From Chloracidobacterium thermophilum B (GTDB lineage: Bacteria > Acidobacteriota > Blastocatellia > Chloracidobacteriales > Chloracidobacteriaceae), in contig NC_016024.1 of NCBI RefSeq assembly GCF_000226295.1, positions 2,339,501 through 2,403,500 on the forward strand: a stretch of 64,000 nt of DNA, in the 5' to 3' direction. Both the position numbers and the translations under genes were made by a program. The notes under the pieces are model-generated. The model was given only the letters and a program-made list of their open reading frames with translations. It made no database searches and had not been told where the DNA came from. Below are positions 1-64,000 of this stretch, piece after piece (within the stretch, counting starts at the first letter, position 1; each line of letters opens with the position of its first letter).

Positions 1-970
1 CAAGTATCTTGTCGGCGTCGTGTTCGTCGTCGGTCGTGGCCGCTTCCTGCCCGGCCCGCATCACCCAGCAGCCGGCGCGCCGCCCTTCGGCTTCATAGAC
101 AATCGCCCCGGCCGCCTTGAGGCGCTCAAACGCCTCGGCCCAGAAATCAAGCCGCAAAATGGCGCTTTCACAGGGAAGTACGTCGTAGCGGATGCCCAGC
201 CGTTCCATTGTGGCCAGATGACAGTGCACGATGCGTTCGGCAATATGGGCACCCAAGGCGGCCAGTTCCCCTTCGTGGCGTTCAATGGCGTGGAGTGTCT
301 CCGTCCGCCAGCGCAGGCGCGACTCATCTTCGGCATACCACGTACCGACGCGGGCATAGAGGTCCCAGCAGTAGTCATCGAACTTCCCGTCAATGGCCGC
401 CACCTCGCCCAGTGACCTGCCTTCGATGTGCACGAACCCCACCACCACATCGGCCACCTGAACCCCGGTGTCGTCAATGTAGTTGTGGACTTCAACCGTC
501 TCGCCGGTCGCGCGCAGAAGGCGCACCAGGGCATCGCCCAGCACGGCATTGCGCAGGTGGCCGATGTGGGCGGCTTTGTTCGGGTTGACGCTCGTGTGCT
601 CGACGATGACCTTTCCCCTGAAACGTGGCGCATGCACGCCGGGCGGGGCATTGAGCGCCCGCAGCAGGGTTTCGGCGCGGTTCAGAAACAGGTTGATATA
701 GCCGGCGCCGGCAACTTCGATCCGCTCGAAATCGGGCAGCACCGTCCGCAACCCATCGGCCAGTGTCTGGGCGATGTCACGTGGTGCGTGTTTTTCGCCG
801 GTGATAGCCTTGCGGCGTTTGGCTACCTCAAAAGCGACCGGCGTTGCCAGATCGCCCAGGGTCGCGTTGGGGGGAAATTCGACGGCAACATCCGGCAGGA
901 CAATGCCAAACTGTCGCTCAACCAGAGTTTTGACCGCCTGGCGAACGGTTTCTCGCAACGGGTGTAACAT
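1..970 (-). CDS. argS: Arginyl-tRNA synthetase, N-terminal part (cut by window edge)
   Basis: Charges tRNA-Arg with arginine in the cytoplasm. The reading frame opens with ATG at 970 and stays open to base 1, giving about 323 residues of a protein normally near 550-600. Residues 1-105 resemble the additional N-terminal domain of ArgS that binds the tRNA D-loop. The class I signature follows as VNPNKAAHIGHLRN, with HIGH at residues 135-138. The KMSKS region and anticodon-binding domain lie outside the window. It is divergent from the cyclophilin gene, with about 150 bp between the starts. Identification rests on the HIGH context and N-terminal domain and is firm; only completeness is unknown. 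Confidence 0.93.
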   Translation of the reverse strand, partial: MLHPLRETVRQAVKTLVERQFGIVLPDVAVEFPPNATLGDLATPVAFEVAKRRKAITGEKHAPRDIAQTLADGLRTVLPDFERIEVAGAGYINLFLNRAETLLRALNAPPGVHAPRFRGKVIVEHTSVNPNKAAHIGHLRNAVLGDALVRLLRATGETVEVHNYIDDTGVQVADVVVGFVHIEGRSLGEVAAIDGKFDDYCWDLYARVGTWYAEDESRLRWRTETLHAIERHEGELAALGAHIAERIVHCHLATMERLGIRYDVLPCESAILRLDFWAEAFERLKAAGAIVYEAEGRRAGCWVMRAGQEAATTDDEHDADKIL

Positions 971-1117
971 AGCGCCATGTTTAGCATGAAATGCGGCCGG
1001 GCAGTACGGGCGTTTGTCCTCCGACCTTCCCGGCTGTGCTATCTTCAGCCGCAACAACCTTCACAAAATGCAGTCATCAGGCACGATTCACGGCAGTGTG
1101 CAGGGAGGATGCCAGCC

Positions 1118-1816
1118 ATGGTGTGGCGAGTCGCAGGATGGATGTTGATTCTTGGCAGCCTGTTGGTGTTTGGCGAGCAGGCCATCGCGCAGCAGCGGCG
1201 TCCGGCCGCGCGTCCGGCGCCCACACGCCCGACCGTTCCCCCTGAGCCGGCTGCCCCGAAACCCAGCCGGGCCGAAAAGCTCTCCGTCGAAGAACTCAAA
1301 CAGGTACGCGCCGTCATCGAATCTTCAGCCGGCAACATCGTCCTGGAGTTTTTCCCCGAAGTCGCCCCCAACCACGTGCGCAACTTTCTGCGCCTCGCGG
1401 AACAGGGTTTTTACGACCGCACGGAGTTCAACCGCATTGCCAGGGATTTCGTCATTCAGGGAGGCGACCCGGCCAAGTGGCCGGCTGACAGCCCCAACCG
1501 CCGTCTGCGCTTTGACACTTCACCGCTCAAGGCGGAATTCAACGAAATGCCCCACGACAAGGGCATCCTCTCCATGGCACACGGCAGCAATCCCGACAGT
1601 GCCACAACCCACTACTTCATCTGCCTGCGGCGGCTGGAGTCGCTCGATGGCAAGTACACGGTCTTTGGGCGGGTTGTCGAAGGTCTCGATGTCGTGGACA
1701 AAATTGCCGAGACCCCCATCGAGCCGGGCACGGCCGACAAACCTGCCGAGCGGGTTGAAGTGCGCACAATTCGGGTCATCTATCCGTCAACCGTGACCAA
1801 CGCCGCCAAACCGTAA
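1118..1816 (+). CDS. Secreted cyclophilin-type peptidyl-prolyl cis-trans isomerase
   Basis: Predicted to catalyse proline isomerisation during folding of exported proteins. The start at 1118 is preferred because GGGAGG at 1103-1108 lies 9 nt upstream; the in-frame ATG at 1109 touches that site. Residues 1-25 form a signal peptide ending in AIAQQ, followed by a Pro/Ala-rich linker. The cyclophilin domain spans about residues 65-225, with the family blocks VAPNHVRNFLRLAEQGFYD, FNRIARDFVIQGGDP and GILSMAHGSNPDSATTHYFI. It is monocistronic: argS runs the other way and the downstream gene is convergent. Periplasmic location is inferred from the signal peptide. An N-terminal Cys is not evident, so it is not an obvious lipoprotein. 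Confidence 0.9.
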   Translation: MVWRVAGWMLILGSLLVFGEQAIAQQRRPAARPAPTRPTVPPEPAAPKPSRAEKLSVEELKQVRAVIESSAGNIVLEFFPEVAPNHVRNFLRLAEQGFYDRTEFNRIARDFVIQGGDPAKWPADSPNRRLRFDTSPLKAEFNEMPHDKGILSMAHGSNPDSATTHYFICLRRLESLDGKYTVFGRVVEGLDVVDKIAETPIEPGTADKPAERVEVRTIRVIYPSTVTNAAKP

Positions 1817-1838
1817 CCAAAGCTCCGTCAGGCTTCCG

Positions 1839-2198
1839 TCAGACCTCCGGCTGCCAGCCATACTCGGCCAGATCGAGCGTCCCGTCAGCGCGGAACACGA
1901 CGCCTTCGCCTTCCAGCCGCGCCCGTTGCTCTGCGGCGAGATGAAGCGATAGCCTGCCCGTGCTGATGCCGCCACGGGCATTGACCACCCGGTGCCAGGG
2001 CAGCCCGTCGGCCTGCCGGATACTCGCCCGCAGCGCCCAGCCGACGCCCTGCGCCGAAAGATGTTCCCCGATGAGGCGTGAAATCTGCCCGTAGGTCATG
2101 ACGCGCCCCGGCGGAATCCGGCGCACCCAGGCATAGACGGCCGCAAAAGGCGACAGTTCATCGTTTTCATCTTCATTCTTACAGGAATCCGGTTTCAT
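1839..2198 (-). CDS. Alkyltransferase-like (ATL) DNA-binding protein, MGMT family without catalytic Cys
   Basis: A 119-residue protein of the O6-alkylguanine-DNA alkyltransferase C-terminal domain family. The MGMT active site PCHRV is PWHRV here (CCC TGG CAC CGG), so the acceptor cysteine is tryptophan. That is the hallmark of ATL proteins, which bind O6-alkylguanine without repairing it and, in studied cases, hand lesions to nucleotide excision repair. The helix-turn-helix part ([11 protein letters not shown]) and the Arg-finger region (GWALRA) are present. ATG at 2198 is chosen; the frame is open upstream to 2273, but that would lie inside the divergent ltaE. The start codons of the two genes overlap in the sequence TCATGA. 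Confidence 0.87.
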
Positions 2199-3252
2199 GA
2201 CGCTTGATGACGCACCTGTTGACTTACGCAGCGACACCGTGACGCAGCCTTCGCCAGCCATGCGCGAAGCCATGTACCGGGCAGCGGTTGGCGATGATGT
2301 TTATCTTGAAGACCCCACCGTAAACGCATTGCAGGAGCGCGCGGCTGCGCTGCTTGGCTTTGAGGCGGCGCTCTTTGTCCCAACCGGCACCATGGGTAAC
2401 CAGATTTGCCTCCGCCTGCACGCACCACCGGGCAGCGAAATCATTGTCGAGGCGCGCGCCCACATTTACGAGTGGGAACTGGGTGCGCCAGCGGCGCTTT
2501 CCGGGCTGACGCCCCGGCTCGTACCGAGCGAACGGGGACTGCCAACCTGGGAAGCCATTGCCGCCGCCATCCAGCCCAGAGTGTACTACCGTACCCGGAC
2601 GGCGCTTCTCTGCCTTGAAAACACCCACAACATGCACGGCGGAACCGTTGCCCCGCCCGCTGCCGTCGCCCGCATTCTACAGGAAGCGGCTGCGTGCGGC
2701 CTGCCTGTCCACCTTGACGGGGCGCGACTGTTCAATGCCGCCGTGGCCTGTGGGCTTCGGGTCGCTGAACTGGCACAGGGCTTTTCGAGCGTCATGATTT
2801 GCCTTTCCAAGGGTTTGGGCGCACCGGTCGGCTCGCTTGTTTTCGGCACGCGCGATTTCATCGAACGGGCGCGCACGGTTCGCAAGATGCTTGGCGGCGG
2901 CATGCGGCAGGCCGGCGTTCTGGCGGCGGCCGGACTCGTTGCCCTCGAAGAAGGCCCGGCCCATCTGGCCGACGACCACGCCAACGCCCGCTGGTTGGCT
3001 GCTGAGCTGGCACAACTGCCAGGGCTGGACGTGGACCTGACCCGCGTCGAAACCAACATCGTCATGTGCGACGTGACGCCAACCGGGATGACCGCCTCCG
3101 ACTTCTGCGCCGGACTGAAAAGCTGCGGCGTTCTGGCCGGGCCGGCCGGGCCGTACACCGTTCGCTTTGTGACGCACCGTGACGCGCCCCGCAGTGCGTG
3201 TCAACGGGCCGTTGAGGCCATTGCCGGATTTCTGAAAAACCGGCTTTCCTGA
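2197..3252 (+). CDS. ltaE: Threonine aldolase (low-specificity L-threonine / L-allo-threonine type)
   Basis: PLP enzyme that cleaves L-threonine or L-allo-threonine to glycine and acetaldehyde in the cytoplasm. The 351 residues match the usual length. Family blocks are visible: [18 protein letters not shown] at the N-terminus, [16 protein letters not shown], the PTGTMGNQ loop, [13 protein letters not shown] and the PLP-lysine segment [17 protein letters not shown] about 10 nt before ATG 2197 can act as ribosome-binding site. The start overlaps that of the divergent ATL gene, so both are transcribed away from a very compact shared promoter region, or at least one is read from a promoter inside the other gene. 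Confidence 0.93.
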
Positions 3253-3279
3253 AAGCTCTCAAACGTCACGAGCCGCGCC

Positions 3280-3313
3280 AAAAAACTTGGCCGGAAGGGC
3301 AACCCTTCCGGCC
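3280..3313 (-). terminator. Rho-independent terminator of the EF-G-like gene
   Basis: On the minus strand an 11-bp stem (GGCCGGAAGGG paired with CCCTTCCGGCC, loop of 3) is followed by AAG and then six T. It lies 30 bp after the stop codon of the EF-G-like gene. On the plus strand the hairpin has no T run, so it looks one-directional, although the hairpin could also slow read-through from ltaE. Confidence 0.85.
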
Positions 3314-3343
3314 ACAGGCAAGGCTCCGCGGGAGCCATCAGGT

Positions 3344-5446
3344 TCAGACTTCTTCCAGCGCCCGGACGCGCCCGGCTGCCTGTGCTTCCGCCACGACCCG
3401 CTGCGTCACCTGCGGTGGTGCTTCGTCGTAGTGGGCAAAACGCATCGTGTAGCTGCCACGCCCGCTCGTCAGCGAGTTGAGCGCCGTGGCGTAGGTCAGC
3501 ATTTCACCCAGTGGCACGTGGGCTTCGACAATCTGCCGGTTTCCCTTGGCATTGATGCCCAGGATGCGGCCGCGACGGGTGGAGAGATCGCTCATGGCGT
3601 CGCCGGCAAACTCGTTGGGTACGCTCACAACCACGTGCATGATTGGTTCAAGCAGCACCAGCTTGACCTTTTCCATTGCAGCGCGGAAGGCTTTGCGTCC
3701 GGCCAGCTTGAAGGAAAGCTCATCTGAGTCAACCGTATGGTAGGAGCCATCCACCAGTTCGACCTGGAAATCCACTACGGGATAGCCCGCCAGCGCTCCG
3801 TGTTCAGCCGCTTCCAGAATTCCCTTTTCGACCGCCGGGCGGAACTGCTGCGGAATGACGCCGCCGACGATTTTATCCACGAAACGGAAGCCTGTACCGT
3901 GGGGCAGCGCTTCAAAGATGCACTTGCAGTCGCCAAACTGACCGCGTCCGCCGGTTTGTTTCTTGTGCCGGGCGTGAACTTCGACCCGCCCCTTGAAGGT
4001 TTCCAGATAAGGCACTTTGGGAGCATGGATGGCAACTTCCACTCCGTAACGCACCTTGAGACGTTCGACGGTCAGCTCAATGTGCTGCTGGTTTGTTCCT
4101 GAAAGGATGAATTCCCTGGTTTGCGGGTCACGTGCATAACGCAGCGTGCCGTCCTGTTCGAGGATGCGCAGCATGGCGCCGGAGAGCTTGTCTTCATCGG
4201 CGCGCGATTTCGGTTCGATGGCAAAGGAAATGGCCGGTTCCGGCATGGTCACGGGAGCAAACCGCACCGGGGCCGCCTTGTCGCACAGGGTGTCCCCCGT
4301 GTGTGTGTCCTTGAGTTTGGTCAGGGCGACGATGTCGCCGGCGTGGGCTTCCGTCAGTTTGTCGAGTTGCCGCCCCTGGAGTGTGTAAAGGGCCGCAACC
4401 TTTTCCAGTGCACCCCGGCTGCCGTTCAACACGAGGGAGTCCGGGCGCAGGATGCCGGAAACGATTTTACAGAGCGAGATTCGATTGAACTGCTCATCGA
4501 GCGTTTTGAAGACATAGCCGGCAAATGGCTCATCGTCAGTCACATGACGCGGCGACACGAGGTTGTCGTCGAGCGGCGACATCCCCAGCCAGCCGCCGAC
4601 GTGCGCCGGGTCAGGGGCAATTGACACCAGGGCATCGAGCAGTTGCGGGATGCCGATGTTGAGCGTCGCCGAGCCGAGGAAGACCGGCGTCAGGGATTGG
4701 GAGCGGATGGCAGCCGGCAATCCGGCCAGCACCTGCTCGTCCGTCAACGTGCCCTGCTCGAAGAAGGTTTCCAGCAGGCGGTCGTCGCTTTCGGCCACCC
4801 GCTCGATGAGGGCTTCCCGCGCCTTGGCCACGGCAGTCTGCAGGTTGGCCGGCACATCGGCTTCGACAAAGGCCCCGCTGCCGTCCGTCTGGTAGAGAAA
4901 CGCCCGCTGGCGGACAACATCCACAAGACCGCGAAACTGCTTCTCAATGCCGATAGGAATCTGGAGCAGCACCGGCCGCAAATCACACTGCTCGGTCAGC
5001 ACCTGCAGGCAGGACTCCACATCGGTTTGCTCCTTGTCGAGTTTGTTGATGAAGACGAAACAGGGAAGATTGAATTCAGCCGCGTACTGCCGGACGGTTT
5101 CCGTTCCGATTTCGACGCCGTTGTGCGCGTCGAGGACAATGAGCGCCGTTTCGGCCGCGCGCAGGGCCAGGCGGCTGTCGAGAATGAAGGCCGTTGCCCC
5201 CGGAGTGTCGAGAAGATTGAGCTTGTGGTCGCGCCAGACGCCGTGCGCGACACTGGTCTGCGTCGAAAGTTGGTGCGCAATGGCAATTTCATCAAAGTCC
5301 GTCAGGGCCGTTCCATCCGCGACTTTGCCAAGGCGGGGCGTCGCCCCCATGGCGTAGAGCATCGCCGCAACAAGTGAAGTCTTGCCGGCGTGACCATGAC
5401 CAACGAGGGCGACGTTGCGTAGGTGAGGGGTGGCGAAAACTTTCAT
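3344..5446 (-). CDS. Elongation factor G paralogue (EF-G2 / FusA2-like GTPase)
   Basis: A 700-residue translational GTPase with the full EF-G domain order: G domain (1-270), domain II (about 300-390), and domains III-V (from about 400, including the typical GGRGQFGDCK and EPIMHVVVSVP blocks). ATG 5446 is chosen because AAAGGAG lies 12 nt upstream. G1 is GHGHAGKT (16-23) and G4 is NKLD (134-137). G3, however, reads DTPGA at 80-84, where canonical EF-G has DTPGH with the catalytic histidine, and switch I lacks the usual GITI motif. FusA2-type paralogues commonly replace that His, so it probably is not the main translocase; a real fusA is expected elsewhere next to rpsL/rpsG. Its role is unknown. 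Confidence 0.9.
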   Translation of the reverse strand: MKVFATPHLRNVALVGHGHAGKTSLVAAMLYAMGATPRLGKVADGTALTDFDEIAIAHQLSTQTSVAHGVWRDHKLNLLDTPGATAFILDSRLALRAAETALIVLDAHNGVEIGTETVRQYAAEFNLPCFVFINKLDKEQTDVESCLQVLTEQCDLRPVLLQIPIGIEKQFRGLVDVVRQRAFLYQTDGSGAFVEADVPANLQTAVAKAREALIERVAESDDRLLETFFEQGTLTDEQVLAGLPAAIRSQSLTPVFLGSATLNIGIPQLLDALVSIAPDPAHVGGWLGMSPLDDNLVSPRHVTDDEPFAGYVFKTLDEQFNRISLCKIVSGILRPDSLVLNGSRGALEKVAALYTLQGRQLDKLTEAHAGDIVALTKLKDTHTGDTLCDKAAPVRFAPVTMPEPAISFAIEPKSRADEDKLSGAMLRILEQDGTLRYARDPQTREFILSGTNQQHIELTVERLKVRYGVEVAIHAPKVPYLETFKGRVEVHARHKKQTGGRGQFGDCKCIFEALPHGTGFRFVDKIVGGVIPQQFRPAVEKGILEAAEHGALAGYPVVDFQVELVDGSYHTVDSDELSFKLAGRKAFRAAMEKVKLVLLEPIMHVVVSVPNEFAGDAMSDLSTRRGRILGINAKGNRQIVEAHVPLGEMLTYATALNSLTSGRGSYTMRFAHYDEAPPQVTQRVVAEAQAAGRVRALEEV

Positions 5447-5740
5447 GCCGCAAAAACTCCTTTCCAGTCTGAGGGTTGTTCGGGGAGTGCGCCCATCGTT
5501 GGCGTGGTGGCGCAGCGATGACGCACTGCTGGAATCGAGCGATGACCACGGCATGCCACCAGGTGAAGACAGGTGGCGGAAAGCGTAGGTATTAAAACTT
5601 ACTTTGCGGAGGCGCCCGCAGGCAAAACTTTTCGGGCCAACTTTTATCTGCTGCCCACTTTGACCTACCATCGCGCGACGCCCCCGGCGAAACGGGCGGC
5701 GGTCTCACTTCACGCACCGCGCATCAGGGGGAACATCACC
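5447..5740. other. Intergenic region between divergent EF-G-like and protease genes
   Basis: A stretch of 294 bp between two divergent genes. It includes an AT-richer patch at about 5590-5650 that may contain promoters, but I found no convincing -35/-10 pair with 16-18 bp spacing on either strand. Open frames running into it from both genes are extensions upstream of better starts. No small gene or RNA was recognised. Confidence 0.5.
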
Positions 5741-7090
5741 ATGTCAGCAGGTTTCATGCCACGTTGGGTTGGCCGGGCAGTCAGTCTCTGGCTTCTGTTG
5801 CTTCTCATTCCGCTGGTGCCGGCCCAGCAACGCGCCGTACCGCCCAAGGTGGCCAGGGCCCTGGCGGAGACGCGGACCATCCTGCGGGATGTGTCACGGC
5901 TGCGGGAGCTGCCCATCAAGCGTCCGGTGCAGTCGGGCTACCGCTCCCGCAAGGAAGTCGAGCGAGTGGTCATCCAGGACCTCGATGCCTCGCAAACGCC
6001 TGAAGAGTTTGCCAACCAGGCCAAAATGCTCGTCGCACTGGGGCTGATTCCCAAAGACTATGCGCTGCGCGATGAGCTGATCCGCGTCCTGACCGAGCAG
6101 ATTGCCGGGTTTTACCGGCCGAAAACAGGCGAGTTTGTGCTGACCGAGAGCCTGGACGACGACGACCCCGATAGCCAGCGGGTTGCCATCGCCCACGAAC
6201 TGACGCACGCGCTGCAGGATCAGCACTTTGACCTGCGCCGGTTTGAAAAACCGACCCAGGGGAACAGCGACCGCGACCTCGCCATCCACTCACTCATCGA
6301 AGGGGATGCGACCGTGACCATGATCGCCTATGCCCTGGACGGCCGGATGGACATCCAGAAACTCCCGGTTTCGATTGGCACCCTGCTGGAAAACTTCGGC
6401 GTCATAGATAACGACCCCCGGAAATCCCCGGCCCTGACGGCAGCGCCAAAAGCCATCCGGCTGTCCCTGCTCTTCCCCTATGCCAGTGGGGCGGATTTCG
6501 TCCAGGCGCTGTTGCGCAAAGGTGGCTGGACGCAGGTTTCACAGGCGTTTACCGACCTGCCGGAAAGCACAGAGCAGGTCCTGCACCCGGAAAAATACCT
6601 TGCCCGCGAACGCCCGGTCGCCATTGCCCGGCCCGACCTGGCGGCACTGCTGGGCCCCGGTTGGCAACGGCTGACCGACGATGTGCAGGGTGAGTTTGGC
6701 TACCGGCTGATTCTGGGCGAATTTCTCGATGAAAAGCAGGCCCGCCGGGCCGCCCAGGGGTGGGGCGGCGACCGCTCAACGCTCTACGAACACCGTCCGA
6801 CCGGCCAGCTCTGCCTTGTACAAGTCACCCGCTGGGACAACCCCGCCAGCAGCCAGGCCTTTTTTGAAGCGTACGTGGCGCGGACGGCCCGCCGTTTTCC
6901 CGAACGGCGCTTTGAACATGCACCGGCCGAACGCTCGGCATCAGACGTGGTGACGGGCGAGGGTGTCCACATTGAGCGGCGGGGCGTGGATGTCTTCATC
7001 CTGGAAGGCCTGCCGCCGACGGCCGACCTTCCGGCCATACTCAAGCATCTGGCTGGCACGCTGCCGGGCACTTCCGGCAAACCGTTGTGA
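5741..7090 (+). CDS. Secreted zincin-like metalloprotease of unknown family
   Basis: A 449-residue protein. The start at 5741 has GGGGGA 9 nt upstream; longer in-frame extensions lack this. Residues 1-29 are a signal peptide (RWVGRAVSLWLLLLLIPLVPA, cleaved near AQQ; hydrophobic core about 12-27). HELTH at 152-156 is the zinc and catalytic motif HExxH, and IEGDA near 186-190 has the Glu-Gly-x-Ala pattern that supplies the third zinc ligand in gluzincins. The rest is an unrecognised alpha-rich scaffold. Predicted to act outside the cytoplasmic membrane; the substrate is unknown. It is followed 201 bp later by nrdD with no obvious link. Confidence is good for a secreted zincin, low for any specific family. 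Confidence 0.75.
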   Translation: MSAGFMPRWVGRAVSLWLLLLLIPLVPAQQRAVPPKVARALAETRTILRDVSRLRELPIKRPVQSGYRSRKEVERVVIQDLDASQTPEEFANQAKMLVALGLIPKDYALRDELIRVLTEQIAGFYRPKTGEFVLTESLDDDDPDSQRVAIAHELTHALQDQHFDLRRFEKPTQGNSDRDLAIHSLIEGDATVTMIAYALDGRMDIQKLPVSIGTLLENFGVIDNDPRKSPALTAAPKAIRLSLLFPYASGADFVQALLRKGGWTQVSQAFTDLPESTEQVLHPEKYLARERPVAIARPDLAALLGPGWQRLTDDVQGEFGYRLILGEFLDEKQARRAAQGWGGDRSTLYEHRPTGQLCLVQVTRWDNPASSQAFFEAYVARTARRFPERRFEHAPAERSASDVVTGEGVHIERRGVDVFILEGLPPTADLPAILKHLAGTLPGTSGKPL

Positions 7091-7291
7091 GTTCAGGCCG
7101 GGGCATCGGTTTTTGAGCTGACCGGAGCAATGTGTTACTTTTCCAGTGTTTGGCCGGACTGTCGGCGGGCCGTTCGGGCGTTGGCAACCAGGACGGCCGC
7201 CACGCACACCGCCAGTTCATTCACACGGCCAGGCTTGACACCCCGTGGCATCGCGCACGAAGACCGTTCTGCCAGCGCAGGAGAGAGCCGC

Positions 7292-9379
7292 ATGAACGAG
7301 CCATCGCCTGTCGAGTCGTTGTCCGAACCGCCGGACGCCACGACGGCACAGGTCGTCGTTCGTCGTTCAGACGACAGCGTCGCCGGCTTTGACGCACGGC
7401 GCATCGTGGAGTCACTGCGCCGCGAGACCGGACTTCGCCCCGAACTTGCCCAGCGCATTGCTCAAGACATCGAAGCCATCATCCAGCAATCGGCGCTGCG
7501 CCGGGTGACTTCCTCGCTGCTCCGCACGCTCGTGGATGCCAAGCTCATCGAATATGGTCTTGATGCCGAATACCGCGCCTATTCCCGCCTGGGGCTGCCG
7601 TTGTCCGACATTGACCGTCTCATCAAGCAAGGTGGTTCGCCGGCGTCTCTGCTGCCGCTCACCCCGGAAGGCACGGGGCTTGAAATTGCCGCCGCCATCA
7701 AACGCGAATACGCCCTGCTCGCTGTCTTTTCGGCGCCGATTGCCGAGGCACACCTGGTAGGGGACATCTTTATTCAGGATTTGGGGGCGATTGACCGCCC
7801 GTACGCCATCATGCAGTCGCCGGATGTCGTCAAACGCCACGGCTTTGCCCTGCCCAACCGCTTTGCGGCTTCCCGTCCGGCCCGGCATCCCGAAGTGCTC
7901 GTAGCACACCTGGTGAAGTCGGCGGCGGCGCTTCAGGGCTATGTCAATGGCGCGGTCGAATGGGATGCCGTCAACTTCAGTCTGGCACCCTACCTCGCAG
8001 ACCTTGGCGAGCGTGAACTGCTCCAGGTGGCGGAAGCCCTGATGTTCGAGCTGTCGGCCCCGGCCGTTGGGCGGGGCGGCATCACCCCGACGTGCGTCAT
8101 CCACCTTGACTGGTGCGCGCCGGCCTATCTGGCCCGGCGGCCGGCGATTGGTCCGGGCGGCAACCTGACCGGAAAAACCTATCAGGACTACACCCCAACG
8201 GCGCGGCGCTTTCTCCGGGCGCTCTTTGCGGCCTACCGGGACGGCGATGGACAGAAGCTTCCCCTTTCCGGGCTGCGTCTGGTTCAGCACGTCACGCCGG
8301 AAGACGATGATGCGGAATGGCAGGCCCTGGTGACAGAAGCCTGCCGGGCCGTACTTGAACGGGGCAACGTCTGGTTTGTCTTTGACCACACCCCGGAGCA
8401 GGCCTTTCTGCATCGGTTTGGCCTGCCGTACGCAACGGTTTTTGCCGACACGACCACAGATGAATGGTGCACGGCTGCCTTTCAGGCCATAGCGATCAAC
8501 CTGCCCCGTGCCGCCTACCGCGCCTCCCCCGGCAAAACTGCCGAGATATTTGAGGAACTGACGCGGCTGATGGACATTGCCGCGCAGGCTCACCTGGAAA
8601 AGCGGGTGTTTCTGGAAAAACTTCTGGCCCGGGGCGAGGATGGGCCACTGGCCCTGCTGACGGCGCGCCGGGGCGGGCGTCCGTTTCTGCGATTGCACCG
8701 CACGACACACCGCCTCTGCCCGGTCGGGCTGGACGATCTGGCGCAGGCCGTCACAGGCTACCGGCTGCACGAGTCTTCCGTCGCACGCGACTTCGGTGCC
8801 CAAGTCATCGCCCACCTGACGGCCGAGGCGATTCGCCTCACCTCCCGGCACAAAACCCACTTCACGCTGGCCGAATCCCACACGGAAGGCATGACGGAAC
8901 GCTTTGCCCACATGGACGCGCGATTTTTTCCCAAAACGATTGCCGAGGGCTATTCGCCGGCGGATTTGGACAACGAAGGGAACTACGTCAACAGCGCGAA
9001 GCTGTCACCGTCCGTCGCTCTTCCGCCCCGCCAGCGCGCCCAGTGGGAGGGGCAGATTCAGCGCGGCAGCCTGCTCAACGCCACCACGGATGTCTGGCTT
9101 GGCGATGAACTGCCAACGCCGGAGCAGCTTGCCCAACTCGTGGCCGACCTGCGTACCGACGGGCTGGCGACAGGGCTGATGGTGTCACCCGAATTCACCC
9201 TGTGCCGGAGTTGCGGTCATGTCGCCGTTGGAAGCCATGGGAACTGTCCGTCGTGCGGCTCAAGCCACGTGGAGACGCTGGCCAAGTCCACCAACCGCTA
9301 CAGTCGTGTTTCGGGCTGGTCGCCCGCCGCGCAAGCCGAACGACGGCAGCGCGCGCGGCTCACACCTGCCGACCTGTGA
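7292..9379 (+). CDS. nrdD: Anaerobic ribonucleoside-triphosphate reductase (class III, glycyl radical)
   Basis: Reduces ribonucleoside triphosphates to dNTPs without oxygen, using a glycyl radical. The 695-residue protein starts at ATG 7292 with GGAG about 10 nt upstream. Residues 20-110 are an ATP-cone allosteric domain (VVVRRSDDSVAGFDARRIVE). The large ten-stranded barrel domain follows, with the block GRGGITPTC. The C-terminus carries the zinc site C638-x2-C641 and C652-x2-C655 and the radical motif RVSGW with Gly675, 20 residues from the end. The spacing matches NrdD of other bacteria. No gene for the radical-SAM activase NrdG is adjacent or anywhere in the window, so it must be encoded elsewhere. 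The neighbours are unrelated. Confidence 0.9.
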   Translation: MNEPSPVESLSEPPDATTAQVVVRRSDDSVAGFDARRIVESLRRETGLRPELAQRIAQDIEAIIQQSALRRVTSSLLRTLVDAKLIEYGLDAEYRAYSRLGLPLSDIDRLIKQGGSPASLLPLTPEGTGLEIAAAIKREYALLAVFSAPIAEAHLVGDIFIQDLGAIDRPYAIMQSPDVVKRHGFALPNRFAASRPARHPEVLVAHLVKSAAALQGYVNGAVEWDAVNFSLAPYLADLGERELLQVAEALMFELSAPAVGRGGITPTCVIHLDWCAPAYLARRPAIGPGGNLTGKTYQDYTPTARRFLRALFAAYRDGDGQKLPLSGLRLVQHVTPEDDDAEWQALVTEACRAVLERGNVWFVFDHTPEQAFLHRFGLPYATVFADTTTDEWCTAAFQAIAINLPRAAYRASPGKTAEIFEELTRLMDIAAQAHLEKRVFLEKLLARGEDGPLALLTARRGGRPFLRLHRTTHRLCPVGLDDLAQAVTGYRLHESSVARDFGAQVIAHLTAEAIRLTSRHKTHFTLAESHTEGMTERFAHMDARFFPKTIAEGYSPADLDNEGNYVNSAKLSPSVALPPRQRAQWEGQIQRGSLLNATTDVWLGDELPTPEQLAQLVADLRTDGLATGLMVSPEFTLCRSCGHVAVGSHGNCPSCGSSHVETLAKSTNRYSRVSGWSPAAQAERRQRARLTPADL

Positions 9380-9447
9380 GCCATTCGCCGCAGTCCAGCT
9401 GAGCCATCCAGTATGGACGGCACGGTGTGGACGGCGGCCGGCTCCGG

Positions 9448-10215
9448 TTATTCATCTCCCTCCTCAGCCACGGGAAAGGTGCTGACCAGATCGAGCAGGT
9501 CGGGACTCGACCGCGGCTCGCTTTCCCGAATCCAGGCGGCCAGTTGCAGACGCTGCTCACGATTGAGCTGATTGACAAGTCGCACAAGTTCCGCGCGTTG
9601 CTGCTTCAGGCGGGCATTGAGCAGGGCGTTTATCCGGGCTTCCAGCTCGGCGTCGCGCGCCTGTGGCTGGGTCGCCAACGCTTCTGCCACCAGGCGGGTC
9701 ACGGCCTGTTGGAACGCGGGGTCATCTGTGGCCGGTGAAGTTCCTGTCTGGCGTGGCATCAGGTCCGGCACAGTCGGCACGGCCGCCGGAGGCTGCGGCG
9801 TCCGGGCCAGTTCGGGGCCGGTCAACCAGCCGGTGGACAGCGATACCCCCTGGGGGCCAACGGTCAGCCGCAGGTTGGCCAGTGACAGTACGAGAACGAT
9901 GGCTGCCGCCCCGGTAGCCAGTCTGCCCCACATCGGGAGCAGGGCGAAAAACTCCCGCCACGCCTGCCACACCGTCGGACGGATGACGAGCTGTAACCGG
10001 GGCGCTACGGCATCCATTTCCCAGCTCTGGAGCGCCGTGCGTACGGTCTGCAAACCTTCGAGTTCAGCCCGGCAGACAGGACAGGTCTGCAAGTGACGCT
10101 CGAAGCTGGCTATTTCGGCGGGCGTGGCCTCGCCGTAGAGATACGCCACCAGGTCCGAACTGCGGTCACAGGCCATTGCGGATTTGTCCGTCGCGGGTTT
10201 GCGTGGTGTGGTCAT
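9448..10215 (-). CDS. Membrane anti-sigma factor with N-terminal zinc finger
   Basis: A 255-residue protein. The N-terminal part has the zinc-binding anti-sigma pattern His41-x3-Cys45-x2-Cys48 in HLQTCPVCRAELEG. A single transmembrane helix at about 98-115 (LATGAAAIVLVLSLANL) is followed by a periplasmic part that includes a long charged helix (about 175-230, rich in Arg, Glu, Gln and Leu), possibly a coiled-coil sensor. It starts 7 bp after the stop of the sigma factor gene, so the two are co-transcribed. It probably holds the sigma factor at the membrane until an envelope signal releases it. The signal and proteolysis route cannot be seen. Confidence 0.88.
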   Translation of the reverse strand: MTTPRKPATDKSAMACDRSSDLVAYLYGEATPAEIASFERHLQTCPVCRAELEGLQTVRTALQSWEMDAVAPRLQLVIRPTVWQAWREFFALLPMWGRLATGAAAIVLVLSLANLRLTVGPQGVSLSTGWLTGPELARTPQPPAAVPTVPDLMPRQTGTSPATDDPAFQQAVTRLVAEALATQPQARDAELEARINALLNARLKQQRAELVRLVNQLNREQRLQLAAWIRESEPRSSPDLLDLVSTFPVAEEGDE

Positions 10216-10222
10216 GACAGTG

Positions 10223-10798
10223 CTACTCCTTGCCGGGGGAGAACCCCAATCCTTCCAGTCGCCGGCGCAGCAGGGTCAGCCCCGTGTAAAGCCGGGTCTT
10301 GACGGTGCTGACCGGAATGCCGAGCACCTCGGCGATTTCGTGAAACTTCAGCCCTTCATATTCCTTCATCACGATGACCTGCCGCATCTCGGCTGGCAAA
10401 GCCGCCAGGGCACGGCGGACGAGTTGCGCCCGTTCATCCCGCAGCAGCCGCTCGTCGAGGGCATTGTCCGTATCCGGCGGATCAAACCCACGGGTTTCAG
10501 CCTGCTCCTCCAGCGACAGGCTTTCTGCCGGCTGGCGGCGCTGGCGCGAATGCCACGCATTGAGCGCAATCCGGTAGAGCCAGGACGAAAACTTCGCCTC
10601 TCCGCGAAAGGATTTGAGATGGCGGAAGGCCGCGAGAAAGGTCTCCTGACAGACATCGCGGGCGTCTTCGTCCGAACCGCTCAGGCGGTAGGCCAGGCTG
10701 AAAATCGGGCGTTCCCAGCGCCGTACCAGCACTTCAAAGGCATGATGTTCACCTTCCAGCGTACGCTCGACCAGTTCCAGGTCCGACGCTTCCACCAT
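10223..10798 (-). CDS. ECF-type RNA polymerase sigma factor (sigma-24 / RpoE family)
   Basis: A 191-residue sigma factor from ATG 10798, which has GGGAG 11 nt upstream; an in-frame ATG at 10837 would add 13 residues with a poorer site. Region 2 is clear ([20 protein letters not shown] and [19 protein letters not shown], which bind core and the -10 element). Region 4 follows near the C-terminus ([20 protein letters not shown] and [19 protein letters not shown], a helix-turn-helix reading the -35 element). It directs RNA polymerase to a stress or envelope regulon. It is co-transcribed with the zinc-finger anti-sigma gene; ECF factors often activate their own promoter. Confidence 0.93.
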
Positions 10799-11208
10799 AG
10801 AGCCGTGTTCTCCCTGCCGGCCACGTTGGTTGGTCATCTCTTGCGCGCCATTCGCCGGCGCACGACATAAGACGCCACCGAGGGTCGCAAAGTCGGATTT
10901 TCAAGGCTGGATGTTCAAGGGCTGGCTTCCCTGCCGGGCGCGCGTCACGGCCGGGCTGCCCTGGACAGTGTGGCATTTTGGCCGCCATGGCTGCCACACG
11001 TCCGGCCAATTTGCCCCACAGCCCGGACAAACCAGCTCCGCAACCATCCGTAGCGGACAGACAAAGTATTGTTTTTGAATAACTTGGTCAGACAAACCGC
11101 CCCTTTCCCGGTATGGCACGCAAGTTGTTCCGGGAACAGTGTGGACAGCCGCCCGACGGGGCGGCATCCACAGTCAAACGCCATTTCACAGGAAGGAAGC
11201 GCAACACG
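10799..11208. other. Divergent intergenic region between sigma factor and small basic peptide
   Basis: About 400 bp with no gene that I can support; the short frames on both strands have no family features or ribosome sites. The stretch near 11055-11095 is locally AT-richer and is the best place for promoters of either gene. A 13-bp palindrome (11126-11138) is listed separately. Confidence 0.5.
11126..11138. promoter_or_regulatory. Palindrome TGTTCC-G-GGAACA, possible operator
   Basis: A perfect inverted repeat with 6-bp arms and a single central base, about 70 bp before the start of the small basic peptide gene. A binding site for a dimeric regulator is possible, but one copy gives no statistical weight and no cognate regulator is identified. 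Confidence 0.25.
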
Positions 11209-11412
11209 ATGAAGAAAGCAGCTCTTGCACTGTTCGTTGCCCTCGTCATGGGGGTCACGACCTTCGGCGTCATCGAGACGGCCTATGCCCAGGAACAGCC
11301 GACGGCCGACAGCGGCTCCGGCACCACGAAGACGATGAAGAAGAAACGCCGCCGCCGCCGCAAAAAGAAAGCCGAAACGCCCAGTGGCTTTGTGATGGCC
11401 AACCAGTTCTAA
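11209..11412 (+). CDS. Small secreted, very basic peptide (67 residues)
   Basis: Start ATG 11209 has AGGAAGG about 12 nt upstream; the longer frame to 11113 lacks a signal sequence at its own N-terminus. Residues 1-27 are a clear signal peptide (MKKAALALFVALVMG, cleaved after AYA). The 40-residue mature part has a Thr/Ser/Gly-rich stretch and then an uninterrupted run of 11 basic residues (KKKRRRRRKKK, 44-54), ending TPSGFVMANQF. It matches no family I can name. Such a peptide could bind nucleic acid, phospholipid or anionic polysaccharide outside the cell; this is inference. A strong terminator 45 bp downstream makes it monocistronic and suggests abundant expression. Confidence 0.8.
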   Translation: MKKAALALFVALVMGVTTFGVIETAYAQEQPTADSGSGTTKTMKKKRRRRRKKKAETPSGFVMANQF

Positions 11413-11456
11413 ACGCATCCGTCCGCAGGCAATGCGGAGACTTTGCGTCTCACTTT

Positions 11457-11492
11457 CGGGTATGGGAGCGGTGCTTCCCATACCCGTTTTTT
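11457..11492 (+). terminator. Strong Rho-independent terminator
   Basis: An 11-bp perfect stem (CGGGTATGGGA with TCCCATACCCG, 8-nt loop) is followed immediately by six T. It ends the transcript of the small basic peptide gene. Confidence 0.93.
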
Positions 11493-11561
11493 GTGCGTCA
11501 TTACCGCCGTTTTTCGGGCGTTGCCGTTGGGGGCAGGGGTTCTGCACTGCCCAGACAGGGC

Positions 11562-11589
11562 TTGTTTCTGAAGTTTTGCCAAGTAGTAT
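11562..11589 (+). promoter_or_regulatory. Possible promoter of pepA
   Basis: TTGTTT at 11562-11567 and TAGTAT at 11584-11589 are separated by 16 bp. Both match the housekeeping consensus only partly. Position is sensible: after the terminator and 53 bp before the pepA start, which has AAGGAG about 13 nt upstream. Confidence 0.35.
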
Positions 11590-11642
11590 AGAAGCTCACC
11601 ACAACCCAGGCATTCCCACACCCCAAGGAGTTCCTTTCCGGC

Positions 11643-13157
11643 ATGAACGTTGACATCTGGACGCGCGACGCGCGTACGTTGGCCACAGATGCGGTGGCCG
11701 TTTTTGTGTTCGAGGAAGAAACGCCGGCCAGCCCGGAACTGACGCCCTTTGACGCGGCTCTCCCAGGGCTGCTGCCCACGGTCTTTGGCATGGAGATGCG
11801 CGGCAAGGTCGGGGACATCGTTACCCTGCATGCGACCAGTGGCCTTGAAGCCAAACGCCTGATCCTCGTTGGCGCCGGAGCCAGGGAGAAGTTTGACTAC
11901 CGGGCGCTTCGCCAGCGCAGCGCCCAGGTTGCCCGGGTTGCCGCCAAAAAAGGCGTCACTTCCCTTGGCATCGTGTTGCGTGACCACCTCGACCCCATGC
12001 TGGCAGCCGCGGCCATCACGGATGGCGTCATCACCGGTCTCTATGACCCGGCCCTGTACCGGAAGCCAAAAGAAGACACCACGACGATCACTTCCCTGAC
12101 TCTGTGCCTGACGCCGGCCATGAGCGCGGCGGAAGCCACGGTTCGCCAGGGCGTGGACCGGGGCATCACGCTGGCCGAGGCCGTCAACTTTGCCCGTACG
12201 CTGGCGCAGGAACCCGGCAACAAGCTCACTCCGGCTGAAATGGCCCGGCGGGCGCAAGCCATGGCGGAACGTGAAGGGCTGGAATGCACGATTTTCGGGC
12301 GTGACCGGATGGCGGAGATGGGCATGGGGGCGCTGCTGGCCGTCGGACAGGGCAGCGCCCAGGAACCACAACTCATCCGGTTGAGTTACCGTCCGGCCGG
12401 AACCAACGGAGACCAGGGGCCGCGCCTCGCCGTCGTCGGCAAGGGTATTACCTTTGACACCGGCGGCATCTGCCTCAAGCCACGGGATGCGATGTGGGAA
12501 ATGAAGTACGACATGTCGGGCGGGGCGGCCGTCATCGGCGCCATGCAGGCCATTGCCCGCCTCAAGCCGCCGATGGCTGTGGATGGCTACGTTGCTGCTG
12601 CCGAAAACATGCCTTCATCCACATCTTACAAGCCCGGCGACGTGCTGCATTCCTACGATGGCAAAACCATCGAGGTCATTGACACGGATGCCGAGGGGCG
12701 GCTCGTTCTCTGTGACGCTCTGGCTTACGCCCGCAAGGACGGCGGCGCGACGCACATCCTCGATCTGGCCACCCTGACCGGTGCCGTCATGGTGGCACTC
12801 GGTCAGGAACGCGCCGGGCTGATGGGGACGGACTCCGCGTTCATCGAAAGTGTCAAGCAGGCGGCGGCGGCGGCCGGTGAAAAGGTCTGGCCGTTGCCCC
12901 TGGACGAGGAATACGGCGAGCTGATGAAAAGCGACATTGCCGACATCAAGAACCTGGGCAACCGGTATGCCGGCTCGATTACAGCCGCCTGGTTTCTGCG
13001 GGAGTTCGTCGAAGACGTGCCGTGGGTCCATCTGGACATTGCCGGCGTGGCCTGGCTCGATAGCGACAAGCCGGACATGGCAAAAGGACCGACAGGCTTT
13101 GGCGTCCGTACCGTTGTGCAACTTGCCGAACAGATGGCCGCCGCGCAGGTGAACTAG
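11643..13157 (+). CDS. pepA: Cytosolic leucyl aminopeptidase (M17)
   Basis: Removes N-terminal residues from peptides in the cytoplasm using two metal ions. The 504 residues give the full M17 length: an N-terminal macro-like domain (1-170) and a C-terminal catalytic domain. Metal and catalytic blocks are intact: VGKGITFDTGGICLKP (Lys and Asp ligands), EMKYDMSGGAAVIGAM, and the family signature DTDAEGRLVLCDAL (NTDAEGRL in most members, with D replacing N). SAGSITAAWFL has the usual late block form, here YAGSITAAWFLREF. Some M17 proteins also bind DNA as regulators; nothing here shows that. It is separated by 52 bp from the RNA methyltransferase gene on the same strand. Confidence 0.95.
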   Translation: MNVDIWTRDARTLATDAVAVFVFEEETPASPELTPFDAALPGLLPTVFGMEMRGKVGDIVTLHATSGLEAKRLILVGAGAREKFDYRALRQRSAQVARVAAKKGVTSLGIVLRDHLDPMLAAAAITDGVITGLYDPALYRKPKEDTTTITSLTLCLTPAMSAAEATVRQGVDRGITLAEAVNFARTLAQEPGNKLTPAEMARRAQAMAEREGLECTIFGRDRMAEMGMGALLAVGQGSAQEPQLIRLSYRPAGTNGDQGPRLAVVGKGITFDTGGICLKPRDAMWEMKYDMSGGAAVIGAMQAIARLKPPMAVDGYVAAAENMPSSTSYKPGDVLHSYDGKTIEVIDTDAEGRLVLCDALAYARKDGGATHILDLATLTGAVMVALGQERAGLMGTDSAFIESVKQAAAAAGEKVWPLPLDEEYGELMKSDIADIKNLGNRYAGSITAAWFLREFVEDVPWVHLDIAGVAWLDSDKPDMAKGPTGFGVRTVVQLAEQMAAAQVN

Positions 13158-13209
13158 AAACAGGGCGCTCTCACGCGACACCCCGTGGTCGTCAGGAAGG
13201 GGGCGCCCG

Positions 13210-14403
13210 ATGGACGACTCCCTCGAACTCTGGATTGAACGTCTCGTCGCCGGCGGCGAAGGGCTGGCCCACCTGCCCGATGGGCGTGCCGTCTTTATTC
13301 CGCAGACAGCGCCGGGTGAACTCGTGCGCGTTCGCCTGGTTGAAGAAAGACCCACCTTTGCGCGCGGCCGCCTGCTGGAAGTACTCCAGCCTTCGCCGGT
13401 GCGGCGTGCCGCGCCCTGTCCACACTATGGCACGTGCGGCGGCTGTCAGTTGCAACACGTCCAATATGCCGCCCAGGTCGAGGCCAAGCAGGCGTTCATC
13501 CGCGAGGCGCTGCTGCGCCTGGGACAAATTGCCTGGGACGGGCCCGTCCCGATGCGAACCGGCCCCGAATGGGGCTACCGCAGCCGCGTCCAGTTCAAGC
13601 TGGCCGCCGATGGTCGGCGGTTGCGGGTTGGGTTCTATGCGAGTGGCACCAATGACCTGTGTGACATCGAGACCTGTCCGCTGCTGGCGCCGCCGCTGGC
13701 CCGGCTTCCGGCTGTCCTGCGACAACAGGCACCGTCCTCTCTGGCTGGCAAAACCCTGGACATTGCCCTTGGGGATGACGATGGGCTGTCTGCCTTCCCG
13801 GCTTTTGCTGACCTTCCCGGTCGCCCTGTTACCCGCCGCATCGGGCATTTCGTCTATACCTACGACGCACGCTGTTTTTTTCAGGTCAACCGGGAACTCG
13901 TGGCGGCGCTTGTCGCTGAAGTCGTGCCGGACGACCTGCCTTTCGGCGGGTTGGCTCTCGATCTCTATGCCGGCGTGGGCTTGTTCACCCTGCCGCTGGC
14001 GCGGAAGTTCCGGCAGGTGCTGGCCATTGAAGCCTCTCCGAATGCCGTGGCCTTTGCCCGCGAAAACATCCGGCACAACCAACTGACCAACGCCCAGGTC
14101 GTCGCCGAAGACTGCGCCCGGTGGATGCAGATGCGGGCGGCTGCCTTTACCGACCGGGTGGACTGGCTTGTGGCGGACCCGCCGCGTGCCGGTCTCGATA
14201 GCGCCGTCCGCACGGGGTTGGTGACAATTCGCCCCCGGCAGATTGTCTATGTCTCGTGTCATCCGGCGACCCTGGCGCGCGACCTGAAAGTGCTGCTGGC
14301 GCACGGTTATCGCCTGACGAAGCTCGTCGGACTGGACCTGTTTCCCCAGACGGCCCACGTTGAAGTCGTGGCGCAGCTTGTACGGGGCGATGCCGGCAAC
14401 TGA
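13210..14403 (+). CDS. RNA 5-methyluridine methyltransferase, RlmD/TrmA family with 4Fe-4S motif
   Basis: SAM-dependent uracil-C5 methyltransferase acting on 23S rRNA or tRNA. The 397 residues start with a TRAM-like beta-barrel RNA-binding region (1-60, LVAGGEGLAHLPDGRAVFI). The iron-sulphur cysteines are CPHYGTCGGC plus a fourth in IETCPLL. The Rossmann SAM site is LDLYAGVGLFTLPLA, the motif VADPPRAGLD follows, and the catalytic cysteine lies in YVSCHPATLARDL. The order is that of RlmD/RlmCD enzymes; the target uridine cannot be told from sequence. ATG 13210 follows GGAAGGGGG closely. It may be co-transcribed with pepA. It is followed by a promoter-bearing gap before rsmH. Confidence 0.9.
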   Translation: MDDSLELWIERLVAGGEGLAHLPDGRAVFIPQTAPGELVRVRLVEERPTFARGRLLEVLQPSPVRRAAPCPHYGTCGGCQLQHVQYAAQVEAKQAFIREALLRLGQIAWDGPVPMRTGPEWGYRSRVQFKLAADGRRLRVGFYASGTNDLCDIETCPLLAPPLARLPAVLRQQAPSSLAGKTLDIALGDDDGLSAFPAFADLPGRPVTRRIGHFVYTYDARCFFQVNRELVAALVAEVVPDDLPFGGLALDLYAGVGLFTLPLARKFRQVLAIEASPNAVAFARENIRHNQLTNAQVVAEDCARWMQMRAAAFTDRVDWLVADPPRAGLDSAVRTGLVTIRPRQIVYVSCHPATLARDLKVLLAHGYRLTKLVGLDLFPQTAHVEVVAQLVRGDAGN

Positions 14404-14501
14404 CGCCGCCCACGCACCGGAACATCAGGTAAAACCTTTTCTTCCAGCAACTAAACCTTTCCAGAAAGGCCGGTTGTTCCCGAAAAAAGCCTTCTTCCGG
14501 C

Positions 14502-14530
14502 TTGACCCCCGGCCGGAGGCTGCCTACTAT
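14502..14530 (+). promoter_or_regulatory. Sigma-70-type promoter of the rsmH-ftsL-PBP operon
   Basis: TTGACC (14502-14507) and TACTAT (14525-14530) are spaced by exactly 17 bp. Both hexamers match the consensus at 4-5 of 6 positions. Transcription would begin near 14537, which favours ATG 14563 over the upstream GTG 14545 as rsmH start. Confidence 0.65.
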
Positions 14531-14562
14531 CCCGCTCTGGCAAGGTGATTCTGAAGTCGCTC

Positions 14563-15507
<945 letters not shown>

Positions 15508-15579
15508 CGTGGCAGCCGCGCGCCCGTGCCAAGAACGAACTCAGGGGGGACATCTCAACGACATGGTGGAGAGGCTGGT

Positions 15580-15918
15580 ATGTCTCGCTATCGCTATGTT
15601 TCCCCGGTTGCCAACCGGCCGCGCCGCCCCTCTCTCGACTGGCGGCTGTTTTTCCGGTGGTCAACGGTAGGGATCATCGGGCTGGTGCTGGCCGCAGGTT
15701 TTGGCTTCGCGGCCTGGCAGCAGTTGGAAGCCCTGCGCCTGAGTTACGAAACCGACCAGTTACGCAAACAACTCGACGAACTGACCCGTGAACGGCAACG
15801 GCTCGAAATTGAGCGGCAGCGTAAGCTTTCGCCGTTGCTGCTCAGCGGCACCACCCGCGCCCACAACTTTTCCCCGCCACGGCCAAGCCAGACCGTCCGC
15901 GTGGAGGTGCGTCGCTGA
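15580..15918 (+). CDS. FtsL-like small division protein
   Basis: A 112-residue single-span protein. ATG 15580 has GGAGAGG 6 nt upstream. A basic cytoplasmic segment (1-25, Arg- and Pro-rich) precedes a transmembrane helix at about 29-50 (STVGIIGLVLAAGFGFAAW), then a short coiled coil (about 55-90, LRKQLDELTRERQRLEIERQ). This layout and the place between rsmH and a PBP are those of FtsL, which with FtsB and FtsQ activates septal wall synthesis. The sequence is too divergent to assign by motif alone, so the call rests on topology and position. Its TGA overlaps the ATG of the next gene by one base, which implies translational coupling. Confidence 0.75.
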   Translation: MSRYRYVSPVANRPRRPSLDWRLFFRWSTVGIIGLVLAAGFGFAAWQQLEALRLSYETDQLRKQLDELTRERQRLEIERQRKLSPLLLSGTTRAHNFSPPRPSQTVRVEVRR

Positions 15919-18050
15919 TGCCTGCCGGACGGGCGCTGACCACACGCATTGCCGCGCCAATCCGCAACGCCCCAACGCCCATGACGCGCCGGCGGCGGGT
16001 TTCGGCCGCCGACCGCCCGGCAGTGACGGTGGACTGGAGACTGGTCACCATCGGCGGGCTGCTCGGCCTCTGGATGCTCATTGTCATCGGGCGACTCGTC
16101 CAGCTCCAGGTCTATCAGGCCGCAACGCTGCGTGAAAAAGCCGAGCAGCAGCAGCAAAAAACCTTCAGGACAACGCCGGCGCGCGGCACCATTCTCGACC
16201 GCCAGGGCCGTGAACTCGCGACGAGCCTCAAGGTCGCTTCGGTGTATGTGGCCCCGCAGAATATCCGTCCCGAAGAAGACCGGCGGAAACTGGCGGCCAC
16301 GCTGGCAGCCGTTCTGGGGCTGGATGCGGACAAGGTGCTGGAAAAGCTCACCAGCAAGCGGCCCTTCGTGGCTCTGAAGCGCAAAGTCAGCCCGGAAGAG
16401 GAAAAGGCCATCCAGAATCTGGGGCTGCCGGGCGTTGAACTCGTGACCGAAATGCAGCGCCATTACCCCCAGGGACTGGTCGGCGCATCGGTCATCGGTT
16501 TTGTCGGCCTCAGCGAGGATGAAGTGGAAGAACGCGGCAAAGCCGGCGTCGAACGGGCGTTCGAGCAGCATCTTCTGGGCCGTCCCGGACGGGTCATCGT
16601 CGAACAGGACGCGCGCCGCAAGGTGTTCAACGTCCTCGAAACCGCCCCCGAAGTCGGGCAAAGCCTCATCCTGACGCTCGATGCGCAGATACAGTTTGAA
16701 GTTGAACGTATCCTGACCGAAGCCCTCCGGGAACAGGGGGGCAAAGGGGGGGCGATTGCCGTTCTCGAACCGGCGACGGGTGAAGTCCTGGCGCTGGCTT
16801 CTTCCTTCGGCGACCCGCTCCACGAACCACCCCGAGACGCCGAGGCGCTGCTGCGCCGGTATCGCAACCGGGCCGTGATGGACCACTACGAACCCGGCTC
16901 GGTCTTCAAAATCGTCACCTACGCCGGCGCCTTCGAGGAAAAGCTCCTGACGCGCCAGCAAAAGATTGACTGCCAAGGCGGGTCCATCCAGATGAACGGC
17001 CACACCATTCTCGACGGCGGGCGCTACGGGGCGCTGACGGCCGAAGAAGCCTTTGCGAAATCCTCGAACGTGGCTGCCATCAAAACCGGCCTCCGGCTGG
17101 GACGCGACCGGCTGCTGCGCTACGTCGAACGGTTTGGCTTCGGGCAGCCAACCGAGGTTGGTCTGGCCGGAGAAACGCCGGGCGGGGTCGGCCAGTTGAG
17201 CGATGCCCTGCTGGGCGCGGTGCCTATGGGCTACAGCGTCAATGTGACGCCGCTTCAGTTGTGCGCCGCCGCGGCCACAATTGCCAATGGAGGCGTCTGG
17301 GTTCAGCCCCATGTGGCCCGGCGTATCGTCTCGACCACCGGGGATGTGCTGCTCGACATCAAGCCGCGTACCCGCCGCGTGGTCAGCCGCGAAACCGCCC
17401 GTGAGATGACCGAGTTGATGCGGGCCGTAGTTGAACGTGGCACAGGCAAACGGGCCTCCGTGCGTGGTTACACAACCGCCGGCAAAACGGGGACGACCAA
17501 AAAGGTCGAGCGCGGACGCTACTCCGAAACGCGCTACGTGGCCTCGTTCGTCGGCTTTGCGCCGGCAACCCGCCCGGCGCTGGCGATTGCCGTCATGATC
17601 GATGAGCCACCCTACGGACGCCACCACGGCGGGGATGCTGCCGCCCCGATCTTTGCCCGCGTCGTGGAAACCCTGTTGCCGCTGCTCAAGATACCACCCG
17701 ACACTTCACCGGAGATTGACCCGGCCTGGGCCGCCGGAGCGCCCATTCCCACCGAAGCCACCCCCGACGGCGAGGTGGCAGACCGCCCGGCGCCGCTACG
17801 ACTCCCCACGACACAGGCAACGGTTCTGGCTGCGCCCCCGAACCCGGAAACGACTTCAGTCGTCACGGTCGGCGACGCCCGGCGGATGCCCGACCTGCGC
17901 GGACTCAGCCTGCGGGCGGCCCTGACGGCCTGCGCCAAGGTTGGTGTCCGGCTGGAAGCGACCGGATTCGGCACGGTACGGACACAATCCGTCCCTCCCG
18001 GCACCCTGATCACCGAAGGCATGGCGTGTCAGGCCACACTTGATCACTAG
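15918..18050 (+). CDS. Peptidoglycan D,D-transpeptidase (PBP2/FtsI family) with C-terminal PASTA domain
   Basis: Class B penicillin-binding protein of 710 residues that cross-links septal peptidoglycan. A transmembrane helix lies at about 37-60, then a PBP-dimerisation domain (about 75-240). The transpeptidase domain has the three active-site motifs: SxxK in PGSVFKIV, SxN in AKSSNVAAIK, and KTG in TAGKTGTTKK. A proline-rich linker precedes one PASTA repeat at the C-terminus (MPDLRGLSLRAALTACAKVG). PASTA on FtsI-like proteins is known from Gram-positive and several other phyla. The gene starts in the TGATG overlap with the FtsL-like gene. The rest of a dcw cluster (mur genes, ftsW) does not follow; the next gene is convergent. 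Confidence 0.93.
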   Translation: MPAGRALTTRIAAPIRNAPTPMTRRRRVSAADRPAVTVDWRLVTIGGLLGLWMLIVIGRLVQLQVYQAATLREKAEQQQQKTFRTTPARGTILDRQGRELATSLKVASVYVAPQNIRPEEDRRKLAATLAAVLGLDADKVLEKLTSKRPFVALKRKVSPEEEKAIQNLGLPGVELVTEMQRHYPQGLVGASVIGFVGLSEDEVEERGKAGVERAFEQHLLGRPGRVIVEQDARRKVFNVLETAPEVGQSLILTLDAQIQFEVERILTEALREQGGKGGAIAVLEPATGEVLALASSFGDPLHEPPRDAEALLRRYRNRAVMDHYEPGSVFKIVTYAGAFEEKLLTRQQKIDCQGGSIQMNGHTILDGGRYGALTAEEAFAKSSNVAAIKTGLRLGRDRLLRYVERFGFGQPTEVGLAGETPGGVGQLSDALLGAVPMGYSVNVTPLQLCAAAATIANGGVWVQPHVARRIVSTTGDVLLDIKPRTRRVVSRETAREMTELMRAVVERGTGKRASVRGYTTAGKTGTTKKVERGRYSETRYVASFVGFAPATRPALAIAVMIDEPPYGRHHGGDAAAPIFARVVETLLPLLKIPPDTSPEIDPAWAAGAPIPTEATPDGEVADRPAPLRLPTTQATVLAAPPNPETTSVVTVGDARRMPDLRGLSLRAALTACAKVGVRLEATGFGTVRTQSVPPGTLITEGMACQATLDH

Positions 18051-18113
18051 GCGTTTTTGTCGGCAACGCGCCGCAACCGCACCCGCGCAACCGCACCCGG
18101 ATGTGTCGCAGGT

Positions 18114-18539
18114 TCAGTCTGCTTTGGAAAACCTGGAAAGCTGGGCATCGAGCGACCACGCGCCCGCGCCTGAAAACAGCAACGACAGCGCGCCCAGCAT
18201 CAGCACGAGCGGATATTCCTGCTTGTTGAAGCCATCGTTGGCATGGGCGATGAAAGCAGCGACACCCATCGTCAAAGCCACAAACACGGCGGCCCAGCGC
18301 GTCGCCAGACCAAGCACGAGGGCCAATCCACCCAAAAACTCGGCGGCAATGGCCGCCCAGCCGAAGACCGTCGGCAGCGGAAATCCCAACTTCCCGACAA
18401 AACCGATGAACCGGCCCGGATCGCCAAAGAGCTTTTGCGAACCGTGAATGACCATCGCACCGCCAACAGCCAGACGCAGCAGAAAGGGGCCGCCAGCCGA
18501 GAGCCGGTCAAGCCACGGCAGCCAGAGCAGGTTTTTCAC
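18114..18539 (-). CDS. DoxX family integral membrane protein
   Basis: A 141-residue protein with four predicted membrane helices. The DoxX features are visible: LLRLAVGGAMVIHGSQKLFG in the first third and AAEFLGGLALVLGLATRWAA in the middle. It starts with GTG at 18539, with GGAGAG about 5 nt upstream. DoxX proteins are small membrane proteins linked in different bacteria with thiosulphate oxidation, redox homeostasis or unknown roles; no specific partner can be inferred here. It follows the SMP-30-like gene by 24 bp and is probably the last gene of the dxr operon. Confidence 0.82.
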   Translation of the reverse strand: MKNLLWLPWLDRLSAGGPFLLRLAVGGAMVIHGSQKLFGDPGRFIGFVGKLGFPLPTVFGWAAIAAEFLGGLALVLGLATRWAAVFVALTMGVAAFIAHANDGFNKQEYPLVLMLGALSLLFSGAGAWSLDAQLSRFSKAD

Positions 18540-18563
18540 GTTATCTCTCCATCCGGTTGGAAT

Positions 18564-19643
18564 TTATTTTGGTGGCTCAAGCGGAAAGACACCGATGCCT
18601 TTGTCTTCCAGACTGCCCAGGTAAAGCCTTCCCCCGTATTCGACCACATTGGTGACGGGCGCAAAGGCCGTGGGGGCCGGGTCCTGAAGGTTTCGGATGA
18701 CTTCCCCCCGGTCGTTGATGCCAAGGACGAAACCGTAGTGGTCGGGCTTCGGCTGAAAGGTGCGCGGCAACCGCACCACCATTTTCCGCCAGAAGGGCTG
18801 TGGCAGCAGACGGTCAAGCACGGGGTTGCGCCGGGCAAAGAGCGCCACCCAGAACACGCCGTTCTGACCCGTTGAAACGCCGTCGGGAAAGCCCGGCAGA
18901 TTCTCGATGAGCGGCTCAACCTGGCCGCGCCGCTCGCCGGCCAGCCAGTAGCGCAGCAGCCGGTACCTGGCCGTCTCGGCCACCACCAGAAACTGCTGGT
19001 CAGGACTGATGGCGACGCCATTGGCAAAGTACAGATTGTCGAGCACGACGCGCGTCGTCTTCGTTGCCGGCTCATAGGCGAGCAGGCGTCCGTTGGGGCG
19101 GTGCTCCAGGAAGTCCAGACGGTATTCAGGCTGGCCGAACTTCCACGAAGCATCGGTGAAATAGATGGTTCCGTCAGCGGCAATGTCGAGATCGTCGGTA
19201 AACCGGAAGGGCTTGCCGCCAGCTTCCGTGCTGAGTACCGACACCGTGCCGTCGGGGGCGATGTCCAGCAGGCCGCGAAAGCAGTCCGCCACGATCAGGT
19301 GGCCGCGCTGGTCAAACTTCAGGCCCAGCGGCCGCCCACCCGTGGAAGCGAACCGTTCCGGCGTCCCTCCCTCGACCGGCAGGCGGTAGATGGTGCCATC
19401 CTTCGCGCCGGCATAGAGACGCCCATCGGGGCCGACCGCCACATCTTCCGACCCAACAATGACCTCGGCCCCAAGTCGGGCCACTCCAGCCAACGCTTGG
19501 TTGACGGCATAGACCCCTTCCAGCTTTGGAGCCGGCGGCGGCGTCCAGGCAGCGGCATCAATCCCGACCGGGTAAAAGAGCAGGTAGAGAACGCCCAGCA
19601 GCACGATGCTGGCGCAGGCGAGGATGAGATTCCCAACTTTCAC
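18564..19643 (-). CDS. Membrane-anchored SMP-30 / strictosidine-synthase-like beta-propeller
   Basis: A 359-residue protein. GTG 19643 is the likely start because AAGGAG ends 5 nt before it; the GTG two codons upstream overlaps that site. An N-terminal hydrophobic helix (about 4-22, LILACASIVLLGVLYLLFYP) anchors or exports a six-bladed propeller of the SMP-30/gluconolactonase/LRE type, with typical blade strings SEDVAVGPDGRLYAGAKDG, FTDDLDIAADGTIYFTDAS and LYFANGVAISPDQQFLVVAE. Relatives hydrolyse lactones or act on diverse esters; the substrate is not predictable. It sits 27 bp after dxr and 24 bp before DoxX. Confidence 0.82.
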   Translation of the reverse strand: MKVGNLILACASIVLLGVLYLLFYPVGIDAAAWTPPPAPKLEGVYAVNQALAGVARLGAEVIVGSEDVAVGPDGRLYAGAKDGTIYRLPVEGGTPERFASTGGRPLGLKFDQRGHLIVADCFRGLLDIAPDGTVSVLSTEAGGKPFRFTDDLDIAADGTIYFTDASWKFGQPEYRLDFLEHRPNGRLLAYEPATKTTRVVLDNLYFANGVAISPDQQFLVVAETARYRLLRYWLAGERRGQVEPLIENLPGFPDGVSTGQNGVFWVALFARRNPVLDRLLPQPFWRKMVVRLPRTFQPKPDHYGFVLGINDRGEVIRNLQDPAPTAFAPVTNVVEYGGRLYLGSLEDKGIGVFPLEPPK

Positions 19644-19670
19644 AGGCACTCCTTTTCACTTCATTCCCGG

Positions 19671-20834
<1,164 letters not shown>

Positions 20835-20888
20835 GAGCTGTTTCCAGAAACAAAAAAGTGCGCTGCCGGCGCATCCGTGCTTGACGCG

Positions 20889-20916
20889 AGTCTATCGGTT
20901 CCGAAAACGTATGCAA
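20889..20916 (-). promoter_or_regulatory. Possible promoter of the dxr operon
   Basis: On the minus strand TTGCAT (20911-20916) and TAGACT (20889-20894) are 16 bp apart, about 55 bp before the dxr start. The -35 match is weak, so this is only a candidate. Confidence 0.3.
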
Positions 20917-20991
20917 CCACAAAGCCTGAGTCTGCTTTAGCGTTGATGACCGCTTCCGGTGAACCGGTCCGGCGCGGATGGATGTTTCACT

Positions 20992-21924
20992 ATGCTGGCT
21001 TTTCTTTTTCCCGGACAGGCATCGCAGTACGTCGGCATGGGGCGCGACCTCGCCGCCGCGTTTCCCGAAGCCCGTGAAACCTTCCAGGAAGCCGATGATG
21101 CCCTGGGATTTGCCCTCAGTACCCTGTGCTTTGAAGGACCCGAAGCCGAACTCAACCTCACGGCCAACACCCAACCGGCCGTGCTGACCCACGCCGTAGC
21201 CACCTGGCGCGTCCTGCGCCGGCAGGGCTTTGCCCCCGGCATCGTAGCCGGGCATTCCCTGGGGGAATACAGCGCCCTTGTCGCGGCTGGTGTGCTCGAC
21301 TTTGCCGATGCCGTCCGGGTGGTGCGGCGACGCGGACAGTACATGCAGGAAGCCGTTGCGCCGGGGGTGGGGGCCATGGCGGCCGTTCTCAAGCTGGACG
21401 CCCAGACCGTCACGGCGCTGTGCGCCGAAGCTGAGCAGGACGGCGAGCTGTGCCGCCCGGCCAACTTCAATGCCCCGCAGCAGACGGTCATTGCCGGCCA
21501 TCGTCCGGCGGTGGAACGCGCCACCGGGCTGGTCCGGGCACGCAAGGGCCGGGCCATTGAGCTTCCCGTCAGTGCGCCGTTTCACTGCCCGCTGATGAAA
21601 CCGGCGGAAGAAAAACTGGCGCGGGATTTGGCCGAGCTGACCTTTCACCCGCCACAGTGTGCCGTGGTGGCCAACGTCAACGCCCAGCCCACGACCGAAG
21701 CTGAAACGGTGCGGGCAAACCTCATTGCGCAGGTCTGCGCGCCGGTGCAGTGGGTCGCGTCGGTTCAGACCCTCGTTGCCCAGGGGACGACGACTTTTGT
21801 CGAAGTTGGACCCAAAACAGTACTCACCGGGCTGGTACGGCAAATCGTGCCCGAAGCCGTCACTTTCCAGGTGGAGTCCCCGCAGACCCTCGAAACCTTC
21901 GTAGCCGGGATGCGCCTGCCTTGA
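20992..21924 (+). CDS. fabD: Malonyl-CoA:ACP transacylase
   Basis: Transfers malonyl from CoA to acyl carrier protein for fatty acid synthesis. From ATG 20992 it has 310 residues, starting MLAFLFPGQASQYVGMG as in most FabD proteins; the in-frame extension to 20959 adds unrelated residues. The catalytic serine is in GHSLGEYSALVAAG and the catalytic histidine in PVSAPFHCPLM. The malonyl-binding arginine is expected in VVRRRGQYMQEA. It is not next to fabH, fabG or acpP, which are its usual partners. Divergent from dxr. Confidence 0.95.
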   Translation: MLAFLFPGQASQYVGMGRDLAAAFPEARETFQEADDALGFALSTLCFEGPEAELNLTANTQPAVLTHAVATWRVLRRQGFAPGIVAGHSLGEYSALVAAGVLDFADAVRVVRRRGQYMQEAVAPGVGAMAAVLKLDAQTVTALCAEAEQDGELCRPANFNAPQQTVIAGHRPAVERATGLVRARKGRAIELPVSAPFHCPLMKPAEEKLARDLAELTFHPPQCAVVANVNAQPTTEAETVRANLIAQVCAPVQWVASVQTLVAQGTTTFVEVGPKTVLTGLVRQIVPEAVTFQVESPQTLETFVAGMRLP

Positions 21925-22054
21925 CAAAACGCCGGCTTGTGCAACAGTCAGCAGCAGCCCTGCCAGGTACTTGCCCCAAACGACCCGATGGCTTCCGTTC
22001 CGCTGTCACGATGTGCGTGTTCGTTATCACCTTGCGTTGACGGGATGACTGCTT

Positions 22055-23248
22055 ATGGACAAAAAAATCCTTGACCGCATTCTCACCATGGCCGTCAAAA
22101 GCGGCGTCTCCGACATTCACTTTCAGGCCGGGAGCGTTCCCCTGTTCCGCTACAACGGGACGTTGATGGATGTCAAATATGATGTTCTGACGCCACAGGA
22201 CACGGAACTCATCGCCCAGATTCTGCTCAAAAATGACCGTCTGCACGCCCACGATGAGTTCGTCGAAAAGGATGTGTCCTACGGCGTCGAAAATGCCGGC
22301 CGCTTCCGGGCCAATATCTTCAAGCAGCGCAACAGCTTTGCCATCGTGTTGCGCGCCATTTCCATCGAAGCCCGGACGCTTGAGCAACTGAACCTGCCGC
22401 CGACGCTGGCGCACATTGCCGACCTGGGCCGCGGCCTCGTCCTTGTGACCGGGGCTACGGGCAATGGCAAGTCCACCACCATGTCGGCCATGATCGAGCA
22501 CATCAACCGGACGCGCAAACTCCACATCATCACGATTGAGGACCCGATTGAGTTCCTCTACAAAAACGACCGCAGCATTATCACGCAGCGCGAAATCGGG
22601 CAGGACACCCGCTCGTTTCCGGAAGCCCTGCACGCGGCCCTGCGCCAGGACCCGGATGTGATTCTGGTTGGGGAAATTCGGGATGCCGTCACCTTCGACA
22701 CAGCCCTGCGCGCAGCCGAAACCGGGCATCTCGTCTTCAGCGCCATTCACACGACCGATACCCAGAAAACGATTTCCCGCGTCCTGGGCTTCTATCCGCC
22801 GGAAGAACAGGCCGTGGCGCGGGCCCGGCTGGCCGACAACCTGGCGGCCGTTATTTCGCTGCGCCTGTTGCCGATGGCGAACCAGCAGGGGCGCATTCCG
22901 GCCGTCGAAATTCTGCGCATGTCGAGCGCCGTCCAGGAATGCCTGCGCAATCCCGAAAAGCTCAACGATCTTGGGTTCGTCATTGCCCGCAGCCGTGAGT
23001 ACGGCATGATGACCTTTGACCAGCACCTTGTGGAGCTGTGCAAAGCCGGCAAGATCACGCCGGAAGTGGCCCGCGCCGCTGCGACCAACCGCCTTGAGTT
23101 TGACAAGGCGATGGCCGCTGAACGGGCAGCCGCCCCGCCGGCTTCGGAAGCTGCGCCGGCCGCGACCAGTCCGCCTCTGACAACGGGGGGGCCTGAAGCT
23201 AAATCCGGGACAGATGATGGCACTGGCAAAACCTATTCGTTTGTCTGA
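22055..23248 (+). CDS. pilT: Twitching motility ATPase PilT (pilus retraction)
   Basis: Hexameric secretion ATPase that drives type IV pilus retraction at the inner membrane. The 397 residues contain an N-terminal PAS-like region (KSGVSDIHFQAGSVPLF, the Asp-box form of SDIH), Walker A GATGNGKSTT, the Asp box (IITIEDPIEFLY), Walker B with ILVGEIRDAVTFDTALRAA, and the His box TGHLVFSAIHTTD. The C-terminus has an extra Ala/Pro-rich tail of about 45 residues beyond the usual end. Walker A has A-N where most PilT have P-S (GPTGSGKSTT). No other pil genes are in the window. Its stop overlaps the chrA start in TGATG. Confidence 0.93.
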   Translation: MDKKILDRILTMAVKSGVSDIHFQAGSVPLFRYNGTLMDVKYDVLTPQDTELIAQILLKNDRLHAHDEFVEKDVSYGVENAGRFRANIFKQRNSFAIVLRAISIEARTLEQLNLPPTLAHIADLGRGLVLVTGATGNGKSTTMSAMIEHINRTRKLHIITIEDPIEFLYKNDRSIITQREIGQDTRSFPEALHAALRQDPDVILVGEIRDAVTFDTALRAAETGHLVFSAIHTTDTQKTISRVLGFYPPEEQAVARARLADNLAAVISLRLLPMANQQGRIPAVEILRMSSAVQECLRNPEKLNDLGFVIARSREYGMMTFDQHLVELCKAGKITPEVARAAATNRLEFDKAMAAERAAAPPASEAAPAATSPPLTTGGPEAKSGTDDGTGKTYSFV

Positions 23249-24546
23249 TGACTGCCGCACCTGAAGCCGAAGCGGCCGGGCCAGACACCGGGCTGGACAT
23301 CGCGCTGGACGCCGAACCGCGCCCCACTCTGCGCCAGTTGGGTGGGGATTGTCTTTTGCTCGGCGCGACGGCCTTCGGTGGCGGAGCCATGATCAGCCTG
23401 CTTCAGGATCGGTTCACGCAGCGCCGCCGGTGGCTCCGTGACCGGGAGTTTCTCGAAGCGGCAACGCTGGCGCAGAGTCTGCCGGGTGCCATTGCCACGA
23501 ACACAGTGGCGTTCGTGGGCTACCGGCTGCACGGTCCCGTTGGCGCGCTGGTGAGCATGGCGCTCTATGCCCTGCCGTCCTTCGTGCTCATGCTCGTCTT
23601 TGCCGCGCTCTATGGGCACCTCCGGGACATTCCTTCTGCGACGGCCGTCCTGACGGGACTCAACGCCGCAGCTTCCGGGTTGGTGGCGGTGACGGCTGTG
23701 CGCCTGGGACGGCAAGCCGTTGCCATGCGCTGGCAGGGGTTGCAGGCCGCGGCCGTCTTTGGATTGGCCATATCCTTTCCGGCGCTGACGCTGTATCTCA
23801 TCCTGCTGTCGCTCCTCGGCGGGTTGCTCTGGGCAGCCTGGCAGCGTCGGATGCCTCCCGTACCTGAAGCCACAACACCTGAAACAATCGTACATGCCGG
23901 CGCATCGCTGCCACTGCGACACCACCTGCTGCTGGCCACAGGGCTGGGCCTGCTTGTGACCGGCCTGTGGCTTGGCAGCGGCTTCATCACTGAGCCATTC
24001 CTCCGGCGGCTTGTGCAGCTTGCCCTGGTCACGCTCAAGGTTGGCGGGCTGACCTTTGGCGGCGGCTTCGTCATCATTCCATTGCTGGGGCATGAAGTCG
24101 TGGATGTGCACCTCTGGCTGACACCGAAGGAAGTGTCCGACGCGGCGGCGCTGGGACTGTTGACGCCGGGGCCATTCGTCATTGCCGCCGCCTTTATCGG
24201 CTACCGGGTGGCGGGGCTGGCCGGGGCAGCCGTGACGACCCTGGGCATCTTCGGCTTGCCCCTGTGGCTCGTTGTCATGGTCGCCGGGGCCGTCGAACGC
24301 TTTCGGCAGAATGCTCTGGTACAGGGTGCGTTGCGCGGTGTGATGCCCACCGGCGTGGCGTTGCTCGCCGCAGCGGCCGTCACCATCGGAAAGGGCGCCT
24401 ATACACCTGACCTCTACACGTGGGTGCTTGCTCCCGGTCTGGGCCTGACCAGCGCCTGGCTGGCCGGACGCCACCACACCAACCCAATGTTCATCCTCTT
24501 TGGCGGCGCCTTGGTTGGTCTGGCCGGCCAGTGGCTGTTTGCCTGA
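23248..24546 (+). CDS. chrA: Chromate transporter ChrA (two CHR domains)
   Basis: A 432-residue inner membrane protein of the CHR family, whose studied members export chromate. It is the long form with two homologous halves: the N-half block GATAFGGGAMISLLQDRF and the C-half block GGLTFGGGFVIIPLLGHEVV. Each is followed by a proline-gated segment (LAQSLPGAIATN and LGLLTPGPFVIAAAF). About ten to twelve membrane helices are predicted. The start overlaps the pilT stop by one base, so it may be translationally coupled although functions seem unrelated. Physiological substrate (chromate or another oxyanion) is not proven by sequence. Confidence 0.92.
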   Translation: MTAAPEAEAAGPDTGLDIALDAEPRPTLRQLGGDCLLLGATAFGGGAMISLLQDRFTQRRRWLRDREFLEAATLAQSLPGAIATNTVAFVGYRLHGPVGALVSMALYALPSFVLMLVFAALYGHLRDIPSATAVLTGLNAAASGLVAVTAVRLGRQAVAMRWQGLQAAAVFGLAISFPALTLYLILLSLLGGLLWAAWQRRMPPVPEATTPETIVHAGASLPLRHHLLLATGLGLLVTGLWLGSGFITEPFLRRLVQLALVTLKVGGLTFGGGFVIIPLLGHEVVDVHLWLTPKEVSDAAALGLLTPGPFVIAAAFIGYRVAGLAGAAVTTLGIFGLPLWLVVMVAGAVERFRQNALVQGALRGVMPTGVALLAAAAVTIGKGAYTPDLYTWVLAPGLGLTSAWLAGRHHTNPMFILFGGALVGLAGQWLFA

Positions 24547-24667
24547 CCATTTCTGTGCAGCATCTCACGGAAACACGGTTGAAGCCCGGAACGCAGCACA
24601 GTAATCTTGTTCCGGTTACTGAAAGCATCACTTCGGGGGCTTCAACAGGCTTTCAACCAGGCCGGGC

Positions 24668-27600
24668 TTGATTCAACCAAAGGCGCTTTCGATTTTGCTG
24701 CCCTGCCGCCGCCCCTTATGCCCGCTCTGGCCTGGACCTTCCATCCTGATCATCCTTTGGTGGAGTATTGCTCCAGGGCAGGCCACAACTCCGGTGCCCC
24801 GCAATCCGACCTCGGCCGGCGCCGTCTTTGAGCCGTTCACGCAGGACCAGGGGCTTTCCAACAACGGCATCACCTGCCTGCTTCAGGACCAACGCGGCTT
24901 CCTGTGGATTGGGACGGAAGACGGACTCAATCGCTACGACGGCTACGGCTTCAAGGTCTATCGCCACCGCCCTACCGACCCCAACAGCCTGCCCGCAAAC
25001 TTCATCCGGGCGCTGGCGCAGGGCCCGGATGGGACGCTGTGGATGGCCACTGATGGGTGCGGGCTGTGCCGTTACGATGCCTGGACGGATCACTTTGTAA
25101 GCTATGCCCTCACACTTTCCCCAAAGGAACGCTATTTCAGCAGCATCGAAGTCAGCCAGGATGGGTTGGTGTGGTTGGGTGGCAATGACGGCCTCGTTTG
25201 CTTTGATCCCCAAACCAACGTCAGCGCCGTATATCCTCTCTGGCGTGACCTTCACCTGCGGTCGCCCGCCACGTATGTTTCAAGCACCCTCGAAATTGCC
25301 CCGGACCGCTTTCTGGTAGGCAGCAGTCACGGCATCCTGCTGTTTGACCGGCAGACCAGACGGTTTTCCGTCGTCCTGGCCGCGCCTCCGCGCCTGCAAA
25401 AAGGAGATATTGTACAGCTTCAGTTTTCCGGCCACATCGTCGGACGACTTCGGGATGGTCGCATCTGCGTTGGCTTCATCAACTGGGCCCTGTTTCTGCT
25501 TGATCCACAAACGCTGCGCGTCACCCAAGGATACGACCTGGAAGGACGCCCGCTCACCGGCGACAACCGGGGGCTGCCACCGCCACATGACGCCTCGCTG
25601 CACGGCAAGGCCGTGTTTCTGGATCAGTCCGGGAGTGTCTGGATTTTCAAACGCTTCTCGGCTCCCAGACGCCTGGACCTCGCCACGGGTGAGTTGACCT
25701 TCATCCAGAACACAGTCCCTTCGGGCACATTCAAAGCCCAGGAACCCATGGTGATGATGCAGGATCGCTCCGGGGTCTTCTGGTTTGGCGACCGCATCAA
25801 CGGTCTGCTGAAGTTCTCTCCGATATGCAACCGGTTTGAAACCTATCGCCACCACCCGTTTGACGACAAATCACTCGTCAACAGCTACACCCATGGCATT
25901 CTGGAAGACAGCCGCGGCCGGCTCTGGGTCTGCTCGCAGTTTGGCGGTATCAGCCGGCTGGACCGGCGCACCGGGCAGGTGGAACGCTACAACCTCCACT
26001 TCGCCTCAGCCACCAGGCGCCCAACTGAGGCGGTCTTTACCATCTGCGAAGACCGGCGCCAGGTGCTGTGGGTTGGGACGGAATACGGACTCCACATCCT
26101 GAACCCGGAACAACGCCGTCTTCAGCCAGCCCCACTGCCGCAACTGCCAATCCTCGCCACCCAGGCCCTTTATGAAGACCACCGGGGCCACCTCTGGATG
26201 GGCATGGCGGGTCGGTTGTTTGAGGTCTCACCCGATCGCAGGACCGTCACCGACCAGACGAAAGCCTTTGGTCTCGCCCCCACGCCGCCCCCGCCGGACG
26301 CCGTGGGGGATGACATACAGTGCTTCTATGAGGACCAGCGTGACCGGCATCTCTGGATTGGGGGCATTTATGGGGCAGTGCGTTATGACCCGGTACACCA
26401 AACCCACCGGACGTACCGCATTGAGCGCAAACCGGCCTACGGCGTCCCTTATGTCACAGGGTTTGCGGAAGGGATGGACGGCACGCTGTGGATGGTGACC
26501 AAGGGTGCCGGGCTGTGCCGCTTCGACCCACAGCGCGAGACATTCACCCACATCACCGAAGAACAGGGACTGCCACACAACAACTGCTATGCCATGTTGC
26601 CCGACACCGATGGGACGTTCTGGCTCAGCAGCGACGCGGGACTGTCACACGTTGATCCGCAGCACCTGACCTTTCGCACCTACACCGTGGACGACGGACT
26701 GCAAGGGCGCGAATTCAACCGCTTTTCGGCCTTTCAGAATGCCCGTGGCGAAATGTTTTTTGGCGGCACGCAGGGCCTTACGATGTTTCATCCATCCCAC
26801 GTGAAAGATGACCGGTCGCCACCGCCGGTCGTGCTCACCAAAGTCAGCATCAACGGCCAGCCACAGCCGGCCATTGAAGGGAAAAACCTCACGCTCGACG
26901 CCGACCAGAACACCCTGGAGGTGAGTTTTGCCGCCCTGGATTTCCACGTTCCCCAAAACAACCGGTATCAGTATCGGCTGGAAGGGTTTGACCGGAACTG
27001 GCGCGACGCCGGTACACGGCACGAAGCGACCTACACGAACCTTCCCGCCGGACGCTACACCCTTCACGTCAAGGCGGTGAATCACGATGGTGTGTGGAAT
27101 GCCGGGACCGTGCTGTTGCAGATGGTGATCCGCCCGCCGTGGTGGCAGACCTGGCTGGCGTACCTGTGCTTTGCTCTGGCTGGAACGCTGGTTTTGTATG
27201 GTGGCCTCCGCTGGCGGCTGCGCCAGTTGACGGCCCGGACGCAGGCGCTGGAAGCCACCGTGGCGGAGCGCACGCAGGAAGTTCTCCGCAAAAACGAGGA
27301 ACTCATTGCGCGCAACGTGGACATCGCCACCGGCAAACGCGAGATTGAAATTCAGCAGCGCAACTTTCTGGAGAGTCTGACCTACGCGCAGATCATCCAG
27401 CGGTCCACCCTGCCCTCCAGTACCGAAATCCACCGGGCACTGGGCGAGCACTTCATCGTCTGGAAACCCAAAGACATCGTGTCGGGGGACTTTTACTGGG
27501 TTCACCGGCATCATGACCGGGTGATCTTTGTGGTGGCCGACTGTACGGGCCACGGCGTGCCGGGGGCGTTTATGTCCATGATCGGCAACGACCTGCTGGG

Positions 27601-28150
27601 GAACATCGTCATCGAGCGGCAGGTACTCGACCCGGCTGAACTGCTCCAGCAGCTTCATCAGGGCGTCAGCCGCGCTCTCAAACAGCAGGACGACACCGGA
27701 CTTCCTGATGGTATGGAAGCATCAGCGTGCCGACTGGACCTGACGACGGCCACGGTGACTTTTGCCGGGGCGCGGCAATCGCTGTATGTCGTGGCCGACG
27801 GAGCGCTGGCCGAAGTCAAAGGCGACCGGCATGCAATTGGCGGCCGGCAGTCCCGGCGGCAGGCGCGGGTTTTCACCAACCACAATGTGGACCTGACGCC
27901 CAACACCATGCTGTATCTGGCTACCGATGGCTTTGCCGACCAACCCGACCCCCAAGGGCAGAAATTCAGAACCCGTCGCCTACGGGAGTTGCTGGTCAAG
28001 GTGGCTGACCTGCCGCTGCCGGAGCAGCAAAAGCGTTTGGAAATCGAGCTGGCTGCGCACATGGGCCCGGAACCACAGCGCGATGACATCACCCTCGTGG
28101 GTGTGCGCTGGGTTCCACACCACCACGCCGCGCAAAACGGTGAGGCATAG
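24668..28150 (+). CDS. Sensor with beta-propeller and Y_Y_Y domains fused to a SpoIIE-type PP2C phosphatase
   Basis: A 1160-residue protein, probably starting at TTG 24668, which gives an N-terminal hydrophobic export segment (about 20-38). Residues 55-735 are repeated two-component-regulator propeller blades (pattern LWIGTEDGLNRYDG, LWMATDGCGLCRYD, LWVCSQFGGISRLD and more), enough for two propellers. A Y_Y_Y domain follows (YRLEGFDRNWRDAG, TNLPAGRYTLHVKAVN), then a transmembrane helix (about 823-848), a coiled coil (about 850-900), and a SpoIIE/PP2C domain with KPKDIVSGDFYWV, VADCTGHGVPGAFMSMIG and YLATDGFADQ. Propeller-Y_Y_Y sensors usually end in a histidine kinase or GGDEF; here the output would dephosphorylate a Ser/Thr phosphoprotein such as an anti-sigma antagonist. 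No partner gene is adjacent. Confidence 0.9.
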   Translation: MIQPKALSILLPCRRPLCPLWPGPSILIILWWSIAPGQATTPVPRNPTSAGAVFEPFTQDQGLSNNGITCLLQDQRGFLWIGTEDGLNRYDGYGFKVYRHRPTDPNSLPANFIRALAQGPDGTLWMATDGCGLCRYDAWTDHFVSYALTLSPKERYFSSIEVSQDGLVWLGGNDGLVCFDPQTNVSAVYPLWRDLHLRSPATYVSSTLEIAPDRFLVGSSHGILLFDRQTRRFSVVLAAPPRLQKGDIVQLQFSGHIVGRLRDGRICVGFINWALFLLDPQTLRVTQGYDLEGRPLTGDNRGLPPPHDASLHGKAVFLDQSGSVWIFKRFSAPRRLDLATGELTFIQNTVPSGTFKAQEPMVMMQDRSGVFWFGDRINGLLKFSPICNRFETYRHHPFDDKSLVNSYTHGILEDSRGRLWVCSQFGGISRLDRRTGQVERYNLHFASATRRPTEAVFTICEDRRQVLWVGTEYGLHILNPEQRRLQPAPLPQLPILATQALYEDHRGHLWMGMAGRLFEVSPDRRTVTDQTKAFGLAPTPPPPDAVGDDIQCFYEDQRDRHLWIGGIYGAVRYDPVHQTHRTYRIERKPAYGVPYVTGFAEGMDGTLWMVTKGAGLCRFDPQRETFTHITEEQGLPHNNCYAMLPDTDGTFWLSSDAGLSHVDPQHLTFRTYTVDDGLQGREFNRFSAFQNARGEMFFGGTQGLTMFHPSHVKDDRSPPPVVLTKVSINGQPQPAIEGKNLTLDADQNTLEVSFAALDFHVPQNNRYQYRLEGFDRNWRDAGTRHEATYTNLPAGRYTLHVKAVNHDGVWNAGTVLLQMVIRPPWWQTWLAYLCFALAGTLVLYGGLRWRLRQLTARTQALEATVAERTQEVLRKNEELIARNVDIATGKREIEIQQRNFLESLTYAQIIQRSTLPSSTEIHRALGEHFIVWKPKDIVSGDFYWVHRHHDRVIFVVADCTGHGVPGAFMSMIGNDLLGNIVIERQVLDPAELLQQLHQGVSRALKQQDDTGLPDGMEASACRLDLTTATVTFAGARQSLYVVADGALAEVKGDRHAIGGRQSRRQARVFTNHNVDLTPNTMLYLATDGFADQPDPQGQKFRTRRLRELLVKVADLPLPEQQKRLEIELAAHMGPEPQRDDITLVGVRWVPHHHAAQNGEA

Positions 28151-28196
28151 CACTGGAAGCTGAGCGGCTGGAAGCCGGTTTCCGGGAGTTCCCGCT

Positions 28197-29579
28197 TCAC
28201 ACGCCGAGCAGCCAACGCGCGGTGAAGAAGTAAATCAGCAGTCCCGTGATGTCCACGATGGTCGTAAGCGCCGGGCTGGCGACCACGGCCGGGTCAAGCT
28301 TCAGGCGTGCGGCCGTCAGTGGCAGCAGCGCCCCAATGAGCGTTGCCGTCACCACCTGCATCGAGAGCGCCAGACTGATGACGAGCGCAATGTTGCCCAG
28401 GGAAAACCCGGGCGGAATCTCAACGCCCTGCGAAAGCCACATGATCTTGGCCCAGGCCAGAATCCCCAGCACTGCCGCCAGAAACACACTGACTTGCAGT
28501 TCCTTGAGCAACACCCGCCAAACGTCCCGGGGCGAGATTTCACGCAGCGCCAGCGCGCGCACGACCACCGTTGCCGACTGGCTGCCCGTATTGCCGCCGG
28601 TATCCGCCACCATCGGCATGTAGAGCGCCAGAATGATGACCTGCGTCAATGTGGCTTCAAACTCGTGGATGATGATGCCCGACACCAGTCCCAGCGCCCC
28701 CAGCCCGACGAGCCATCCCACCCGGTGCTGCACGTGCTTCCAGACGGATGTCCGCAGATAGCCATCCGTGCCGGTGCTTCCGGTAATGGCCATAAAGCGG
28801 CGCATGTCTTCCGTGTGCTCCTGGGTAATGATGTCAATGGCGTCGTCGTGCGTGATGATGCCGACCAGCGCCCCGTCGTCATTGACGATGGGGAGCGCAA
28901 TGAGGTCGTACTTCTGGATGATGTGGGCGGCGTCTTCCTGGTCGTCGCTGGTTTTTGCCGAGATGACATCCTCGTGCATGATGTCGCGCACGGTGGCGTC
29001 CCGGCGGGCCAGGATCAGGTCTTTGAGCGAGACGAAGCCGAGCAGCCTGCGATCGTTGTCCACCACATAGGAGTAATAAATTGTTTCCTTGTCGGGCGCG
29101 ACCTCGCGCAAACGTTCGATGGCGGCGGCTACCGTCAAATCCGGCGACAGCGTGGCGTAATCCGAAGTCATCACGGCGCCGGCCGTGCCGTCTTCATAGT
29201 TGGTCAGGCGGCGAATGTCTTCCCGTTCGGCCTCGGCCAGTGCTGGCAGGACGGCGTCGCGGGATTCCTCCGGCAGACGACGAAACAGATCGGCCCGGTC
29301 ATCAGGCGGCATATCGGAAAGCAGCCGCGCCATGTCGGCGCGGGGCAGCGTCCCGACCATGTCCACCTGCAGATTGGGTTCCAGATGGCTGAAAATCTCC
29401 GTCCGCAGGACAGGATCAATATCGCGCAGCACCTCCCACACCGCCTTGGGTTCGAGCGCCGAAAGCGCCTCGGCCGCAGCAGCCGGATGGCTTTTCTCAC
29501 ACAGATGACGCAGTGCGCCGTTGGAACCAGGCGCAACTTCCTGGCTGGTGGAAGGACGGGCGGCTGGTTGGCGTTTCAC
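28197..29579 (-). CDS. mgtE: Magnesium transporter MgtE
   Basis: Dimeric Mg2+ channel of the inner membrane. The 460 residues have the full domain order: N-terminal MgtE_N superhelix (about 20-130, repeated LPRADMARLLSDMPPDDRAD-type helices), two CBS domains (about 140-260, with VMTSDYATLSPDLTVAAA and IMHEDVISA) that sense cytosolic Mg2+, and five membrane helices, including MPMVADTGGNTGSQSATVVV, which lines the pore. GTG start at 29579 with GAGGTG about 9 nt upstream. It is convergent with the sensor-phosphatase gene; no strong terminator is seen between the two. Confidence 0.95.
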   Translation of the reverse strand: MKRQPAARPSTSQEVAPGSNGALRHLCEKSHPAAAAEALSALEPKAVWEVLRDIDPVLRTEIFSHLEPNLQVDMVGTLPRADMARLLSDMPPDDRADLFRRLPEESRDAVLPALAEAEREDIRRLTNYEDGTAGAVMTSDYATLSPDLTVAAAIERLREVAPDKETIYYSYVVDNDRRLLGFVSLKDLILARRDATVRDIMHEDVISAKTSDDQEDAAHIIQKYDLIALPIVNDDGALVGIITHDDAIDIITQEHTEDMRRFMAITGSTGTDGYLRTSVWKHVQHRVGWLVGLGALGLVSGIIIHEFEATLTQVIILALYMPMVADTGGNTGSQSATVVVRALALREISPRDVWRVLLKELQVSVFLAAVLGILAWAKIMWLSQGVEIPPGFSLGNIALVISLALSMQVVTATLIGALLPLTAARLKLDPAVVASPALTTIVDITGLLIYFFTARWLLGV

Positions 29580-29634
29580 CGGAGCACACCTCGACAGGCA
29601 GGATGGTGCGAAGCCGGTGGTCTATCCAAGGAAG

Positions 29635-29669
29635 ACCACACAAAAGGCGGAAGTATGCGCCTTTGTGGT
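29635..29669 (-). promoter_or_regulatory. Inverted repeat in the mgtE leader
   Basis: On the minus strand ACCACAAAGGCG and CGCCTTTTGTGTGGT can pair through about 12 bp with a small bulge and an 8-nt loop. It lies 55-90 bp before the mgtE start. It is not followed by a T run. An RNA element that senses Mg2+ would make sense for this gene, but the conserved core of the known M-box was not recognised. Confidence 0.3.
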
Positions 29670-29806
29670 GCGGAGCGTCAAGCCGTCCTGGCCTGACCGG
29701 TGATTTTACCCTGATGGGCATCACCACCGGCCAGGCAGCGGCAAAACGGTAACGATTTCAGCCGCCATAGCAGCCAGGTCCGTGGCAGGGCCTTGTGAAT
29801 GGGCGT

Positions 29807-30775
29807 TCAATCACCAAACCCGGCCAGACAGGCGGTATCTTCGACATACGAGGAAGCCATCTGGCACGGCAGCAACCAGTGGCGGTAGTGCGGCACCCGT
29901 CCGCGTACCACATCGGCATACAACGCCTGCAGGCGGCGCGTCACCGGCCCGGACTGTCCGTTGCCAATGGGACGGCGATCCACCGCGCCGATGGCGGCAA
30001 TCTGCGCCCCTGTCCCGCAGAAAAAGATTTCATCGGCAATGTAGAGTTCCGAGCGGTCAATGGGACGGAACTCGGTTTCGATCCCCAGCTCCCACCGCGC
30101 CAGTTCCACGACCGTATGGCGCGTGATGCCTTCCAGAATGTCAGCATAGACCGGAGTTGTCACCAGCCTGCCACCGCGCAGGATGAACAGGTTCATCGCC
30201 GCCCCTTCCGCCACCTTGCCGGCGGCATTCAGGACGATGGCTTCGTCGTAGCCGTTGTCGCGGGCTTCGGTGGCGGCCAGAGCCGAGTTGACATACGCCC
30301 CGCAGATTTTCCCCCGCGCCGGAATGGCGTTGTCTTCAAGGCGTCGCCAGGAAGAAACGCCCACGGACAGCGGACGGGAAGTATCCACGTAGTCGCGCAT
30401 CGGCACGACAAACATGGTGAAGTCTTCGCCAGGGGAGAGTTTCGTGCCGATTTGACGCGCGGTTTTATAGACCAGCGGGCGGATATAGACATCCTCACGG
30501 TAGCCGTTGCGACGCACCAGCTCCGCCGTCAGCTCGCATAGTCCATCCGCGTCATAGGGCAGGCTCATTTTGAGCAGGGAAGCATTCTGGATGAGACGTA
30601 TGAAGTGTTCCCGGGGGCGAAACAGGTACATTTCCTCGTCGTCCCCGTTCCAGTAGCCACGAATACCTTCAAAAACGGCGGTGCCGTAGTTGAACGCATG
30701 CGTCATGACGTTGATGTTGGCTTCGGCCAGCGGCACGAAGCGTCCTTCAAAAAAGGCAATTTCACGATGGCGCAT
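29807..30775 (-). CDS. ilvE: Branched-chain amino acid aminotransferase
   Basis: PLP class IV aminotransferase, last step of isoleucine, valine and leucine synthesis. The 322 residues have MTHAFNYGTAVFEGIRGYW near the N-terminus (VFEGIRGY is the family hallmark), the PLP lysine region VYIRPLVYKTARQIG... followed by the cofactor phosphate loops, and the class IV signature near VAEGAAMNLFILRGGRLVT and GITRHTVVELA. It is monocistronic, 112 bp from the MocR-type gene upstream and 227 bp from mgtE downstream. Confidence 0.94.
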   Translation of the reverse strand: MRHREIAFFEGRFVPLAEANINVMTHAFNYGTAVFEGIRGYWNGDDEEMYLFRPREHFIRLIQNASLLKMSLPYDADGLCELTAELVRRNGYREDVYIRPLVYKTARQIGTKLSPGEDFTMFVVPMRDYVDTSRPLSVGVSSWRRLEDNAIPARGKICGAYVNSALAATEARDNGYDEAIVLNAAGKVAEGAAMNLFILRGGRLVTTPVYADILEGITRHTVVELARWELGIETEFRPIDRSELYIADEIFFCGTGAQIAAIGAVDRRPIGNGQSGPVTRRLQALYADVVRGRVPHYRHWLLPCQMASSYVEDTACLAGFGD

Positions 30776-30887
30776 GAGGTTTCATCTCCCTTGAATAAGG
30801 ACTCTCTCAACCAACTTACACGCCCGACCGTCACATCGGAGCCAAAAAGTCATGACGCACGTAATTGCGCACAAACACTGCTCCGCA

Positions 30888-32426
30888 CTACACAAGCGGC
30901 ACGGTATGGCTGTGAAAACGCTCGGCCGTACGCCCGGTCGCACGCCCCAGCATGGCTTTGGCCGTCGTACCAATGACGCGCATGCCGCGCTCGATCTGTT
31001 CGAGCGTGACATGACCGTAACTGAGCCGAAGCGTATTCCGCTTTGGGTTATCGCTGTAAAACAACCGCCCGCGACTGAACACCACCCCCTGCTGGCGTAC
31101 CTGATAGAGCAGTTCCGTCGCATCCAGGGACGGCGGCAGTGTCACCCACAGGAACAGCCCCCCGGCCGGCTGTGTCCACACGGTTTCAGCCGGAAAGTCC
31201 TCCGCCAGCCGCCGCAGCATCAGATCGCGGCGCGCCCGGTAAATCGGACGGATTTTCTCCAGGTGCGCTTCATATCGTTTGCGGCGGCAAAAATCCCACA
31301 GGGCGGCCTGCAGCAGTGGCGAGGTTGTGATGTCGTTGTTCTGCTTGAAGGCGGTCAGACGGGCAATCACCGGACGCGCCGCCGCACACCACCCGATGCG
31401 CAGCCCCGGAAGCAGACTCTTGGAGAAGTTGCTGACGTAGATGACGTGCTCGGTGTCGTCCAGCGCCTTGAGATGCGGTAAGGCGTCGCCGTCGAACCGC
31501 AGGTGTGAACCGTAGTCATCTTCGACAATCGGCAGGTTGTGCTCCCGCGCCAGTGCCAGCAGGCGGCGGCGGCGCTCCCAGCTCAAACAGGCCCCCGTCG
31601 GATTCTGAAAACTCGGCACGACATAGACCAGCTTGGGACGCTGCACCTTGAGCACATTTTCCAGTACGTCCACACACAGCCCGTCTTCATCCACCGGAAT
31701 GGGCAGCAGGCGGGCGCCCGCCAGGGCAAAGGCCGTCATGGCGCCCGGATAGGTCGGATTCTCAATGGCCACGGTATCGCCCGGCGAAATCAGGGCGCGG
31801 GCAATCAAATCCAGCGCCTGCTGTGACCCGCTGGTGACAATGATGTTTTCAGCCGTGACCTCCGAGCCACTTTCGCGCATGCGCTGGGCAAGGTATTCAC
31901 GCAGCCGCTCGTACCCGGCCACCGGCCCGTAGCGATAGATTTCATCCCCCAGCGTCCGCTCGGCAAAATGGAGTGAGTTGCGGAACTCGCGTGTCGGAAA
32001 CGACGCCGCATCAGGAAAGGACCCGGAAAAGGAGATAACGTCGCGCAGCGTGCTGACCTGATAAAGATCGAGCAGCGATTCAACCACCGGACTTTGCGCC
32101 CGTTCGGAAAACATCCCTTCCCAGACCATCTTGCGCGCCGGAGTCCGCCGCGCCGCGCGCTCATCAAGCCGGGCCACTTCCGCCAGCTTCTGCCGGGCGA
32201 CGAATGTTCCCCGTCCGACAAACGATTCCACCACGCCATCGGCCAGCAACTCGTCGTATGCCATGGCGACCGTACTGCGATTGACCCCAAGCTGCCGCGC
32301 CCATTCGCGTGTGGCCGGCAGACGCGCGCCCGGCGCGAGCCGGCCCTCCCGGATGGCCTCCAGAACCGCCTGCTTGATTTGCAGGTACACCGGCGTTCGG
32401 GAATGATGGTCAAGCGGAACGTGCAT
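30888..32426 (-). CDS. MocR/PdxR-type regulator: GntR winged helix fused to an aminotransferase fold
   Basis: A 512-residue transcription regulator. ATG 32426 is chosen because the GntR domain begins right after it (HSRTPVYLQIKQAVLEAIRE, then LPATREWARQLGVNRSTVAM). The large C-terminal part is a fold-type I aminotransferase with VTSGSQQALDLIARALISPG, IENPTYPGAMTAF, VVPSFQNPTGACLSWERR, IVEDDYGSHLRF and the PLP-lysine block YVSNFSKSLLPGLRIGW. Members use PLP as effector and control vitamin B6, GABA or taurine genes; some are true aminotransferases. No PLP synthesis genes are adjacent. It is divergent from the deacetylase-like gene, its possible target, with 163 bp between. Confidence 0.9.
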   Translation of the reverse strand: MHVPLDHHSRTPVYLQIKQAVLEAIREGRLAPGARLPATREWARQLGVNRSTVAMAYDELLADGVVESFVGRGTFVARQKLAEVARLDERAARRTPARKMVWEGMFSERAQSPVVESLLDLYQVSTLRDVISFSGSFPDAASFPTREFRNSLHFAERTLGDEIYRYGPVAGYERLREYLAQRMRESGSEVTAENIIVTSGSQQALDLIARALISPGDTVAIENPTYPGAMTAFALAGARLLPIPVDEDGLCVDVLENVLKVQRPKLVYVVPSFQNPTGACLSWERRRRLLALAREHNLPIVEDDYGSHLRFDGDALPHLKALDDTEHVIYVSNFSKSLLPGLRIGWCAAARPVIARLTAFKQNNDITTSPLLQAALWDFCRRKRYEAHLEKIRPIYRARRDLMLRRLAEDFPAETVWTQPAGGLFLWVTLPPSLDATELLYQVRQQGVVFSRGRLFYSDNPKRNTLRLSYGHVTLEQIERGMRVIGTTAKAMLGRATGRTAERFHSHTVPLV

Positions 32427-32589
32427 GCCGTGGCAACCAGTGGGGGACGCGAAAGGCTGGATTGATTTTTGGCGCTTGGCACACCATTTTATGCCGGAGC
32501 AGCGTGAAGGAAACAGCCATTTCACATTTTTATCCCAGCCATTTTCGCCGACCGGAAACCGTCAGACCGGGAGTGGAGGTGCAACAACG

Positions 32590-33579
32590 ATGTCGCAGAC
32601 GTGGCTTTTTGCTCCCCCAACCCATGCCAACCACCTCACAGGAAGCCATCACCCTGAAACCGCAGCGCGCACGACCCGCATCATCCGCGCCCTTGAGCAG
32701 GACGTACACGTGCAGACCGCCTGCCAGTGGGGAATGCCGCGCCCGGCGACAACCGACGAACTGGCGCGGGTTCATACGCCAGACCACCTGGCACGGGTCG
32801 CCGAAGCCAGCCGGGCAGCGCAGGCGCGGCAGCAACTCGTGGCGCTCGACCCGGATACAGTTGTGTCGGCCGGGTCATACGAAGCCGCTGGCGATGCGGC
32901 CGGGGCCGTCCTGGCCGCCGTTGAGGCCATCCACCAGGGAAAGGCCCGGCGGGCTTTTGTGGCCGCGCGCCCGCCGGGACATCACGCCACCCCGAATCGG
33001 GCAATGGGCTTTTGCCTGTTCAACAATGTGGCGGTTGGCGCGCGGCATGCCCAACATCTGGGCTTTCAGCGGGTTCTCATCGTGGACTGGGACGTGCACC
33101 ACGGCAACGGCACGCAGGACATCTTCTATGCCGACCCGTCGGTATTCTTTTTTTCCATCCACCAGTTTCCGCACTATCCCGGTACGGGAAGCCAGTGGGA
33201 ACGTGGCGTCGGTCCGGGCGAAGGTTTTACGCTCAACGTTCCACTACGCGCCGGAACGCCGGCTGCCGCGTATCTGGAAGCCTTTGAAGCCGGGTTGGAA
33301 ACCATTACCAGTCACTTTCACCCCGACTTTGTGTTCATTTCGGCCGGTTTTGATGCCCACGTCGCCGATCCGCTCGGCAACCTGAACCTGACCGACCGGG
33401 ATTTCGTGCAGATGACGCATCTGGTCAACAAAGTGGCTGACCGCTTCAGCGCCGGGCGGCTCGTGTCGGTGTTGGAGGGGGGCTACAATCTGGACACCCT
33501 GCCCCAAACGGTTTGTCACCATGTGGCGGCGCTGGCCGGCGTGGCGGAAGAGGCGCCGGCAGCCGGGGAAAAACCATGA
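32590..33579 (+). CDS. Histone-deacetylase-family zinc amidohydrolase
   Basis: A 329-residue class II HDAC/acetoin-utilisation-type enzyme that removes acyl groups from lysine or polyamines. ATG 32590 has GGAGG about 10 nt upstream. All catalytic features are present: RPPGHHATPNRAMGFCLFNN (His-His pair), VDWDVHHGNGTQDIFY (zinc Asp and His), FISAGFDAHVADPLG (zinc Asp) and LEGGYNLDTL (transition-state Tyr). The closest types are bacterial acetylpolyamine or protein deacetylases; the substrate is open. Its end overlaps the next start by four bases (ATGA), so the two are translationally coupled. Confidence 0.93.
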   Translation: MSQTWLFAPPTHANHLTGSHHPETAARTTRIIRALEQDVHVQTACQWGMPRPATTDELARVHTPDHLARVAEASRAAQARQQLVALDPDTVVSAGSYEAAGDAAGAVLAAVEAIHQGKARRAFVAARPPGHHATPNRAMGFCLFNNVAVGARHAQHLGFQRVLIVDWDVHHGNGTQDIFYADPSVFFFSIHQFPHYPGTGSQWERGVGPGEGFTLNVPLRAGTPAAAYLEAFEAGLETITSHFHPDFVFISAGFDAHVADPLGNLNLTDRDFVQMTHLVNKVADRFSAGRLVSVLEGGYNLDTLPQTVCHHVAALAGVAEEAPAAGEKP

Positions 33580-34271
33580 CACGCTCTGTCATCGCCAAGC
33601 GCCTGTCCAGACGACACCGTTACGTCAAGGGAAACGGCCAACGCCCGACTGGTGGCAGACGGCCCCCGCTGGCACGGGCGCTGGCCCAGTTGCGGCGCAT
33701 CAAGCAGCGTTTTGCGCGCTACATCGGGAAAACTTACGGGCACCTGGCAGCCGACTGTGCGACCTGCCCGACGCCCTGCTGCGCCGACGCCCAGTTTGTC
33801 AACGTCCACATTGTACGGCTCGAAGCCAAAGCCATGCTGGCCACCCTTCAGCACAGCCCCAAGTATGGCCCAGCCAAAGTACGGGAAGTGCTTGCCCGGG
33901 CGGCTCACGCTGTGGCGCGCTATGGACTGACTGAAACCGGCGATACCTTCGGGCAGACCTACGCCTGCCCGCTCTTTGAACCGGGCGTGGGCTGTCTCGT
34001 TCACTGGAAGGCCAAACCGGCCGCCTGCATTCAGCACGGGTGCTATGAACGCTGGGAAGACCTGCCGGAGACAGGCACGCAACGGCGCGTCGAACGCCAG
34101 GTGGCGGCTTTGGATGCGGCTGTCCACGACGCACCTTCCACCTGGCTGCCCATTCCGCTGTGGTTGCTCAGGGCAGCCGATGAGGCGGATGAAAGCCTTG
34201 ATTTCCGGGACGAAGCCGAGCCCCCGCCCCGCGTACAAACAGCACGCGAAGGCTTTTCCAGCCCGGATTGA
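33576..34271 (+). CDS. Cys-rich YkgJ-like protein (metal or Fe-S binding)
   Basis: A 231-residue protein. ATG 33576 overlaps the stop of the deacetylase-like gene by four bases. The N-terminal 40 residues are strongly basic. The cysteine pattern is CATCPTPCC (about 62-70), then YACPLFEPGVGCLVHWKAKP and AACIQHGC, close to the CxxCxxxCC ... CPxL...GC ... C layout of YkgJ/CxxCxxCC proteins, which are thought to bind zinc or an iron-sulphur cluster. The C-terminal 70 residues are acidic. Function is unknown; its tight coupling with a zinc amidohydrolase suggests a shared process. Confidence 0.78.
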   Translation: MTRSVIAKRLSRRHRYVKGNGQRPTGGRRPPLARALAQLRRIKQRFARYIGKTYGHLAADCATCPTPCCADAQFVNVHIVRLEAKAMLATLQHSPKYGPAKVREVLARAAHAVARYGLTETGDTFGQTYACPLFEPGVGCLVHWKAKPAACIQHGCYERWEDLPETGTQRRVERQVAALDAAVHDAPSTWLPIPLWLLRAADEADESLDFRDEAEPPPRVQTAREGFSSPD

Positions 34272-34294
34272 CCGCGTAAGATGCTTGGCCGCAA

Positions 34295-34310
34295 GGCAAG
34301 CCAGCTTGCC
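34295..34310. repeat. Short inverted repeat GGCAAGC-CA-GCTTGCC
   Basis: A 7-bp-arm palindrome in the 68-bp gap between the YkgJ-like gene and the zinc-ribbon gene. No T run follows, so it is not a standard terminator. An operator or simple hairpin is possible. Confidence 0.3.
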
Positions 34311-34339
34311 AAACGGAGAGGTCAAGCAGAGAGGGCGTC

Positions 34340-36004
34340 ATGCCACCCACGGTCTGGTGCGCACAGCATGCCGTGCGCTTTCCTTTCAATCCGGGATCAG
34401 ATGAGCAGACCTGTCCGGCCGGACACAGCATACGGCTTGAAGGCATAGCGGGCTACTGCCCAAGCTGTGACCTGCAGTGGGACGTGCGTGAGGTCGAACA
34501 GCCGGAAACCTGCCCCTACTGCCAGACAGGCAATGTCCGGCGGTATCTGTGCCACACCTGCCAACGGCTGACCTACCTCCCGATTGAGTCGGCAGATACC
34601 ACTTGCCAGGGTTGTGGGACGCCCTTTGCCCAGACAGTGCTTCCCCATGCGTGTCGCGTCCTGCGGGCAGAAGTTGTGACCGGCCGGCAGGTGTGCCCGG
34701 CCTGCCAGGAATCCATCCGGCAACGGGCACCTGCGCCGACGCCAACGACCAAACAGAGTACAAACGGAGCGACGCCCGCCGCCGTACCTGCGACCGTACC
34801 GGCGGCATCAGAAGCCGGTGCAGAACCGACGGCCGGGACGGCCGAAGATACCGGGGGCATCCGGCTCACCGGGCCTGTCCGGGTGCGGTCGTTGCACGCC
34901 ACCTATGGCTCCCGCCTCGTGCGCGTTCACTTCGACTACAACCGGCGTCGCTTTTTCCGCAACGAGAAGGGGCTTTTCTACGCCTGCGGCGTCGGCGCTC
35001 CGCCAACGCACTATCACATCATTCCGAGTTGGTCGCGTTTTGGCGTCGCGGGTGATTTCGTCCACTGGTTTTCGGAGATATTCGACTGCCCACAACCAAA
35101 AGGCGGAGACATCTGGGTTCATGCGCCGGCGGTGGCGGACGCCGAAGGAACCCTGCTCCACAAAGGACTGCTGGAGATTGACCGCCCGCCGGAAGCTGTC
35201 CTGTGGCCCCGGCCACAGTCGCACCACACACCCGTTGAACCGGAAGCTCCGGCCCGGTATTTCCCTGCGCCGGTACCACCGCTGACCGCCGGTGTGCCGG
35301 TCAGTTCGGTCGTGGATGTGACTCCCGCAACGGTTGCTCAGCCCCAGCCGGCAGCCATGAATACCAGACAGCCGGCTGGCGCAACGGTCAACCGGCAGCC
35401 CCAACCGGCAAGGCGGCGGTGGATGCTCGCCGGACTTTTGCTGCTCTTTGTCGCCATCGGTGTCGGGCTGGCAATCTACTTTGTTGCACTTGCCCCTCAC
35501 CGACCGGCAAACCCAACTGTCAACAGCGGGAATCCAGCGCCAGCTCCTCCTCCAAATCAGCCACAGGCGACAAACCAGACCAATCAGCAGGCCATCCTGG
35601 TTGCCATGGAAGGGCTGACGCTCGCCTTCAACGGGCAACTGACAGAGACTTATGCCACCTATTTTGACCGGACGTTGCGCCCGTATGGCAATCGCCGTGA
35701 AGCCCCGGCCAGGCAGGCAGTGGATGACCTGCAAAAGCTGGCCGAAACCTACACCGTGACGATGACGCACGAGAATCCGCAGGTGGCAGTTGACGCCCAG
35801 GGTGCCCAGGCGACGGTCACGGCCAACCGCCTGCTGAGCGGCCGTCACCGGCAAACCGGACAACTCGTGAAAAGCACCGAGCGTGTGACCTACCGCTTTG
35901 TCAAAAGGGGAGCGAATTGGCTCATCGCCGGCATCAGCCACCCCGCCGTTTTCCCATCTGCCACGGCCACGCCGAAGCGTACACCTGGCACCTCCCAACG
36001 CTGA
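34340..36004 (+). CDS. Multi-zinc-ribbon, single-span membrane protein with NTF2-like C-terminus
   Basis: A 554-residue protein not recognised as a named family. Residues 1-125 carry five CxxC pairs (C40/C43, C58/C61, C71/C74, C89/C92, C119/C122) plus C25 and C105, enough for two or three zinc ribbons. A Pro/Ala/Thr linker (130-170) leads to an unknown 120-residue domain (about 173-290, start GIRLTGPVRVRSLHATYG, many aromatic residues). Then another Pro-rich linker, a transmembrane helix at 361-384, and a C-terminal part (about 415-535) with the alternating strands and helices of an NTF2/SnoaL-like domain. Topology suggests cytoplasmic ribbons and an extracytoplasmic C-terminus. It is monocistronic and convergent with glnA. 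Confidence 0.7.
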   Translation: MPPTVWCAQHAVRFPFNPGSDEQTCPAGHSIRLEGIAGYCPSCDLQWDVREVEQPETCPYCQTGNVRRYLCHTCQRLTYLPIESADTTCQGCGTPFAQTVLPHACRVLRAEVVTGRQVCPACQESIRQRAPAPTPTTKQSTNGATPAAVPATVPAASEAGAEPTAGTAEDTGGIRLTGPVRVRSLHATYGSRLVRVHFDYNRRRFFRNEKGLFYACGVGAPPTHYHIIPSWSRFGVAGDFVHWFSEIFDCPQPKGGDIWVHAPAVADAEGTLLHKGLLEIDRPPEAVLWPRPQSHHTPVEPEAPARYFPAPVPPLTAGVPVSSVVDVTPATVAQPQPAAMNTRQPAGATVNRQPQPARRRWMLAGLLLLFVAIGVGLAIYFVALAPHRPANPTVNSGNPAPAPPPNQPQATNQTNQQAILVAMEGLTLAFNGQLTETYATYFDRTLRPYGNRREAPARQAVDDLQKLAETYTVTMTHENPQVAVDAQGAQATVTANRLLSGRHRQTGQLVKSTERVTYRFVKRGANWLIAGISHPAVFPSATATPKRTPGTSQR

Positions 36005-36119
36005 ACCATCGGCGACAGATGCCAGCCACCGCGCCCAATCGCTGAAAAGCAACCGCCGGCGCATCGGGTTTCCGAAACACCGGCGGCTGAGGTAGCGCGG
36101 GTGAAATTCCCCCCTTGGG

Positions 36120-37529
36120 CTATACGTCGAAGTACAGTTGAAACTCAATCGGGTGCGGACGCAGGCGCAGCGCCTCGACTTCACGCTTGCGCTTGTACTC
36201 AATGTGGCGCGTAATCAGCTCCCTGGTGAAGACACCGCCGGCAAGCAGGAACTCGTGGTCGGCTTCGAGCGCCGCCAGAGCTTCTTCAAGCGAAGCCGGA
36301 AGACGCGGAATGTGCAGTTTTTCCGCTTCGTCCATGTCGTAGATGTCCTTTTCGAGCGGCTCACCGGGATGGATTTTGTTCAGGATGCCATCGAGTCCGG
36401 CCATGAGCATGGCGGACAGGGCGAGATATGGGTTGCAGCTTGGGTCAGGTGGGCGAAACTCCAGGCGCTTGGTCTTGGGATTTTTCGAGAGCACTGGAAT
36501 CCGAATCGCTGCCGAGCGGTTGCGTGCCGAGTATGCCAGATTGACCGGGGCTTCATAGCCCGGCACCAGCCGCTTGTAGCTGTTGGTGGTCGGGGCAGCA
36601 AAGGCTACGACGGCCGGGGCGTGCTTGAGCAGGCCGCCGATGTAGTAGAGCGCCATTTCCGACAGGTCGGCATACTGGTCACCGCCAAACAGGGGCTGTC
36701 CGTCTTTCCACAGCGACTGATGGCAGTGCATCCCGGAGCCATTGTCGCCATAGAGGGGCTTGGGCATGAACGTCACCGACTTGCCGTACTGAAGGGCGGT
36801 GTTCCGCACGATGTACTTGAACAGCATCAGGTTATCGGCGGTCGTCAGCATCGAGGCAAACCGGAAGTCAATTTCGCACTGGCCGCCGGAAGCCACCTCG
36901 TGGTGGTGACATTCGGGGGAGATGCCAACCGCTTCCAGGTTGAGGGCAATTTCAGAGCGCAAATCCTGCAGGGAGTCGAAGGGCGGAACTGGCACGTAGC
37001 CTTCCTTGGTCCGAATCCGAAAACCCAGGTTCTCGTCAGGGTTATCACTTGTCCAGTTGCCTTCGCCGCTCTCAAAGCGGAAAAACGCATGGTGCGGCTC
37101 GTTGAGAAAACTCACGTGGTCGAAGACGAAAAACTCAGCTTCCGGGCCGAAGTAGGCCACGTCCGCCAGACCGGTTGAGCGGAGATAGGCTTCGGCGCGC
37201 TCGGCAACCGAGCGGGGGTCGTAGATGTACCCTTGGTGCGTCAGGGGTTCAACAACATCCGCGAAAAGACAGAGGGTGGGTTCCTCGAAAAAGGGGTCAA
37301 TCCAGAACCGCGACGGGTCTGGAATGAGCAGCATGTCGCTTTCGCTGATGTTGGCCCAGCCCCGAATGCTCGACGCATCAAAGCCGAAACCTTCGGTAAA
37401 GCTCTCTTCCGTCAGTTGCGAGATAGGGAAGGAAATGTGTTGCCACGAGCCGGGGAGGTCGGTGAAACGCAGGTCAACGAACTTCACGCCTTCGTCATTG
37501 GCGAAGTTCAGGACGGATTTGGGATCCAT
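36120..37529 (-). CDS. glnA: Glutamine synthetase type I
   Basis: Makes glutamine from glutamate, ammonia and ATP in the cytoplasm. The 469 residues equal the length of the enterobacterial dodecameric enzyme. Blocks: [19 protein letters not shown] (N-terminal beta-grasp end), [66 protein letters not shown] and NRSAAIRIP (substrate Arg). [10 protein letters not shown] places a Tyr where adenylylated enzymes have KNLYDL, so regulation by adenylylation is possible, not shown. AAAGG lies 5-6 nt before ATG. It follows glsA by 108 bp on the same strand. Confidence 0.96.
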
Positions 37530-37637
37530 GTGGATACCTTTCGCAGTGCAAGACTCAACACAATATGCTGCCCGCCGCCGTGGGGGAGCGACGTCAGGCG
37601 TTCAAAAATCTTCGGGCCGGATGGAACGTGCCGCAGA

Positions 37638-38729
37638 TCACGCCACACGGTGCGGCTCCGGCGGGTGAGATGCCGTGTGACCATTGCGTGCATCGGCTGT
37701 CCGGGTGGATTGCTCCAGGTGGACTTCGTGGGCAGCCGGCAGGTTAAAGGCCAGATCAAAGATGTGTGCGCCAAACTCCTGCACAATTCCCTCACAAACC
37801 CTGATGGCCCGGATGCTGTTGCCGCGTTCATCAAGACGCGGTGAGAACACGCCAATCCCAAATCGCCCCGGAACGACAGCCAACAGCCCGCCACCAACTC
37901 CACTTTTGGCCGGCAGTCCCACGCGATAGGCCCATTCGCCGGCATAGTCATACAAACCGCAGGTGAACATGACGCTGAGAATGTCCCGGACATACTCGGC
38001 AGCAATGGCACGTTCGCCCGTCAGCGGATTGACGCCCCGGTTGGCGAGTGTCGCGCCCATCACGGCCAGATCACGGCAGGAGACCATCAACGAACACTGC
38101 TGAAAGTATAAATCCAGGGCCTCGTCCACGTTGCCGTCAATCATACCGAAGTTGAGCATCAGGTGCGCAATGGCGCGATTGCGGTGGCCGGTCGTCCGCT
38201 CGGACATAAACACCGACATGTCGGCAAAGATGCTGTGGCCCGTGTAGCGTTGAAACAGGTCAAGCAGGCGGTTGAGCTTGTCGGTCGGGTCAGTTCCCTT
38301 GATGATGCTCGTCATGGCAATAGCACCGGCATTGACGAGCGGATTGTGCGGACGCTTGGAACGCTCATCGAGCTTGATGATGGAGTTGAAGGCATCGCCC
38401 GTCGGCTCGACGCCCACCCGCGTCCGAACATAGTCGCGGCCGTGGTCTTCGAGCGCCAGCCCATAGACAAAGGGCTTTGAGATGGACTGGATGGTGAACA
38501 GGTAGTCGTAGTCTCCCACCTCAAAGATTTGCCCATCCACGGTGGCAATGCAGATGCCGAACAGGTCCGGTGGCACCTTGGCCAACTGTGGAATGTAGTC
38601 GGCTACCCGGCCGTCCTGAAGGGACTTGTATTTCAGGTGCAGGTCATTGAGAACGGAAAGGATACGCAGCCGTTCAGCACTCTGGCGAACGGATATGGCT
38701 TCGGCTGAAACGTTGGCTTGAAAGCTCAT
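37638..38729 (-). CDS. glsA: Glutaminase
   Basis: Hydrolyses glutamine to glutamate and ammonia through a serine-lysine beta-lactamase-like fold. It has 363 residues; typical bacterial GlsA have about 310, and the extra length is a C-terminal tail of about 40 residues. Motifs: [16 protein letters not shown] (catalytic Ser-x-x-Lys), [32 protein letters not shown], and later the block [21 protein letters not shown] split by [14 protein letters not shown]. The gene precedes glnA on the same strand, so enzymes of opposite direction are neighbours. It borders the repeat island on its upstream side. Confidence 0.94.
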
Positions 38730-38961
38730 CAGAAAACTCCGCCGGTGAACAAGACCACAACCCCCAGACCGGTTTCAACCTATGGAGCAAAGACTCATCC
38801 GGTTCACCCTCTGCCGTGTCGGCAGCGGTGGGATTCAGCCCGGCTCCGTCCTTCACCCAAGCCCAATCTGACGCATAATTCCAGTGCCGTGGGAAGCGTA
38901 TCCCATCCCGCCCCCCGGCGCATAGCGACGCCGGGAATTGTCGCGTAGTGACGGACCGCCT

Positions 38962-38988
38962 GGGAGCGCGGGCATCCTGCCCGCATGG
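38962..38988. repeat. Repeat family C: GGGAGCGCGGGCATCCTGCC type
   Basis: One copy upstream of the duplication, able to fold through GCGGGC and GCCCGC. Variants in the reverse orientation with GTCCCACCC in the middle occur at about 39346-39376 and 39770-39800. The same motif appears twice 7 kb away in the leader of mnmG (46061-46116). Confidence 0.85.
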
Positions 38989-39008
38989 GGGTATGGGGCG
39001 ACCGTGAT

Positions 39009-39690
39009 CCGTGGGTTGAAACCCATCGTGGGTGAACCCACGATCCCGTGGGTTGAAACCCACGGATCATGTCGCCCACCAATCGTCCCCGTCGCGTCAG
39101 CGACGGCTGAACCCCACCGTGGATGTCCCGATTCGTGGTGTATCCGTACGATGGCGCCCGCATTCCCCTGCGGGCGGGAAATTGTGTCGTTCCGGCGATA
39201 TTCATCCGTCGCTACGCGACGGGGTGTGGGGGGTGTCGCGCTCCGTGGGTTGAAACCCACGGCTAAATTCATCCGTCGCTACGCGACGATGCATAAGGTG
39301 CAAACCTACAATGGGTTTCAACCCACGGTCGCTTGCCCCCACACACACCCGTGCGGGTGGGACGCCCGCGCTCCCAGGCCTGTCGCGCCAGCCGTGAGAC
39401 AGAAACCCGTGGACGTGGGCGTTGGTCGTGGGTTGCAACCGCATGTTTGCCGCGTAGCGGCAACAGAATTTTGCCGTGGGTTTCAACCCACGGATCATGT
39501 CGCCCACCAATCGTCCCCGTCGCGTCAGCGACGACTGAACCCCACCGTGGATGTCCCGATTCGTGGTGTATCCGTACGATGGCGCCCGCATTCCCATGCG
39601 GGCGGGAAATTGTGTCGTTCCGGCGATATTCATCCGTCGCTACGCGACGGGGTGTGGGGGGTGTCGCGCTCCGTGGGTTGAAACCCACGG
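39009..39690. repeat. Palindrome family A: CCGTGGGTT-NN-AACCCACGG
   Basis: Inverted repeats with 9-bp arms and a 2-bp centre. Full copies lie at 39046-39065, 39243-39262, 39474-39493 and 39671-39690; shorter or imperfect ones at 39009-39025, 39027-39042 and 39312-39325. The centre is GA in most copies and TC in 39474-39493, as expected if units sit in both orientations. They resemble REP-type intergenic palindromes in design. Confidence 0.88.
39046..39381. repeat. Long duplicated segment, copy 1
   Basis: About 336 bp that recurs 428 bp downstream with only scattered substitutions (for example GACGGCTGA against GACGACTGA, CCCCTGCGG against CCCATGCGG) and a short deletion near the end. It begins with the palindrome CCGTGGGTTGAAACCCACGG and contains two further palindrome types. 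No transposase is encoded, so a non-autonomous element or recombination between repeats may explain it. Confidence 0.9.
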
Positions 39691-39716
39691 CTAAATTCAT
39701 CCGTCGCTACGCGACG
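39090..39716. repeat. Palindrome family B: CGTCGC-N3/4-GCGACG
   Basis: Copies with centre TAC at 39206-39222, 39273-39288, 39634-39650 and 39701-39716, preceded by the conserved ATTCATC; related copies with centre GTCA at 39090-39105 and in the second duplicate. They alternate with family A, so the island is a mosaic of two palindromes and short linkers. Confidence 0.85.
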
Positions 39717-39805
39717 ATGCATAAGGTTCAAACCTGCAATGGTTTTCAACCTACGGTCGCTTGCTCACACACCCGTGCGGGTGGGACGCCCGCGCTCCCA
39801 AGCCT
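39474..39805. repeat. Long duplicated segment, copy 2
   Basis: Second copy of the duplication, nearly identical to 39046-39381 at a constant offset of 428 bp up to about 39765. Its first palindrome has the central dinucleotide TC instead of GA, and its last copy of that palindrome is degenerate (39740-39755). The spacer between copies (39382-39473) also carries partial palindromes, including GCCGCGTAGCGGC. Confidence 0.9.
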
Positions 39806-40119
39806 TTCCCTCCGGGAGGCCAAACGGCTTGCCCCACATCCCGCCTTCGCCTATCGTCGCAGGTGGTCGTCGTCCGTTCTATGCCGTACGTGCTGGGCGC
39901 CAGTGTTTGGGCCGATGCCGTTTGAACGGGAAGCTGCGGCCTTCACTTTGGGGCAAGACGCCATGGGCGTCGTGCGATGAAGTGCAGCCAGGCTACCCAC
40001 CTGTCCATGCAGGTTCAAACGACGCGCCACGACGGCGGTGGTGGTTGGCGACGACCTCCTTTGGCATCTCCCTCGTCAGGCGTGGGGGCCAGCCGACTTC
40101 CCCACCGGGTTTCCCAAGT

Positions 40120-40893
40120 ATGCTCCTCGTGATTGACGTTGGTAATACCAACACGACGCTGGGCGTTTATGCCGGCGAAACGTTGATTGCCCACTGGCGG
40201 CTGACGACCGAACGTGAACGCACCACAGACGAGTACGGCATTTTGTGCCGCAACCTGTTTACCATTTCCCAACTCGATCCGCGCGACATCACCGGCATTG
40301 CCATTGCCTCGGTCGTGCCGCCGCTGAACTTCACCTTTTTCCGCATGGCCCAGACGTACTTCGGGCGCGAGCCATTTTTCGTGCGCCCGACGGAAAACGT
40401 CGGCATGCCCATCCGGTACGACGTGCCGCAGGATGTCGGCGCAGACCGCATCGTGAATGCCGTGGCCGCTTATGCGCGCCACGGCGGACCCTGTGTCGTT
40501 GTGGACTTCGGTACGGCGACGACGTTCGATGCCATTTCTGAAGACGGAACCTATCTGGGCGGCGTCATTGCGCCGGGCATCGTCATCTCGGCCGAAGCCC
40601 TCTTTCAGCGGGCAGCCCGCCTGCCCCGGGTGAGCATCGCCCACCCGGCTCAAGTTATTGGCGCCTCCACCATCGGCAGTATCCAGTCGGGACTGTACTT
40701 CGGCTATATCGGACTCGTGGAAGGGATTTTGCAGCGCATGCAGGCGGAAATGGGCAGTTTGCGGGCCGTCATTGCCACGGGTGGACTGGCACGGCTGATT
40801 GGCAAGGGTTCGCCGCTCATCACCGAAATTGATGAAAATCTGACGCTTGAAGGGCTGCGCCTGATTTACCAGCGCAACGCCCGGACGGCTTAG
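40120..40893 (+). CDS. coaX: Type III pantothenate kinase
   Basis: First step of coenzyme A synthesis: phosphorylates pantothenate with ATP. ATG 40120 gives 257 residues beginning MLLVIDVGNTNTTLGVYAG, the phosphate-1 motif typical of CoaX; the frame is open further upstream but only through non-homologous sequence. Other motifs: DVPQDVGADRIVNAVAAYAR, VVDFGTATTFDAI and GGVIAPGIVISAEALF, plus VIATGGLARLI near the end. It belongs to the acetate/sugar kinase/Hsp70/actin superfamily and is insensitive to CoA feedback in known cases. The adjacent downstream gene starts 33 bp later. Confidence 0.95.
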   Translation: MLLVIDVGNTNTTLGVYAGETLIAHWRLTTERERTTDEYGILCRNLFTISQLDPRDITGIAIASVVPPLNFTFFRMAQTYFGREPFFVRPTENVGMPIRYDVPQDVGADRIVNAVAAYARHGGPCVVVDFGTATTFDAISEDGTYLGGVIAPGIVISAEALFQRAARLPRVSIAHPAQVIGASTIGSIQSGLYFGYIGLVEGILQRMQAEMGSLRAVIATGGLARLIGKGSPLITEIDENLTLEGLRLIYQRNARTA

Positions 40894-40926
40894 CCCGGCG
40901 CAGCTTCCAGCACCTTCGCATCGCCT

Positions 40927-41436
40927 ATGTCACCGACTTCTCCGCCCCTGCGCATTCTGCTGACCGGCGGAACGCTCGATAAGGTCTATGACGAGCGCAC
41001 CGGCAACCTCGTTTTTTCCCGGACGCACCTGTTCGACATGCTCGATCAGGCGCGGTGCTACCTGGCCAACATCACAATTGAGCCGGTCATGCTCAAGGAC
41101 AGCCTGGACATGACCGAAGCTGACCGGGCCATCATCCGTGCCGCCGTGGCGCGTGCACCGGAACACCACATCATCGTGACACACGGGACGGACACCATGA
41201 CCGAAACCGCCCAGGTCGTGGCCGCCCAGGTTACAGACAAAACCGTGGTGTTTGTGGGAGCGATGATTCCCTATGCCTTTGGCGGCTCGGATGCCCTGTT
41301 CAACCTGGGCTTTGCCCTGGCATCCGCCCGGACGCTGCCGCCGGGCGTCTATATCGCCATGAACGGCACAGTCTTTGACTGGCGCAATGTACGCAAAAAC
41401 CGCGAGCGGGGACGCTTCGAGCCGCTCCATCCCTGA
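40927..41436 (+). CDS. Short asparaginase-domain protein (N-terminal domain only)
   Basis: A 169-residue protein equal to the N-terminal catalytic half of L-asparaginase. The first active-site threonine lies in ILLTGGTLDKVYD and the second motif is VTHGTDTMTETA, followed by KTVVFVGAMIPYAFGGSDA. The C-terminal half of type I/II asparaginases (about 150 residues) is missing, and the end is a natural stop, not a visible frameshift. Stand-alone proteins of this size are known from other bacteria; whether they hydrolyse asparagine is unclear. The last residues are basic. It is probably co-transcribed with coaX. Confidence 0.82.
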   Translation: MSPTSPPLRILLTGGTLDKVYDERTGNLVFSRTHLFDMLDQARCYLANITIEPVMLKDSLDMTEADRAIIRAAVARAPEHHIIVTHGTDTMTETAQVVAAQVTDKTVVFVGAMIPYAFGGSDALFNLGFALASARTLPPGVYIAMNGTVFDWRNVRKNRERGRFEPLHP

Positions 41437-41471
41437 TGCCACACGGCAAGGAGACCGTGACCTGCATCAAC

Positions 41472-41888
41472 TTACGTCAGAAGGTGAATGGATGTCCCGG
41501 ACCAGACGCTGGTGAGGGTGTCTGCATCGCCGATAACCTGCATGTGCGTGGTGTCGCCGACGGTGTAGAGGGTCACATCCTCAATAGCGCCGATCGTCTT
41601 GGGCGGAGCCATGAAGTGCCGGACAGCCACTCCTGGTCCCTGCTCGCGTAAGGCAACGGCTTCTTCGTACAGTGCCCGGCGGGTGTCTTCCGGCAGGTCG
41701 AGTGCGGCAATGGCTTCTTCATCCTGTACGAGCGCCATGCTTCCGTCCGCATCCACACTCCACAGGTAAGGGATGTCGAGAAGGAAATGCAGGTGTTCAG
41801 GTTGCACATAAACGCCTAGAATCTGGCAACCAAACACATGCTTGACGACGTGTTCCTGGTGTTTCGTAAGCTGTCGGACTTCCATCAT
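41472..41888 (-). CDS. Hypothetical protein, 138 residues
   Basis: A soluble acidic protein starting [15 protein letters not shown] (ATG at 41888 or 41885). Not recognised. Visible features: a His-rich start, a middle part LALVQDEE-like with alternating acidic helices, and a C-terminal beta-rich segment ending in [12 protein letters not shown]. There are no membrane segments and only one Cys. The gene is convergent with the short asparaginase gene and divergent from the transglutaminase gene, with only 8 bp between the starts. Its reading frame agrees with the strong GC bias of real genes here, which supports it as coding. Confidence 0.62.
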
Positions 41889-41896
41889 TGACGCCC

Positions 41897-44140
41897 ATGA
41901 ACATCGAGCTGTTTTTCAAAGCGGCATCCTATGCCCTGGTTACGGGTGGCTTTTTGACGCTGGCGCTCACCGGACGGGTGGATGTGGCGACGTGTATCCT
42001 CTACAGCCTGGCGCTCATCGCAAGCTGGTTTGCCGACCGTCCGGGGCTGCGGCTGCAAATCAGTGAACGGGTCGCCAACTGGTGCGTCGTGGGATATGCG
42101 CCCTTTGCCTACCTGGATTTGCGGTATCTCAGCAGTTCGTGGATTACGGCGCTCATTCACTTCGTGCTGTTCGTCTCGATTTTCAAGCTCTTTCAGGTCA
42201 AGCGCGACCGTGACTGGGTGTTTCTCTACCTGCTGGCCGTGTTTGAAATGCTGCTTGCGGCCGGTCTCACCATTGATGCCCTGTTCCTGCTGCTGCTTAC
42301 GGGTTTCACGCTGACCGGACTGGCGGCCCTTCAGGCGTTTGAAGTGGTGCGGACGGGTCGGAATCTCCGTCAGCCCCTGCGCACGGTGACCTTGTCCTAT
42401 GACGGTCAACAGGCGCGGCAGGCCAGTCGTCCGGTACGCTACCTGCTGGTGATGACACTGGTCATGGCGGCGCTCATCGGAGCCCTGAGCGTCCCGACCT
42501 TCTTCCTGTTGCCGCGCTGGAACACGGGCCTGCTGTCCCAGACCTTCAGCGAAGACACGGCGATGACCGGCTTTTCCGACCTTTCCATCACGCTTGGCTC
42601 AGTGGGTAACATCAAAAGCGACGAGCGCACGGCCCTGCGCGTCCGGGTTGAAACGCCGCTGCCGCCCTACCTTCACTGGCGCGGCATGGTGATGACGCAC
42701 TTCGATGGCAGGGAATGGACACGGCCGGAAGCCAACCGGCGCGTGGCGGTCAGGCTCCAGAATGGGGAGTACATCCTCAATGAACGCCAGCCACGGGGAC
42801 AGGTAGTGGTGCAGAGGGTGTACCTGGAACCGATGAACACCAGCGCCCTGTTTCACTGCGGCCAGCCGGTACTTGTCTCCAATCTGCGTGGCCTGGCGCA
42901 GGATGCAACCGGAACGCTCTACCGGGCGGAACACGGAGCACGCCTAAGCTACACTGTGCTGTCCCATCTGGATGAAACGCCGGAGGAGCAGTTACGACAG
43001 GACCCGCTCCAGTATGATGCCCAGACCCGCGCCACCTTCCTGCAACTGCCGGCGACGTTTGATGCACGGGTGACGCAACTCGCCCGTGAGATCACCGCCG
43101 GTGCCACTAATGGCTACGACCGGGCGCGTGCCATCGAGCAACACCTCAAAACACGCTGTGCCTACACGCTTGAACTCCAACGGGGAAACGAGCCGGACCC
43201 CATTGTGGACTTCCTGTTCGAGACACGCCGCGGCCACTGTGAGTATTTTGCTTCGGCGATGGTGCTGATGTGCCGCTCGCTGGGGCTGGCCGCGCGACTG
43301 GCCGGAGGCTATCACCTTGGCGAGTACAATGATCTCAACAATACCTACCTCGTTCGGCAATCCGATGCCCACGCCTGGGTCGAGGTGTATTTTCCGCAAA
43401 CGGGGACGTGGGTCGAATTTGACCCCACACCAGCGGCAGCCGCCAGCCCACGGACCGCAGCCTCCGGGTTGCTGACTTCAGCACGGCGCTACATCGAGGC
43501 TCTGCGCACGTTCTACATTGACTATGTCATTGCCTACGATGCTCAGCGCCAACGTATGCTGGCGCAGGATGTCGGCCGCACTGCCGTGCAGTATCAGACA
43601 ACGGCGGAAACCCGCCTCTACCGCTACCGCGAGCAACTCAGAATGTGGGCCATCTCCCAGTTGATATGGATGTACTCGGCCGTGACGGGTACGGAATTTT
43701 TCCATCACCTTACGGTGTTGCTGGTGCTGGCGGGCATCCTGTTGCTGATGCTGGCCGGCTACCTGCTCTGGTGGCGCATCCGGCACACGCCACGGCTTCT
43801 CTTTGAACGTCGGTGGTTGAGCTGGCTTGCCCCGCTGTTCCGCTGGACGCTGCGCCAGGACGAACGTCAGTCGGCCGTCCTGTTTTACGATGAGATGGCC
43901 GCGCTGCTGAGCCGCGCCGGACACCGCCGCGCACCACATCAAACGCCACTGGAATTTGCTTTGGCAACCGGCTTCGAGGAAGTCCTCACCATCACCCGGG
44001 CCTACAATCAGGCGCGCTATGGCGACCGGCTCGAACTCGACACCCGGCAGATTGACCGGGCACTCCAGGGGCTGCGCCAGCGTTTGCGGCAGCGCCGGTC
44101 AGGGTTCTGGCGCGGGTTCCGGTGGCTTGGGGGCCGCTAG
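41897..44140 (+). CDS. TgpA-like membrane transglutaminase
   Basis: A 747-residue inner membrane protein. ATG 41897 is preferred over the TTG at 41888. Residues 1-200 form several membrane helices (DUF3488-like region). A large extracytoplasmic part follows with the transglutaminase-like domain: catalytic Cys in [20 protein letters not shown], His in [12 protein letters not shown] and Asp in [11 protein letters not shown] last helix (about 610-635, [20 protein letters not shown]) precedes a cytoplasmic DUF4129-like tail. TgpA of Pseudomonas is essential and periplasmic, but the substrate is unknown. Often it pairs with a DUF58 protein and a MoxR ATPase; neither is adjacent here. Confidence 0.9.
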
Positions 44141-44163
44141 GCGGCAACTGGGCCGCGGCTGAT

Positions 44164-46053
44164 TCAAGCCGTTTGGGCAACCCGTTTTCCATTCCCAAGG
44201 TGCAGGCTGAGAATGGCCAGCGCCGCCGGTGTCACACCCGGAATCCGCGCGGCCTGTCCCAGGGTTGCCGGACGGATGCGCGCAAACTTGTCAGCCATTT
44301 CACGCGACAGTCCCGGCAGCCGCGTGAAGTCGAGGTTTGCCGGAATGGCCACATCGGCGGCTTTGGACAGCTTCCGGGCCGTGGCCTCGTGGTGACGAAC
44401 GTAGCCAGCGTACTTGAGGTCATTGACGGCAACTTCCAGTTCGGACTCGTCAAAGTCCGTCACTCCGGCCCGACGCAGGGCGGCCGCCAGATGTTCCGCC
44501 GTAACTTCCGGGCGCCGCGCCAAAGCTGACAAGCGCTGCTTTTCCCGCAGAACAATCCCGGTCTCGGCGGCAAGGGCGTCGGCTTCCCAGGAGTCCGGGC
44601 GGATGGAACAGGCTTCAAGCAGCGTGTGGCAGGTCTGGATGCGTGCCTGCCGCTGCTGGAAACGCTGGTAGTCGTCTTCACTGACCAGGCCGATGGCGTG
44701 GCCGAGTGGCGTCAGGCGCTGGTCGCTGTTGTCAATCCGCAGCAGAAGCCGCACTTCGGAGCGGGAAGTAAACATCCGGTAGGGTTCATCCACGCCTTGG
44801 GTTGTCAGGTCGTCCACGAGGACGCCAATGTAGCTGCTGGCGCGGTCGAGCACCACTGGCGGGAGACCCTTGGCCAGACGGGCAGCATTGATGCCGGCAA
44901 CCAGTCCCTGGCAGCCGGCTTCCTCATAACCCGTCGTGCCGTTGATCTGCCCGGCATGGAACAGTCCCCGGATGCGCTTGGTTTCCAAAGTCGGCTTGAG
45001 TTCCGTGGGGTCGACCATGTCGTATTCGATGGCATAGCCCGGACGGATGAGTTGCGCCTGTTCGAGACCGGGAATCGTGCGCACGAGGCGTTCCTGCACC
45101 TCAATCGGGAGGCTCGTCGAAATCCCGTTGACATACACCTCGTGGGTTTCAAAGCCTTCGGGTTCGAGAAACACCTGGTGGCGCGGTTTGTCGGGAAACT
45201 TCACAACCTTGTCCTCAATGGACGGACAGTAGCGGGGCCCGATGGACTGAATCTGCCCGCTGTACATGGGCGACTTGTCCAGGTTCTCACGAATCACCCG
45301 GTGGGTTTCTTCATTGGTATAGGTGATGTAGCAGGACAGTTGGCGGCGAGTGATGGCTTTTGTCCCAAAGGAAAAGGGTGTGGGGTTGGGGTCGCCCGGT
45401 TGCTCCTCACACTTTGACCAGTCAATGGTTTTGGCATGGACGCGCGGCGGCGTGCCGGTTTTGAGCCGTCCCACGCGAAATCCGAGGCGGCGAAAGCTTT
45501 CGGCAAGCAGCAGGGAAGGCAGTTCTCCGGCGCGGCCGGCCTGGTAGGTGCGCGTACCGATGTGAATGAGGCCGTTGAGGAATGTCCCGGTACAGATCAC
45601 CACGGCTGACGCGCCGAGCCGCCGGCCGTCCCACATCTCGACGCCGACGATGCGTTCCTGTTCGACCATCAAATCAATGACCTCGCCCTGCCGCAGGTGG
45701 AGGTTTTCGATGGTTTCGAGAAAGCGCCGCATTTCGGTTCGGTACAGCGCACGGTCGGCCTGCGCGCGTGGCGACTGCACCGCCGGCCCACGGCTTCGGT
45801 TGAGCATCCGAAACTGGATTCCCGTCCGGTCAATGATCCTGCCCATCAGCCCGCCCAAGGCGTCCATTTCGCGTACCAGGTGCCCCTTGGCAATGCCGCC
45901 AATGGCAGGGTTGCAGGACATCTGGGCAATGAGGTCGAGGTTGAGCGTGATGAGCGCCGTCTGGCAGCCGAGCTTGGCAGCGGCGTGGGCAGCCTCGCAT
46001 CCGGCGTGTCCGGCGCCAATAACAATGACATCAAAAACTTCGTTGAACGGCAT
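44164..46053 (-). CDS. mnmG: tRNA uridine-34 5-carboxymethylaminomethyl modification enzyme
   Basis: FAD enzyme that with MnmE modifies the wobble uridine of several tRNAs. ATG 46053 gives 629 residues starting [22 protein letters not shown]; the frame is open to 46242, but that extension translates repeat family C and is rejected. Signatures: [21 protein letters not shown] (split over the FAD domain), [35 protein letters not shown], and [20 protein letters not shown]. The C-terminal helical domain for MnmE and tRNA binding is complete ([18 protein letters not shown]). It is convergent with the TgpA-like gene. Confidence 0.96.
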
Positions 46054-46060
46054 ACCCTCT

Positions 46061-46116
46061 GGGAGCGCGGGCATCCTGCCCGTGGAACAACCTGGGAGCG
46101 CGGGCATCCTGCCCGC
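46061..46116. repeat. Two copies of repeat family C in the mnmG leader
   Basis: Direct copies of GGGAGCGCGGGCATCCTGCC at 46061-46083 and 46094-46116, 33 bp apart, identical over about 22 bp. They lie between the predicted promoter and the mnmG start, so they would be transcribed. Each can form a small hairpin through GCGGGC and GCCCGC. The first ends only 7 bp from the start codon and may cover the ribosome site. Confidence 0.88.
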
Positions 46117-46143
46117 ATGGAAACCCGTCTGAAAACAAAGGGG

Positions 46144-46173
46144 AGTGTACCGAGGGGCCAACCGGACTGACAA
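46144..46173 (-). promoter_or_regulatory. Predicted promoter of mnmG
   Basis: On the minus strand TTGTCA (46168-46173) and TACACT (46144-46149) are separated by 18 bp, matching the consensus at 5 and 4 positions. Predicted start of transcription near 46137, giving a leader of about 85 nt that contains both family C repeats. Confidence 0.5.
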
Positions 46174-46377
46174 CCACGCCCGGCGCGTCTCACGCCTCTC
46201 CGGGGGCCAGTTGCCGTCGCTGGAGGGTGCGCAGCACGGCATCAGTCCACAGAAGCGTCGGCGACCTTTCAGCTATCCTGAAAGTGCTGACCTGTAAACA
46301 ACTGCCGTGAACGCCTGGCACGGCAGGACTGAAAACATCCTGGCCATTTCCCCGCGTTCCCGGCAGGCGAGGCGCAT

Positions 46378-47595
46378 TCACTCTGGCCGCTCCAGTGGCG
46401 GTACGACGGCGCAGTAATCCCGCTCAAAACGTGCTGTGTAGTCACGCAGCAGTTCCGTCACCCGCTCATGGCGGTCAGAGCGCACAACCAGTCCAACGTG
46501 ATACCGTTTCTTGACCCGGTACACAATTTCCGGGTCGGTAAACGAGGACGTGTCCGGGTACTCCTGACGTGCCAGGGAAAGGGCGACACCACCGTATTCC
46601 TGGCGCGTCGGCGGCAGGACATAGGGAACCTCCCCACGCCCCAGCTCAATTTTCGCCCACTCCGCCCAGATGTTGACTCCGCTGGCGGCCTCAAGCGCCT
46701 CGGCAATGTAGGCGCCGCCCACCCGACTGGCAATTTCCAGAAAATAAAACTCGCCGTCTTCGGCACTCTTGATGAACTCGGCATGCGTCGCGCCACGCCG
46801 CATGCGCAGCCCCGTAATGAGCTTGCGGTTAATGTCCAGCAGGGCAGCCCGCTCCGGGCTGTCATAGGGCAGGGTTTGGGTGGTGAAGACCCCGCCCTCG
46901 TGCGCGACACTCATCGGTGGCCGCCCATACCGGTTCACCCCGGCAAAGACGACCTCTCCGTTTTCGACCAGCGAATCCACGTGATACACATCCCCGGCAA
47001 CAAATCGCTCCAGGACATAGTTGCTCGACCGCTCGCTGAGGCGGTCGCGGGCATCCAGATAGTCAATCGTGCGCCAGACCTGCTCGCTGTCGTAGAGCTT
47101 CTTGATGCCAATGGCCGAGACATCCGAGCGCGGTTTCATCACCCAGGGCGGCGGGATGCGCTTCATGTAGTCTTCCAGGTCCTGGTAGTTGAGCACGTGA
47201 ACGAAGTCCGGCACCCGCACGCCAGCCTGCTGTGCTTCGATGCGCATGGCGAGTTTGTCGCGGAAGTGCCGCGCCGTCGTGCTGCCCATGCCCGGCAGGC
47301 GCAGGTGTTCCCGGATGAGCGCTGCCGTCAGTACGTCGAGTTCTTCCAACGCCACGACCGTGTGCAGCTTGCGCGGCCGCGCCAACTGCGCCACGGTGTA
47401 GATGAACAACTCCGGCGAGGCATCATTCGGCAGGGGGATCAACTCGTCGAGGCTTTCAAACGGCCAGTCCTCGTGGCGGAACTTCTCTTTCGTCACGAGA
47501 ACGACCCGGCATCCCTGGCGCTTGACTTCGCGCAGGAATTCGACGCCTTTGAAATAACTCGCCAAACAGACAACAGTTCGCTCGTGATTCGTCAT
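46378..47595 (-). CDS. ATP-grasp ligase of unknown substrate
   Basis: A 405-residue protein. ATG 47595 has GGAGAGG about 14 nt upstream; the frame extends to 47721, but without homology. Residues 1-110 form a Rossmann-like pre-ATP-grasp domain (VVCLASYFKGVEFLREVKRQ, VVLVTKEKF). The ATP-grasp core follows: PPPWVMKPRSDVSAIGIKKL (ATP-binding Lys), YVLERFVAGDVYHVDSLV, and GEFYFLEIASRVGGAYIAEA, where E and the later residues are Mg2+ ligands. Relatives include carboxylate-amine ligases making dipeptides or modified peptides. The neighbours do not reveal the substrate. The gene ends the long minus-strand block before mnmG but is 136 bp away from the gene upstream. Confidence 0.8.
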   Translation of the reverse strand: MTNHERTVVCLASYFKGVEFLREVKRQGCRVVLVTKEKFRHEDWPFESLDELIPLPNDASPELFIYTVAQLARPRKLHTVVALEELDVLTAALIREHLRLPGMGSTTARHFRDKLAMRIEAQQAGVRVPDFVHVLNYQDLEDYMKRIPPPWVMKPRSDVSAIGIKKLYDSEQVWRTIDYLDARDRLSERSSNYVLERFVAGDVYHVDSLVENGEVVFAGVNRYGRPPMSVAHEGGVFTTQTLPYDSPERAALLDINRKLITGLRMRRGATHAEFIKSAEDGEFYFLEIASRVGGAYIAEALEAASGVNIWAEWAKIELGRGEVPYVLPPTRQEYGGVALSLARQEYPDTSSFTDPEIVYRVKKRYHVGLVVRSDRHERVTELLRDYTARFERDYCAVVPPLERPE

Positions 47596-47731
47596 GGGTT
47601 GGGCCCTGACCTCTCCTGAAGCTTGGAAAAGCGACTTGAAATGGCAGCGTGTGACCGCAGGATAACCCGCCAACCCGGCCGCAGGCAATCGCCAATCTGA
47701 TGAACTGTCCGGTGCAGACACCGGTCAGCTG

Positions 47732-48679
47732 TCATGGGTTCTCCGGGGGATAGGGTTCAACCCGGAGTGTGCCGCGCGCCGTCATCAGTTGTAACGCCGC
47801 GCCCCCGACCCCAAATCGCCCACGGGTGCGCAGCCCAAAGGGGCTGTCCGGTGGAATGTCCGCATCACGGTTGAGGGGATAGCGAATATCCAGTGGTGTG
47901 CTGGCCGCCAAAGTGACGTCAGCGGCAAAACCGCGTGGCACACTCAACACAATGTCTCCAACCCCTACCTGCAAATCCAACCCAGAACCGCGCCAGCTTC
48001 GTCCATTGAGTTCGACTCTGGCCGCGCCCGTCGCCAGTCGTCCGACCACCGTTCCGGCTACGCCGCTCAGCACAACCCGGCCGCGCTGCACGGTAAACAC
48101 AATGCCGCCGTAGATGTCAGCCAACGACAGATCGCCGTCAAAAACGGCGATTTCCAGGTCCGTGTATTCCGGGACGACGACCTTGTAATCTATGCGGTAG
48201 GGCAGGCGCAGCAGCGGACTGGCCAGCCCTTCGGATACTGCGCGGCGCTCTTTGCGGGACAGGTTTTTGACAGCCGGACCCAGTGACATGAGGTGCAAAC
48301 GGACATCGCGGGTGTCAATCTGGAAGCCAATCCGTTCCGCCAGAGCCGCCAACTCGGCGGACGATGCGCCTTCCACCCGAATCGTCGCCTGAACCACGAG
48401 TTCCGACCGTTTGCTGCCGGTAACGGTCAGACTGCCCTGCGGCGGAAGGGTGATTTTGAGCGCCCGGCCATACTCGAAGCGCATTTTCTGCTCGCGGACG
48501 TATTCCTGAAAAAGACGCCCGTCGTCAGTCTTTCCTTCGGCCTTGAGCGTGGCAGTGGCCGGCGGCACGGTTGGCGACGGCGGCACTTGTTGCGCCAGTG
48601 CACCTGTTTCGGGCCAAAGAAGCCAGACCAGACCAGCGCCGACCAGCCACAGCCGGCAGACCTTCCCGCCCGGCCTCAT
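47732..48679 (-). CDS. Exported DUF4097-like beta-helix protein
   Basis: A 315-residue protein with an N-terminal signal peptide (about 1-29, [20 protein letters not shown], cleaved at AQQ). After a Pro/Thr linker comes a beta-strand-rich part with short repeated strings ([60 protein letters not shown]) resembling DUF4097/putative adhesin head domains that form beta-helices. The role is unknown; these proteins are usually found with envelope stress genes. Its start overlaps the carA stop by four bases, which is an unexpected pairing with a biosynthetic gene. Confidence 0.72.
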
Positions 48680-49797
48680 GCGGCCACCTCGGCTGAACGG
48701 ACAGGCAGCAGCGCCGTAAACGCCTCGAACAGGTACGCCGCATCGTGCGGTCCCGGCGCAGCCTCCGGGTGGTACTGCACACAGAACACCGGCAGGTGGC
48801 GATGGCGGAAACCTTCGAGCGTACCGTCGTTGAGATTGATATGGGTCACTTCCAGTTCCTCCGGCAGACTTTCCGGGTCAACCGCAAAGCCGTGATTCTG
48901 CGAGGTGATTTCAACCTTGCCGGTCGTCAGGTTCTTGACCGGATGGTTGGCCCCACGATGCCCATACTTGAGTTTGAAGGTTCTGCCGCCAAACGCCAGC
49001 GCCAGCACCTGGTGTCCGAGGCAAATGCCGAAGGTGGGCAGGCGTTCCGCCAGGAGGCGCACCTCGCGGGCAATATCGGCGAGTGGCTCCGGGTCACCAG
49101 GCCCGTTCGAGAGAAATACGCCATCCGGCTGCAGGCGCAACACCTCTTCGGACGTGGTGGTTGCCGGCACAACCGTGATGCGGCAGCCGAGCGCCGCAAG
49201 ATGACGCAGAATGTTGAACTTGACGCCGAAATCATACGCAACGACATGCCACCGTCGTCGTTGGTACTCCGTGGAGTCTTCAGCGGCAGCCAGCGGCCAC
49301 GTGTAGGGTGCGGTGCAGGTCACGGTTTTTGCCAGAGCCGCCCCAACCATACCCGGCGCACCGGCCGCTTTGGCCACCAGGCGGGAGGCCTCGCGCTCAA
49401 CCGTGGAGATGACGCCGCGCATCGCCCCCCGCTCGCGGATGTGCCGCACCAGCGCCCGCGTGTCAATGCCCTCGATGCCGACAATCCCATGCCGCTTCAG
49501 GTAATGGCCCAGCGACTCCGTCGCCCGCCAGTTACTGACCACCGACGACAGTTCCCGCACGATAAAACCGGCCACGAAGGGTTGCCGTGACTCCACATCT
49601 TCGGGGTTGACCCCGTAGTTGCCAATGTGCGGACAGGTCATCGTTACCAACTGTCCGGCATAGGAAGGGTCGGTGAGCACTTCCTGGTAGCCCGTCATCG
49701 CCGTGTTGAACACGACTTCACCCGTTGTCTCACCGGCGGCGCCGATGCTTCTTCCGTAAAACAGGCGCCCGTCTTCGAGCGCGAGGATGGCTTCCAC
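48676..49797 (-). CDS. carA: Carbamoyl-phosphate synthase small (glutaminase) subunit
   Basis: Supplies ammonia from glutamine to CarB for carbamoyl phosphate, used for arginine and pyrimidines. 373 residues; GTG start at 49797, one base after the stop of the acyltransferase gene. N-terminal CPSase_sm_chain domain: [20 protein letters not shown] and [20 protein letters not shown]. Class I glutaminase triad: Cys in [17 protein letters not shown], then His and Glu in [13 protein letters not shown]. The large subunit gene carB is not adjacent, unlike in many bacteria. Confidence 0.95.
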
Positions 49798-49798
49798 G

Positions 49799-50554
49799 TC
49801 AATCCGTCTCCACGTTTGAGGCTGTTTCCGCCGCAGCGGTTGGGGATGAGTCTAGCACGCGCCGGTCAGAGGGCGGTGCGCCTGCCCTGCGTTGTGCGGC
49901 CCTGCATTGTGAGGGATGTTCTGTTTCCCACCGGTGCAGCATGGTGTCCAGCTCTGCCTGCAACCGGGCCGTTGCGGCGGCAATGTCTTCTGCCGTTGCG
50001 CCCCGCCGCACCCAAATCGGTGGCCCGTAAAACACATGCCCGACCGTGAAGGGCTTGGGAACCCGGAAGGCATCCCAGGTGTTCAGCGTCCAGTGGCGTT
50101 CCGTCACGATACAGACCGGCTGGATGGGCGCGCCACTCAAGCTGGCCAGCATCGCCGCCCCATCTTTGGCGCGGTAGCGCGGCCCTTTGGGACCGTCAAT
50201 GGTGAAGGCCGCATCGGCTCCCTGCCGAATGGCTTTGACCATGGCTTTGAGCGCCGTCACGCTGCCCCGCGTCGCCGATCCCCGCGCCGCCCCAAAGCCG
50301 AAACGCCGGATGACCTCGGCAATGATGTCCCCATCCCGGCTCTGTGAGGTCATCACCACAATGCCACGTCGCTGAAAAAACAGCGTCGCAGCCAGAATCT
50401 GGTTGTGCCAGAAGGTGTAGATGATGGGTGTCGTCGGAGGCAGATGGCCGTGCAGCGGGTCGGGCAGGTCGCGCAGGTTGGACGTATCCAGGCGTATCGT
50501 CCACCCCAGAATCCGCAGGACAAGCGTTGCCAGTCCGGCCCACCACCGTGTCAT
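49799..50554 (-). CDS. DUF374 family lysophospholipid acyltransferase-like protein
   Basis: A 251-residue membrane-associated protein. The DUF374 and LPLAT features are present: [20 protein letters not shown] (with the HN variant of HX4D), [40 protein letters not shown] and [20 protein letters not shown]. The family adds acyl chains in outer-membrane lipid or lipid A synthesis; the specific acceptor is unknown. An N-terminal helix likely anchors it. The start overlaps the hisD stop by four bases, and the end lies one base from carA. The last 35 residues are a low-complexity tail. Confidence 0.85.
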
Positions 50555-51945
50555 GGCTCGTCGTTCGAGGCAGTCTCCGGCGGTGACTCCACGGCCAGAA
50601 GGTTCTGTTTGCTTTCGGTCAGTGGATTGGTCGTCGGGGCTAGGGGGCCGCTGTGGCGCTCCATCCGCAGGCGAATCGAGCGCGCATGCCCGTCCAGACC
50701 TTCGGCCTCAGCCAAGCACGTTATCATGTCGGCCGTTTTGACCAACCGCCCCATCGTGTAGCGGATGAGGTTTGTCCGCCGCACAAAGTCATACACGCCC
50801 AGCGGGGAGAAAAAGCGCGCCGTGCCGCCCGTCGGCAGCACATGGCTCGGCCCGGCAAAGTAGTCTCCAACGGCCTCCGCCGAGGCAGCGCCGATGAAAA
50901 CCGCGCCGGCAAAGGTGATGTCCTCAGCCAAACGCTCTGGCTCAGCGGTCATGACCCCGACGTGTTCCGGCGCCATCCGGTTGACGAGCCGGACGGCCTC
51001 AGACAGGGACGCCACCAGGAAAATCGCCCCGAACCGCTCCAGCGCCGCCTCAACCACTTCCCGCCGCGAAAGGGTTGCTGCCTGATAGGCAAGCTGCTCA
51101 GCTACGGCCATGGCCAGCGTTTCGCTTGTGGTGACACAGACGGCTGCCGCCAGCTCGTCATGCTCGGCCTGGGCCAGCATATCGGCCGCCACGAGCACCG
51201 GGTCGGCCGTATCGTCGGCAATGATCACCACCTCGCTCGGCCCGGCAATGGTATCCACATCCACCACGCCGTACACCTGCCGTTTGGCCTCAGCTACATA
51301 CCGGTTGCCCGGCCCGACGATCTTCGCTACCCGTGGAACGCTCTCGGTTCCATACGCCAGCGCAGCAATCGCCTGCGCACCGCCAACGGTATAGACCTCG
51401 CTGATGCCGGCCTCGATAAGCGCCGCAGCCAGCACCGGCTGGGTCAGAAAGGACTTGGCCGGAGTGACGGCCACCAGCCGGGGGACGCCCGCGACCTGTG
51501 CCGGGACGGCCGTCATCAGAACCGTCGAAGGATAGGCCGCCTGTCCACCGGGCACATAGATGCCCACCGCGTCCAGCGGCTGGATGCGGTGCATGAGCTG
51601 GACGCCATCCGCCTGCTCCATCACCCGTGTGTATTCGCGCTGGAGTTCGTGGAAGTGGCGAATGTTTTTGGCCGCCATCCGCAGCGCCGTCCGTACTTCC
51701 GCTGACACCTGCCCGGCCAGCTTTTCGAGCAGGGCCGTTTCGACGCGCACGTTCTGCGCCGACAGGGATACGCCGTCGAACTTCTCGGTCAGAGCGAACA
51801 ACCCTTTGTCGCCCATCTCCCGTACCATCTGGATGATGTCTGATACCGTACGGGTCACATTCGGGTCAGCAACGAGCGTGTGACGCCTGAGAATCGTGGC
51901 AAGGCGCTCCTGCCCTGCCGCCTCATCGAGCCGAAAAACCTGCAT
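50551..51945 (-). CDS. hisD: Histidinol dehydrogenase
   Basis: Last two steps of histidine synthesis: oxidises L-histidinol to histidine with NAD+ and a zinc ion. It has 464 residues; the common length is about 430, and the extra is a C-terminal tail after GHARSIRLRMERH. Motifs: VYVPGGQAAYPSTVLMTAVP, VGGAQAIAALAYGTESVPRV, VDTIAGPSEVVIIADDTADP, AQAEHDELAAAVCVTTS and the late GPSHVLPTGGTARFFSPLGV. No other his gene is nearby. It sits between tatC (10 bp) and the acyltransferase gene (overlap of four bases). Confidence 0.95.
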   Translation of the reverse strand: MQVFRLDEAAGQERLATILRRHTLVADPNVTRTVSDIIQMVREMGDKGLFALTEKFDGVSLSAQNVRVETALLEKLAGQVSAEVRTALRMAAKNIRHFHELQREYTRVMEQADGVQLMHRIQPLDAVGIYVPGGQAAYPSTVLMTAVPAQVAGVPRLVAVTPAKSFLTQPVLAAALIEAGISEVYTVGGAQAIAALAYGTESVPRVAKIVGPGNRYVAEAKRQVYGVVDVDTIAGPSEVVIIADDTADPVLVAADMLAQAEHDELAAAVCVTTSETLAMAVAEQLAYQAATLSRREVVEAALERFGAIFLVASLSEAVRLVNRMAPEHVGVMTAEPERLAEDITFAGAVFIGAASAEAVGDYFAGPSHVLPTGGTARFFSPLGVYDFVRRTNLIRYTMGRLVKTADMITCLAEAEGLDGHARSIRLRMERHSGPLAPTTNPLTESKQNLLAVESPPETASNDEP

Positions 51946-51955
51946 AAGCTTCAGA

Positions 51956-53062
51956 CTATCCTACGGAACGAAGTTCTTTGCCGGTCTCTGCGGCCGGAGC
52001 GCTTGCATCCGCTTCACGCGGCCGTCCGAACACATAGGCAATCCCCACACTCAGGAAGTACAGCGCCAGCATCGGAACGGCAAAGATCATCATGTTGGGA
52101 ATATCCGAGGTTGGCGAGATAATGGCCGCCAGAACCAGGATGATCATCACGGCCAACCGCCAGATGCGGAGCAGAAACCCGGCCGTCACCAACCCCAGAC
52201 GCGCCAGCACGAAGACAACTGTTGGTAACTCAAAGACAATGCCCAGGCCAAGCACGATGGTGATGATGAGGTCGAAGTATTCATTGACTTCAATCATCGG
52301 CTGGAAGTCCTTGGCCGTGTCCAACAGAAACAGACACGCCCGGGGAAAGGCGATGTAGTACCCAAAGGCCGCGCCGAGCAGGAAAAAGCCGGTTCCCAGG
52401 ATGAGCACCGGGTACACATAGGCGCGCTCGTGCCGGTAGAGTCCGGGCGCAACAAAGGCATAGAGCTGATAGAGCGCAAACGGGATGGAAAAGAAAATGG
52501 CGGCGTAAAAGGCGACCTTGATATACAGGTTGAAAGCGCCCTGCACGGTATGCACCACCAACTGCCCCAGCGGATCAGGCGCGGCTGCCAGCAGTTCCGC
52601 CGAAGGCAGGGCAAAGCCCTCCGGCACGACCCGCTGCTGGATGACGAGCGTCTGGGCGGTTTCCAGGCGGCGTTTTCCCTGGGCATCCCGCGCAATTCGC
52701 GCTGGCACGGCCGTTCCCGGCGGCACGGTCAGCCCATCAATGGCGACGCCGGCCCCAAAGACATACGTCACCTGGGCGCCATCAGGTAAGTCAGACAGGC
52801 TTGGCAGTGGGGCACTGGTTCTGACCTGCGCCAGCCGCGAGGCCCGCAGGGCTTCCGCCACGGGCTTGGCCAGAAAACCATAGATGACATCGGCAAAGCC
52901 CCAGCACACGATGAAGGCAATGGCAATGAACGCCACGACATAGAACACCCGCCGCCGGAGTTCGTCCAGATGGTCGAGAAAGCCCATTGTGGCGGCAGCT
53001 TCCTCTTCTTCAGGCGGCCCGGCAAAAGGCTCGTCGGGTCTGATTTTTGGTTCATCCGCCAT
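51956..53062 (-). CDS. tatC: Sec-independent protein translocase TatC with enlarged periplasmic loop
   Basis: Receptor subunit for twin-arginine signal peptides. ATG 53062 gives 368 residues; E. coli TatC has 258. The core is standard: MGFLDHLDELRRRVFYVVAF at helix 1, SIPFALYQLYAFVAPGLYRHER at helix 2, and FDLIITIVLGLGIVFELPTV further on, six membrane helices in all. Between helices 1 and 2 the first periplasmic loop is about 80 residues longer than in E. coli (about residues 76-170, beta-rich, with AQVTYVFGAGVAIDG). Both ends carry acidic extensions. It follows tatB/A by 47 bp and precedes hisD by 10 bp. Confidence 0.93.
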   Translation of the reverse strand: MADEPKIRPDEPFAGPPEEEEAAATMGFLDHLDELRRRVFYVVAFIAIAFIVCWGFADVIYGFLAKPVAEALRASRLAQVRTSAPLPSLSDLPDGAQVTYVFGAGVAIDGLTVPPGTAVPARIARDAQGKRRLETAQTLVIQQRVVPEGFALPSAELLAAAPDPLGQLVVHTVQGAFNLYIKVAFYAAIFFSIPFALYQLYAFVAPGLYRHERAYVYPVLILGTGFFLLGAAFGYYIAFPRACLFLLDTAKDFQPMIEVNEYFDLIITIVLGLGIVFELPTVVFVLARLGLVTAGFLLRIWRLAVMIILVLAAIISPTSDIPNMMIFAVPMLALYFLSVGIAYVFGRPREADASAPAAETGKELRSVG

Positions 53063-53109
53063 GGCACACACCCTGGCAGCGGCCAGCGCCTGCACGCCGG
53101 CCGCCGGAC

Positions 53110-53658
53110 CTAGCCTTCATAGCCAATGGTCTCGACGGCTTCTACCGTCCCCGGACGGGGAACGAACACCGGGCCGGGAAACGCCACATCCGCCGGAGCT
53201 TCCACGGGCCGGAAGACCACAGCCGAAGCCGCAGAGGGGGAGACTGGTGGCGCTTCTGCCAACTCCGCCGCCGGTAATGCCTCGGCAAAGGACTCAGCGG
53301 GCGGCTGGGCTGACGATGCGGCCGCTGGGCGGACGGATGCGCGGGACAGGGACCCTTCGGCCGGCATGACTTCCGGCACGACTTCAGCCTCGGCCGCAGA
53401 CGGCTCGGCCGCAGACGGGGCGGCAAGGTCAACCGAAAGGTCTGGCAGCTTCACCTTCGAGGACAAATCCCTGGTCAGGCGCAACCGCTCGCTTTCCACC
53501 TCCGCTTCCCAGGTTTGCTTGAAGTCGTCGGCAGCCCGGCGCAACTGCGCCATGATTTCTCCCAGCCGACGACCAATCTCTGGAAGCTGGCGGGGGCCAA
53601 AAATGAAAAACCCAACGAGAAAGATGAAGATGAGTTCTGGCGTGCCGATTCCAAACAT
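53110..53658 (-). CDS. Tat translocase TatA/TatB subunit
   Basis: A 182-residue single-span protein. The N-terminus has the short helix with FGP hinge (MFGIGTPELIFIFLVGFFIF, then GPRQLPEIGRRLGEIMAQLR), followed by an amphipathic helix and a long acidic, Ala/Pro-rich tail (about 75-182). Length and the conserved Glu near position 8 fit TatB better than TatA, but the distinction is not certain. It directly precedes tatC, so the two form a minimal Tat unit; a TatA gene is expected elsewhere unless this protein does both jobs. Confidence 0.88.
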   Translation of the reverse strand: MFGIGTPELIFIFLVGFFIFGPRQLPEIGRRLGEIMAQLRRAADDFKQTWEAEVESERLRLTRDLSSKVKLPDLSVDLAAPSAAEPSAAEAEVVPEVMPAEGSLSRASVRPAAASSAQPPAESFAEALPAAELAEAPPVSPSAASAVVFRPVEAPADVAFPGPVFVPRPGTVEAVETIGYEG

Positions 53659-53762
53659 CGTGTCCGTTGACGCTCCCGGCCGCAGTGGCGGCGCGTTTCC
53701 TCACTTTACCGGAGAAACCCACGCAACGCATCCTTCGGCTGGCAGGTCAGCGTGGCGGGGTT

Positions 53763-54746
53763 TCAATCGCCTTCAAGGTAAAACAGGCTCAGGCGCGGTA
53801 CACCGTAACGTTCCCGCAGTTGCCGCGCCACGTAGTTGGCATGGGTCTGGGCATAGACGGCGGCTGACATCCCCTTGCGGTGCGCCTTGAGCGCGGCCGT
53901 GGCGGCTTGTGCGGCTTCCGCCTGGACTTCCGGCGGCGCATCCGCCTGAAGTGCAGCAAGCAGGCGGTCTTCCAGTTCGGACAAGGTCATTTCAACGGCT
54001 TCGAGATGAAGCGCCGCTTCCCCCTGCACCTGCCCGCCGAGCGTCCGAAGCTGTGCCACCACCGTTGGGAGCAACGTCCCAAGGTGCGCGTGTGGTGCAT
54101 CAGGACGAATCCGGGCAGAAAGCTGCTGGTGTGCGGCTGCGAGCGCGGCGGCCGCCGTTTCCAGAAAGGCCGCGACTTTGGCGCGTGACATGCCGCCGGT
54201 TTCAGGAGCAGTGGCGGCGGCCGGCGGCGAAGCCGCCCCAACCTGGGAGGCCCGATAAGCGGTGAAAGCATCTTCGACAAACGACTGGCAGTAGCCCAGG
54301 GAACGCACGGGGCGCGGACGCCCCTTTGGCTGGCGGGACATTTTCCTCGCATGCGCTTCGCACGCCTGGGCAATGGCGCGCAGCACCACTGGCAGCGGAA
54401 TGCCGGCTTTCTGCCAGCTTTCAACCAGCGCCCAGTCGAGCGGCGACAGGTGATAGGGCTTGCCACGGTGCGCCGTGAAAGCAGCTTCGATTTCGCTGAA
54501 GTAGCTGTAGTGGTTGAAATGCTTTTCAGGCAGCGCGGCCGGATCAGGCGTCACCGTGCCGGTTGGCGACGGCAAAGGCGCTACTTCGTCCGGCTCAGGA
54601 AAGGGCAGATCAAGCGCCACGTTCGGCGGAGGGGCGTCCGCCGGCAGAGGAGTGGCAGGCGGCTGGGGGCGCTTCCCCGTGGTCCGAAAGCCCAGGACGG
54701 GAAACGGAAAGGTCAGGAAGCGCGGCGGCTTTGGCGGATCACCCAT
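53763..54746 (-). CDS. Conserved unknown protein, HxxYFxEIE / SPLDWAL type
   Basis: A 327-residue protein with no named domain. A proline-rich N-terminus (1-75) leads to a conserved block (about 77-170): HFNHYSYFSEIEAAFTAHRG, LSPLDWALVESWQKAGIPLP and VVLRAIAQACEAH, then a Ser/Arg-rich stretch and LGYCQSFVEDAFTAYRASQ. The C-terminal half is helical and Ala-rich, with one long charged helix near the end. I associate this block with acidobacterial proteins of unknown function; that memory is not checked. It has no signal or membrane segment. It follows gpmA by 26 bp and precedes tatB by 104 bp. Confidence 0.7.
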   Translation of the reverse strand: MGDPPKPPRFLTFPFPVLGFRTTGKRPQPPATPLPADAPPPNVALDLPFPEPDEVAPLPSPTGTVTPDPAALPEKHFNHYSYFSEIEAAFTAHRGKPYHLSPLDWALVESWQKAGIPLPVVLRAIAQACEAHARKMSRQPKGRPRPVRSLGYCQSFVEDAFTAYRASQVGAASPPAAATAPETGGMSRAKVAAFLETAAAALAAAHQQLSARIRPDAPHAHLGTLLPTVVAQLRTLGGQVQGEAALHLEAVEMTLSELEDRLLAALQADAPPEVQAEAAQAATAALKAHRKGMSAAVYAQTHANYVARQLRERYGVPRLSLFYLEGD

Positions 54747-54772
54747 GGGCGATACTCAGCCGGCAGGTCTGG

Positions 54773-55378
54773 CTACAGATAGCGTTTGGCGAGGACGTTG
54801 CCCTCGGCATCCAGTTCATAGTAAAGCGGCGCACCGGTGGGAATGTTGAGTTCGAGCACTTCCGCCGGCGACAGGCGATCCAGGTGCATCACCAGTGCCC
54901 GCAGGCTGTTGCCGTGCGCCACGACCAGCACGTTCTTTCCGGCCCGCAGCAAAGGCAGGATATGCGCTTCGTAGTAGGGCAACACGCGCGCCGCCGTGTC
55001 GGCCAGGCTCTCGCCGTTCGGCGGGCGCACGTCATAGCTTCGCCGCCAGATTTTGACCTGCTCTTCACCGTATTGCCGGGCAGTTTCTGCCTTGTTCAGT
55101 CCCTGCAAGTCCCCGTAGTGACGCTCATTGAGCGCCTGATCGCGTGTGGTGGGCAGGTTGGTAAAACCGGCAGTGGCGCAGACCAAGTCAGCCGTCTGAA
55201 TGGCCCGCTGCAACACGGAAGTAAACAGATGGTCGAAGGTCAGGCCGGCCAGCTTCGCACCGGCAGCACGGGCTTCCTCCTCCCCCTTGGAAGAAAGCGG
55301 CACGTCCACCCAGCCGGTGAAGCGGTTTTCAAGATTCCACTGGGACTCCCCGTGGCGAAGCAGAACCAGGTAGGGCAT
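54773..55378 (-). CDS. gpmA: 2,3-bisphosphoglycerate-dependent phosphoglycerate mutase
   Basis: Interconverts 3- and 2-phosphoglycerate in glycolysis. The N-terminal [20 protein letters not shown] contains the catalytic His (RHGE) and [15 protein letters not shown] the conserved Arg; [19 protein letters not shown] and [19 protein letters not shown] are typical of GpmA, and [16 protein letters not shown] has the second catalytic His. At 201 residues it is shorter than the usual 230-250, mainly through a compact C-terminus, as in several non-proteobacterial forms. It lies between the enoyl-CoA hydratase (45 bp) and the unknown gene. Confidence 0.93.
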
Positions 55379-55423
55379 GCGCAGCCTCGAAAGGGTTGTT
55401 CGGGTTACGGCGCACCACGTACA

Positions 55424-56200
55424 TCAGCGCCCGACGAAGTTGGGTTTCCGTTTTTCAAGAAAAGCGCGTACGCCTTCCTCCTTGTCCTCGCTGGCAAAAC
55501 ACAGGGCAAACAAATCCACTTCCCGGCGTAGCCCTTCGTCCAGGCCGGAGCGGGCCGCAGTTTTGACCGCCTCTTTGGCCATGCGGAGCGCTACCGGGCT
55601 TTTCTCGGCAATTTTGGCGGCCAGCGCCATGGTTTTCTCACGCAGCTCCGCGTGGGCAAAAACGTGGTTGACCAGCCCCAAAGCGTGCGCCTCTGCCGCC
55701 GTGATCATCTCCCCGGTGAGGATCATTTCCATGGCCTTGCCTTCCCCGACAAGGCGGGTCAGGCGCTGGGTTCCGCCACCGCCGGGAATGACTCCCAGGT
55801 TGATTTCGGGCTGTCCCAGCTTCGCCTGTTCGCTGGCCACCCGGATGTCACACGACAGGGCCAGTTCCAGCCCTCCGCCCAGGCAGAAGCCGTTGATCAT
55901 GGCGATGACCGGCTTGGGGAAGGTTTCCATGGCATCAAACGCCCGGCGCTGGGTCATGACTTCCCGCTGGCTGAGTGCCGTCTGCCCGGCAAACTCCCCA
56001 ATATCCGCCCCGGCAATGAAGGCCTTGTCTCCGGCGCCGGTGATGACCAGTACCCGCACCTCCGCATCTGACTGGAGGGCATCGAGCGCCGCCAGAATTT
56101 CGTTTCGCGTTGCAATGTTGAGCGCGTTGAGCTTGTTCGGCCGATTGACCGTCAGCACGGCAATGCGCTCGTGTTTTTCGATAAGCAGATTTTCGTACAT
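55424..56200 (-). CDS. Enoyl-CoA hydratase / isomerase family protein
   Basis: A 258-residue crotonase-fold enzyme that probably hydrates 2-trans-enoyl-CoA in fatty acid or butyrate-type metabolism. Oxyanion-hole blocks are AGADIGEFAG and NGFCLGGGLELALSCDIRVA, and both catalytic glutamates are placed as in true hydratases (GGGLELAL with first Glu; LGQPEINLGVIPGGGGTQRL with second Glu). The C-terminal trimerisation helix is complete. ATG 56200; a shared operon with trxB upstream (104 bp) and gpmA downstream is likely but not proven. Confidence 0.9.
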   Translation of the reverse strand: MYENLLIEKHERIAVLTVNRPNKLNALNIATRNEILAALDALQSDAEVRVLVITGAGDKAFIAGADIGEFAGQTALSQREVMTQRRAFDAMETFPKPVIAMINGFCLGGGLELALSCDIRVASEQAKLGQPEINLGVIPGGGGTQRLTRLVGEGKAMEMILTGEMITAAEAHALGLVNHVFAHAELREKTMALAAKIAEKSPVALRMAKEAVKTAARSGLDEGLRREVDLFALCFASEDKEEGVRAFLEKRKPNFVGR

Positions 56201-56304
56201 AGCCCTATGTCCCGCGCCCGGCTGCTGGTTTGCCTGAGCTGCCTGCGTTGTTACCTGCGTCCGGGCAGGCGATTTCCAGTGGTTTCAGTGTGGCGTGCCG
56301 AGGT

Positions 56305-57264
56305 CTAGTGGGCCGCGTGAGCCTGCTCTTCGAGCCACCGCTCGGCGTCAATGGCAGCCATACACCCCGTGCCGGCGGCCGTCACTGCCTGGCGATAGGT
56401 AAAGTCCTGTACGTCGCCGGCCGCAAAAACGCCCGGCACGCTGGTATGGGTCGAGCCGGGTTTTGTCAGGATGTAGCCCTGTGGATTGAGTTCGAGCTGC
56501 CCGACAAACAGGGACGTGTTCGGCTGATGGCCGATGGCGACAAACAGTCCGTCGCATTTGTAATCGAACACTTCGTCGGTCTTCAGGTTACGTAGCCGGA
56601 GACCGGTCACGCCCGTTTCCCGCTGCCCGTACACTTCTTCCACAACGGTCTCCCAGAGAAAGGTGATCTTGGGATTGGCAAAGGCCCGCGCCTGCATGAT
56701 TTTCGAGGCGCGCAGCTCACGCCGCCGGTGAATGAGTGTCACCTTCGTGGCGTATTTCGTCAGGAAGGTCGCTTCCTCAACGGCCGTATCGCCGCCGCCC
56801 ACAACGGCGACTTCGCGATCCTTGAAGAAAAAGCCATCGCAGGTGGCACAGGCGGAAACGCCGTAACCTTTGAGATGTTCTTCCGACGGCAGCCCCAGCC
56901 ACTTGGCGGAGGCGCCAGAGGAAACGATGACGGCATCGGCTGTGTATTCGTCATCCCGCGACCAGACCCGGAAGGGGCGGGTTTTGAAATCCACGGCCGT
57001 TACGTTGCGCGTCAGGATTTCCGTCTCAAAGCGCAAAGCCTGGGCGCGCATGTTGGCCATCAGCTCCGGGCCCAGGATGCCGTGCTGAAAGCCGGGATAG
57101 TTGTCCACATCGGTCGTAATCATCAGTTGCCCGCCGGGGATGTTTTCCGGGCCCTCGCCTTCAAAAAGCAACGGCTTCAGGTTGGCTCGCGCGGCATAGA
57201 TGGCGGCTGTAAAACCGGCCGGCCCCGAGCCAATGATGATGACTCTGCGATGCTGACTTGTCAC
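56305..57264 (-). CDS. trxB: Thioredoxin reductase
   Basis: FAD enzyme that transfers electrons from NADPH to thioredoxin. GTG 57264 is preferred as start, with GGAGGAG 9 nt upstream; it gives 319 residues beginning just before RVIIIGSGPAGFTAAIYAAR (FAD site). The redox-active disulphide is in VSACATCDGFFFK (CATC) and the NADPH fold is VAVVGGGDTAVEEA. The C-terminal GVFAAGDVQDFTYRQAVTAA is the second FAD block. The frame is open for another 18 codons upstream without homology. It is the first gene of the minus-strand block. Confidence 0.95.
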   Translation of the reverse strand: MTSQHRRVIIIGSGPAGFTAAIYAARANLKPLLFEGEGPENIPGGQLMITTDVDNYPGFQHGILGPELMANMRAQALRFETEILTRNVTAVDFKTRPFRVWSRDDEYTADAVIVSSGASAKWLGLPSEEHLKGYGVSACATCDGFFFKDREVAVVGGGDTAVEEATFLTKYATKVTLIHRRRELRASKIMQARAFANPKITFLWETVVEEVYGQRETGVTGLRLRNLKTDEVFDYKCDGLFVAIGHQPNTSLFVGQLELNPQGYILTKPGSTHTSVPGVFAAGDVQDFTYRQAVTAAGTGCMAAIDAERWLEEQAHAAH

Positions 57265-57533
57265 GTGGGGAACTCCTCCAGAGACCGACGTAACCAAACC
57301 ACTTGGCCGGTTCGTCACAAAGTGCCCGGCATCTTATGTCTGCCACCTTTGGCACTGCAAGCTTGTGCGCCATGCACTGGCCAGACCGGCCGGCAGACAG
57401 GCGTCCAACCGACCGTCCCGGCCGGGCAATTTGACAGCCCGTGATACAGTTCCGGGTTTGATCGCCCGCTGGTCAGGGACGTGCCCCCCAAGGGCCCCGT
57501 CCAGCGGCGTATGTTCACCAGGGAGGACATCGC
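57265..57533. other. Divergent region between trxB and the 3D-domain gene
   Basis: A 269-bp gap holding promoters for both directions. TTGCAG with CATAAG 16 bp away on the minus strand and TTGACA at 57431 on the plus strand are the best elements, but none forms a full convincing pair. No gene or RNA recognised. Confidence 0.4.
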
Positions 57534-58121
57534 ATGAGCTTACGTGCATCAGGTGAAACGGTACGTCGGGGGCTGCGTTTCTTTTCATTCAAGCCCTTGT
57601 TCACCTTTATCCTCGTCCTGCTGTCCATGGCCGGCAATCTGGCTGCCCGCGCCCAGCAGGGCCGCCCGACCCCGACCTCGCCCCAGACACCACAGCCGGA
57701 CGAAGCATCACAGACCTCATCACCTTCAACCCCATCCGCTGAGTTGACCCTCGACCTGCCCGCCACACCACCACTGCTCGGTTCTTTTTTCCTGCGCAAC
57801 GCTGAACCTTCCCCGCAGGCCGTTCCGTTTGTCGCCACGGCCTACAGCCTGAAAGGACGCACGGCGTCGGGGGAATACGTCCGGCCCGGCATTGTCGCGG
57901 CTGACCCCCGCGTGTTGCCGCTCGGCTCGGTCGTCAAGGTTCACGCCGGGCAGTATTCCGGTGTCTATCACGTCAAAGATACCGGCGGCCGCATTCGGGG
58001 ACGCCACATTGACATCTACATACCCTCCACCCGCGATGCCATCCGCTTTGGGCGGCGCACTGTCCGGGTGGAAGTCATCCGTACTGGACGGCCACAGCGC
58101 ACCAGACTGGGAACGCGGTAG
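57534..58121 (+). CDS. Exported 3D-domain protein (MltA/RlpA-type double-psi beta barrel)
   Basis: A 195-residue secreted protein. ATG 57534 with GGGAGGA about 8 nt upstream. An N-terminal membrane-export segment at about 20-40 (FTFILVLLSMAGNLAARA) ends near AQQ, then a Pro/Ser/Thr linker. The C-terminal 3D domain (about 95-190) shows its three Asp: VATAYSLKGRTASG, VAADPRVLPLGSVVKV and VKDTGGRIRGRHIDIY. This fold is found in lytic transglycosylases and spore cortex enzymes that cut peptidoglycan. It precedes a NamZ-like gene, another glycan-directed enzyme, on the same strand behind a terminator. Confidence 0.87.
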   Translation: MSLRASGETVRRGLRFFSFKPLFTFILVLLSMAGNLAARAQQGRPTPTSPQTPQPDEASQTSSPSTPSAELTLDLPATPPLLGSFFLRNAEPSPQAVPFVATAYSLKGRTASGEYVRPGIVAADPRVLPLGSVVKVHAGQYSGVYHVKDTGGRIRGRHIDIYIPSTRDAIRFGRRTVRVEVIRTGRPQRTRLGTR

Positions 58122-58152
58122 CCGCGCTCGTCCTTTCGGGCGGTGCCTGGCA

Positions 58153-58187
58153 GCGCGGATGGATGAAAACCTCATCCGCGCTTTTTT
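58153..58187 (+). terminator. Rho-independent terminator after the 3D-domain gene
   Basis: A 9-bp stem (GCGCGGATG with CATCCGCGC, 11-nt loop) followed directly by six T, 32 bp after the stop codon. It separates the 3D-domain gene from the NamZ-like gene. Confidence 0.92.
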
Positions 58188-58250
58188 ATGTCGCTCCACT
58201 TCAGGTCGCTCCACAGCCCTCACCTTAAAAGCCAGCCCTGAACACACCCC

Positions 58251-59417
58251 ATGCAGACCGGACTTGACCGCCTGTTCACCCACCACCTCGACCTGCTCCG
58301 CGACCGCCGCGTAGGACTCATCTGCAGCCCGGCTTCGGTGGATGTCATCTACCGCCACGCGGCTGACCTGTTTGCCGCCTGCCCGGATGTTCATCTGACG
58401 GCGCTGTTCGGCCCGCAGCATGGGTTTCGGGGCGAGACGCAAGACAACATGATCGAATGGGAAGGCTGGCCGCGTGATCCACGGCTGGGCGTCCCGGTGT
58501 TCAGCCTCTACGGGCAGACGCGCCAGCCAACCCCGGAGATGCTGGCCGAGGTGGACATTCTCGTGTTCGACGTGCCGGATGTCGGCACGCGCGTCTATAC
58601 CTTCATCTGGACGATGGCGCTGGCGATGCAGGCGGCCCAGGCGCAGGGCATTCCGTTTGTCGTGCTGGACCGCCCCAACCCGATTGGCGGTCTCGACATC
58701 GAGGGGGCCGTTCTCGAACGTGAATGGGCATCCTTCGTCGGGATGTACCCCATCCCGATGCGGCACGCGATGACGGTCGGCGAACTGGCGCGCATGTTCA
58801 ATGCCACCGAGGGTATTGGCTGCGAACTGTATGTCGTTCCCATGGAAGGCTGGTCACGGCCGCAGTGGTTTGACACCACCTGGCTGCCGTGGGTGATGCC
58901 TTCCCCGAACATGCCGACGCTCGATACCGCCACCGTCTATCCCGGCATGGTGCTGCTCGAAGGCACGACGCTTTCCGAAGGACGCGGCACGACGCGCCCG
59001 TTTGAAATCTTCGGCGCACCGTTCATTGACCCCTATGAACTGGCAGCCGCGCTCGAACCGCTCCAGTTGCCGGGAGTCCACTTCCGGCCGCTCTGGTTTC
59101 AGCCAACGTTCAACAAGTTTGCCGGACAGGTGTGCGGCGGGCTTCAGCTTCACGTACAGAACCGCAACACATTTCGCTCGTACCGCACGGCCGTCGAAAT
59201 TCTCAAGGCTGTCCGACGCCTGTATCCACAGGAACGCCTGTGGCGTGAGCCGCCTTACGAATACGTCTTTGACCGGCTTCCCTTCGATGTCATTGCCGGA
59301 CAGGCGCGGCTGCGGGCTGCCATTGAAGCCGATGCCGACTGGGCTGATATTGCCGCAGCAGACGAACCGGCCCTGGAAGACTTCCGCCGCCGCCGCACCG
59401 CCTATCTGCTCTATTAG
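58251..59417 (+). CDS. NamZ-like exo-beta-N-acetylmuramidase (DUF1343)
   Basis: A 388-residue protein of the DUF1343 family. The characterised member, NamZ of Bacillus, removes terminal MurNAc from peptidoglycan fragments. Conserved blocks: VGLICSPASVDVIYRHAADL, LTALFGPQHGFRGETQDN, PVFSLYGQTRQPTPEML, DVPDVGTRVYTFIWTM, LDRPNPIGG and LEGTTLSEGRGTTRPFEIFG. It lacks a clear signal peptide, so it would act inside the cell on imported fragments, unless exported differently. No strong ribosome site was seen before ATG 58251. It ends 18 bp before the end of the convergent membrane protein gene. Confidence 0.88.
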   Translation: MQTGLDRLFTHHLDLLRDRRVGLICSPASVDVIYRHAADLFAACPDVHLTALFGPQHGFRGETQDNMIEWEGWPRDPRLGVPVFSLYGQTRQPTPEMLAEVDILVFDVPDVGTRVYTFIWTMALAMQAAQAQGIPFVVLDRPNPIGGLDIEGAVLEREWASFVGMYPIPMRHAMTVGELARMFNATEGIGCELYVVPMEGWSRPQWFDTTWLPWVMPSPNMPTLDTATVYPGMVLLEGTTLSEGRGTTRPFEIFGAPFIDPYELAAALEPLQLPGVHFRPLWFQPTFNKFAGQVCGGLQLHVQNRNTFRSYRTAVEILKAVRRLYPQERLWREPPYEYVFDRLPFDVIAGQARLRAAIEADADWADIAAADEPALEDFRRRRTAYLLY

Positions 59418-59435
59418 CCACGGGAGCGGTGTGCC

Positions 59436-60473
59436 TTACTCGATACGCAGGCGTCCCCGCGCGGCAATCTGCCCACGGGCATCGAGCCGCGCCGGCGTCA
59501 CCACCACGACATAGCCGCTGCCGGGCCGGTCGCAGTCATAGACAAAGCTGTAGTTCTGCTGAAAGTCGCTGCCGTAGATGACTTCCTGCGCCGGAAAGAC
59601 GAACCGTTCACCCCGCTCTTCGAGTTCCAGGAACAGTCCGCTTGGATTGAGGGAAAAATGCCGGGTGAGGGCGTCCACGTGGCCGGCCCGCAGGCGGTCC
59701 CGGTAGCGCGCAATGATGTCCGAAACCCGCTGGTTTTCAAATGGATCGGGCGGGGGCAGCGTATCAGCGGCGCTGGCTTGTGGCTCGGCGGGCAGGGTTT
59801 GCGCCACAGCCATCCCGGATGACAACGCCGGCAACGGATGAGGTGGCGTCTCCGGCGAGACCAACAGCGTCGAAAGTTTGTTTTTCAGGTAGTCCACTTC
59901 GTCACGCAGCGAACGCAGGTCGGACTGAAGGGCTGTCAAATCTGCGCGCAGCGCCGTTTCGGGGGCAGGCCCGCCGGCCGCCTCCGGTCTGGAAGCGTTG
60001 TCTGGCTTGGGCGGCGCGGGTTGGCTTTCAAGCCGCTGGAGACGTGCCTGCAACGCGCTGATTTCACCTTCGAGTTGCTGCCGCTGGGTACGCAGAAGCC
60101 ACCAGAACACAACGGCCACAACCACGAGTCCAACCAGCGCCACCACAAGGGTCAGCAGTGCCACCGGCCACACATCAGGAGCGGCCGCCACGGACGGGTC
60201 ATCAAGCTTCCACCCGGCAGCTTTCACCGGCCAGACTTCCGGCGGCGCCCCTAGCTGCCCGGCGAAGGATGCCAACAGCCCGGCCAGGATCGCCAACCGG
60301 CAGACGGCTGGAAAGACACAGCAGCGTTTCCGAACCCAGCCCCACACCGTTCGCCACTGGCAGGCCGGTGTCGGCTCCCCCCGGCGATGCTTTTGCCGGG
60401 TTTCCAACGCGCCGGCGCACCATCCCGTGCCTGGCAAACCTGCCGGCCGCTGCCTTACCAGCCGGTCACTCAT
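59436..60473 (-). CDS. Membrane coiled-coil protein of unknown family
   Basis: A 345-residue protein. ATG 60473 has GGGGGAG 7-10 nt upstream. Residues 1-50 are basic; a hydrophobic segment at about 52-74 and a strong transmembrane helix at 102-126 (LLTLVVALVGLVVVAVVFWW) frame a short loop. Two coiled-coil stretches follow (129-152 and 176-204), then a Pro-rich spacer and a C-terminal domain (about 245-345, beta-rich, GLFLELEERGERFVFPAQEV, ending in RLRIE). It follows the large ATPase gene by 25 bp, and is very likely co-transcribed. It may anchor the ATPase at the membrane. No named family is recognised. Confidence 0.72.
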   Translation of the reverse strand: MSDRLVRQRPAGLPGTGWCAGALETRQKHRRGEPTPACQWRTVWGWVRKRCCVFPAVCRLAILAGLLASFAGQLGAPPEVWPVKAAGWKLDDPSVAAAPDVWPVALLTLVVALVGLVVVAVVFWWLLRTQRQQLEGEISALQARLQRLESQPAPPKPDNASRPEAAGGPAPETALRADLTALQSDLRSLRDEVDYLKNKLSTLLVSPETPPHPLPALSSGMAVAQTLPAEPQASAADTLPPPDPFENQRVSDIIARYRDRLRAGHVDALTRHFSLNPSGLFLELEERGERFVFPAQEVIYGSDFQQNYSFVYDCDRPGSGYVVVVTPARLDARGQIAARGRLRIE

Positions 60474-60498
60474 AGGTCATCGCTCCCCCCGGCGCGGC

Positions 60499-63400
60499 TC
60501 AGGTTCTGTCCATCTGTGGCGGCTGGTCGTCATAAAAACCAGCCCGGCGGGCCATGTCCTCAATCAAGGGATAGGGCTGGTCGGGCAGGCTCGTGACCAG
60601 TTTCAGGTCTGGGTCGGCATAGAGCACGCCGGTCACAAAGACCGAAAGTGGCGTCATCGCCGGATAGTGTCGTCCACCGGACAGGTAGCCGTTGATGGTC
60701 GGCCAGCGTTTCTCCGGGATAAGGTCCGTGTTGCCCCGCGAAGTAAACAAGGTGAGCAGCACGTCCAGCGGAGCGTTGGCCCCCGGCAGGCGGATGTTGA
60801 CCTGGCGGATGTCAACGTCCGTCTCCATACCAAAACGGCGTTTGAGGTCAGCTTCACTCCAGCGGTCAAACCAGTTCACGGACTGCGGGCCATACTCCTG
60901 GGCGCCATCGCCAAGTACCACCTGCGCCAGATTCACCCCGGTAAACGGAGCCGTTCGCCGGCTGAGGTTCTGACTGGACGCCACCGCGAGCGCCCCAATC
61001 GGGACGTTGGTCTTGGCGCGACTGATGTCGCCTTCATTGAGCAGGGTCACATCGTGGATATGCAGGTCGTGCAGGCAGGCGGCAGCTTCCGGCAGCAGGC
61101 TGCCGCTGGCCCGTGTCTTGAGCCGATCCAGCAGCGTTTCGGCTTCTGCCAGCAATGCCTGCCCGGAACGCTCAAAGTCGGCAAAGAGCAGCAAACCCCA
61201 GGCATTCCCGCCCAGCACCACATGAATCCCGTGCGGCAACTGGTCTCGTCCCAGCCGGCGCTCGATGGCCGCACCGGCCGCCTGAAGAATGCCGTAGGCC
61301 AGAATGTGGCGGAAAAAGAGCTGGGCGCAAAACCGCTGGTAGGCATCGCGGTAGCTTTGGTTTTCGGGCAGGGTGGTATCGCGCTGGCGCTTCAGAATGA
61401 GGTGTTCCCGCTGCACGAAGGTTTCGCTTTTGAGTTCATTGACGCGCAGCAGATAAAAGGTGGGAAGGCTCAGATTGTGGTCACGCAGACCCGGCATGTC
61501 GCTGACATCCATTTCCATAGGCGCCGCTTCCTCATTCGGCGCCAGCAACAGCCCCAGATGACGGCGAAACACACTGGCCTTGCGCAGCCTGACGCGGGAG
61601 GACAGGTTTTGCTCGGCGGTGCGGAAAAACTGCCGTCCGGCCAACCGCAGGCTGTCCAGCACCAGGATTTCCGTCCCGCGCCGGACGGCCAGATCGGTTG
61701 TGCCGCCGCCCACGTCAATGAACAGATCGAGCCGGTCGGAACTGGGCGGCAGGTTGGCCCCGGCTGCAGCGGCAGCGCTTTCATCCACGTCAGCGCGGTA
61801 GTGGGAAGCCGCTTCAAAGTTGCGCACGCCGTGGCAAAGCCACTGGATCACCTGGATGTTCTCCCGGTTCTGCTTGTGGAACACATCCCGGTCGGTGCGG
61901 CTCATCGCCAGCGGAAAGGTGAAGGTGTAATCCGTCACCTGCGCCCGCCGGTTGAAAAACAGCTCGGCGTGGGCAAACAGCAGCAGCAGACGCAGAAACA
62001 GTGCACGGTAGGCAGAGGTCTGGGACTGTCCCCACTTGAGGTTGTCGTGCAGGTCCCAGGCATTCGCGCCACTGCCGGCCGCCAGCAGCATGCGGTTGAG
62101 ACCATCGGAGTAGAGGTTGGGAATGGCGGCGGCAAACAGGTGTTCGACCGTCAGCATCTCCGGCGCTACTTCCCGCAGCGATGCAGAGCGGCGCGTCAGC
62201 AGGGTCGTCGAGAAATAGCCTTTGGCTCCGCCCCAGTTGAACGGTGCAAACCCCAGCCGGTTGGCTCCGTCGCCATTCCACAGACGCAGCGGGGCGAGAG
62301 AAAACCGCAGGGTGTCGGTCACACCACCGGCCGCAAAAGCCGCTGACGTGTTGCTCGTGCCAAAATCCACGGCGAGGTGGGCCGAAGTCGGCGTCCTTGC
62401 CCCGGCGTCCGGCAGCCGGGCGAGCCAGACAACGCCCCGCTCCACATCGCGTCCCTGGGCCGGCCACCACCAGCTCAGGGCGCGCGGACGATTCGCCCGG
62501 ACCTGTCCGGTGGCATCCGCCGTTTCCTGCGGACGCAGCAGGGTGACGTATTCATCCTGCGACGCACCAAGCTCATACAGGTCGCCCAAGCGCCCGTTTT
62601 CATCCACCAACCGCCAGCGCCCGGAACGTTCCCGCAGACCCAGCCCGTGGGCCGCGTAAAAGTACCACTGCGGGTCCACCCTGGGCGGCCAGAGAGACAG
62701 AGAAGCCACGGCCAAATCCCGGGCCTCAAAGTAGCGCGCCGTCCAGGTGACTTCCCGCCCGCAGAGCTGAAACGTCCACACCACCTGCTGCCCATCAAAG
62801 GCGATGCGGGACTGCAGGCCCGTTCCGTCTTCCGCCAGCAACTCCGGGAAATACGCCAGGAACCGGCTCGTGACTGGCGCCATACACACAGAAATCCGTG
62901 AGGCATCGGTCAGTCCCTGAAGCTTGTGCACCGGATGAATGAGCGCCAGCCGCTGGTCTTCACGCGGATAATCCACCCGTCCGACGAAATCGCTCACAAA
63001 GAGACTCGCCAGGTCAACGATCTCATCCCTGGCGTCAAGCGCCAGCGTTTCGAGCCGACCGCGCACTTCGACCCCGATGGCATTCGGTCCCAGGGCGCGG
63101 TAGCTGACCGGCGAGGGCTGTCCGGGACCCAGGGCGGTTGTCATCCAGGCTGGCGGCTGAGGAAACTTGTCCACCAGGAAGTAGGTCTGCCCGCCGCGCT
63201 CATTCGGCTTGCGTAAGGGGTAGATGTCCAGCAGGTCTGTCGGTTTGGGCTGTTCGCGTACAAGCGGCCAGGCGGCCGGGCTGGAAGCCAGCCGTGGGGC
63301 CTGGTCAAGGCCGTAGGGTGCCGGCCCGAAGGCTTCGTCACACAGCCGTTCGAGAAGCCGGCCGAAGCTGAGCGGCAACACGTCCCGTGCCAGGCAGCGC

Positions 63401-63942
63401 AAATGCCGGTGGCACTTGTCGCGCTCAAAGGTATCGGTCAGCAGCACGGTCTGCGTACGTGCCCAGGACAGGTGTTCACCTTCGAGATACGGGCGCAGAT
63501 AGTTTTCCTGCGACCAGTGTGAACGGGCGCGCGCCGGAAAAAACACGACATCGGGATAAACTCCGCCCAGGGTTGTCGTCCCCACGCACAAAAGCTGAAA
63601 CTCCCGCAACCCACCGCCCTGCGGATAGGTTGTCTCCAGCGCCGGTTGCAGCGCCGGCGGATATTCCCGCGCCAGCAGCGCCGGTGTCAGCGGTTCGGTC
63701 AGATAGGCCACGCCCATGGCGTGCAGGACGAACAGCGTCAACCACTCCCGGCACGCCAGTTCGTCGCCCTGTTCGACGGCCTGACGAAAACGATAGGCCG
63801 CTGCCCAGACCGTGGGGAGCGTCTCAAAAAAGCGGGGATTGGGGGCCGGCGGCGTGACCCGATGGGGATCAATCGGGAAAAAGGTCTGCGCCCGAAACCC
63901 GCCGACTTCGCCGAGCATGCCCTGGTTGATGAGAAGCCCCAT
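60499..63942 (-). CDS. Giant Hsp70/actin-fold ATPase with a large unknown N-terminal half
   Basis: A 1147-residue protein. ATG 63942 has GGGAGG 5-6 nt upstream. Residues 1-520 match no family that I recognise and hold many aromatic and Arg residues. From 524 there is an actin/Hsp70/sugar-kinase ATPase core: phosphate-1 VDFGTSNTSAAFA (525-537), a connect-1-like stretch YTFTFPLAMSRTDRDVFH (672-689), phosphate-2 FIDVGGGTTDLAV (741-753), and adenosine motif HVVLGGNAWGLLLF (907-920). Spacings are near those of DnaK, so the core is complete. No J-domain or GrpE-like partner is visible in the window. It may be a chaperone or scaffold of an undescribed complex; the upstream gene lies beyond the edge. 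Confidence 0.8.
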   Translation of the reverse strand: MGLLINQGMLGEVGGFRAQTFFPIDPHRVTPPAPNPRFFETLPTVWAAAYRFRQAVEQGDELACREWLTLFVLHAMGVAYLTEPLTPALLAREYPPALQPALETTYPQGGGLREFQLLCVGTTTLGGVYPDVVFFPARARSHWSQENYLRPYLEGEHLSWARTQTVLLTDTFERDKCHRHLRCLARDVLPLSFGRLLERLCDEAFGPAPYGLDQAPRLASSPAAWPLVREQPKPTDLLDIYPLRKPNERGGQTYFLVDKFPQPPAWMTTALGPGQPSPVSYRALGPNAIGVEVRGRLETLALDARDEIVDLASLFVSDFVGRVDYPREDQRLALIHPVHKLQGLTDASRISVCMAPVTSRFLAYFPELLAEDGTGLQSRIAFDGQQVVWTFQLCGREVTWTARYFEARDLAVASLSLWPPRVDPQWYFYAAHGLGLRERSGRWRLVDENGRLGDLYELGASQDEYVTLLRPQETADATGQVRANRPRALSWWWPAQGRDVERGVVWLARLPDAGARTPTSAHLAVDFGTSNTSAAFAAGGVTDTLRFSLAPLRLWNGDGANRLGFAPFNWGGAKGYFSTTLLTRRSASLREVAPEMLTVEHLFAAAIPNLYSDGLNRMLLAAGSGANAWDLHDNLKWGQSQTSAYRALFLRLLLLFAHAELFFNRRAQVTDYTFTFPLAMSRTDRDVFHKQNRENIQVIQWLCHGVRNFEAASHYRADVDESAAAAAGANLPPSSDRLDLFIDVGGGTTDLAVRRGTEILVLDSLRLAGRQFFRTAEQNLSSRVRLRKASVFRRHLGLLLAPNEEAAPMEMDVSDMPGLRDHNLSLPTFYLLRVNELKSETFVQREHLILKRQRDTTLPENQSYRDAYQRFCAQLFFRHILAYGILQAAGAAIERRLGRDQLPHGIHVVLGGNAWGLLLFADFERSGQALLAEAETLLDRLKTRASGSLLPEAAACLHDLHIHDVTLLNEGDISRAKTNVPIGALAVASSQNLSRRTAPFTGVNLAQVVLGDGAQEYGPQSVNWFDRWSEADLKRRFGMETDVDIRQVNIRLPGANAPLDVLLTLFTSRGNTDLIPEKRWPTINGYLSGGRHYPAMTPLSVFVTGVLYADPDLKLVTSLPDQPYPLIEDMARRAGFYDDQPPQMDRT

Positions 63943-63966
63943 AATTCCTCCCTGCCCTGTCCGTCT

Positions 63967-64000
63967 TCACACCCGCCCGGACACCACTGCGTTCAGGCGG
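63967..64000 (-). CDS. Possible 3' end of an upstream gene (cut by window edge)
   Basis: On the minus strand one frame entering from the right edge reads RLNAVVSGRV and then a stop at 63967, 24 bp before the giant ATPase start. That spacing fits an operon neighbour, but ten codons cannot prove it and another frame is also open here. Confidence 0.3.
   Translation of the reverse strand, partial: RLNAVVSGRV

Follow-up and report, generated by a model that had tools for sequence, protein, structure and literature searches.

A palindrome island of Chloracidobacterium thermophilum B and a probable DNA-repeat partner of subclass-1.2 Y1 transposases

An intergenic island of palindromes in the genome of Chloracidobacterium thermophilum B is, in our judgment, a BIME-like mosaic whose core unit is quite probably the cognate DNA repeat of subclass-1.2 Y1 (IS200-like) transposases. 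That unit is the Rfam family Acido-Lenti-1 (RF01687), which is probably transposase-associated DNA, its filing as an RNA gene being in that case a misreading of DNA hairpins. With less assurance, we lean toward a broader reading: subclass 1.2, recorded as lacking a REP-like partner, would have one in this two-hairpin element, which occurs in many phyla and has stood in Rfam as RNA since 2010, and the branch would represent an independent origin of the partnership between REPs and transposases, from IS200-like rather than class 2 enzymes. If this holds true, an Rfam family used in genome annotation would have to be struck or re-filed, and subclass-1.2 transposases would gain a candidate substrate whose biochemistry is testable with defined oligonucleotides. 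It would also offer a second case for how transposases and hairpin repeats become mutually dependent.

The island and its core unit

The window is the whole 64,000-nucleotide stretch that was analyzed, G000:C1:2339501-2403500, in a searched genome (G000) of 3,695,372 bases in two contigs, the first of 2,683,362 bases. The alternation of palindrome families that the earlier note had described within it is real: palindrome A (CCGTGGGTTGAAACCCACGG) is exact at 39046, 39243 and 39671, with reverse or half copies at 39009, 39314 and 39479, and palindrome B (CGTCGCTACGCGACG) lies at 39207, 39274, 39635 and 39702. Two further inverted-repeat families had been overlooked, D (GTCGCGTCAGCGAC at 39091 and 39519) and, at the island margins, C (GGGAGCGCGGGC...GCCCGCGCTCCC). 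The near-identical block at a 428-bp offset was likewise borne out (Table 1), and the duplication runs on at offset 424 after a 4-nt indel (39342-39389 versus 39766-39813, 92%).

Table 1. The island, its parts and its flanking genes, in window coordinates
Feature	Position	Strand	Remarks
Glutaminase gene	37638-38729	-	Pfam; flanks the island
Mosaic palindrome island	38917-39810	.	intergenic: glutaminase (-) / type III pantothenate kinase (+)
C palindrome GGGAGCGCGGGCATCCTGCCCGC, left margin	38962-38984	+	16-mer core: 52 genome copies, reversed control 0
Duplicated block, first copy	39046-39345	+	96% to second copy over 300 nt, offset 428
D palindrome CCGTCGCGTCAGCGACGG, first copy	39089-39106	.
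Acido-Lenti-1 unit 1: hairpin A, CTAAATTCA linker, hairpin B	39243-39288	+	RF01687 45.1 bits (gathering 37); R1 model E 1.6e-15
C palindrome (GGGACGCCCGCGCTCCC)	39359-39375	-
Acido-Lenti-1-like unit, inverted orientation	39449-39493	-	under Rfam cut-off; R1 model E 3.2e-13
Duplicated block, second copy	39474-39773	+	96% to first copy; also in sister species
D palindrome, second copy	39517-39534	.
Acido-Lenti-1 unit 2, inside second duplication copy	39671-39716	+	RF01687 45.1 bits; R1 model E 1.6e-15
C palindrome, right margin, inverted versus left one	39783-39799	-	inverted pair, 82%
Type III pantothenate kinase gene	about 40120-40893	+	Pfam, Pan_kinase; flanks the island

Palindrome A, the linker CTAAATTCA and palindrome B together make up Acido-Lenti-1. 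When membership is judged by a covariance-model score over the gathering cut-off of 37 bits, cmscan finds two matches in the window; each lies in the island and consists exactly of palindrome A, CTAAATTCAT and palindrome B. Across the genome there are 46 RF01687 matches, 38 of them over the cut-off, on both strands and all on contig 1, in ten islands of which the intergenic one in the window is one; the 14 control genomes gave no match (0/14). The genome-wide count and mapping that the earlier note had proposed returned 38 copies of the exact A 18-mer CGTGGGTTKMAACCCACG in 3.7 Mb, against none for its reversed control, so the palindromes are neither confined to this site nor at chance frequency elsewhere. 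Exact 16-mer copies of the C palindrome lie at island margins and elsewhere, the islands combine A, B, D and C palindromes, and certain of them are tandem arrays of 173, 205, 182 or 117 bp. These are short palindromes in many copies, clustered and alternating in orientation, as REP/BIME sequences are. Our own 33-element covariance model matches, within the 64-kb window, the island alone.

Islands of this type are also a hazard to annotation. They give rise to spurious ORFs, and ARAGORN places inside the window island a tRNA-Trp (39304-39398, minus) that is almost surely false. Several frames had been reported as free of stop codons, and one is indeed open for 247 codons while four of the six have a run of at least 129. 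Composition explains this, however, since stops are no fewer than in dinucleotide shuffles (37 in total versus a mean of 33.7, P 0.79; four long runs, P 0.115). Elsewhere in the window, two C palindromes of the GGGAGCGCGGGCATCCTGCCCGC type (46061-46117) lie in frame upstream of what we take, from the sequence of ORF 44164-46242, to be MnmG, and extend its open frame (RMPALPG stretch).

Transposase genes and the unit beside them

Three Y1_Tnp matches occur in the genome: L024, L025 and an intact gene at C1:2474050-2474502 (about 151-158 aa), 95 kb from the window island. The earlier note had correctly found no RAYT-like gene in the window. The REP-associated tyrosine transposase that it suggested looking for has a relative in the intact gene, which lies immediately upstream of another island—a C palindrome and Acido-Lenti-1 units follow directly after its stop, on that side only—but which is of subclass 1.2 rather than a classical RAYT. 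The enzyme family is settled by sequence profiles: Pfam assigns Y1_Tnp (5.7e-31), NCBIfam IS200/IS605, and the family profile matches ISHp608 TnpA in PDB (1.6e-16). The TnpA-Y1 subclass 1.2 signature (DH[IV]H, WQ, Y---Q--HH, about 148 aa) is present as DHVH, WQ and Y...Q..HH, and H56, H58, Y116, Q120, H123 and H124 do not vary across 19 relatives (alignment rows). The Y..NP motif of RAYT/TnpA-REP class 2 enzymes is missing, and the genome has one such gene rather than the near-identical multi-copy tnpA, often with tnpB, of IS200/IS605 subclass 1.1.

L024, a distant second match of IS605 type, with an ORF alongside that was labeled TnpB-like by inspection, was rejected as a partner of the palindromes, none of those searched being present at its locus. 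L025 (G000:C1:1423735-1423965), a partial Y1_Tnp match with a class 2-like YIGNNP, sits in frame within a 1203-aa methylase-like frame and is surrounded by C palindromes; the same match is present in the sister species (G004), and it is possibly an in-frame transposase insertion. A 361-aa ORF (L247:7545-8630) with HVH and YILTNP motifs, repeated ATPRGCPDEMN-like inserts and no match in Pfam or PADLOC may represent a class 2 Y1 gene into which repeats have inserted in frame.

Gene and repeat are physically linked. Of 30 transposase loci, 9 have an Rfam match within 1.5 kb, or 10 if one weak match (E 0.09) is counted, against 0.48 expected from density; most of the matches lie about 50-70 nt outside the gene, on the minus strand before it and the plus strand after it. 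Loci at which Rfam is silent display the same architecture with other stem sequences. A structure-only detector—hairpin, CTA, hairpin, with no stem sequence specified—was positive at 15 of 21 loci (9 on both sides), a set drawn from the 30 by leaving out contig-end, partial and distant loci while counting both of the near-identical L026 and L027. It was positive at 43 of 80 GTDB loci (25 on both sides), these being the best 80 of 583 confirmed stretches rather than a random sample, and at 2 of 1200 shuffled flanks. Outward density within 250 nt is 3.05 per kb for the 21 loci and 2.05 for the best 80 of 583, falling to 0.106 and 0.035 beyond 600 nt. When all 64 triplets were scanned as the linker, CTA scored 100 of 284 flanks, the overlapping GCT 69 and the median triplet 8.

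Other Y1 genes of the same genomes serve as a control. In related genomes the detector was positive at 21 of 62 genes of subclass 1.2 and at 0 of 28 others. L195, L220 and L231, which by eye looked like degenerate relatives of subclass 1.2, were kept out of both groups (two of the three positive); counted among the others, they make the latter figure 2 of 31. These numbers derive from 105 listed loci, some listed twice, of which 93 (62, 28 and 3) were left once 13 named duplicates and L027 had been removed. In the last 20 loci, chosen for repeats or several transposases, the detector was positive within 400 nt in 12.

A covariance model extends the picture; it was built from the 33 elements kept when a set of 46 with fixed geometry was thinned by eye. 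Among the best 80 of 583 GTDB loci it finds the unit within 250 nt at 54 (E up to 1e-5) and outward at 49; at 33 the matches point outward on both sides, forming an inverted pair around the gene, and the median distance is 69 nt. Most of the model's sequences were drawn from these same 80 loci, so the far-flank contrast weighs more than the raw count: 96 outward matches in 39,059 nt of near flank versus 8 in 260,689 nt of far flank. Rfam's own model is independent and, in 20 hand-picked loci, brackets subclass-1.2 genes above the cut-off at L089, L090, L094, L107, L288 and L289, whose records are labeled Deltaproteobacteria, Zixiibacteriota and Verrucomicrobia, plus an acidobacterium; at the Lentisphaera-labeled L102 the bracketing is under the cut-off. 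GTDB record titles are depositors' labels, one of which reads Klebsiella. Cognate Y1 genes flanked by their repeat are what define a REPtron, and here the repeat flanks the gene of C. thermophilum B on one side and a subclass-1.2 gene on both sides, outward, in many phyla.

Gene and repeat also co-occur. Within the genus, two of seven members have the repeat (46 matches in G000, 49 in G004) and the same two have the gene, the other five having neither, a pattern that is probably one event. In 39 relatives the gene is present in 21 of 22 repeat-positive and 7 of 17 repeat-negative genomes (p 2.6e-4, without tree correction); in an overlapping set of 149 genomes of the phylum, 21 have both, 9 the repeat only, 9 the gene only and 110 neither (p 5.6e-12, again uncorrected for the tree). 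Gene presence in the 149-genome set means a subclass-1.2 match at E 1e-20, and on that threshold 9 of 30 RF01687-positive genomes without the gene, and 9 of 30 gene-positive genomes without RF01687, count against the preferred reading.

Dispersal and island history

The earlier note's suggestion of REP-type sequences mobilized in trans survives in part: REP-like palindromes are dispersed, a Y1 gene lies upstream of another island, and the five other congeners have neither. Evidence against movement comes from island sites that are all common to the sister species and from target duplications in two genomes. The latter underpin the strongest competing account, an improbable one in our estimate, in which ordinary DDE-type MITEs with terminal inverted repeats carry the unit while Y1 genes hitchhike or serve as landing sites. 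One A hairpin, found beside transposase genes of G034 and G037 at loci where Rfam has no match, occurs in 36 copies in G034, 15 in G037, 12 in G022 (though the nearest gene found there is 49% identical to that of C. thermophilum B), 1 in G016 and 0 in 35 others; its reversed control gave 0. Its copies are often inverted pairs about 120-140 bp apart. In five of six pairs measured in G034 the units are 233-237 bp, with sharp ends at GTAACTGCTCA...TGAGCAGTTAC (terminal inverted repeats), and the flanking 8-mers of the six match, by eye, at 8/8, 7/8, 7/8, 5/8, 4/8 and about 1/8, the 5/8 unit being 305 bp. Eight units in G149 have TGTCTG...CAGACA-type ends and a split B-type hairpin, GTCCCNNNGGGAC; seven of the eight duplicate CCNNNGG (7 bp). 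The G149 loci L268-L286 are MITE-like units carrying the Acido-Lenti-1 unit, palindrome-targeted into GTCCCNNNGGGAC with the 7-bp duplication.

Y1 enzymes (IS200/IS605) are not known to leave target duplications, so those in G034 and G149, 7-8 bp long, point to dispersal of these copies, at least most recently, by another transposase of cut-and-paste type. As a general account, however, MITE carriage meets two difficulties. No such terminal repeats are present at the transposase loci checked in G034, G149 and G037 (L029, L030, L163, L164; L288-L291), and the unit brackets one Y1 subclass specifically, across phyla whose outer sequences are quite unlike. In G149 the A-B sequence at L289 is that of a dispersed subfamily and the one at L288 differs, resembling REPtrons, in which each gene has its own repeat according to PMC6006769.

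Under the preferred reading of a transposase-linked DNA repeat, recognition of the unit by the subclass-1.2 enzyme would have seeded islands in the ancestor of the two sister species, and later change within them would have been local, with palindromes recombining to give the tandem arrays and the 428-bp copy, rather than fresh transposition. The sister species has all the island sites, with no new insertion seen since the split. Arrays have nonetheless turned over: ten islands in G000 correspond to nine in G004, with differing array content, and two G000 islands about 9 kb apart are one in G004. At the window island's place the congener G001 has 235 bp without palindromes, versus 1118 bp in G000, and G004 has the second block copy, with a plain Acido-Lenti-1 unit and other sequence where the first would be. 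The copying that had been suggested to be recent is not so relative to speciation. The two copies differ at 9/296 positions from each other and at 8/300 and 11/296 from the single sister copy; the distances being alike, the duplication and the separation of the two species are of about the same age. On these sequence comparisons, the simplest account is that recombination or gene conversion between palindromes would have produced the 428-bp copy roughly when the species diverged; G004 may instead have lost the first copy.

A further difference between the sister species is L247 (G000:C1:232700-242200), about 9 kb between Acido-Lenti-1 arrays that is missing from G004, as if the arrays had acted as recombination points. 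The region encodes a PLD and SNF2 helicase protein and an Eco57I-type methylase, and is defense-like.

Stem evolution, reading strand and related systems

The unit consists of a 20-nt hairpin A, CTA, 9-10 nt and an approximately 13-nt hairpin B; in its fixed geometry, an 8-bp stem with a T-first tetraloop and a 5-bp stem with a triloop stand on either side of the CTA and the 9-10 nt. In the 46 fixed-geometry elements, for which CTA was a detector requirement and a pre-filter demanded perfect pairing in B stems and at least 6/8 in A stems, position 9 (the first loop base) is T in 46/46, C2-G19 and G33-C45 are constant, and C28 is C in 41/46. The stems evolve in a compensatory manner: pairing holds in 99.1% of cells, both partners vary in 11 of 13 pairs, and the covariation score is 0.725 versus 0.139 for shuffles and at most 0.089 for slid controls. 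A score of 0.709 versus 0.146 was obtained for 138 model-aligned matches.

Such covariation, together with the Rfam entry and a "y" for RNA in a table within the available part of PMC2864571, is what a genuine structured non-coding RNA would lead one to expect, with islands as RNA-gene clusters or 3' hairpins and transposase proximity reflecting control of the transposase by RNA. We consider this doubtful, and less probable than MITE carriage. On the Rfam strand G-T is no commoner than A-C: 6 of 1778 cells versus 20 at the GTDB loci and 5 of 714 versus 9 in the C. thermophilum B and sister genomes, both among matches to a G-U-tolerant model, or 10 versus 18 when collapsed by stem context. A stronger use of this ratio as proof of strand was dropped, the raw 14 A-C to 2 G-T coming mostly from one related family; the claim is that there is no G-U excess. 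Since stem changes compensate while G-T stays no commoner than A-C, the hairpins are under selection, but not visibly as RNA on the Rfam strand. An RNA also sits poorly with the inverted copies that flank the gene on either side, with occurrence on both strands of the genome, and with a region that has a single weak promoter-like site and none resembling a terminator. A reading of the palindromes as terminators was rejected, the island having no T-run terminator. Least likely is that the unit has nothing to do with mobility and is kept by selection as a functional hairpin in its own right (a site for gyrase or the nucleoid, or an mRNA 3' stabilizer), for which one may cite islands kept at the same sites in two species and the roles of this type proposed for REPs of other bacteria, but which must contend with zero copies in five of seven congeners, an intergenic site that is simply shorter in G001, and array content that differs between the sister species.

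On the strand opposite to Rfam's the unit runs B', spacer, NTAG, A', giving hairpin A a REP-like foot, which is TTAG in C. thermophilum B and GTAG (CTAC on the Rfam strand) in 25 of 85 elements elsewhere. We propose that the subclass-1.2 transposase binds the unit as single-stranded DNA and would recognize the 5' NTAG foot together with hairpin A, much as GTAG and a hairpin are read by REP enzymes. A classical GTAG-REP was rejected for this genome, whose TTAG differs from the unpaired 5' GT[AG]G foot, as was a CGTC-tagged REP (unpaired CGTC tag at one end, CCA tail), the CGTC of palindrome B being paired inside its stem.

Known systems resemble this one to differing degrees. With REP/BIME/REPIN sequences and their REPtrons (RAYT, TnpA-REP class 2) it shares short GC-rich palindromes, alternating clusters, Y1 genes bracketed by their own repeat family and dispersed inverted pairs, yet its unit has two hairpins, its foot is NTAG and its enzyme carries Y...Q..HH rather than Y..NP. 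RF01687 agrees in sequence and structure above the gathering score; here it is taken to be repeat DNA linked with one subclass of transposase, with a taxonomy wider than Acidobacteria and Lentisphaerae. In the available part of PMC6006769, a 2018 survey, subclass 1.2 has the same motifs at about 150 aa, and is described as low-copy, mainly in Cyanobacteria and Bacteroidetes, generally without typical terminal secondary structures, and with "no" under REP. Hairpins do accompany it here: by title, 53 of 66 loci other than Bacteroidetes have a near match, versus 1 of 14 labeled Bacteroidetes (best 80 of 583), and this scarcity in Bacteroidetes may be the reason for the published "no."

Two other groups come close. 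TIRtrons (TIRYT), in the portion of PMC3733652 at hand, are likewise Acidobacteria Y1 genes flanked by inverted repeats, some multi-copy, whose TIRs share the motif GGGGWSAS; we set them apart by enzyme subclass rather than TIR sequence, 20 of 26 TIRYT enzymes being in subclass 2.1 in the accessible part of PMC6006769, unlike the subclass 1.2 here. Class 3 TnpA-Y1, again as partially available in PMC6006769, occurs in Planctomycetes and Acidobacteria with atypical hairpins in high copy, but has a YV[VI]..EQ Y motif and an NHVH HuH motif that the C. thermophilum B gene lacks.

A link between Acido-Lenti-1 and a transposase was not found in the available passages of PMC2864571, PMC13298647 and PMC10059132, nor in searches of the openly accessible literature on RAYT, REPIN, IS200 and Rfam misannotation of REPs; a term search of the main text of PMC12306157, as available, returned no RAYT, transposase or Rfam. 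For Tannerella, the available part of PMC13298647 (2026) takes Acido-Lenti-1 "ncRNAs" near protease genes as possible regulators and reports no mobile-element sign. The genes concerned, miropsin and karilysin, adjoin Acido-Lenti-1 in that same part, and a transposase-associated repeat offers an alternative to the regulator reading; the unit itself may be the mobile-element sign.

Follow-up and report, generated by a model that had tools for sequence, protein, structure and literature searches.

Studies of bacteria usually treat actin-like and tubulin-like proteins as separate systems, and the FtsZ/tubulin proteins carry the GTP signature GGGTG(S/T)G. The nearest descriptions that we found for the locus reported here are the predicted FtsZl1-vWA system and the ZorAB stators. 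Makarova and Koonin proposed FtsZl1-vWA in 2010 as a membrane-remodelling system (PMC2875224), a role that is prediction only. The main text of that study reports no actin-fold or Hsp70 partner (its gene families B1 to B9 are in the supplement). Type I ZorAB is represented by the structure 8vvn (PMC11890865). We found no description of the present system in the libraries and literature searched, a scope with preprints and most subscription journals outside it.

The window is a 64,000-nucleotide stretch of the Chloracidobacterium thermophilum B genome (G000:C1:2339501-2403500; 3.7 Mb, two contigs). Genes A and B lie at its right end. Past the edge come a methyltransferase gene and then the genes T, S and V, for which coordinates on locus L032 are given.

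60499..63942, minus strand: A, giant actin/Hsp70-fold ATPase, 1147 aa (ORF, full-length homologues, purifying selection)
62389..63942, minus strand: A residues 1-518, N-terminal half without assigned fold (no Pfam or PDB sequence match)
60988..62388, minus strand: A residues 519-985, predicted actin/Hsp70 nucleotide-binding core (Foldseek, VIA-align)
62347..62367, minus strand: A phosphate-1 motif DFGTSNT (526-532), invariant in 17 sequences from three phyla
61765..61785, minus strand: A connect-1-like motif DESAAAA (720-726); E721, S722 and A724 invariant in 17 sequences
61693..61716, minus strand: A phosphate-2 motif DVGGGTTD (743-750); D743, G745-747 and D750 invariant in 17 sequences
61198..61212, minus strand: A adenosine-type motif GGNAW (911-915); G912 invariant in 17 sequences
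59436..60473, minus strand: B, membrane coiled-coil partner, 345 aa (ORF 25 bp after A)
60108..60164, minus strand: B conserved transmembrane span, residues 104-122 (hydropathy; in 5/5 congeners aligned)
59439..59807, minus strand: B C-terminal domain, residues 223-345, about 123 residues (profile matches to other operon proteins)
63993..64000, minus strand: methyltransferase 3' end, with the stop in the last window bases (whole gene L032:5494-6657; ORF; Pfam Methyltransf_25, 8e-12)
L032:6658-8367, strand as A: T, predicted tubulin/FtsZ-fold protein, 569 aa, upstream of A
L032:8414-8872, strand as A: S, protein with three transmembrane (TM) spans by hydropathy, 152 aa
L032:8910-10361, strand as A: V, lipoprotein with a vWA-like motif, 483 aa (lipobox, DGSGSM motif)

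A preliminary description of the window had given A and B these lengths, the same direction and a 25-bp spacing, and had expected a third gene past the edge. The ORFs bear this out, and the third gene is real: it is the methyltransferase, followed by T, S and V. The methyltransferase lies between T and A only in the two closest genomes, this one and G004, which have an equal 1214-bp gap; T directly adjoins A in the remaining congeners examined.

Full-length homologues of A share 36 to 79% identity with it and keep the active-site motifs. Among named relatives, the closest that we found is a metagenome genome of Chloracidobacterium, with 79% identity in A. Both A and B are under purifying selection, with dN/dS values against congeners of 0.08 to 0.12 for A and 0.25 to 0.29 for B. 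An opposite-strand ORF of 782 aa (59998-62346) overlaps A and part of B. We rejected it as a gene because of the codon-position GC of A (0.69/0.47/0.75) and a dN/dS of about 0.1.

A carries recognizable counterparts of the phosphate-1, connect-1, phosphate-2 and adenosine motifs of the actin/Hsp70/MreB ATPases. The complete nucleotide-binding core claimed earlier holds up, with three of its motifs at 526, 743 and 911 rather than at 525, 741 and 907. A connect-2-like AKTNVPIGA follows at 976, and the core end (976 to 985) was read from sequence alone. Key motif residues are invariant across 7 aligned full-length homologues, and D526, E721, D743, G745-747, D750 and G912 across the 17 sequences from three phyla. 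Pfam gave an MreB_Mbl (PF06723) match at 719-772 (E 8e-7), just over its looser cut-off and across 54 residues only, a sub-threshold FtsA match and nothing else. A is not a whole-protein MreB by TIGR00904, which it matched at 31 bits against a cut-off of 366. Pfam, NCBIfam and PADLOC returned core-fold matches only for A and nothing useful for B. A search for a characterized family matching A over its full length, which the preliminary description had named as able to overturn its proposal, was run and found none. SrfB (PF07520), likewise a long protein and one to which that description attributed this fold, matched neither A nor anything in 56 related genomes, but control genomes were equally silent, so this result is weak.

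The predicted model of A is poor (pLDDT 55.7, pTM 0.42). For the core, Foldseek ranked MreB first (8.7e-8). VIA-align placed Hsp70 or MreB in all 50 of its 50 best rows, covering residues 519 to 921, and its top rows were DnaK (Z 8.5 and 8.3). By this low-confidence model, which supports the fold and not its detail, the core has the actin/Hsp70 fold. Residues 519-921 resemble MreB, DnaK and FtsA in fold and in all motifs. However, A is three times as long as MreB. It carries some 515 additional residues at the N-terminus and is also extended at the C-terminus, and its membrane attachment is probably via a partner.

The modelled fold alone does not separate MreB from Hsp70, and hence a filament partner from a chaperone. 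A might act on T or V as an Hsp70-type chaperone, in their folding, assembly or disassembly, in which case only T, or none of them, would polymerize. The DnaK rows at the top of the VIA-align results fit this idea, as do a true Hsp70-domain protein (PF00012, 8e-20) encoded downstream in an FtsZl1 operon, L108, and an Hsp70 gene beside V in locus L037. However, the sequence matches of A lean to MreB over Hsp70, Foldseek also puts MreB first, and no substrate-binding domain was recognized C-terminal to the A core. We consider a chaperone role unlikely.

The preliminary description had also pointed to more than 500 N-terminal residues of A without recognized homology, and our profile check agrees. 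Pfam gave zero matches to residues 1-515 in A and its homologues (8/8 homologues), and a PDB sequence search with the N-terminal 515 or so residues gave no match. The full-length model is too poor over 1-518 to give a fold. This half is conserved within Acidobacteriota and is of similar length elsewhere; homology between the Acidobacteriota and Bacteroidota versions was not demonstrable (hhalign E 0.03).

B had been described as a two-span protein with a unique C-terminal domain. Hydropathy places two hydrophobic spans in our B, at 52-70 and 104-122, but three congeners, whose versions are shorter, lack the first. The C-terminal domain is not unique; further proteins of the operon carry it too. 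An iterated profile of B drifted into zinc-ribbon proteins, and a C-terminal-only profile revealed the shared domain. That profile was built with the zinc-ribbon proteins excluded, and it matches those of these operons at 8e-39, 4e-34, 3e-22 and 2e-21. They come next in several of the operons, and the domain is internal in them. Elsewhere among the Acidobacteriota loci of this subfamily, a partner with a B-type C-terminal domain at its end follows A. The terminal domain of the Bacteroidota partners matches that of B weakly (hhalign 81%, 1.4e-6). A membrane coiled-coil partner is kept next to A orthologues in most relatives, as the proposed pairing required. Because the B-type domain is repeated in several proteins of one operon, it would most simply be a docking module.

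T and V are also constrained, with dN/dS values against congeners of 0.11 and 0.14. The predicted model of T has a pTM of 0.85. The top Foldseek matches were tubulins (E 1e-4), and VIA-align placed FtsZ or tubulin in 50 of its 50 best rows; the top row, an FtsZ, had Z 15.9 and an rmsd of 3.1 Å over 195 aligned residues. By its predicted fold, T belongs to the FtsZ/tubulin superfamily. Its GTP loops read GGxGx(K/R) in most members and xGGTG(A/S)x. The latter, the signature loop, is reduced to YGGTGAC or FGGTGAA in place of GGGTGSG, with the first and last glycines replaced. Because of this reduced loop, polymerization or hydrolysis by T may be lost. No T7 loop was recognized in T. In V the lipobox cysteine is invariant, and most Acidobacteriota members have a MIDAS-like DxSxS. 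The Pfam vWA profile matched at most 2 of 14 members, marginally, and the assignment of V as vWA-like rests on the motif. The genome also encodes a regular FtsZ and an MreB-like match elsewhere, so the V-T-A system is extra.

Profile searches recovered A from three phyla, Acidobacteriota, Bacteroidota and Gemmatimonadota. Among 58 relatives searched, every one of the seven Chloracidobacterium genomes has A at full length, as do four further genomes. At the strict cut-off, A was found in 7 of 396 Acidobacteriota, 9 of 395 Bacteroidota and 1 of 150 Gemmatimonadota genomes. Of 44 loci compared, 43 have T upstream of A in the same orientation, and 39 have V ahead of both. The set includes several close relatives and does not amount to 44 independent events. 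Five loci lack the V-T-A order. L049 is truncated by the contig start. In L041 and L048, from congeners, other genes occupy the V and S positions beside T. L037 lacks T but has A and V, and no V match was obtained in L038.

A reverse search with the T profile only is more telling than this count. It detected T in 14 of 392 Acidobacteriota genomes. Seven of these had been missed by the strict A search, and in all seven A follows T directly. In G306, G377, G378, G375, G305 and G083, V is upstream of T as well; G025 has no V match. The constant core is V-(S)-T-A, and T is the most faithful neighbour of A. The ATPase and its membrane partner are indeed paired, as proposed earlier. However, this is not a two-gene system, and T lay beyond the view of the preliminary description.

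In one locus (L070), T and A form a single ORF of 1689 aa with no internal stop. Its source is one metagenome genome, 65% complete, and an assembly error is possible, though nothing indicates it. Pairwise distances of T and A correlate at 0.97 over 24 loci, as expected from co-inheritance. The linkage and the fusion suggest that T and A bind each other, and we infer a physical T-A complex.

This core resembles the FtsZl1-vWA system in several ways. Both place a divergent FtsZ/tubulin protein in an operon with a secreted vWA-type protein and TM proteins, both sometimes include OmpA proteins (PMC2875224), and both exist besides the regular FtsZ of the cell. The pairing of a vWA protein with a tubulin-like protein that marks FtsZl1-vWA operons is found here, as V neighbours T at 39 of 44 loci, with vWA called by motifs. 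In contrast, the present system has a constant actin-fold partner, which the text of PMC2875224 lacks, and some phyla also have a MotAB-like pair. Inspection of the genes beside T revealed no recognizable kinase or P-loop GTPase. T is a distant relative of Tubulin_2 in a profile-profile match (92.9%, 3.7e-7). However, against PF13809 (Tubulin_2) the T of our genome scored 19.6 bits, under the cut-off of 27. Most T proteins have 467 to 593 aa, compared with 900 to 1482 aa for open frames in the PF13809 set, and judged on length only, T does not have the long coiled-coil or helical C-terminal extension of FtsZl1.

The canonical FtsZl1 operon of L108, from a related genome, encodes a vWA-type protein, a small TM protein and a tubulin-like protein, and then the Hsp70-domain protein noted above. 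Because of this last gene, the FtsZl1 and V-T-A systems may be branches of one theme. V-T-A might then be a divergent FtsZl1-vWA branch with the same vesicle- or membrane-remodelling job. The matching gene logic of L108, in which an Hsp70/actin-fold protein joins the other three, speaks for this, together with the Tubulin_2 match and the shared OmpA proteins. The sub-threshold score, the missing extension and the lack of a recognized kinase or GTPase speak against it, and the remodelling role of FtsZl1 is itself predicted. We hold this reading tentatively, as a serious contender. It overlaps with the explanation that we prefer, as it concerns ancestry and job, not anatomy.

Most Bacteroidota loci, the Gemmatimonadota locus and the acidobacterial G306 continue with genes for a stator-like motor pair. 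In G025, also from Acidobacteriota, a MotB-like gene adjoins one for a 752-aa protein with three TM spans. The MotB-like subunit has an invariant channel aspartate in its TM segment. In Bacteroidota it matches type I ZorB near full length, and its best solved relative is PDB 8vvn_B (E 2e-19). The assignment of its partner, M, as MotA/ExbB-like is putative and draws on three TM spans, on resemblance by eye and on MotA_ExbB, which 3 of 7 members match (6e-5). PADLOC on a Bacteroidota operon returned ZorB1 (4.6e-10) and a weak ZorA3 match. The latter is confined to the coiled-coil tail, and we set aside M as a ZorA. No MotAB-like pair was found in the operon of the window genome, which has tubulin- and actin-fold proteins instead, so we rejected the view that the whole system there is Zorya. 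ZorC, ZorD and ZorE were not recognized among 9 operon proteins scanned.

By analogy with ZorAB acting for ZorCD or ZorE, the system could be an anti-phage defence in which the motor and V would sense phage at the envelope and T and A would respond. The ZorB-like subunit is consistent with this, and so are the rare, patchy spread at the strict cut-off and the presence of the operon in G306 when other sampled members of its genus have none. However, PADLOC gave no match to A, B, T or V of the window genome and a marginal one (0.009) to a single Bacteroidota V, and no effector such as a nuclease was recognized in the core. Presence in 7 of 7 Chloracidobacterium genomes suggests long residence, not quick turnover. 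Defence strikes us as quite unlikely.

We suggest, with a probability of about one in two, that A serves as the actin-type ATPase in a multi-protein envelope machine in which T, V and S are constant and B is a tether. In this scenario, V would sense or grip something in the envelope on the periplasmic side, and S and B would relay the signal through the inner membrane. T and A would assemble together in the cytoplasm, docked via the C-terminal domain common to B and other operon proteins. Nucleotide binding and hydrolysis would power assembly, disassembly or force. Such a machine would imply polymer formation, a location at the envelope and a force-generating or remodelling function. In Bacteroidota, Gemmatimonadota and two Acidobacteriota loci, the MotAB/ZorAB-like channel pair would come in, as an addition or a substitute, to supply further energy.

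An actin-type and a tubulin-type protein thus stand side by side in fixed order in at least three phyla and are fused in one genome. V-T-A suggests a machine of the cell envelope that combines relatives of the two major cytoskeletal families. If T and A act together, this would be an unusual case of direct cooperation between the actin and tubulin families in prokaryotes, and a testable relative for the FtsZl1-vWA prediction of 2010. There is a real chance that the system is wholly new, beyond a relative of FtsZl1-vWA. The strongest form of this idea is a categorically new machine: an obligate partnership of tubulin-family and actin-family NTPases, which are one polypeptide in one lineage. Across the envelope, the two would be coupled to the vWA-like lipoprotein and, in several phyla, also to a rotary MotAB/ZorAB-type motor. 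We regard it as somewhat unlikely. Named isolates that carry the system are Rufibacter, Pontibacter and Prevotella ruminicola.

Side observations on A, the actin/Hsp70-fold protein, T, the tubulin/FtsZ-fold protein encoded upstream of it, and related genes come from the loci below.
L032:5494-6657 (63993-64000 of the window, continuing past its edge), methyltransferase gene that separates T from A in the own genome
L070:8885-13954, single 1689-aa ORF in which the tubulin-like and actin-like proteins are fused
L037:927-9857, 841-aa divergent homologue of A, accompanied by V (the lipoprotein with a vWA-like motif), an Hsp70 and a PKD-domain protein of 1015 aa
L108:2382-13709, canonical FtsZl1 operon of a related genome
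The T-A gap is 1214 bp in both G004 and the own genome; in the remaining congeners examined, A directly adjoins T. V and the three-TM protein S are absent beside T in two Chloracidobacterium genomes (L041 and L048; region upstream of T only), where unrelated genes occupy their positions. No T was seen within L037:927-9857.

The MotAB-type version of the operon occurs in the Acidobacteriota genome G306 (L129), and T was not found in other sampled members of its genus. G306 appears to have gained this version horizontally.

The FtsZl1 operon in L108 begins with zinc-ribbon-like and vWA-like proteins, followed by Tubulin_2 with a small protein on either side and, downstream, a 1064-aa protein with an Hsp70 domain.

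Other open frames of the window lie near A and its membrane coiled-coil partner B.
59998-62346 (+), 782 aa, opposite A and part of B
58251-59417 (+), 388 aa, convergent with B
57534-58121, 195 aa, preceding the 388-aa ORF
The 782-aa frame was rejected as a gene and taken as a high-GC shadow frame. Judged by eye from sequence, the 388-aa ORF looks like a DUF1343/NamZ-type cell-wall protein, and the 195-aa ORF resembles an RlpA-like protein.
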